The notes under the pieces: generated by a model
Databases searched by the model: none
The model's input: the letters and a program-made list of their open reading frames with translations, nothing else
Told to the model about the DNA's origin: nothing
Translations under genes and position numbers: made by a program
Shown: positions 1 to 21,897 of the stretch, in pieces
Layout of the letters: the number at the start of each line of letters is the position of its first letter
Position numbering within the stretch: the first letter of the stretch is position 1
DNA from: a virus
Virus record (IMG/VR): IMGVR_UViG_3300038723_000057
Span: 1-21,897 of that record
Length of the DNA: 21,897 bases
Strand: one strand, 5' to 3'

Positions 1-69
1 CTTTATCTTGCGTGTCTCTAGGACAGAGGTGATGGGTCCGCCTAGAAATCCTAGAATTGATTGCCACAT
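1..69 (-). CDS. Small membrane-associated phage protein, 5' end only
   Basis: Partial gene that runs off the low-coordinate edge; the 23 codons present are all open. It begins with ATG one base after the TAA of the 664-residue virion gene, so it continues the same operon. The visible start reads MWQSILGFLGGPITSVLETR, a hydrophobic, glycine-containing N-terminus followed by charged residues. From memory, many podoviruses carry a small protein near the end of the virion module that starts MWQ-x-(I/L)-L-G-(L/F)-(L/F)-G-G-P and is annotated as a holin-like or membrane protein. The rest of the sequence would be needed to say whether it has further membrane segments. Function is not assigned. Confidence 0.6.
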   Translation of the reverse strand, partial: MWQSILGFLGGPITSVLETRKIK

Positions 70-70
70 A

Positions 71-2065
71 TTATTCTCTCCGTTCTGCTTCAGTTTCAGT
101 GTCTGGCTCTGGTTGTGTCTGGATACCAAAGAATCCTGCCAGCCCTCCGGGGATCTCTTCCATTAGCTCTTGGTTGACGATGTCCACTGAGCCTGTAGAC
201 AACACAAAGGCTTGCTTGATCTGGTTAGGCGTGAACTTTGTGAGTTCCTTATTGCCCCCGTAGTCAGCTAGTCTGATGATAGTGTCCAAGTTTCCATTAA
301 GACGCCGGACATCTTTGGCTATTCCTGAAGGGATATTGTCCTTGACAATGATAGGGCTACGATCCGCTTTAATACTAGCGATCTCTATACGTCCTGTTTC
401 TGCGTCGTAGACCGCTGTGAATCCCTCTGGTTTCTTACGTCCAAGGGACAGGATAGTTTTAGCCTGTTGCATAAGGGGAGTATTCGGTTCCATCCTGCGG
501 GCATTAGTGATGAAGGCGTCGGCATTAGCGTCCCTTAGGGCAGCTCCGATAACTTCCACATCTTTATCATTAGCCCTCAGTGTCTCCAAAGCAGCAAGGT
601 TGAACTCAGTGGATAGACGTTCAACACCTGTAGCTTTATCTCTAGGATTAGGAGTATCCTGTGTCATCTGAATAAGGCTAGATGTGATATTCTTAAACGA
701 TTCCTTTTGCTGGCCTTGAATAGCTGTAGGCGTCCTGTTCATGGCTTCTAGTGCTGCAAATCCATTACGGGCTACAGCAGGGCGTTCCTCGGAGGACAGG
801 TCAGCAGAGGTGCTAGTGCCATCCATGATGCTATTCATTCTATCCATCTGGCTAGTAATGAGCCGCACAACATCCTCATCTAGCTGTTGGGATACCTCTG
901 TGCTAGCATTCTTGGCAGTGACAACTACCGCATTGACGGCGTCTCGTCCACCAAGATCGCTAAGCCTTGCGATAGTTGGTGAGGCCCGACGGATATCCGA
1001 CTTTCCTCGGGCTTCCATGGCGCGTAGAGAGTCTTCGATGTCCTCAAAGTTGCCTTGGATAGCGTTGGTAGTGGACTCGAATACTCCTGTAGCTTGTTTA
1101 ATCATGTCTTCACGAGTGGTGTTACTCACTCCTGCCTCAATAGCCGCGTCGTTGACAATTGATTCGACTAGCAGCCTCCGCTGCCTAGTGTCTTCTAGCA
1201 GCAGGCGCTGGAATTCTTCCGTAGATTGCCCCTCTGTTGGTCCTTGACGCAGTAGTTTAATGCTGTTGAATTGTCCTTCTAGGACACTATCAATGAGCGG
1301 AGTGACAGCCTGCTGGAAGTTACCAAACTCGATGCGTTTAACTTCTGCTTCAGTCAGCTTACGCGCCTTATCTCCCTCGGCCAGCATCTTTTGCATCTGA
1401 ATCTGTTGCTTCAGACCGTTGATACGTGCTTCCTCTTGTAGAAGCTCTTGACCTCTGGCCGCTGTGGCTTCAATATCAATACCGCCTCGGCCATCGGGGA
1501 TGGCTATACCGTATTTATCTACTGATACATCGACAAATGACTGCGTAATCTCACGTTGTTGATCTAGCTCGTGTTGTATTTGTTCTTGTTCTGCTGCCAA
1601 GATTTCCTGAGTAGGAACAACTCCTAGAACATTACGAGCCAGCTTCCTATACGCTTCAGCGTTAACAGGGTCTTGGGAGATATACCGCTGGGTAATAGAA
1701 GCTAGACGTGTGTTCATTTCAGTCTGGCTCATACGTCCTTGCTGGAACGATTGGCGCAGCCTATCTATGTCTTCTCCCGCTTGACGTACAACTCCACCGG
1801 GGATAGGAGTATCGGCGATTAAAGACAGCTCTCCTACTAGCTCTGCCTCAAGATCTGAGGTGTTAGCTAGTAATTTTTCATTAGGCTTTTCAGTCCTAGC
1901 TCCGGATGAAAGGATATCTAGGATATTTGAAACACCGTCAATGGCGGTAGAAGCTACAGCTACGCCTGATCCGGGCACTGTGGGCCCGCCTACTCCTCTG
2001 CCTCCCGGCTCACTGAGTACAGGTTGAAAGGTGCCTTGTCCCTTTTGTTCATTAAATGTGGGCAT
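71..2065 (-). CDS. Probable internal virion / DNA-ejection protein, 664 aa
   Basis: Product not recognised by a specific motif. The start is a Gly/Pro-rich, probably disordered stretch (about residues 1-40). It is followed by a long hydrophilic, mostly helical-looking region rich in Glu, Gln, Arg and Ala, with heptad-like segments around residues 150-250 (EQEQIQHELDQQREITQ is typical). The C-terminus is acidic and Pro/Thr-rich. There is no signal peptide, clear membrane segment or catalytic motif. Its ATG overlaps the stop of the 1593-residue gene as TAATG, so the two are probably translated in a fixed ratio. By position after the gp14-like and giant proteins, it is best read as the third member of the internal virion set. 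T7 gp15 (about 750 residues) is the nearest functional analogue, but the T7 order is 14-15-16 and here the giant protein comes second. The alternative is a tail-associated structural protein. Confidence 0.55.
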   Translation of the reverse strand: MPTFNEQKGQGTFQPVLSEPGGRGVGGPTVPGSGVAVASTAIDGVSNILDILSSGARTEKPNEKLLANTSDLEAELVGELSLIADTPIPGGVVRQAGEDIDRLRQSFQQGRMSQTEMNTRLASITQRYISQDPVNAEAYRKLARNVLGVVPTQEILAAEQEQIQHELDQQREITQSFVDVSVDKYGIAIPDGRGGIDIEATAARGQELLQEEARINGLKQQIQMQKMLAEGDKARKLTEAEVKRIEFGNFQQAVTPLIDSVLEGQFNSIKLLRQGPTEGQSTEEFQRLLLEDTRQRRLLVESIVNDAAIEAGVSNTTREDMIKQATGVFESTTNAIQGNFEDIEDSLRAMEARGKSDIRRASPTIARLSDLGGRDAVNAVVVTAKNASTEVSQQLDEDVVRLITSQMDRMNSIMDGTSTSADLSSEERPAVARNGFAALEAMNRTPTAIQGQQKESFKNITSSLIQMTQDTPNPRDKATGVERLSTEFNLAALETLRANDKDVEVIGAALRDANADAFITNARRMEPNTPLMQQAKTILSLGRKKPEGFTAVYDAETGRIEIASIKADRSPIIVKDNIPSGIAKDVRRLNGNLDTIIRLADYGGNKELTKFTPNQIKQAFVLSTGSVDIVNQELMEEIPGGLAGFFGIQTQPEPDTETEAERRE

Positions 2066-5000
2066 TATTCTTGATCTTGCTCCTCTCTAAACCTGTCTGA
2101 CGTGGGGACTCTTGAGATGTCCTTGCCCAGTGTTTTCTGCATATCTCTTAGTATTTTCTCGAACTCGTTGCCTGCGTAGCCCATTTCGTTGGAAACAAAC
2201 TTAGCGATTTGTTGGCGCAGCAGGGGGTCGTCCTGAAACGAGGCGAATAACAGGGCTACCTGTCTCTTGTGTTGCTCGTGTACCTTTGTGTCCCCATTCA
2301 CCAGTGCTTCAATTGCCTGTCGTTCTATCTTAGCGATGAGCTGACCGTACACACGTACCTCATCCCGTCTATCTTGGATTCGGTTGTAGTATTCAAAGCG
2401 CTTGGACTCTTCCCAAAGAGGGACACCCAGAACTGCCGCACCAGCCTCTAACTCTGTAGCATCGAATAAAGGACGCCCAGTCTTAGGATTGATTACTTTG
2501 CTGAGGCGCATTATGGTGAGGGCTTTATCGGCTCGTTTTAGAGAAGCGATGTGTTTAGTGACTAGTTCGTTAAATACGAATTTAGCGTCTTGAGCGTCTA
2601 CATCCAGAGGCCCTCTTGTTCCTTTGAGGTAGATAGCCACCCTGTTAAAGCTTTCAGCGTAGTTGCTAGCGAAGGAATACGCCGGACCCCCTAGAGCTTC
2701 TGTAAACGAGTACAGCTCTCCATTAGCCATGCGTTGCAGTGTGTAATCTAGACCTCGGCCAAAGCCAGCCCGTTCAGCGAAGTCAGTATTCAGATCTCCC
2801 CCGCTGATAGCGTACAGAATAGAATCAATAGCTCCGCTCTCGATAGCCTTAGTCACCTCGAATGAGGGCTCCTGACCTGTAGCATCCACGATCATATCAT
2901 GAGCCAGATCGCTGATACGCTGACCAAAGGGAAGGCCCTTAGAGCCGTACAGAAGCACCTGTGCGCCCAACATAGAAGCCTTCTGAGTGCCGCTGAAAGC
3001 GTCGCTACCTCCTAACTGTTTGGGCAGAATAGCCTCTAGGAGACGCATCTGGTAGCTCAGGAAGCGTGTTGTGGAGCTGAATACGCCACTTTGTATTTTA
3101 CTGTTGTTGGCTGCTGTCATATTGATAGAGAAGTCTGAGGTTCTCTTGTTGACGCGGGCCTTGAACTCGGCGGAATCCACAGCTAGTTTAGGGAAATCCG
3201 CCCTAGTTTCCTTCCATGCGATCTGGTAGGCCACCATCCGGTTCCATCTCTCCGCTTCGTTAAAAAACATACGAGAGCCTTCTCTGGCCTTCTGGATTCT
3301 CCAGCCTGCTCCCGCTGCTCCGACAGAGTTGGAGTGGTTATCTAGGTAAGCCAGTTCCCCTCCCGGTTTATTCCAAGCGCTTTCCCGGAATGTGCGTATC
3401 ATCTCCTTGAAGTCCGAGGGTTCTTGCCCGTGGATAACTTTGGCTTTCTGTGCAATGTAGTCTAGCAGATTATCCGATTTATTAATAGTCAACCACCGCA
3501 TAGGAAGGAACATTCCAACAGCGCTAGCCCCGTACTTCGGAGAGGCGGAGACAGCTGTACCAATGGTCTGGGCCTGAACAAACAGCTGAGATACATCGAA
3601 GAAACCCAGCCACGCATCAAACATAAGGGCGTTGATAGCGTTGATGGGATTGCCAGACTGGATATCGTCCAGCTTAGCTACCAGTTTAGTTCCTAGATCA
3701 CCCCCTTTAGCCTCGACCATACGGGCTAGGTTACGCTTAGCGGCTTCGAATCTTTCTTGTGTAGGAGTTTTTAAGCCTAGCTGACGCTTAATAAGGACAC
3801 GGTTCTCTGTGAGCTTATCGTAGATGCCGGGCTCTTTGACCCGTAGCTGAGGATCGAGAACACCGTTGTAGAAGACATGGCGTGCATCAGACTGGTTGCC
3901 CAGCGTCTCCCTCTGGATGAAGGGAGCGGCGTTACGAACCCATTCTTCAACGCTGCGGTTGATGTAGTGATCCCACGCATGGGTACGTGCGGCGTACTGA
4001 ACGGCTTTAGAGATACTGGCCAAGGGGTCAAGAGTTACATCCTTAGTCTCGTCGGGAGTCAGAAGCCCTTTAGTCCTCTTGCCGTAGAAATCTCTGCCTG
4101 TGTTGAACATCCATTGGACCTGTCCATCCAGATCTTCAGCGGGGTTGTTAGTGAATAGGTCTACTACGTCATCACCAGTACGTTGGCTGGAGTCGAAGTA
4201 GAAACTAGGCACACCCCTGTCGAACACCGCCTCGTAAGGATGGTCGAGGCTAATCTCCCCCTCATCTACCATACGAGCAATGTTATCTAGCCCTTCAAAC
4301 GGAGTACGTTCTAGCTCTGTTTGAGCTAAGATCTTAATCTTGGCGTTATTGACAGAAGGGAATGGTGTCCTATTTGCAAGGTAATCCTTGTAGATGTCGA
4401 TGCCTTCGTTAATCTCGTCCACCCACTTCTGCGCTTGTCCTTCTGTACGGAAGGTAGCGGTGGTCCTAGGGCCTTTAACCCACTTGGTTCCATCCTTGTA
4501 GGAGCCAGTCTGAGCCTGTTTAGCGAACCACTTGGTTCTGCGTAACAACGGTCCACCGGGTACGTAGTTAAGCTGGACACGATTAAGAGGTTTAACATCA
4601 GCACTGCGTGAAGGGACCAGCATAGTGTCGACTGGATCACCTTCAATCACGTTGGATTCTTTAAGGCGCAGAACTTTGTAGTCCCCACTAGTGAGCTTGC
4701 GTGTTAAATCTGCTATCTCTTCAGGACTAGTGTCCCCTTTGCCTGTCCTGACTATCTTGTCTTCGACATCATACAGTCTAGTTTTGGCGATGCTTTCGGG
4801 AGACATTTTCAGCTCGTAAGCAGTAGCATTGCGGATATCAATGTTAGCTGTTTTGTCTACAATGTCTACAGTTTTAGCCCCACGTCGAGCTTCTGACGAG
4901 TACACGGCGTTATTGAACACGTCCCATGTGAAGTCACTCAGCTGCTTAGAGGCTGCATAGGCTGTGAAGTCTAATTCTGTGGGATCTTTACCCGTGATCT

Positions 5001-6846
5001 TCTTCCACTCAATAGCGAACTCATCCAGCTGGTACCAACGGCGTTCATTACGTCCTTTGGTCATCAGAGTTTCGAGAGATTTAAGATTCTTTTTACCGAT
5101 CTTGCGTATATCTTTAGCGAGCGGAGTAGCTACTTGCCGAATGACATCGAACTCCGTAATCTCTGAATCCTGTAGGCGGGTAGCGAGATCTTCAGGAAGA
5201 GATAGCTTAGGGTTTTGAATAGCTGTGCGAACAGGACCAGTACCCGGAATAGTGTCTAGGCTATTGTCTGGACGTGTAATCAGTGGTCGTCCATCGGGAG
5301 TGAGCTCCTCTACTACATCTGTAGTCTTAATGAAGAAGCGGCCACTGTCCTCAGCTACATCTGCTGAATCAAAGCCACGACGTACAGCAGCAGACTGAGC
5401 AGCTAGCTTAGTAGCGTACCCTCCTCCTCCCTTCTTGCCGATGAAGGTTTCAATGTTGGTGATGCCTGTGACGGGATCAGTTATCTGTTTGAAATCCTCA
5501 ATGTCCAGACCTTCTTTGTTCTGCTTGATCTCTACTAGTTTCTTGTCTACTAGCTCCTGAAGCTGGTCAGCACTAAGCCTGCCTTGCGTAATGATTCCTC
5601 TATGGGCTTGCCCAATCTGCTCAATCTCATCTAGCTTAGCTGCGAGGGTGCCGCTAATACCGATACTAGGATCAAGATCCTCAAGAGCTGACTTAGAGCG
5701 CAATCCCGTCGGCATAAGGTCTTTAACAGACTGGATACCCTCTTCCGTTATGTCCGCAGAAGCCTCTCCTTCTCTCCTGAGCGTCTTATACAAGGCATCT
5801 GCGTCGATAGTAGCAGCAGTACGCCGCGCTCCTGCGGCCTTTGCTGCACCTGCTAGACTTCTTGTGCCTCCTACAGCCGCTTTAATAAACGGAGCTACTA
5901 CAATCAGGGAGTCCAGTGCGCTGACTGCGTCTGTGAAGATGACGTTAGTCTGTCCTATTGTGCCATTACGATATTCATTAAGGGCTTGTAGCGTAGCTTG
6001 TTCGTTGACGCCGAACACACCGGACTGATTGCGGGCACGTTCGAACAATTCCACTACAGCTTGATCGAATTCCTCTATATCTTTACTCCAGAATCCTTCA
6101 ATCTGGTCCTTAATAGTCAAGCCGGGCCTGATCTGGTTCAAACCCTGTCTATCTACATCCTCGTCAGGATTGACATTTAGTCGAGATTGCTGGTCGTAGA
6201 AAGGCAACAGGAACATGGCTGCGAAATCACGAGTATTCTCAATCAGCTTTTCATCCCTAGCACGCGATCTTACTTCCGCAAGGTAGGCGTCCAAGTGTCT
6301 CTGGTAGATGAGTGTCTTGGCTGTTTCGTCCCGTAGTTTATCTATAGTAGACCCGGTATCCTCGGCAAACCCTAGCCGCTGGGCAGCGCCAAAGGCTTCG
6401 TCGTCGATCATCTCTGTGTTCTGTAGCTTCTCGACTGACAGTTTCTCTAGAGCGTGGTAGTCAGGGTCCATCTCAGCAGACATCTCTTGCAGAGAGGGGT
6501 TTATTTCTAGGTCGATAAGGGATGCAGCTTCTTCGACGTTGTCCTGCCCTACAGCCTCTAGCTGGAGTTCTTGTAGAGCGGCATTACGTCGGCGTTGTTG
6601 CTTGATCTTTGCCCGATTCCTAAGGGAGACCTCGTCACCTAGACGAATAATCTCTTGATTTAAAGAGGAGGCTTGATCGAATGAGGCGTTGGCTTCGTCT
6701 AGCTCCAGTAGCGCGGACATATCCGCTGTCAGCTTTACCTGTTCATCAGATTGCAGCACCGGACCAGCCGGAGCCTGCTCTTCGAATATTTCTTCTACCG
6801 GGGTAAACTCGGCTTCCTCAGTGAAGATTGTATCTTGGTCAGCCAT
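2065..6846 (-). CDS. Giant internal virion protein (gp16-like DNA ejection protein), 1593 aa
   Basis: The largest gene in the window. The N-terminal part (about residues 1-130) is acidic and helical. The middle is a mix of helical and alpha/beta segments. The C-terminal third (from about residue 1080) has hydrophobic helices, including GFFDVSQLFVQAQTIGTAVS near residue 1080, and the stretch FFNEAERWNRMVAYQIAWKE near residue 1195. From memory, that E-(A/G)-E-R-x-N-R-x-x-A-Y pattern recurs in giant internal virion proteins of marine podoviruses. T7 gp16 (1318 residues) is ejected into the cell and lines the periplasmic channel for DNA; a similar role is inferred from size, position and hydrophobic helices. 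I could not see the lytic transglycosylase domain that begins T7 gp16, so peptidoglycan-cutting activity is not claimed. It is coupled on both sides by TAATG overlaps. Confidence 0.65.
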   Translation of the reverse strand: MADQDTIFTEEAEFTPVEEIFEEQAPAGPVLQSDEQVKLTADMSALLELDEANASFDQASSLNQEIIRLGDEVSLRNRAKIKQQRRRNAALQELQLEAVGQDNVEEAASLIDLEINPSLQEMSAEMDPDYHALEKLSVEKLQNTEMIDDEAFGAAQRLGFAEDTGSTIDKLRDETAKTLIYQRHLDAYLAEVRSRARDEKLIENTRDFAAMFLLPFYDQQSRLNVNPDEDVDRQGLNQIRPGLTIKDQIEGFWSKDIEEFDQAVVELFERARNQSGVFGVNEQATLQALNEYRNGTIGQTNVIFTDAVSALDSLIVVAPFIKAAVGGTRSLAGAAKAAGARRTAATIDADALYKTLRREGEASADITEEGIQSVKDLMPTGLRSKSALEDLDPSIGISGTLAAKLDEIEQIGQAHRGIITQGRLSADQLQELVDKKLVEIKQNKEGLDIEDFKQITDPVTGITNIETFIGKKGGGGYATKLAAQSAAVRRGFDSADVAEDSGRFFIKTTDVVEELTPDGRPLITRPDNSLDTIPGTGPVRTAIQNPKLSLPEDLATRLQDSEITEFDVIRQVATPLAKDIRKIGKKNLKSLETLMTKGRNERRWYQLDEFAIEWKKITGKDPTELDFTAYAASKQLSDFTWDVFNNAVYSSEARRGAKTVDIVDKTANIDIRNATAYELKMSPESIAKTRLYDVEDKIVRTGKGDTSPEEIADLTRKLTSGDYKVLRLKESNVIEGDPVDTMLVPSRSADVKPLNRVQLNYVPGGPLLRRTKWFAKQAQTGSYKDGTKWVKGPRTTATFRTEGQAQKWVDEINEGIDIYKDYLANRTPFPSVNNAKIKILAQTELERTPFEGLDNIARMVDEGEISLDHPYEAVFDRGVPSFYFDSSQRTGDDVVDLFTNNPAEDLDGQVQWMFNTGRDFYGKRTKGLLTPDETKDVTLDPLASISKAVQYAARTHAWDHYINRSVEEWVRNAAPFIQRETLGNQSDARHVFYNGVLDPQLRVKEPGIYDKLTENRVLIKRQLGLKTPTQERFEAAKRNLARMVEAKGGDLGTKLVAKLDDIQSGNPINAINALMFDAWLGFFDVSQLFVQAQTIGTAVSASPKYGASAVGMFLPMRWLTINKSDNLLDYIAQKAKVIHGQEPSDFKEMIRTFRESAWNKPGGELAYLDNHSNSVGAAGAGWRIQKAREGSRMFFNEAERWNRMVAYQIAWKETRADFPKLAVDSAEFKARVNKRTSDFSINMTAANNSKIQSGVFSSTTRFLSYQMRLLEAILPKQLGGSDAFSGTQKASMLGAQVLLYGSKGLPFGQRISDLAHDMIVDATGQEPSFEVTKAIESGAIDSILYAISGGDLNTDFAERAGFGRGLDYTLQRMANGELYSFTEALGGPAYSFASNYAESFNRVAIYLKGTRGPLDVDAQDAKFVFNELVTKHIASLKRADKALTIMRLSKVINPKTGRPLFDATELEAGAAVLGVPLWEESKRFEYYNRIQDRRDEVRVYGQLIAKIERQAIEALVNGDTKVHEQHKRQVALLFASFQDDPLLRQQIAKFVSNEMGYAGNEFEKILRDMQKTLGKDISRVPTSDRFREEQDQE

Positions 6847-7358
6847 TAAGGATTAACTCTCACCGTTTGTTCAATTGCGGCGTTTGCTGCTGAAGCTTGG
6901 CCCTGTGCCTGCCCGAAGGATGCTATCGATTGGCCAAGACCAGCAAAAGACTGGCCCAATTGTCCGATAAGAGCCGCTCTATTTGCTTGCAACTGGGCAT
7001 TACTAATGGTAGCAGCATTGCGGTTAGATGTAGCGATAAAGCCCAAGTTAGCCTGAAGCTGGGTGCCAATGGAAGCTTGTGCTCCTTGAGCGCCTGAGGA
7101 TGTAGCAGCTCCCTGAGCTTCAGCTTGCTGAGCGATCTCTGCCCGACGGATACGCGCCTCTCTGATAGCCTGTAGGCGTGCTCTTGCTTGCTCTAGCTCT
7201 TCTTGACCACGCCGGGCTCTTTCTGCTCTCTTTGCAGCCTTGGTTCCTTGGATGGAAGATGCAACTGAGACGCCTGTACCGATGACAGCAGCTGCAAGTG
7301 CGATAATAGGAAAGATGCCTGCCTCGTCTTCCCAGAACTCTTTTAGAAGTTTAAACAT
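6846..7358 (-). CDS. Small internal virion protein (gp14-like), 170 aa
   Basis: A short, Ala/Gln-rich protein with one probable membrane helix near residues 15-35 (IFPIIALAAAVIGTGVSVAS). A basic and acidic coiled coil follows at about residues 40-75 (KAAKRAERARRGQEELEQAR), then low-complexity Ala/Gln/Ser repeats to the end. This membrane helix plus coiled coil plus AQ-rich layout and the length fit T7 gp14 (196 residues), which is ejected first and forms the outer-membrane part of the ejection channel. The position directly after the nozzle and before the giant virion protein is the same as in T7. Its start is decided by a strong Shine-Dalgarno, AGGAGG five bases before ATG, which lies inside the last codons of the nozzle gene. 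Both gene ends overlap neighbours as TAATG. Confidence 0.68.
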   Translation of the reverse strand: MFKLLKEFWEDEAGIFPIIALAAAVIGTGVSVASSIQGTKAAKRAERARRGQEELEQARARLQAIREARIRRAEIAQQAEAQGAATSSGAQGAQASIGTQLQANLGFIATSNRNAATISNAQLQANRAALIGQLGQSFAGLGQSIASFGQAQGQASAANAAIEQTVRVNP

Positions 7359-10300
7359 TAGAACCTCCTATTCTTTGCTGACCATACAGCCCATCCATAT
7401 AGTTCAAAATCTTTCTCGGTTTCACTTGTGAAATGCAGTTGTAAAGACCTGCCTCTGCCGCGTGTCTTATTGCGGGACACCACCAGAGGTAGTCCTGTAG
7501 TTTCTGGATTATCTGGGTCAGTCACGAACTGTACACGTCCATCCCTGTAAGCTTGAAGAGATGGACCCAGTTTCCCTGATGCTGTGTTGTTAGCCCAATC
7601 CCACCTTGTTTGAAGGAAGCAGCTTGATTCGTAGTCAATAGTTTTAATTTCCGGGGTGTACGATCCGAAGTCGTAGACTGCTAAGCCCTTGATGCCTGTG
7701 GCCTCAGTGTTGGCTATGACCGTAACATTGTTGTTTGTTCGGTTCCAGTACACACTGGCGTGGATAGCTACGTGAGTAGCAGGAAGATCTGTAGGATTGG
7801 TCCATACCTGCCCCTTCAAGAAGTCTATTTGTCTAGCTTCCCCTTCCCCGTTATTTCCTTGGGGATCCCACACAAAAACTCTGATGCCCATCTTGTCTTG
7901 GTCTCCGCTAGCCCTGTAGATACGTGGCCAGAATAAGAACCATAATCCTAACGGGTCATCTTTGTTCAAAGGAAAGGCTGAGGGGTTGCAGTAGTAATTG
8001 TCTAGAGCTGTACTCGCTGTTCCGTCGAATTCCTCTTTATCGTCGTCAAACGGAAACAAGGAATTAGTCCCACCAAAATCAGAGAATGTTGTGTTCTCGG
8101 TTCTGACTGCGCCAGCTGTGCCGCTGACCCCGAAATTGCCTGCTCCGGGAGTGATGTTCAAACGGGCGCTGGAGATAAGTCCTGTCATGAACGTGGGAGA
8201 CACTGCGTCGAGGTAGGTACTTGTTATTGTCTCTGTCCCTGCGTCATGCGCCTCAAGATCTGAGGTGTAGAACATGGAAAAGAACTTGCTATTGTTGTCT
8301 TTGATCGGCAGGAAGAATCCTCTAGAGCCTCCTCTGAATGTGGTGTCTAGATTATTGTCGGTAACTGCTAAGGTGTTCCCATCGAATGCGCCGGTATTAG
8401 CTAGACTGATTTCCTTAGCCAGCCAAGGAGATGAACCACTTTCTAAGATAGGCGTGTTATTGATCACGAAATTGATAGAAGGCAGTATCAGAACAGTGGA
8501 GCGTGTCTCAGCGAAGTAAGACACAACCAAGGGATGCTTGTATTCGTAAGAGCTGTTGTTGGTAGCCGCATCTGGATGCAGTGTGGAGACGTCTACAGGA
8601 CTGTCAGTGATAATATGGCCCATACCTGAGAACGCTTCAGAGCCATTCTCAGGACTACCCTGTACGTTCAGTCCATCTGTGCGACAGGCGTAGCCACCCA
8701 TGAGGGTCATCGACGTAGCGCTATTCACCCGGTAGTACATGAAGTACTTGTCCGAAGATACACCAGCAGCACTGCCTAGGATAATGACAAAGTACGCTGT
8801 GCCGGGTACCACAAAGTAGGATACACTGTGGTTGAAGTAATTAGTGCTTACAAACCCTCCGGGGGGAATAATTAGGGCCGCCTGTGCGTCGGCGTTGTAG
8901 TCCTCATTCGAGCGCGTCAGATCAGGGAGGGCAGCACCAGTGTCTATGTTGTAGAACTCAGTGTTAGCCCTATTGGTGATAGCCGTGGGCATGATACGCG
9001 TACCGTCAACAGCTACCAGCATGGCCGCGTTAGGCGGCAGGGCTGGCATATTGTTGGGTGTCGTAGTTTGGTTGTAGTTGATAAACGTGGGATCGAATAC
9101 AAACCCGCTATTGCCTACCTGATCCAGAGTAACACGTTGCTGGCCTAGGGTCAGAAGGTCTTCTTCAGTCCTTCGGAAATAAGTGTAAACATAGGGAGCC
9201 TTCATGAATGACATATAGTCATCAGCAAGGTGGTAGAAGGTAGTAATGCTGGACGAGTAATCGAACCCATCATTACCGCTGCCATCATCCTCAGCTGGGA
9301 AATCCCTGAAGCACAGATTTTCAAAAGCGGAGTATGTTCGATAGCCGTTAGACAATGTCCATACTTTAAGTTGTGTGGCGATATTCTCTTCTTGCTCAGA
9401 GATAATAGTGACATTCTGGATATTAGAATCTGTGATGACTACTGAGCTAGAGTCAACTACATTCTCAGATGAAAATACAGTGGATATTCCACCTGCTATA
9501 GAGGCTCCGATGATCCTGTGAGTGCTAGTATTGTTAACAGAGTAAGGGAAGAAGGCGCTATATTTAAGGGAGAAGTTAAGGAATTTATCGTACTGAAATC
9601 GTTGTTTGGACAGATCAGACTGTGCTGTACCTGCGTACAACCAGTGGATAGTTTTGCTATCTGGTTCGTAGACACCCTTAGCGGTGCGCTTAGAAGACTG
9701 AGGGATGTTATTGTAGAACTCAGTGATCCTATTCTCCGTCATGTCGTTGACTTGGAGAATAGCTCTAATCTCTCCGGGCTGGATCACGTAGATACCGTGG
9801 TCGCCCCAGAAGAACAGGAGACCTTCAGCGCGTACAATGGACTGGCTGTTAAGTATCTTAATGTTCGAGATGCTAGTGATGCTGAAGTCTACTGCGCTGA
9901 ATCCTGTGCCTTCAGGGCCAGAAACAGTCCAGATACCATTGTCTGAAAACACGACAAGCGTAGTCTCCAGTACAGCTAGTGCCGTACCTCGGCCCATGTC
10001 AGGGATACTGATAACCCCCCCATCAGTGGCGACAATGTCTGACTCGCCTTCGCTGGTAGGATCGCCCTCTTGGTAGCACCGACCAGCTTTAGTGAGTGTA
10101 TCAGCATCTAGAAGCTGGGAGAAATACAGTTTATTCTTTAGCAGGTACCACGCTCTGCCTGCGAAGAAAGCCGTAGAAACCGGACGTTCACTCTCTGTCT
10201 CCACATCTAGCGAGTTAAGGTTGGCTAGGAAGTGATTGATGGTCAGATCGAATTCATCTCTTACAGCTTGTGCTCTGTCTTTGTTGAAAGCATTAAGGAT

Positions 10301-11164
10301 GTAGTGCCCAAAAGGAGCAAGAGTAGTTCCTGAAGGGGCAGATCTCACCTGCTGGGGGGAGATAAAGGTCTGAGATTGAAAGCCGCCATCCGACGCGACA
10401 ATGTATTTACCTACATGCCACGGAGTATTCTTACGCGGGAAGTGTCCTTGATCGGCTTGGTAGTGTACAATGACAGGGTTTCCGCCTAAATTGGTTTCTC
10501 CATCCACTTGCAAGCCCGGACCACGTTGATACCATCCTTGGTTCAACAGGTCGTACAGATGAGCACCGGTAGTGGGCAATGCGGTGACTAGATCTTGAGC
10601 TTCAACCTCGGGAGCTTGTTCATCGAAATCTCTGATCTCAATGTCAATCTGCGTAGTCGTGATAGAATCTGTTGTAGGGTTGTATTCAACAAAGAAAGGA
10701 TTGATAGCAGAGCCAGATACAAACAGTGCCCCTTTGCCAGAAGCCATCGATACCAGAGTAGTCTGGACCTCTGCTAAGCTGGCGGCAGGAGCACGGAAAT
10801 TATTTAGGCTAACAAAAAAGGACTTGAACCCACCAGATAAAGAACTCTGGCCCTTGTCGTAGAACTCTAGAAGGTTCCCTACTTGGGTGACTTCAAAGTC
10901 TAGACCCGGCACACCGGCAACAGCGCTCCACGTAAAGCTACTGAATGCGCTATTTTCGATGTCAGAAGTGGACAGCTGGCCAAGGCTAAATGTATGACCC
11001 TGTTCAAACTGTAATCCCCTACGTCTACGCCTTCCCCCGTGGAAGAGAAGCTCGCAGTTATCCTCATCTGTGGATATAGGGCCTTGATCTTCTAGCGGAT
11101 TGCCATCGGTAACAAGACCACCTGTGAACTGATTGATTTGAAACTTAGCTTCACTCTGAGGCAT
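7358..11164 (-). CDS. Tail nozzle protein (tail tubular protein B-like) with a large insertion, 1268 aa
   Basis: T7 gp12 is the usual comparison (about 790 residues); six copies form the tail tube end below the adaptor. The N-terminus has the family-style opening with NQFTGGLVTDGNPL at residues 11-24, then GGRRRRRG at 43-50. The core contains FFAGRAWYLLKNKLYFSQLL (333-352), GIWTVSG (411-417), FFWGDHGIYVI (451-461) and KAPYVYTYFRRTEE (655-668). The C-terminal family region resumes with SCFLQTRWDWANNTASGK (1181-1198) and ends RGRGRSLQLHFTSE, then LYGWAVWS. Between about residues 670 and 1178 lies a beta-rich stretch of roughly 500 residues that I do not expect in this fold and that explains the excess length. 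It follows the adaptor gene with an eight-base gap and overlaps the next gene as TAATG. The nozzle assignment is firm; the insert is inferred from remembered family patterns. Confidence 0.85.
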   Translation of the reverse strand: MPQSEAKFQINQFTGGLVTDGNPLEDQGPISTDEDNCELLFHGGRRRRRGLQFEQGHTFSLGQLSTSDIENSAFSSFTWSAVAGVPGLDFEVTQVGNLLEFYDKGQSSLSGGFKSFFVSLNNFRAPAASLAEVQTTLVSMASGKGALFVSGSAINPFFVEYNPTTDSITTTQIDIEIRDFDEQAPEVEAQDLVTALPTTGAHLYDLLNQGWYQRGPGLQVDGETNLGGNPVIVHYQADQGHFPRKNTPWHVGKYIVASDGGFQSQTFISPQQVRSAPSGTTLAPFGHYILNAFNKDRAQAVRDEFDLTINHFLANLNSLDVETESERPVSTAFFAGRAWYLLKNKLYFSQLLDADTLTKAGRCYQEGDPTSEGESDIVATDGGVISIPDMGRGTALAVLETTLVVFSDNGIWTVSGPEGTGFSAVDFSITSISNIKILNSQSIVRAEGLLFFWGDHGIYVIQPGEIRAILQVNDMTENRITEFYNNIPQSSKRTAKGVYEPDSKTIHWLYAGTAQSDLSKQRFQYDKFLNFSLKYSAFFPYSVNNTSTHRIIGASIAGGISTVFSSENVVDSSSVVITDSNIQNVTIISEQEENIATQLKVWTLSNGYRTYSAFENLCFRDFPAEDDGSGNDGFDYSSSITTFYHLADDYMSFMKAPYVYTYFRRTEEDLLTLGQQRVTLDQVGNSGFVFDPTFINYNQTTTPNNMPALPPNAAMLVAVDGTRIMPTAITNRANTEFYNIDTGAALPDLTRSNEDYNADAQAALIIPPGGFVSTNYFNHSVSYFVVPGTAYFVIILGSAAGVSSDKYFMYYRVNSATSMTLMGGYACRTDGLNVQGSPENGSEAFSGMGHIITDSPVDVSTLHPDAATNNSSYEYKHPLVVSYFAETRSTVLILPSINFVINNTPILESGSSPWLAKEISLANTGAFDGNTLAVTDNNLDTTFRGGSRGFFLPIKDNNSKFFSMFYTSDLEAHDAGTETITSTYLDAVSPTFMTGLISSARLNITPGAGNFGVSGTAGAVRTENTTFSDFGGTNSLFPFDDDKEEFDGTASTALDNYYCNPSAFPLNKDDPLGLWFLFWPRIYRASGDQDKMGIRVFVWDPQGNNGEGEARQIDFLKGQVWTNPTDLPATHVAIHASVYWNRTNNNVTVIANTEATGIKGLAVYDFGSYTPEIKTIDYESSCFLQTRWDWANNTASGKLGPSLQAYRDGRVQFVTDPDNPETTGLPLVVSRNKTRGRGRSLQLHFTSETEKDFELYGWAVWSAKNRRF
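7364..7369 (-). promoter_or_regulatory. Shine-Dalgarno of the gp14-like gene, inside the nozzle gene
   Basis: The minus-strand sequence AGGAGG lies five bases before the ATG at 7358. It is formed by the Arg-Arg codons of the nozzle C-terminus (Asn-Arg-Arg-Phe-stop). With the TAATG overlap this predicts strong re-initiation on the gp14-like gene as nozzle translation ends. Confidence 0.75.
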
Positions 11165-11172
11165 ATTGCTCT

Positions 11173-11952
11173 TTAACGTTGTCTTCCAAAGTTAGGACCG
11201 CGTGTGTAAGGGTTCTCTTGATTCCTTTGTTTGAATCTCTCTTTCTGATTCTGCCAACGCACTTTACTTGTACGCGAAGCTTGTTCTGCTTTAGGATTCT
11301 GCACCTGTTCAATGTTGACAAAAGCTACAGCTTTAGCTTCAGCCAGCAGGAATGGGAATAAGTTCGCATCTAGATCCGGGACAAATGAGTCAGAGAGAGT
11401 AAAGGTCGGAGTCCGCATGCCAGCAGCTACAGTCTTAGAGCCTTGCAATGTAGTGTCTACAGCGTTGTCATACGAATCTGTGATGATGGTCTTGTCGTCG
11501 ATTATCGTGTAGAATTCTGGCTTCTTGTCTGTCTCAATAAACAGAGGAACTCCACCAGTAGTAGTGATTGTGGTGGTGTTAGCGTCCGTACTATCCCTCG
11601 ACATCACCCGGTCGAAGAATTCCTCAGGCGCAACATAGGCTAGTCTAGAATAAGTAGAAGGATCTGCTGGAGCATCCTTGACATCGTACTGGAACCAGTA
11701 TAATTCCTGCACGTCGTCAGGGAGCTGGAGGTAGTTAGGCTTTGTGGTGTCTCCTAGTCCTTCTAGATTGAAATATGCTGTAGCTAATTCGGGGATTGCC
11801 CAATCAGCTACAGTCTGGAAGTAGACTTCCTTGATGATCTCAGCTACCTGCGATCCTTCAGGAGTGTCTGAAATAGAATTAACATCATCCGCTTCCATAG
11901 CAGACAGAATGTTCTGGACCATTTCCAGTAGGGTCATCTTCATAGTAGCCAT
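11173..11952 (-). CDS. Head-tail adaptor (tail tubular protein A-like), 259 aa
   Basis: Adaptor proteins form a ring of about twelve copies under the portal and connect it to the nozzle. The N-terminus MTLLEMVQNILSAMEADDVN (from residue 6) with the following SISDTPEGSQVAEIIKEVYF is the helix pair typical of podoviral adaptors of the T7 gp11 type. Next comes the short beta segment NYLQLPDDVQELYWFQYDV near residues 73-91, also typical. The C-terminal helix containing LLAEAKAVAFVNIEQVQNPK and a Lys/Arg/Gln-rich end close the protein. T7 gp11 is about 196 residues, so this one is somewhat longer. It lies directly before the nozzle gene, the canonical order. The first ATG is used here; internal ATGs at codons 4 and 6 are possible starts. 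Confidence 0.8.
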   Translation of the reverse strand: MATMKMTLLEMVQNILSAMEADDVNSISDTPEGSQVAEIIKEVYFQTVADWAIPELATAYFNLEGLGDTTKPNYLQLPDDVQELYWFQYDVKDAPADPSTYSRLAYVAPEEFFDRVMSRDSTDANTTTITTTGGVPLFIETDKKPEFYTIIDDKTIITDSYDNAVDTTLQGSKTVAAGMRTPTFTLSDSFVPDLDANLFPFLLAEAKAVAFVNIEQVQNPKAEQASRTSKVRWQNQKERFKQRNQENPYTRGPNFGRQR

Positions 11953-11953
11953 A

Positions 11954-12499
11954 TTAAGATCCCGTTACAATGATCATTACTTCAACTTCAGCAGCTGTTG
12001 TTGAACTCCCTAGACACTGTACCTCGATAGCAGAATTAGCGGTGACTGTGTTAGCTGCTGTAGGAGTGGCTGTATCCACATCTCCCGCGGCTGAACCGCT
12101 CTGAGCGATAGTCACTGTTGAATCTGTCACGTCTACGCCTCCAATGCGCAGGCGGAATGTGCCATCTGCAACTGTAATAGCGCCTTGAAGGACTGATATA
12201 ATCCCTGTGATATTGCCAGCTGCTGGACAGGGAATGAAGCGAGAGCTAGCTGTACTGATATCGTCGATGGTAGCTTGAATATAGTAGGTGTTAGCGTTGT
12301 CGATATCTACATAGGTGCCGTTCGCTTGAAGAACAGCAGTGCTAGATGGCGTGCCAGTGGAGTCGATGGAAGCAGCAGGTAGATTTCCCCAGCTGCCTGA
12401 TCCTGCGCCATCAGAAACATAAACTTTATTGGCGACGGCTGCATCCGCGCCTTTGGGCTCGTGCAATTCACTGCCTGTCAACGCGGAGTGCAATGCCAT
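11954..12499 (-). CDS. Probable head-fibre or capsid decoration protein, 181 aa
   Basis: The N-terminus reads MALHSALTGSELHEPKGADA, followed by VYVSDGAGSGSW. From memory, this (L/T)TGxELHEPKG...VYVADGAGSGxW module recurs at the start of head-fibre and small structural proteins of many phages. The remaining residues (about 60-181) are Thr/Ser/Ala/Val-rich and look like a beta-sandwich (TFRLRIGGVDVTDSTVTIAQ), with no charge clusters and no membrane segment. I infer a two-part protein: an N-terminal capsid-binding peptide and a surface-exposed beta domain that may bind glycans or stabilise the head. Its ATG overlaps the holin-like gene stop as TAATG. The alternative is a tail-attached accessory protein. 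Confidence 0.55.
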   Translation of the reverse strand: MALHSALTGSELHEPKGADAAVANKVYVSDGAGSGSWGNLPAASIDSTGTPSSTAVLQANGTYVDIDNANTYYIQATIDDISTASSRFIPCPAAGNITGIISVLQGAITVADGTFRLRIGGVDVTDSTVTIAQSGSAAGDVDTATPTAANTVTANSAIEVQCLGSSTTAAEVEVMIIVTGS

Positions 12500-12687
12500 T
12501 ATTCTTTATCCTTTAATTTCTCGGGCCGTTCGAATCTAAAGTAGTCGTAAACTCGTACTGCTACCCAGACAATGGAAGCTAGTGCTGCAAGCTCGGGGAG
12601 GAAGCCCATAAGAGCTCCCCCCGCGATACCTACGCTGCTGACATCCCCCACATCTTTAGCGTGCTGTTGGACATCATTCAGCGTCAT
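12499..12687 (-). CDS. Holin-like membrane protein, 62 aa
   Basis: A very small protein with one strong membrane helix at about residues 24-48 (LMGFLPELAALASIVWVAVR, continuing VYDYF) and a highly charged C-terminal tail (RFERPEKLKDKE). The pattern GxLPxIAALxSIxWxxxRxYxY is familiar from small phage holins, which collect in the inner membrane and open it at the end of infection so that the endolysin can reach the cell wall. The length suits a single-span holin. No endolysin or spanin gene is recognisable next to it, so the assignment rests on the protein alone. It sits between two structural genes and overlaps the next gene as TAATG, so it would be expressed with the late structural transcript. 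Confidence 0.65.
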   Translation of the reverse strand: MTLNDVQQHAKDVGDVSSVGIAGGALMGFLPELAALASIVWVAVRVYDYFRFERPEKLKDKE

Positions 12688-12691
12688 TGTA

Positions 12692-13189
12692 CTACTGATC
12701 CTCTCGGTTCAAGGTAGGCTTGGTCTCAATCGTGATTTGAATACGACCAGCTGTGTAGACAGCTGTATCATAGTCCAAAGTCAGATTGTAGTCGTCATCA
12801 AGGGCAGTGCCGATGATAGCACCGTCACAGGTAACGCGTTCACCTTTGGTATCGATTGCAGTCAAAGCAACTGCTGCATCAATGCCATCAGGATCATCTG
12901 TACCTGCTGCGGTTTTAGCTTGAATACCGACATTCAAAGCAGCTGCACCACCTGAGGTAGCGCCTACTAGAACATCGATAGTGGCTCCGACAATAATCGA
13001 GCCTTTGCCAAGCGTAAGACCGTTAGACTCTGAGAACTCAGTGACTGTCGCAGCCAGATCCACAAGGTCCACTTCCCAAATATGGAAGTTGGACGGGCCA
13101 GACTGGGACGGAGCACCGCCATCAGAGACCTCCGCTTGAGACGTACCAAACCGAACTTCGAGGCCATCGTTATTTTGCCAAATAGACAT
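12692..13189 (-). CDS. Capsid-proximal structural protein, 165 aa
   Basis: No catalytic motif. The sequence is a probable beta-sandwich: alternating hydrophobic strands with Gly/Ala/Asp-rich turns (IIVGATIDVLVGATSGGAAA; LNVGIQAKTAAGTDDPDGID; GRIQITIETKPTLN). The middle motif DPDGIDAAVALTAIDTKGE resembles a small protein I recall after the major capsid gene in marine T7-like phages, where it is usually listed only as structural or hypothetical. Position directly after the capsid gene and the very strong Shine-Dalgarno suggest a high-copy virion component, for example a decoration protein. It is acidic and has no signal peptide or membrane segment. Function is inferred from position. Confidence 0.5.
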   Translation of the reverse strand: MSIWQNNDGLEVRFGTSQAEVSDGGAPSQSGPSNFHIWEVDLVDLAATVTEFSESNGLTLGKGSIIVGATIDVLVGATSGGAAALNVGIQAKTAAGTDDPDGIDAAVALTAIDTKGERVTCDGAIIGTALDDDYNLTLDYDTAVYTAGRIQITIETKPTLNREDQ

Positions 13190-13197
13190 AAGTGATT

Positions 13198-13205
13198 ACC
13201 TCCTT
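13198..13205 (-). promoter_or_regulatory. Full-length Shine-Dalgarno shared with the capsid stop codon
   Basis: On the minus strand AAGGAGGT, an eight-base anti-16S match, lies eight bases before the ATG at 13189. Its first two bases are part of the TAA stop of the major capsid gene (13206-13204). It predicts very efficient translation of the 165-residue protein, in keeping with a high-copy structural role. Confidence 0.8.
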
Positions 13206-14154
13206 AGACTTGGTCGTCATCAGACAGGACAACAACAAGGTTCTCCGGTCGGAAAAGTTTAAGACCATAGCGAGCAGTCGTGTCGAACATATCGCTCTTA
13301 CGTGCTGAATCGCGGTGAGCTTCTACCGTCGGCGTCTGCCGCATCGCGCCAATAAATGGCAGGATATCCGGCGTGGCCGAGAAGAAGATGTTGGCCTTGC
13401 CAGAAGCAGTTGTCAGACCGCCAATGGTCTCGTTCGCCGTGGGCAAGTAGTTGCTCGTCCAGACATCAAAACCGTAGACGTTCTTAATGAACTTCATTCC
13501 GGAAGCGATGCCATCTGCAACGATGCCTTCCCACCGCGGGTTGTCACTAACGCTGACAAGGTTGCTCAGCGTATTGAGACGGTACTCGACCGACGGGTCA
13601 ACGATAGCGATAAGGTTGCTATCGGGAACATTTGCTTTCTTAAGTGCGAAGCGGGCCTTAGCGAAATCAGCGGGTTCGATGACTTCGTTAGTACCACTAG
13701 CGACAAAGCGATGTTCTGCGCCGTTGATAGAGTTAGTGTCGTTAGCCTGTTGCTGGTTAGCAAGAGCCAGAATATCCTTTTCAATCCGCGTGGAGATAGC
13801 CCGCGCCTGTTTCGGAACAAAGCTGGAAACAAGTTCATTCATATAGAAGATATCTTGCTTAGCCTTATCCGTAATGGCGTGACCGGTAGCCACGTAGTCG
13901 GTAATCTGGAACTTGAACTCACCAGTATCAAGTGCTCGGTATTTGACTGATTCGCCCTCGACGTAATCGTCAACCTGTGCTTCACCGATAGAAGGGATAG
14001 TGAATTCATCCCCATCAGGAAACTCAGTAAGCCAGCGCACGTAGCGCTGTGCCATCAACTCGTCGAGGAGAACGTCTTTAAGCTGCGTAGACCAAACTTC
14101 TGAACGAATCAGAAGATCGGAATTACCAGCGTTGGTAGCAAAACCACCAGACAT
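13204..14154 (-). CDS. Major capsid protein, 316 aa
   Basis: Forms the icosahedral shell. The N-terminal helix (about residues 17-50; VWSTQLKDVLLDELMAQRYV) is followed by GDEFTIPSIGEAQVDDYVEG and YRALDTGEFKFQITDYVATG, the extended beta elements expected of an HK97-fold E-loop and P-domain region. Later segments include VEYRLNTLSNLVSVSDN and NVYGFDVWTSNYLP, and the C-terminal FRPENLVVVLSDDDQV is a common ending in podoviral capsid proteins. Length is close to T7 gp10A (about 345). It lies directly after the scaffold gene, as expected, with Shine-Dalgarno AAGGAGA before the ATG. Codon use looks more optimised than its neighbours (many GGT, CGT and GCT codons), and it contains only one CTAG tetranucleotide in 951 bases, consistent with very high expression. 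Confidence 0.82.
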   Translation of the reverse strand: MSGGFATNAGNSDLLIRSEVWSTQLKDVLLDELMAQRYVRWLTEFPDGDEFTIPSIGEAQVDDYVEGESVKYRALDTGEFKFQITDYVATGHAITDKAKQDIFYMNELVSSFVPKQARAISTRIEKDILALANQQQANDTNSINGAEHRFVASGTNEVIEPADFAKARFALKKANVPDSNLIAIVDPSVEYRLNTLSNLVSVSDNPRWEGIVADGIASGMKFIKNVYGFDVWTSNYLPTANETIGGLTTASGKANIFFSATPDILPFIGAMRQTPTVEAHRDSARKSDMFDTTARYGLKLFRPENLVVVLSDDDQV

Positions 14155-14164
14155 TTAGTTCTCC

Positions 14165-14932
14165 TTAATCATATTTACCTTCCTTCTTTAGTCGGAAGAT
14201 TTCATTTTGCACTTCATGCGTCCAATACTTGGTAGGATTGGAGCGTCTCAATTCATCGAATTGCTCTTTCACATTCTTTGGTTCGCCCATAGATCTGCTC
14301 TCTGTGTTAATTGTAGATTGCGTGATCGTGGGTGCAGGACTCTGGTTACTACCTGCGCCGAACAAAGCCATGGCTGCCGTAGGAGATTTACTGGCCATAG
14401 ATTTGAAATCCTCATTAGAGATTCCAAGTTCGTCTAGCCTTTCTCTGGCTGCCTCTGCTGCCTTTTCGGCGGTTCCGAATCGGCTAAGAAGAGCTTTATT
14501 CGTTTGGTCGATGTTCTGCGTCACAGTTTGTTGGGTCTCTCGCTGTGTAATCGCATTATCGACTAGCTCTTGAATATCATCACGAGACAGCTCTGGAGTG
14601 GTTTTCTCCTCTGCCTCGGGTGTCTGAAGTTGCTCAGCTTGACGATTATTCAATAGCTGTTGTTTGATTTCTTCAAGAGTGTTTTGGGTCTTGTTCTCTT
14701 GATTCTTAGCAAGGTCTTCTCTAAGACCTGCAAGCTCGGATTTAAGCTGCTCGATATAAACATCGGACTCTGCCTTGCCTTTAGCGAGAGCTTCTTCATT
14801 CTTGAATTTCTTGCCGTCGCCTACTAGCTCAGCAAGGTATGATTTAACTTGTTCCTGTACATCATTAGTCGTTGCACCCTCTTCAGGCTCAGCGGCTGGT
14901 TTCTCTAGAGTACTGATAATATCATCAGGCAT
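14165..14932 (-). CDS. Capsid assembly (scaffold) protein, 255 aa
   Basis: A hydrophilic, acidic protein with no hydrophobic core, as scaffolds have. It contains a coiled-coil stretch at about residues 45-115 (SDVYIEQLKSELAGLREDLA and what follows), a Gln/Glu/Thr-rich linker with PEAEEKTTPELSRDD near 105-120, and an Ala/Glu helix with FGTAEKAAEAARERLDELG near 152-170. It ends in a charged helix (EIFRLKKEGKYD). Scaffolds guide capsid protein into a closed shell and leave or are degraded before DNA packaging; their C-terminal helix normally binds the capsid protein. Position directly before the major capsid gene is diagnostic. The gene overlaps the end of the 93-residue gene by eight bases, and GAGGAAAG precedes its ATG. 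Confidence 0.78.
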   Translation of the reverse strand: MPDDIISTLEKPAAEPEEGATTNDVQEQVKSYLAELVGDGKKFKNEEALAKGKAESDVYIEQLKSELAGLREDLAKNQENKTQNTLEEIKQQLLNNRQAEQLQTPEAEEKTTPELSRDDIQELVDNAITQRETQQTVTQNIDQTNKALLSRFGTAEKAAEAARERLDELGISNEDFKSMASKSPTAAMALFGAGSNQSPAPTITQSTINTESRSMGEPKNVKEQFDELRRSNPTKYWTHEVQNEIFRLKKEGKYD

Positions 14933-15206
14933 TGGGTCTTTCCTCAGTTAATTTCAGCAGACTCATTATGTTGCGATAAGCCCTCAACTGGCCCAAGCGG
15001 TCTGCTTGCTTGTGGCTCCACGACGGGCAGTCGTATTCATCTTGAGATTGAGGGAACTCTATCCGGTCAAGTTCTTCTTGTACAATCTCAGCGAGTCTTT
15101 CTAGGACATGGACAGAACTACGTATTGTCTTCTCGTAGTCTTCCCTTGCCTTGTCTCCCTGCTTCTTGACGTTAGCGGGAAACCAGCGTGCATTTAGTTT
15201 TTTCAT
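14925..15206 (-). CDS. Conserved small protein between portal and scaffold, 93 aa
   Basis: Function unknown. The N-terminal half is basic and helical (FPANVKKQGDKAREDYEKTI). The middle carries the motif EYDCPSWSHKQADRLGQLRA near residues 57-76. From memory, (Y/E)D(S/C/N)PSW(A/S)xKQA-type motifs occur in small proteins next to the portal or in head genes of many podoviruses, without a known role. No membrane segment or signal peptide. It starts three bases after the portal stop and overlaps the scaffold gene by eight bases, so it is co-translated with head assembly genes. A role in portal or scaffold assembly is possible but not shown. Confidence 0.65.
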   Translation of the reverse strand: MKKLNARWFPANVKKQGDKAREDYEKTIRSSVHVLERLAEIVQEELDRIEFPQSQDEYDCPSWSHKQADRLGQLRAYRNIMSLLKLTEERPNA

Positions 15207-15208
15207 AA

Positions 15209-17014
15209 TTAGATTGGCTGGTCAGCGGGTGTAATTCCGGGAGGTGTAGCTGTCTGTGCTTCCGTTTGCTCTTGGGCTTGCAGAGCCAGAGCTTGCGTTT
15301 CTTGTTGTTCGAATATCCTGACATTCTTGCTGAACACTTGGAATTCGTCAAGATCAGATAATTCTTCAATCAGCTTAGCGATCTTCTCACCTGACAAATG
15401 TACAAGTACTTGCTGATCCTGAACAAGAGATGTGTTCATAAGGGACACAATATTCTGTAGCGTGTTAGCCCGTTGTGCAAAGTGTGAAGCACCACGGGGA
15501 CGTAGCTGCCCCGAGGCTGTGATGTCTTCCTTAGTCACTTCACTGAACAGGACAGCATCAACTTCAGTATCAACAGTCCGGATTACATCTGTAGCCTGCA
15601 TGTTCTGGCGAGCCACAGCCAACATGTCATTCAACAAAGGTTGTAGGAATACCTTTTCGAAGTGCTTAACTTTGTTTAAGAACAACCGGCTGGCGGCGTT
15701 ATCCAATTGCTGTACTTCAAACTTAGTCTTCTCACCCGGAGACCGGATGCCCATAGCTTCCCTAGGAGCACCAGCTAATTCCTCCATGCGTCTTTCCAGT
15801 TCTTGGATCTGGATATCTGCATTCAAAGCAGTGGCGTCCGGGCGCATAAACTCTACATCGCCGTCATCTCCGATATAAACTTTAGCTCCGGGCTGGTAGT
15901 CAAAGTCTTCTACAAAACCTCTAATCTTCATCACAGGGAAGGCGATGAAGTCGAAGACATCTGCCTTGAGATTCTCTAGATGGTCGATGCGGTATTGCAT
16001 GCCTACTAGATTGTCTAGTGGGCCCATAGCGTAGAGGTTATCGGGACGAATACGCCAGCCTGCGTGGTGGAACATGGGCTTAGTTGTCCACCGGGCTAGG
16101 GGCTCCTTACGGGTAATGTGCGCTCTATCGAACACCTCTATGGTGTAATTCTCTAGAAGCTCTTCGGAATTAATGTCGTAGAAATCCCCATGGAATTGCA
16201 GGATCTCCACATAGTGTGATTCTAAGTAATTACTATAGGAGGAGAACCCATCCACATTGAAAGCCTCTTGGCGGAACTGATCTTCAGCAGTGAATGTGTG
16301 GGTAACGCCTCGAAGGAAACTGCGTGCCTCTAGCACTTTCTCTAGTTTCTTTCGATACTCGTCCGTCTCGGGAAGATTGTTAATCTTCTTCTGTAGTTCC
16401 CCTATGGTAATGAGGCTCCGGATTATTTTCGGTGCGTCTTCGAACTTCGCGGCCAAAGGATTGAAAACCATATCCAGCATACTAATACGAACGATGCGAG
16501 GACCGACGTAGCCCCGAACAACTTCTCCTGTGTCCGGGTTTTCAAATGATTCGTCCACCCACTCAACCGTTGCAAAACAGTTTCCGTTGTCGATATAATC
16601 CAGTAGAAGCTGGGAAAGAGTAACCTCTGCGTTATCTTGCTCAAGCTTTGTTCTAATGTAGCTCTGAATCGCTGTACGTTTGCTCTTAACTTCATCTTCT
16701 TGACCAGCCCCTTCCCACGTCAGCCAGTTTTTCTGGGGGAACAAAGCAAACATGTAGTTGGCATGAAGGTTGTCCCTGATTTGCGTGAGCTTAGGGACTG
16801 TAGTGCTGTTCTTCCAAGGGAGACGCTTATTGCTAGTGGTAGCAGTGTCTGTAGCGAACAGGTAATTACGTAGCTCTTCTTTCTCGATCAGCCAGCGGGA
16901 TCTAAACTCAGACCACTCGTCGTATTGTGTAGCGATTGCGACTGCTAGACGATCAGGGGGGAGTAGTCCTGCTGCGCCAAAGAAGTCATCTATGTCAAGC
17001 GTCTTGCCGACCAT
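15209..17014 (-). CDS. Portal protein (head-tail connector), 601 aa
   Basis: A ring of twelve copies at one capsid vertex; it initiates head assembly, serves as the gate for DNA packaging and binds the adaptor. Recognised from the N-terminal half: WKNSTTVPKLTQIRDNLHAN near residue 68, then YMFALFPQKNWLTWEG, the segment ELLENYTIEVFDRAHI, and MFHHAGWRIRPDNLYAMGPL near residue 314 with the following DNLVGMQYRIDHLENLKAD. This W-RIRPDNL-x-A-M-GPL-DNLVGMQYR-x-D-H-L-E-N-x-K pattern is characteristic of podoviral portals. The C-terminal third is helical (MEELAGAPREAMGI; KHFEKVFLQPLLNDMLAVAR). The final 30 residues are Gln/Ala/Thr-rich and probably disordered. Length is near T7 gp8 (about 535) with extra C-terminal residues. 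It lies upstream of scaffold and capsid, the usual order. Confidence 0.88.
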   Translation of the reverse strand: MVGKTLDIDDFFGAAGLLPPDRLAVAIATQYDEWSEFRSRWLIEKEELRNYLFATDTATTSNKRLPWKNSTTVPKLTQIRDNLHANYMFALFPQKNWLTWEGAGQEDEVKSKRTAIQSYIRTKLEQDNAEVTLSQLLLDYIDNGNCFATVEWVDESFENPDTGEVVRGYVGPRIVRISMLDMVFNPLAAKFEDAPKIIRSLITIGELQKKINNLPETDEYRKKLEKVLEARSFLRGVTHTFTAEDQFRQEAFNVDGFSSYSNYLESHYVEILQFHGDFYDINSEELLENYTIEVFDRAHITRKEPLARWTTKPMFHHAGWRIRPDNLYAMGPLDNLVGMQYRIDHLENLKADVFDFIAFPVMKIRGFVEDFDYQPGAKVYIGDDGDVEFMRPDATALNADIQIQELERRMEELAGAPREAMGIRSPGEKTKFEVQQLDNAASRLFLNKVKHFEKVFLQPLLNDMLAVARQNMQATDVIRTVDTEVDAVLFSEVTKEDITASGQLRPRGASHFAQRANTLQNIVSLMNTSLVQDQQVLVHLSGEKIAKLIEELSDLDEFQVFSKNVRIFEQQETQALALQAQEQTEAQTATPPGITPADQPI

Positions 17015-17017
17015 ATA

Positions 17018-17197
17018 TTAGTCGTCCTTAATCTTGTTGCAGAAATAGTGTCCTTCGGAAAATGGATCTTCTATCTTGGCACTCTCCAATAGAACTTCTC
17101 CGAGTTCTTTACAAGAGACATCTTCCGGAACAAGTCCTACTTCTGAGAACACTTGTCCGTTGCTGAAAAAGATTACTAACGTGATTAGTTCAATCAT
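17018..17197 (-). CDS. Small Cys-containing protein between fibre and portal, 59 aa
   Basis: ATG at 17197 starts seven bases after the fibre-gene stop; the TAA ends three bases before the portal ATG. This exact fit and a purine-rich site (AAAGG) upstream make it a credible gene. The protein begins MIELITLVIFFSNGQVFSEV, a short hydrophobic stretch that could be a weak signal or membrane anchor, and continues with an acidic segment containing two Cys (residues 29 and 53) and a charged end. It loosely resembles small phage proteins with a hydrophobic start and paired Cys whose function is unknown. No homologue can be named. A fibre chaperone or membrane role would be speculation. Confidence 0.6.
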   Translation of the reverse strand: MIELITLVIFFSNGQVFSEVGLVPEDVSCKELGEVLLESAKIEDPFSEGHYFCNKIKDD

Positions 17198-17203
17198 TGA
17201 TGT

Positions 17204-18250
17204 TTACCTTTGGAAGTAGATGCCGATGCCAAACGCACCAAGGTTGGCTGTAGTTGAGATAGTGTCAGAAGTGTTAATGTCTGTAACCTGCATCTCAGCA
17301 ATAGCGTTGACACCACCGTTAGAGAATCCGTAGTTGCCCCATACAGCTGATGTGAAGGAAAGGTTTGCTGGGTCTGTGCCGACACCGTTAGTACGCCCGA
17401 CCATCACGCACACCCTGTCACCAGAAGTGACAGTTAGGGGGGAAGTGAGATCAAACTTCTGGTTCAAGGAGAAGATGTCAGACAAAGTAACAATCGATGA
17501 CTTCTGGATTGACTGCACTACGTTTGATCCGTTGAGAATCATAGCGTAGCCTCGGTATTGCGCACTGGCCACATTGGGGTCAATGGTGCCCACTAGAGAG
17601 GTAATGGTGATGTCTTCTCGTGCGATAAAGATATTGCCCCGGTGAGCGTTGCCCGCGCTGTTGTTACCACCGGTAGGACCGGGGGAGTAGATAGCGCCCC
17701 CACCGCCTAATTCGGCGAGAGTCTGCGCGGTGACGAACTTAGGGTTGCTGCTATCACTGGTGTCTTTAACGGGAACAAGGTCATCGCTAGCAGGAGTAAC
17801 AGTGGCTTCACTGCCGCTGAATAAACCGTCATCTCCTTGCGGACCAGTGGGACCAGTAGGGCCAGTGGGACCGATGAGAGAGGTAGGACCAGTACCTGTC
17901 CAAGTGCCAGCTGCCTTTGGCCCCCAGATAGTGTTGTTAGTTGTGTCTAGGTAGAAGTCCCCATCAATACCATCGCCATCAGCAGGAACTCCTGACCCAT
18001 TGATAATCTTATTGAACAGGGAACTGTTCTTTGTTTGGGCTAGCGTTACTGGTTCTTGGTCTTGCGAAGCGTTAGGAAGGTTCAAGATCCTGTTGCTATT
18101 CATGTCTAGGTCGGCTCCCATAGAGTTAGGAGTCGTTCCATCCCTAGACAGGGTATTCTCCATAGCCGTCTCAATCGCATCAAAGTTCGCGTTGAGAGTA
18201 GTTATGGAGGCAAACTTGGAAAGGATATTTGATAGTGTTAGTTTAGCCAT
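17204..18250 (-). CDS. Tail fibre with collagen-like repeat, 348 aa
   Basis: N-terminal module (about residues 1-70) of a type common in phage fibres: TLNANFDAIETAMENTLSRD, then a stretch with ADLDMNSNRILNLPNA, which probably attaches to the tail. It is followed by GDFYLDTTNNTIWGPKAAGTW (97-117, here shown for the motif around Tyr100-Trp109), a segment that usually precedes collagen repeats. The repeat GPTGPTGPTGPQGDDG is at 127-142 and would form a short triple helix. The C-terminal part (about 200-348) is beta-rich and Ser/Thr/Gly/Asn-rich, probably the trimeric receptor-binding tip. Its ATG overlaps the GH16 gene stop as TAATG, tying its expression to the enzyme. Receptor specificity cannot be read from the sequence. 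Confidence 0.75.
   Translation of the reverse strand: MAKLTLSNILSKFASITTLNANFDAIETAMENTLSRDGTTPNSMGADLDMNSNRILNLPNASQDQEPVTLAQTKNSSLFNKIINGSGVPADGDGIDGDFYLDTTNNTIWGPKAAGTWTGTGPTSLIGPTGPTGPTGPQGDDGLFSGSEATVTPASDDLVPVKDTSDSSNPKFVTAQTLAELGGGGAIYSPGPTGGNNSAGNAHRGNIFIAREDITITSLVGTIDPNVASAQYRGYAMILNGSNVVQSIQKSSIVTLSDIFSLNQKFDLTSPLTVTSGDRVCVMVGRTNGVGTDPANLSFTSAVWGNYGFSNGGVNAIAEMQVTDINTSDTISTTANLGAFGIGIYFQR
17825..17872 (-). repeat. Collagen-like Gly-Pro-Thr coding repeat
   Basis: In-frame nine-base repeats encoding GPT/GPT/GPT/GPQ/GDD inside the tail fibre gene. Each near-identical unit reads like GGACCAGTG on the opposite strand. Such repeats are prone to length change by slippage, which can alter fibre length between related phages. 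Confidence 0.7.
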
Positions 18251-19443
18251 TAAAGCATTGCCCTAGCTTCTACGAAATCTACTTCCATCTCTACTGGAAA
18301 ATCATCAGGATCAATAGCGGGTGTACCGGGATTCCAAGTACCCACTTGGTGGGACAGGATCATGTAGCCGTGGATATCAGAGACATCGGACACTGCTAGA
18401 TCAGCACCGGGAATATACTCATGATCTACAAAGAACCTCAATCTCCCCGGCTCCCACAGCACGCTGTAGATGTGCCAGTCTTCTGTACTGTCTACTGGAG
18501 TGAAGTGGCTTCGTTGGTTCCAGCTTTCTCCTCCAGCACCATAGCCACCCCAATGAGCAGCACTATGTCCTTGCAGTCCGTCCCATTCCCCTAGTATCTC
18601 GATGACGTCTATCTCTTGCGCACCACCTGTGATGTCTGCTACACCGGATACGAAGTCCTCTTGCACAAACAACTGCTGGCCATCCTTATCGGAGGGAACG
18701 GTAACTGTATCTACTTCTAGATCGATCTTACCGAAGGTGATCTTAAGGGATCGGCGGTATTCATCTTTAATGTGAAAGTTGACAGTAGAGCTAGCAGCGC
18801 TTAACTGCTCATTAACATACGCTGTAACATCTACCGTGACTACTTCACCCTGAGCAAACGGAGTAGCAGAATCTCTCCACACTGAAGCCATGTAGACAGG
18901 ATTGTTTGGCTCGTATACAGCAAAGTGCTGACCGCCTGCTCCGAAGTTCTGAGCATCATCTACAGTGAACTTGAGAACTGCTGAAGCCACTGGGTGAGTG
19001 AATCCACTGATATCGTAAGTCACATCAGCCATGTGATGCTTGGCAGGGTTGCCGTAGTCTCCACGGTCTGGCATCATCCAGAATGCAGGCCAACTGTGAG
19101 GCCGCGCTGTGTGCCTGATTCTTGCGGAGAAATAACCGTAGCGCTGTCTAAACCTGCGCCATGTGGAGATCTCAGAAGACACATAATCCCCAGTCTTTCC
19201 TAGGGAACTTGACCCCGGTTGATTGCGTGCTTCGATTTTCAACACGCTATTGTCGATTGAAATAGTAGAAGGATCATTGACACCATCTACATTAAAATTA
19301 GCTGTATGCTGTCCTACTTTCCATTTGGTATTGTCTAGGACAGGATCATTAAAATCCTCGAAGAAAGTAATAGGCCAATTATGTACCCCGTCTAGGATAT
19401 CTTCTTGCTGTGCATTCAGTATTAATGTAGTGTTGTTGACCAC
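18250..19443 (-). CDS. GH16-family glycoside hydrolase (probable virion depolymerase) with nested domain, 397 aa
   Basis: Family 16 enzymes cut beta-1,3 or beta-1,4 bonds in laminarin, agar, porphyran, carrageenan or related glycans. Residue numbers are from GTG 19443. Early strands show FFEDFNDPVLDNTKW (27-41) and YGYFSARIRHT (102-112), followed by SWPAFWMMPD (117-126). The catalytic motif EIDVIE (277-282) matches the family signature E-x-D-x-x-E with nucleophile, helper Asp and acid/base all present. HWGGYG and WHIYSVLWEPGRLRFFVDHE follow as in the family. Normally only about 15-20 residues separate FWMMPD from EIDVIE; here about 150 do, so a second domain is nested there. GTG 19443 is chosen because GGGGAG lies four bases upstream and it overlaps the previous stop as TAGTG; GTG 19455 is an alternative with no clear ribosome site. 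No signal peptide, so virion-borne action is inferred. Confidence 0.82.
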   Translation of the reverse strand: MVNNTTLILNAQQEDILDGVHNWPITFFEDFNDPVLDNTKWKVGQHTANFNVDGVNDPSTISIDNSVLKIEARNQPGSSSLGKTGDYVSSEISTWRRFRQRYGYFSARIRHTARPHSWPAFWMMPDRGDYGNPAKHHMADVTYDISGFTHPVASAVLKFTVDDAQNFGAGGQHFAVYEPNNPVYMASVWRDSATPFAQGEVVTVDVTAYVNEQLSAASSTVNFHIKDEYRRSLKITFGKIDLEVDTVTVPSDKDGQQLFVQEDFVSGVADITGGAQEIDVIEILGEWDGLQGHSAAHWGGYGAGGESWNQRSHFTPVDSTEDWHIYSVLWEPGRLRFFVDHEYIPGADLAVSDVSDIHGYMILSHQVGTWNPGTPAIDPDDFPVEMEVDFVEARAML

Positions 19444-20174
19444 TAAACTCCCCACTTAGTCGATAAATAGTTGTAGATATTCGCCTTCTCACTCGAGCTA
19501 ACCAGCTTGGAGTAGATAAGAATCTCTCCAATAGCTCCGTCTAAATCCTGACTGCCTGCCCGGTTGGTGAATAGCCGGATAGTCTGGGGAGTAGTCAGTG
19601 TCGCTGTAAACCCCGTATCACTGTCATGGGACGCTTGGCCGTATTCAAGATCGAGATTCCCTCCTGCTCCATCAGCTAATACAGCGTAGATGTCTGGTCC
19701 TGCCACTGCCGAAGCTCCGGGTCCACCGTTAGTTCCAAGCCCGGACTGGTTGAAGCGGAATCGAAATTGTGAAGCGTTGCCTGCGTCTATCTGGAAATCG
19801 TTAACATCGTCCATCGCTAGGAGACTGTCCTGTGCGTTGTTAACGGTGTCAACCACAGCGACGATGAAGATAGAGAAATTAGGGCTCATAACAACCCCAG
19901 TAGTGGACAGCATGTTTGATCCGTTAGCGTCAATAACGTTCAAACTGTTCAAGGTACGTGTACCCGAAGAAGGGCGATCACCACCTGATGCGATTACGTG
20001 GTTGTTGTTACCACTCTTATCATCCCACTGGTTGACTAAATTGCCCGCTGTGTTGATGGTGGAAGCATCTGATGCGTCGTACCAAGCAGCCAAGTTGGAG
20101 ATATTTGAAGGAGAGAAGTCTCCTATCTTCTGGCGCTGGTTCAAAGAGAGCTGTAAAGAAAGACCTAGTGACAT
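19443..20174 (-). CDS. Concanavalin A/LamG-like lectin domain protein, 243 aa
   Basis: A stand-alone jelly-roll lectin-type domain. After a short N-terminus (MSLGLSLQLSLNQRQKI) comes ISNLAAWYDASDASTI (25-40) and QWDDKSGNNNHVIASGGDRP (49-68), the classic opening of this family (LxxWxDASD...W.DKSGNGN). It closes with IGEILIYSKLVSSSEKANIY and NYLSTKWGV, again diagnostic (GEI-x-IY...L-x-x-x-Y-L-x-x-KWG). Such domains bind glycans and are common at the tips of phage fibres and in secreted glycan-degrading enzymes. No catalytic motif or transmembrane segment is visible. Next to the GH16 gene (stop overlaps its GTG), it may supply substrate binding to the enzyme or act as a separate adhesin. Whether it is a virion component is inferred. 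Confidence 0.72.
   Translation of the reverse strand: MSLGLSLQLSLNQRQKIGDFSPSNISNLAAWYDASDASTINTAGNLVNQWDDKSGNNNHVIASGGDRPSSGTRTLNSLNVIDANGSNMLSTTGVVMSPNFSIFIVAVVDTVNNAQDSLLAMDDVNDFQIDAGNASQFRFRFNQSGLGTNGGPGASAVAGPDIYAVLADGAGGNLDLEYGQASHDSDTGFTATLTTPQTIRLFTNRAGSQDLDGAIGEILIYSKLVSSSEKANIYNYLSTKWGV
19448..19453 (-). promoter_or_regulatory. Shine-Dalgarno deciding the GH16 start
   Basis: Minus-strand GGGGAG lies four bases before GTG 19443. The same spacing is used at the ATG at 20482. Because this site lies inside the coding stretch that would follow GTG 19455, it favours the downstream GTG, which also forms a TAGTG overlap with the previous stop. Confidence 0.6.
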
Positions 20175-20176
20175 TG

Positions 20177-20482
20177 TTAAGCGTCGATTACTGCTACTTT
20201 ATCGTTAGGGTTAAGACCAATGTCTCGTGTCTGCCCATCTAGAATAAGGTACCCAGACCCTGCAACAGCTGTCGGAGTTTCTCCATGGTCTACGTAGACA
20301 TTGCCCCCTGTTACGGTAATCTGAGCTACTGTGCCCGGTGAAGCAAAGCTAGCATTAGCAGCAGCCGTAGTAGCTGCGGATGTGCCGGATGAAGTGATGT
20401 TTTCTTGAGCTAGCTTAATCAGGACAGGAGTATCGCCCCCTTGGCGAAGCCTTGTCCCGAAAACGATATTAACTGTAGCCAT
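20177..20482 (-). CDS. Small virion-associated protein of unknown function, 101 aa
   Basis: A compact beta-rich protein. A Thr/Ser/Ala-rich first half (ITSSGTSAATTAAANASFAS) precedes a conserved-looking second half with VAQITVTGGNVYVDHGETPT, then AVAGSGYLILDGQTRDIGL and DKVAVIDA. From memory, GNVYVAxGxxPTAxAxxGxLxxAGxTxxxxxxxGDKVAVID-type domains occur in short proteins near the tail or capsid genes of many phages, without a proven function. The start is decided by AGGAGG four bases before the ATG. It opens the fibre/lectin/GH16 cassette and probably encodes a structural or fibre-attachment component. The reading frame stays open for 63 codons upstream of this ATG but without a normal start codon there. 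Confidence 0.6.
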   Translation of the reverse strand: MATVNIVFGTRLRQGGDTPVLIKLAQENITSSGTSAATTAAANASFASPGTVAQITVTGGNVYVDHGETPTAVAGSGYLILDGQTRDIGLNPNDKVAVIDA

Positions 20483-20609
20483 TGATCCTCCTACTTGTAT
20501 AAAGGCTAGTGTCGCTCGCAGCGCATTAGGTATGTGGTTGGTTAGTTTATTCTCAGATTGAGTATAAGCTGCTGCAAGCGCCTGCTTACAAAAGTCAACA
20601 GCTTGTTGT
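20483..20609 (-). other. Apparent intergenic stretch, 127 bases, with a possible promoter
   Basis: The only stretch above 100 bases without an ATG-initiated gene. On the minus strand TATACT (20566-20561) resembles a sigma-70 -10 box. TTGTAA (20591-20586), 19 bases upstream, and TTGACT (20598-20593), 26 bases upstream, are poorly spaced -35 candidates, so a host-type promoter for the fibre cassette is only weakly supported. An imperfect 12-base palindrome (GCAGGCGCTTGC) lies near 20575-20587, with no U-tract after it, so no terminator is called. The same stretch is open in the frame of the downstream gene. Confidence 0.25.
20487..20492 (-). promoter_or_regulatory. Shine-Dalgarno of the 101-residue protein
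   Basis: Minus-strand AGGAGG, four bases before the ATG at 20482. It marks this ATG as a genuine initiation site even though the frame is open further upstream. Confidence 0.75.
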
Positions 20610-20726
20610 TTAGACGGTGTCGAGAAAGCTATTAAGGCTAGTAATCTCCGTCTGTACCTGTGGCGATAGCGTCAGGATGTCCTGTAGCGCCGTCGCAATA
20701 GCCTGTAGCTTTTGAAGAAAAGTCAT
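20610..20726 (-). CDS. Small helical protein coupled to the terminase, 38 aa
   Basis: ATG at 20726 overlaps the terminase stop as TAATG, the junction type used six times in this window, which supports it as a translated ORF. The peptide reads MTFLQKLQAIATALQDILTL and goes on with SPQVQTEITSLNSFLDTV: an amphipathic, heptad-like helix followed by a second one. No known function and no membrane segment. From codon 34 (TTT followed by C, a shift-prone UUU-C context) a +1 shift would lead into a frame that is open through to the 101-residue gene. It could be a short regulatory or structural peptide, or the start of a longer product. Confidence 0.45.
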   Translation of the reverse strand: MTFLQKLQAIATALQDILTLSPQVQTEITSLNSFLDTV

Positions 20727-21897
20727 TAGATACTTACCCCTCCGAATCTATTGTGGAATGGAAGATCCATCCCTTGTTTCTTTTTCGTATTTAGTTTATT
20801 TCCAGCGTTCCCCGGTGGGACGCACACATCAACACAAGAGGCCAGCGCGTCTTTCACATCATCATGTGCTGGTTCAACCTGTGTCAATTCTTCTTCGAGA
20901 ATCTGGATGTTGCCCCCTTCGTAGTGCCATACCATTTGATTCTCGTACCGCGGCTTGAGGATGGCGTCTATGCGCTCTTGCTTCGTTCCATCATGGCGCG
21001 TTGGCTTATGAACATCAACTGAGAGCATAAGGCCATTAGCTCGGATGTATTGATGCTTGAGCTCATCAACAATAGCCGCCTGAGCTGCGGTAGCTTCAGC
21101 TCGAAGCTTTCGAAATCCCCAAGTGTAGTATGCCTTTTCAATGTACCTATAATACTCTGAGATCGACTTCGTCTTAAATCGCTTGATATCAAGGATATAG
21201 ATGTTGCGCTCATAATCAATTCCTGCTACTACTAGAGCGGTAAAGTCTGCTCGCTTAGATGTGCTATAGGCAAAGTCAATAGAAGCGTAGACGTTAATCT
21301 TCCGGTTTTTTACAAACCACTGGCCACTCCAGCGCTCTAGGTGCTTTTTGTCGTAGTATTGGAAAAGGTCACGACTGATTGCTTCCCCTTCGGCCACATT
21401 TGGGTTATTGTAATACTGCGCGTAGAATTGTCTTTTGTCAAGGTATAGAGCGCGTTTTCGTGCCAGAATGCCACGATCGAATCCAAACCATTTACCATCG
21501 TACCTTTGCTGACGAGGCCAGAGGTATTCACCTGTACCGTCGCCGGTGGACTCAACTTGTCTTTCGAAGACTTCGTAAACAGCCTCCGTATCAGTGACAT
21601 TACCTTCGTTATCATAGATATCTTCCTCTGCATCAATCATATCGAAGTAGAGATCTTCGGGGTGGTACCTAGTGCCTACGACCCATTCCTTGCCGTTAGC
21701 TCCCACGACAGAATTAAGGAGGGAGTATTGACGTCTAACTTTATCGCGTCCTTCTTTAGTATAGGCATTCTCAAACACCACGAGATCATCGTATACAGCG
21801 ATATCACAGTGAAGACCAGTGAGCGAAGTAGTAAGGCCCCCCGTGAATACCGTTGCATCTCGGATGCCTTCACGCTTCCGGATCGTGACTGGGAAAC
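20726..21897 (-). CDS. Terminase large subunit, C-terminal part (5' end outside window)
   Basis: The motor ATPase and nuclease that threads DNA through the portal and cuts it. The frame is open to the edge, so about 389 residues are present and the Walker A region is missing. Near the edge GGLTTSLTGLHCDIAVYDDL shows the Walker B strand with its acidic pair. The coupling motif appears as KEWVVGTRYHPEDLYF. The RNase H-like nuclease domain begins with NVYASIDFAYSTSKRAD, whose Asp (codon near 21277) is a metal ligand; RAEATAAQAA supplies a candidate second acid and AHDDVKDALA near the C-terminus the third. A GTG at 21781 is internal, since the Walker B Asp codons lie upstream in the same frame. 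The downstream neighbour overlaps as TAATG. Unlike in T7, the portal does not follow directly. Confidence 0.88.
   Translation of the reverse strand, partial: FPVTIRKREGIRDATVFTGGLTTSLTGLHCDIAVYDDLVVFENAYTKEGRDKVRRQYSLLNSVVGANGKEWVVGTRYHPEDLYFDMIDAEEDIYDNEGNVTDTEAVYEVFERQVESTGDGTGEYLWPRQQRYDGKWFGFDRGILARKRALYLDKRQFYAQYYNNPNVAEGEAISRDLFQYYDKKHLERWSGQWFVKNRKINVYASIDFAYSTSKRADFTALVVAGIDYERNIYILDIKRFKTKSISEYYRYIEKAYYTWGFRKLRAEATAAQAAIVDELKHQYIRANGLMLSVDVHKPTRHDGTKQERIDAILKPRYENQMVWHYEGGNIQILEEELTQVEPAHDDVKDALASCVDVCVPPGNAGNKLNTKKKQGMDLPFHNRFGGVSI

Follow-up and report, generated by a model that had tools for sequence, protein, structure and literature searches.

A phage GH16 gene belonging to a rare bacterial enzyme family with a CBM96 domain nested in the catalytic fold

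A gene in the phage DNA analyzed here (the window, i.e., the whole 21,897-nucleotide stretch of IMG/VR record IMGVR_UViG_3300038723_000057) turns out to belong to a rare bacterial enzyme family in which a CBM96 domain is nested within the GH16 catalytic domain. The nesting and the homology to CBM96 are evident in this family, a circular permutation of the nested domain is evident in its cellular members, and the nested proteins form one clade on the tree. The gene is predicted to encode a retaining endo-glycanase of family GH16 whose fold is of the laminarinase type, and a CBM96-family β-sandwich is nested in this fold between the strand WPAFWMM and the catalytic strand EIDVIE. As the nested domain is a circular permutant its new ends adjoin, so it could be spliced into one GH16 loop. 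We consider it probable that a GH16 with a nested domain of this permuted family originated by one insertion in a cellular ancestor, that a phage took up a descendant later, and that the phage enzyme acts as a depolymerase.

The gene is a 401-codon ORF on the minus strand (window 18250-19455), and one unbroken frame holds both FWMMPDRG and EIDVIE (Table 1). Its likely start is the GTG at 19443, where the sequence TAGTG overlaps the upstream stop and GGGGAG lies just 5', giving a product of 397 amino acids; residues are numbered throughout as in the 401-amino acid version (ORF open to the GTG at 19455). Pfam Glyco_hydro_16 matches the protein with 57.8 bits, the curated cut-off being 22, and the match is broken into two parts with a sub-threshold CBM96 match between them. 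The ExDxxE (β-bulge) catalytic motif is present, and its residues E281, D283 and E286 are invariant across all nested members; from what is known of the family, E281 would be the nucleophile and E286 the acid/base. In the window protein, 154 residues separate WPAFW from the first catalytic glutamic acid, E281; across 109 other bacterial and phage GH16 domains the corresponding stretch measures 8-35 residues (median 15). A first-pass annotation, made from the sequence by itself, had reported about 150 residues between FWMMPD and EIDVIE where about 15-20 are normal, and the measurements agree with it, equally long spacing not being found among these relatives. The insert, which it had located at 18622-19059, comprises residues 133-277 (18625-19059). 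A frameshift or assembly artefact is ruled out by the single open frame and by the same arrangement in eleven bacterial genomes or MAGs.

Table 1. Coordinates in the window of the GH16 gene, its parts and the neighboring genes.
Feature	Position	Strand	Basis
Terminase large subunit, truncated where the window ends; one cassette border	20726..21895	-	PHROG, homology to Cobavirinae
Small cassette gene of no assigned function	20177..20482	-	ORF; PHROG and Pfam searched
Upstream cassette gene, virion structural protein-like; stop overlaps GH16 start	19443..20174	-	PHROG 10356, 11772
GH16 gene with nested CBM96-like domain	18250..19443	-	ORF, start analysis, Pfam Glyco_hydro_16 (57.8 bits)
GH16 N-terminal half, residues 27-132, with strand WPAFWMM and PDRG at its end	19060..19377	-	Alignment, AF2
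Nested insert, residues 133-277	18625..19059	-	Spacing, HMM, AF2
Insert core, residues 141-249, corresponding to the CBM96 profile from about 38 on; W.E..TWNNKP hairpin mostly gone	18709..19035	-	Pfam, alignment
Putative degenerate remnant of permuted strip (ordinary CBM96 N-terminus), residues 250-270	18646..18708	-	Alignment, cellular strips, low pLDDT
GH16 C-terminal half, residues 278-398	18262..18624	-	Alignment, AF2
Catalytic motif EIDVIE (E281, D283, E286)	18598..18615	-	Invariant in nested members
Downstream cassette gene: tail fibre, conserved N-terminal anchor, collagen-like GPT repeats	17204..18250	-	PHROG tail fibre
Portal; other cassette border	15209..17014	-	PHROG, related contigs

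An AF2 model obtained with an alignment of 37 rows (the window protein, two nested relatives and 34 insert-free GH16s) had a pTM of 0.78 and a mean pLDDT of 79.6. It includes GH16 strands before (121-129) and after (280-288) the insert, which has separate strands of its own between 143 and 264; the joints at 134-141 and 263-270 are of low confidence. The closest Foldseek matches in the PDB were the laminarinases 3AZX, 4DFS, 6JHJ and 4CRQ, with a TM-score to target of about 0.7-0.82 for most (maximum 0.82), and a carrageenase and other solved GH16s matched as well. Since these alignments have about 395 columns on targets of 230-264 residues, the insert is spanned as a gap. The pTM and the Foldseek matches together identify the β-jelly-roll fold of GH16. 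When AF2 was given the single sequence, the model was of no use for the GH16 part (mean pLDDT 38), and confidence was limited to the insert (residues about 141-250, pLDDT 60-81). The matches of this second model included latent TGF-β prodomains and the CBMs 8WAB and 7VBO, with scores that were modest because most of the model is unfolded; Dali matches to TGF-β family domains have been described for CBM96 too (PMC9971899). According to the models, the GH16 fold of the window protein is intact and of the laminarinase type, and a β-rich domain stands apart from it, in line with the second domain and the intact flanking strands proposed at first reading. That the insert is merely a lengthened GH16 loop is hardly credible. 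The low confidence of both linkers and the size of the phage insert, 145 residues as opposed to 174-197 in the eleven cellular members, would fit such a loop, but the insert folds by itself in the single-sequence model, is distinct in the 37-row model, matches CBM structures and has 11 relatives that are unambiguous CBM96 domains, and the loop was rejected.

A scan of genome contigs detected 440 GH16 relatives, and 80 of them were retained. Collinear alignment with the window protein right through the insert was seen for the best two, one from Hyalangium versicolor (L009, E 2e-49) and the other from a Bacteroidetes MAG (L010, E 1e-40). A profile built from the three proteins and run on about 1900 genomes yielded nine further intact nested members, six from Verrucomicrobiota, two from Planctomycetota and one from Gammaproteobacteria, the group in each case being that of the named centre genome used for the search. 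The total is eleven intact bacterial nested proteins from five large groups, several of which bear extra domains (Golvesin_C, LTD, T9SS tail). L010 was the sole nested member among 396 Bacteroidota genomes, and none was detected in 337 genomes of Alphaproteobacteria, a search run without a positive control. A broken nested GH16, in two frames and with part of the insert missing, was also observed in a second myxobacterial genome (G099; L115, 596-2118). The Bacteroidetes gene (L010, 4908-7127) is followed by a GH94-type gene, which would fit β-glucan use.

The arrangement, initially taken to be peculiar to a phage enzyme, is common to the eleven bacterial ones, and phage-specific novelty was rejected. 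On the viral side, among GH16s with both motifs readable the insert is absent from every one other than the window; the insert alone as query found no relatives in viral contigs, and tblastn of the insert or of the whole protein against annotated phage records gave no match. In a small viral contig (L005, 1-1623) the start of a GH16 is apparently fused in frame to terminase-like sequence, which may be a chimeric assembly. Structure matches in BFVD (A0A481Z684 and A0A481Z290) are a GH16 of Pithovirus LCPAC202 and a protein of Pithovirus LCPAC101 named CBM96.

All 11 cellular nested domains match CBM96 (PF24517) with 86-109 bits, above the cut-off of 26, and the profile of the nested family matches 7VBO at E 1e-19. 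This structure is that of TM6-N4 from the alginate lyase Dp0100, the founder of CBM96 (PMC9971899), to which the nested domains are related as homologous β-sandwiches. The window insert scores 17.6-21.7 bits against PF24517, under the cut-off (20.6 bits and E 4e-4 for the insert alone), and the permuted strip of the phage insert has no Pfam match; its membership thus depends on the cellular relatives. Compared with an HMM of the 11 cellular inserts, the insert alone scores 46.3 bits, the best of 1000 shuffles reaching 7.9, and through these intermediates it is homologous to bona fide CBM96 domains. The comparisons support an insert of the CBM96/DNRLRE type. The first-pass annotation had noted this resemblance, which the HMM score upholds; the Pfam search that it proposed does find CBM96, with a score that stays below threshold.

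The cellular nested domains depart from the ordinary order of CBM96, profile positions 1 to 164; all 11 have about 38-163 followed by about 4-38. The inserts of L009 and L010 begin with a part that corresponds to positions 38/41-163 of the CBM96 profile and finish with one that corresponds to 4/5-37/38, and the strips of the other nine match positions of about 4-38 alone, the weakest being L145 (E 0.057). Searched as a single sequence against the PDB, the Hyalangium insert matches best the DNRLRE-domain chondroitin sulfate-binding CBM 8WAB, also found by the fold search with the window model. Phmmer aligned the two in swapped pieces, residues 3-131 of the query with 56-186 of the chain (38 bits) and 132-165 with 17-51 (5.8 bits, weak alone), whereas 8WAB itself has the ordinary order, 17-51 before 56-186. 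An independent HMM, built on six ordinary CBM96 domains that the Hyalangium genome encodes, matched every one of the eleven inserts first at 38-45 to 158 and next at 10-14 to 39, with an identical cut point. Taken singly, the short second matches are weak (E 2e-4 to 0.85), yet each insert has one at the expected place. In the reverse test, an HMM of the strip matched ahead of the core in ordinary CBM96 domains (L105 at E 1.4e-5, and more weakly L103 and L106). These profile alignments demonstrate that the nested CBM96 is circularly permuted in all eleven cellular members, a feature absent from the earlier reader's account. Plain insertion of an unpermuted CBM96 was rejected because every cellular member has the swapped order and one cut point.

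A tree of 108 rows was built from GH16 columns only, the presence of the insert not being used. All 12 nested proteins, that of the window among them, fall into a single clade (support 99/94), and the insert amounts to one change in 100% of 200 bootstrap trees. The clade lies within a larger supported group (100/98), to which insert-free enzymes sharing the flanks MPDRG...GGMEIDIME belong too. In the nearest of these, the sister clade (L011, L012, L013, L021 and others), the flanks at the insertion point are the same and the site is empty, with about 19-27 residues from WPAFW to the catalytic glutamic acid versus 154 in the window. Since the nested proteins and the window make one clade beside an insert-free sister, one insertion is enough, and the sequences are most simply accounted for if it took place once, in a cellular ancestor. 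Within the nested clade the window branches off first; its branch is long (1.33), and because of this its exact position there is unsure. Branching first would also fit an insertion that arose in a phage and then spread to bacteria, a history we regard as very unlikely given the length of that branch, the complete CBM96 of the cellular members as opposed to the eroded phage copy, the cellular nature of the insert-free sister clade, and the absence of the insert from any other phage GH16 with readable motifs. We infer a transfer from bacteria to phage. Composition is uninformative on this point, since the G+C content of the cassette that holds the gene (48-51%) is like that of the window (48.6%).

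Aligned with the eleven cellular domains, the phage copy is a shortened, diverged relative of them. It has lost the W.E..TWNN part of a W-rich hairpin and, from the RPxLVI strand, the RP; the permuted strip is mostly gone too. The core sandwich G...TVDVTAYV is retained. The alginate groove of TM6-N4 includes K10, K22, K25, K27, K31 and R36 in the N-terminal part and Y159 near the C-terminus (PMC9971899); the segments lost by the phage copy are equivalent to those in which the majority of known CBM96 binding residues lie. Lysine is not abundant in the cellular strips either, so alginate would be no obvious ligand of the nested family. In the cellular members the nested module probably grips a polysaccharide while the GH16 domain cuts it, and by homology the phage insert may be a binding module. 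It is nevertheless quite possible that the phage domain no longer binds glycan and is instead a structural spacer or a docking surface for the tail fibre or virion. The missing W.E..TWNNKP hairpin, the absence of the greater part of the strip that corresponds to the K10-R36 part of TM6-N4 (PMC9971899) and the location of the gene in a tail-fibre cassette would suggest this; on the other hand, the core sandwich is kept, and CBM binding sites can shift. A broader idea, that permutation enabled the nesting and fixed a GH16 lineage with rigidly joined binding and cutting surfaces, the phage module now reading a receptor or docking to the virion, we hold to be unlikely.

With respect to CBM96 as described so far, the family presented here differs in being nested in a catalytic domain rather than appended to it and in being permuted, and the phage copy differs further in its score below the cut-off and its lack of most of the strip matching K10-R36. 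The laminarinases 3AZX, 4DFS, 6JHJ and 4CRQ resemble the window protein in fold and in the ExDxxE motif and have no nested domain, insert-free GH16s having 8-35 residues between the motifs. GH16 genes in phage genomes are represented by the laminarinases described as auxiliary metabolic genes in PMC11126160 and by the loci L003, L004 and L089-L102; unlike the window, these loci have no insert where the motifs are readable. In a literature search of partial coverage, CBM96 and GH16 were found together in only one paper, there on separate enzymes, and no example was found of a glycoside hydrolase with a naturally permuted CBM nested in it; the domain types are known, and their nested and permuted combination appears to be undescribed. 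CBMs are normally arranged as beads on a string beside the enzyme. A CBM that is inside the catalytic domain, permuted, adjacent in sequence to the catalytic strand and kept across phyla suggests that binding and cutting may be geometrically coupled. The sister enzymes with an empty site, the full nested enzymes and the eroded phage version constitute a natural experiment, and annotation that relies on ordinary domain order can overlook such a nested module.

The window phage is of a marine type. Its terminase is 53-59% identical to those of Cobavirinae, including Roseobacter phage SIO1, Lentibacter phage ICBM1, Celeribacter phage P12053L, CRP-5 and others, and its terminase, portal, capsid and tail genes are related to and collinear with those of Zobellviridae/Cobavirinae. 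In most related contigs with both genes, terminase and portal are neighbors, the gap between them often being under 100 bases. The window has a 3.7-kb cassette of four genes (17015-20725) in that place, namely a tail fibre, a virion-protein-like gene that had no Pfam match, the GH16 gene and a small gene. The N-terminus of the tail fibre is mostly 40-70% identical to the fibres of relatives, in which this anchor is found at two different genome positions, other than its place in the window; the repeats have the sequence GPTGPTGPTGP. A tail-fibre cassette between terminase and portal suggests, by its position, a host-recognition cassette, and favors a depolymerase of the virion or lysate over a secreted digestive enzyme. 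Judged by inspection of the sequence, with no predictor, the N-terminus of the phage form has no visible hydrophobic signal peptide. The protein is thus most likely, from its place beside the tail fibre, a depolymerase carried on the virion or freed at lysis; the gene position points to virion association, and such an enzyme would open a layer of β-glucan-like or other exopolysaccharide. It seems rather unlikely that the gene is instead an auxiliary metabolic gene assisting its host in the digestion of algal laminarin. Seventeen phage GH16 laminarinases around kelp have been reported as genes of that kind (PMC11126160), and laminarinases are the closest matches of the window GH16, but both the cassette and the N-terminal sequence speak against it. 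A contig from another sample (L150, IMGVR_UViG_3300038531_000060, 217-9839), which ends just short of the cassette, encodes proteins 99.9-100% identical to those of the window from the portal onward.
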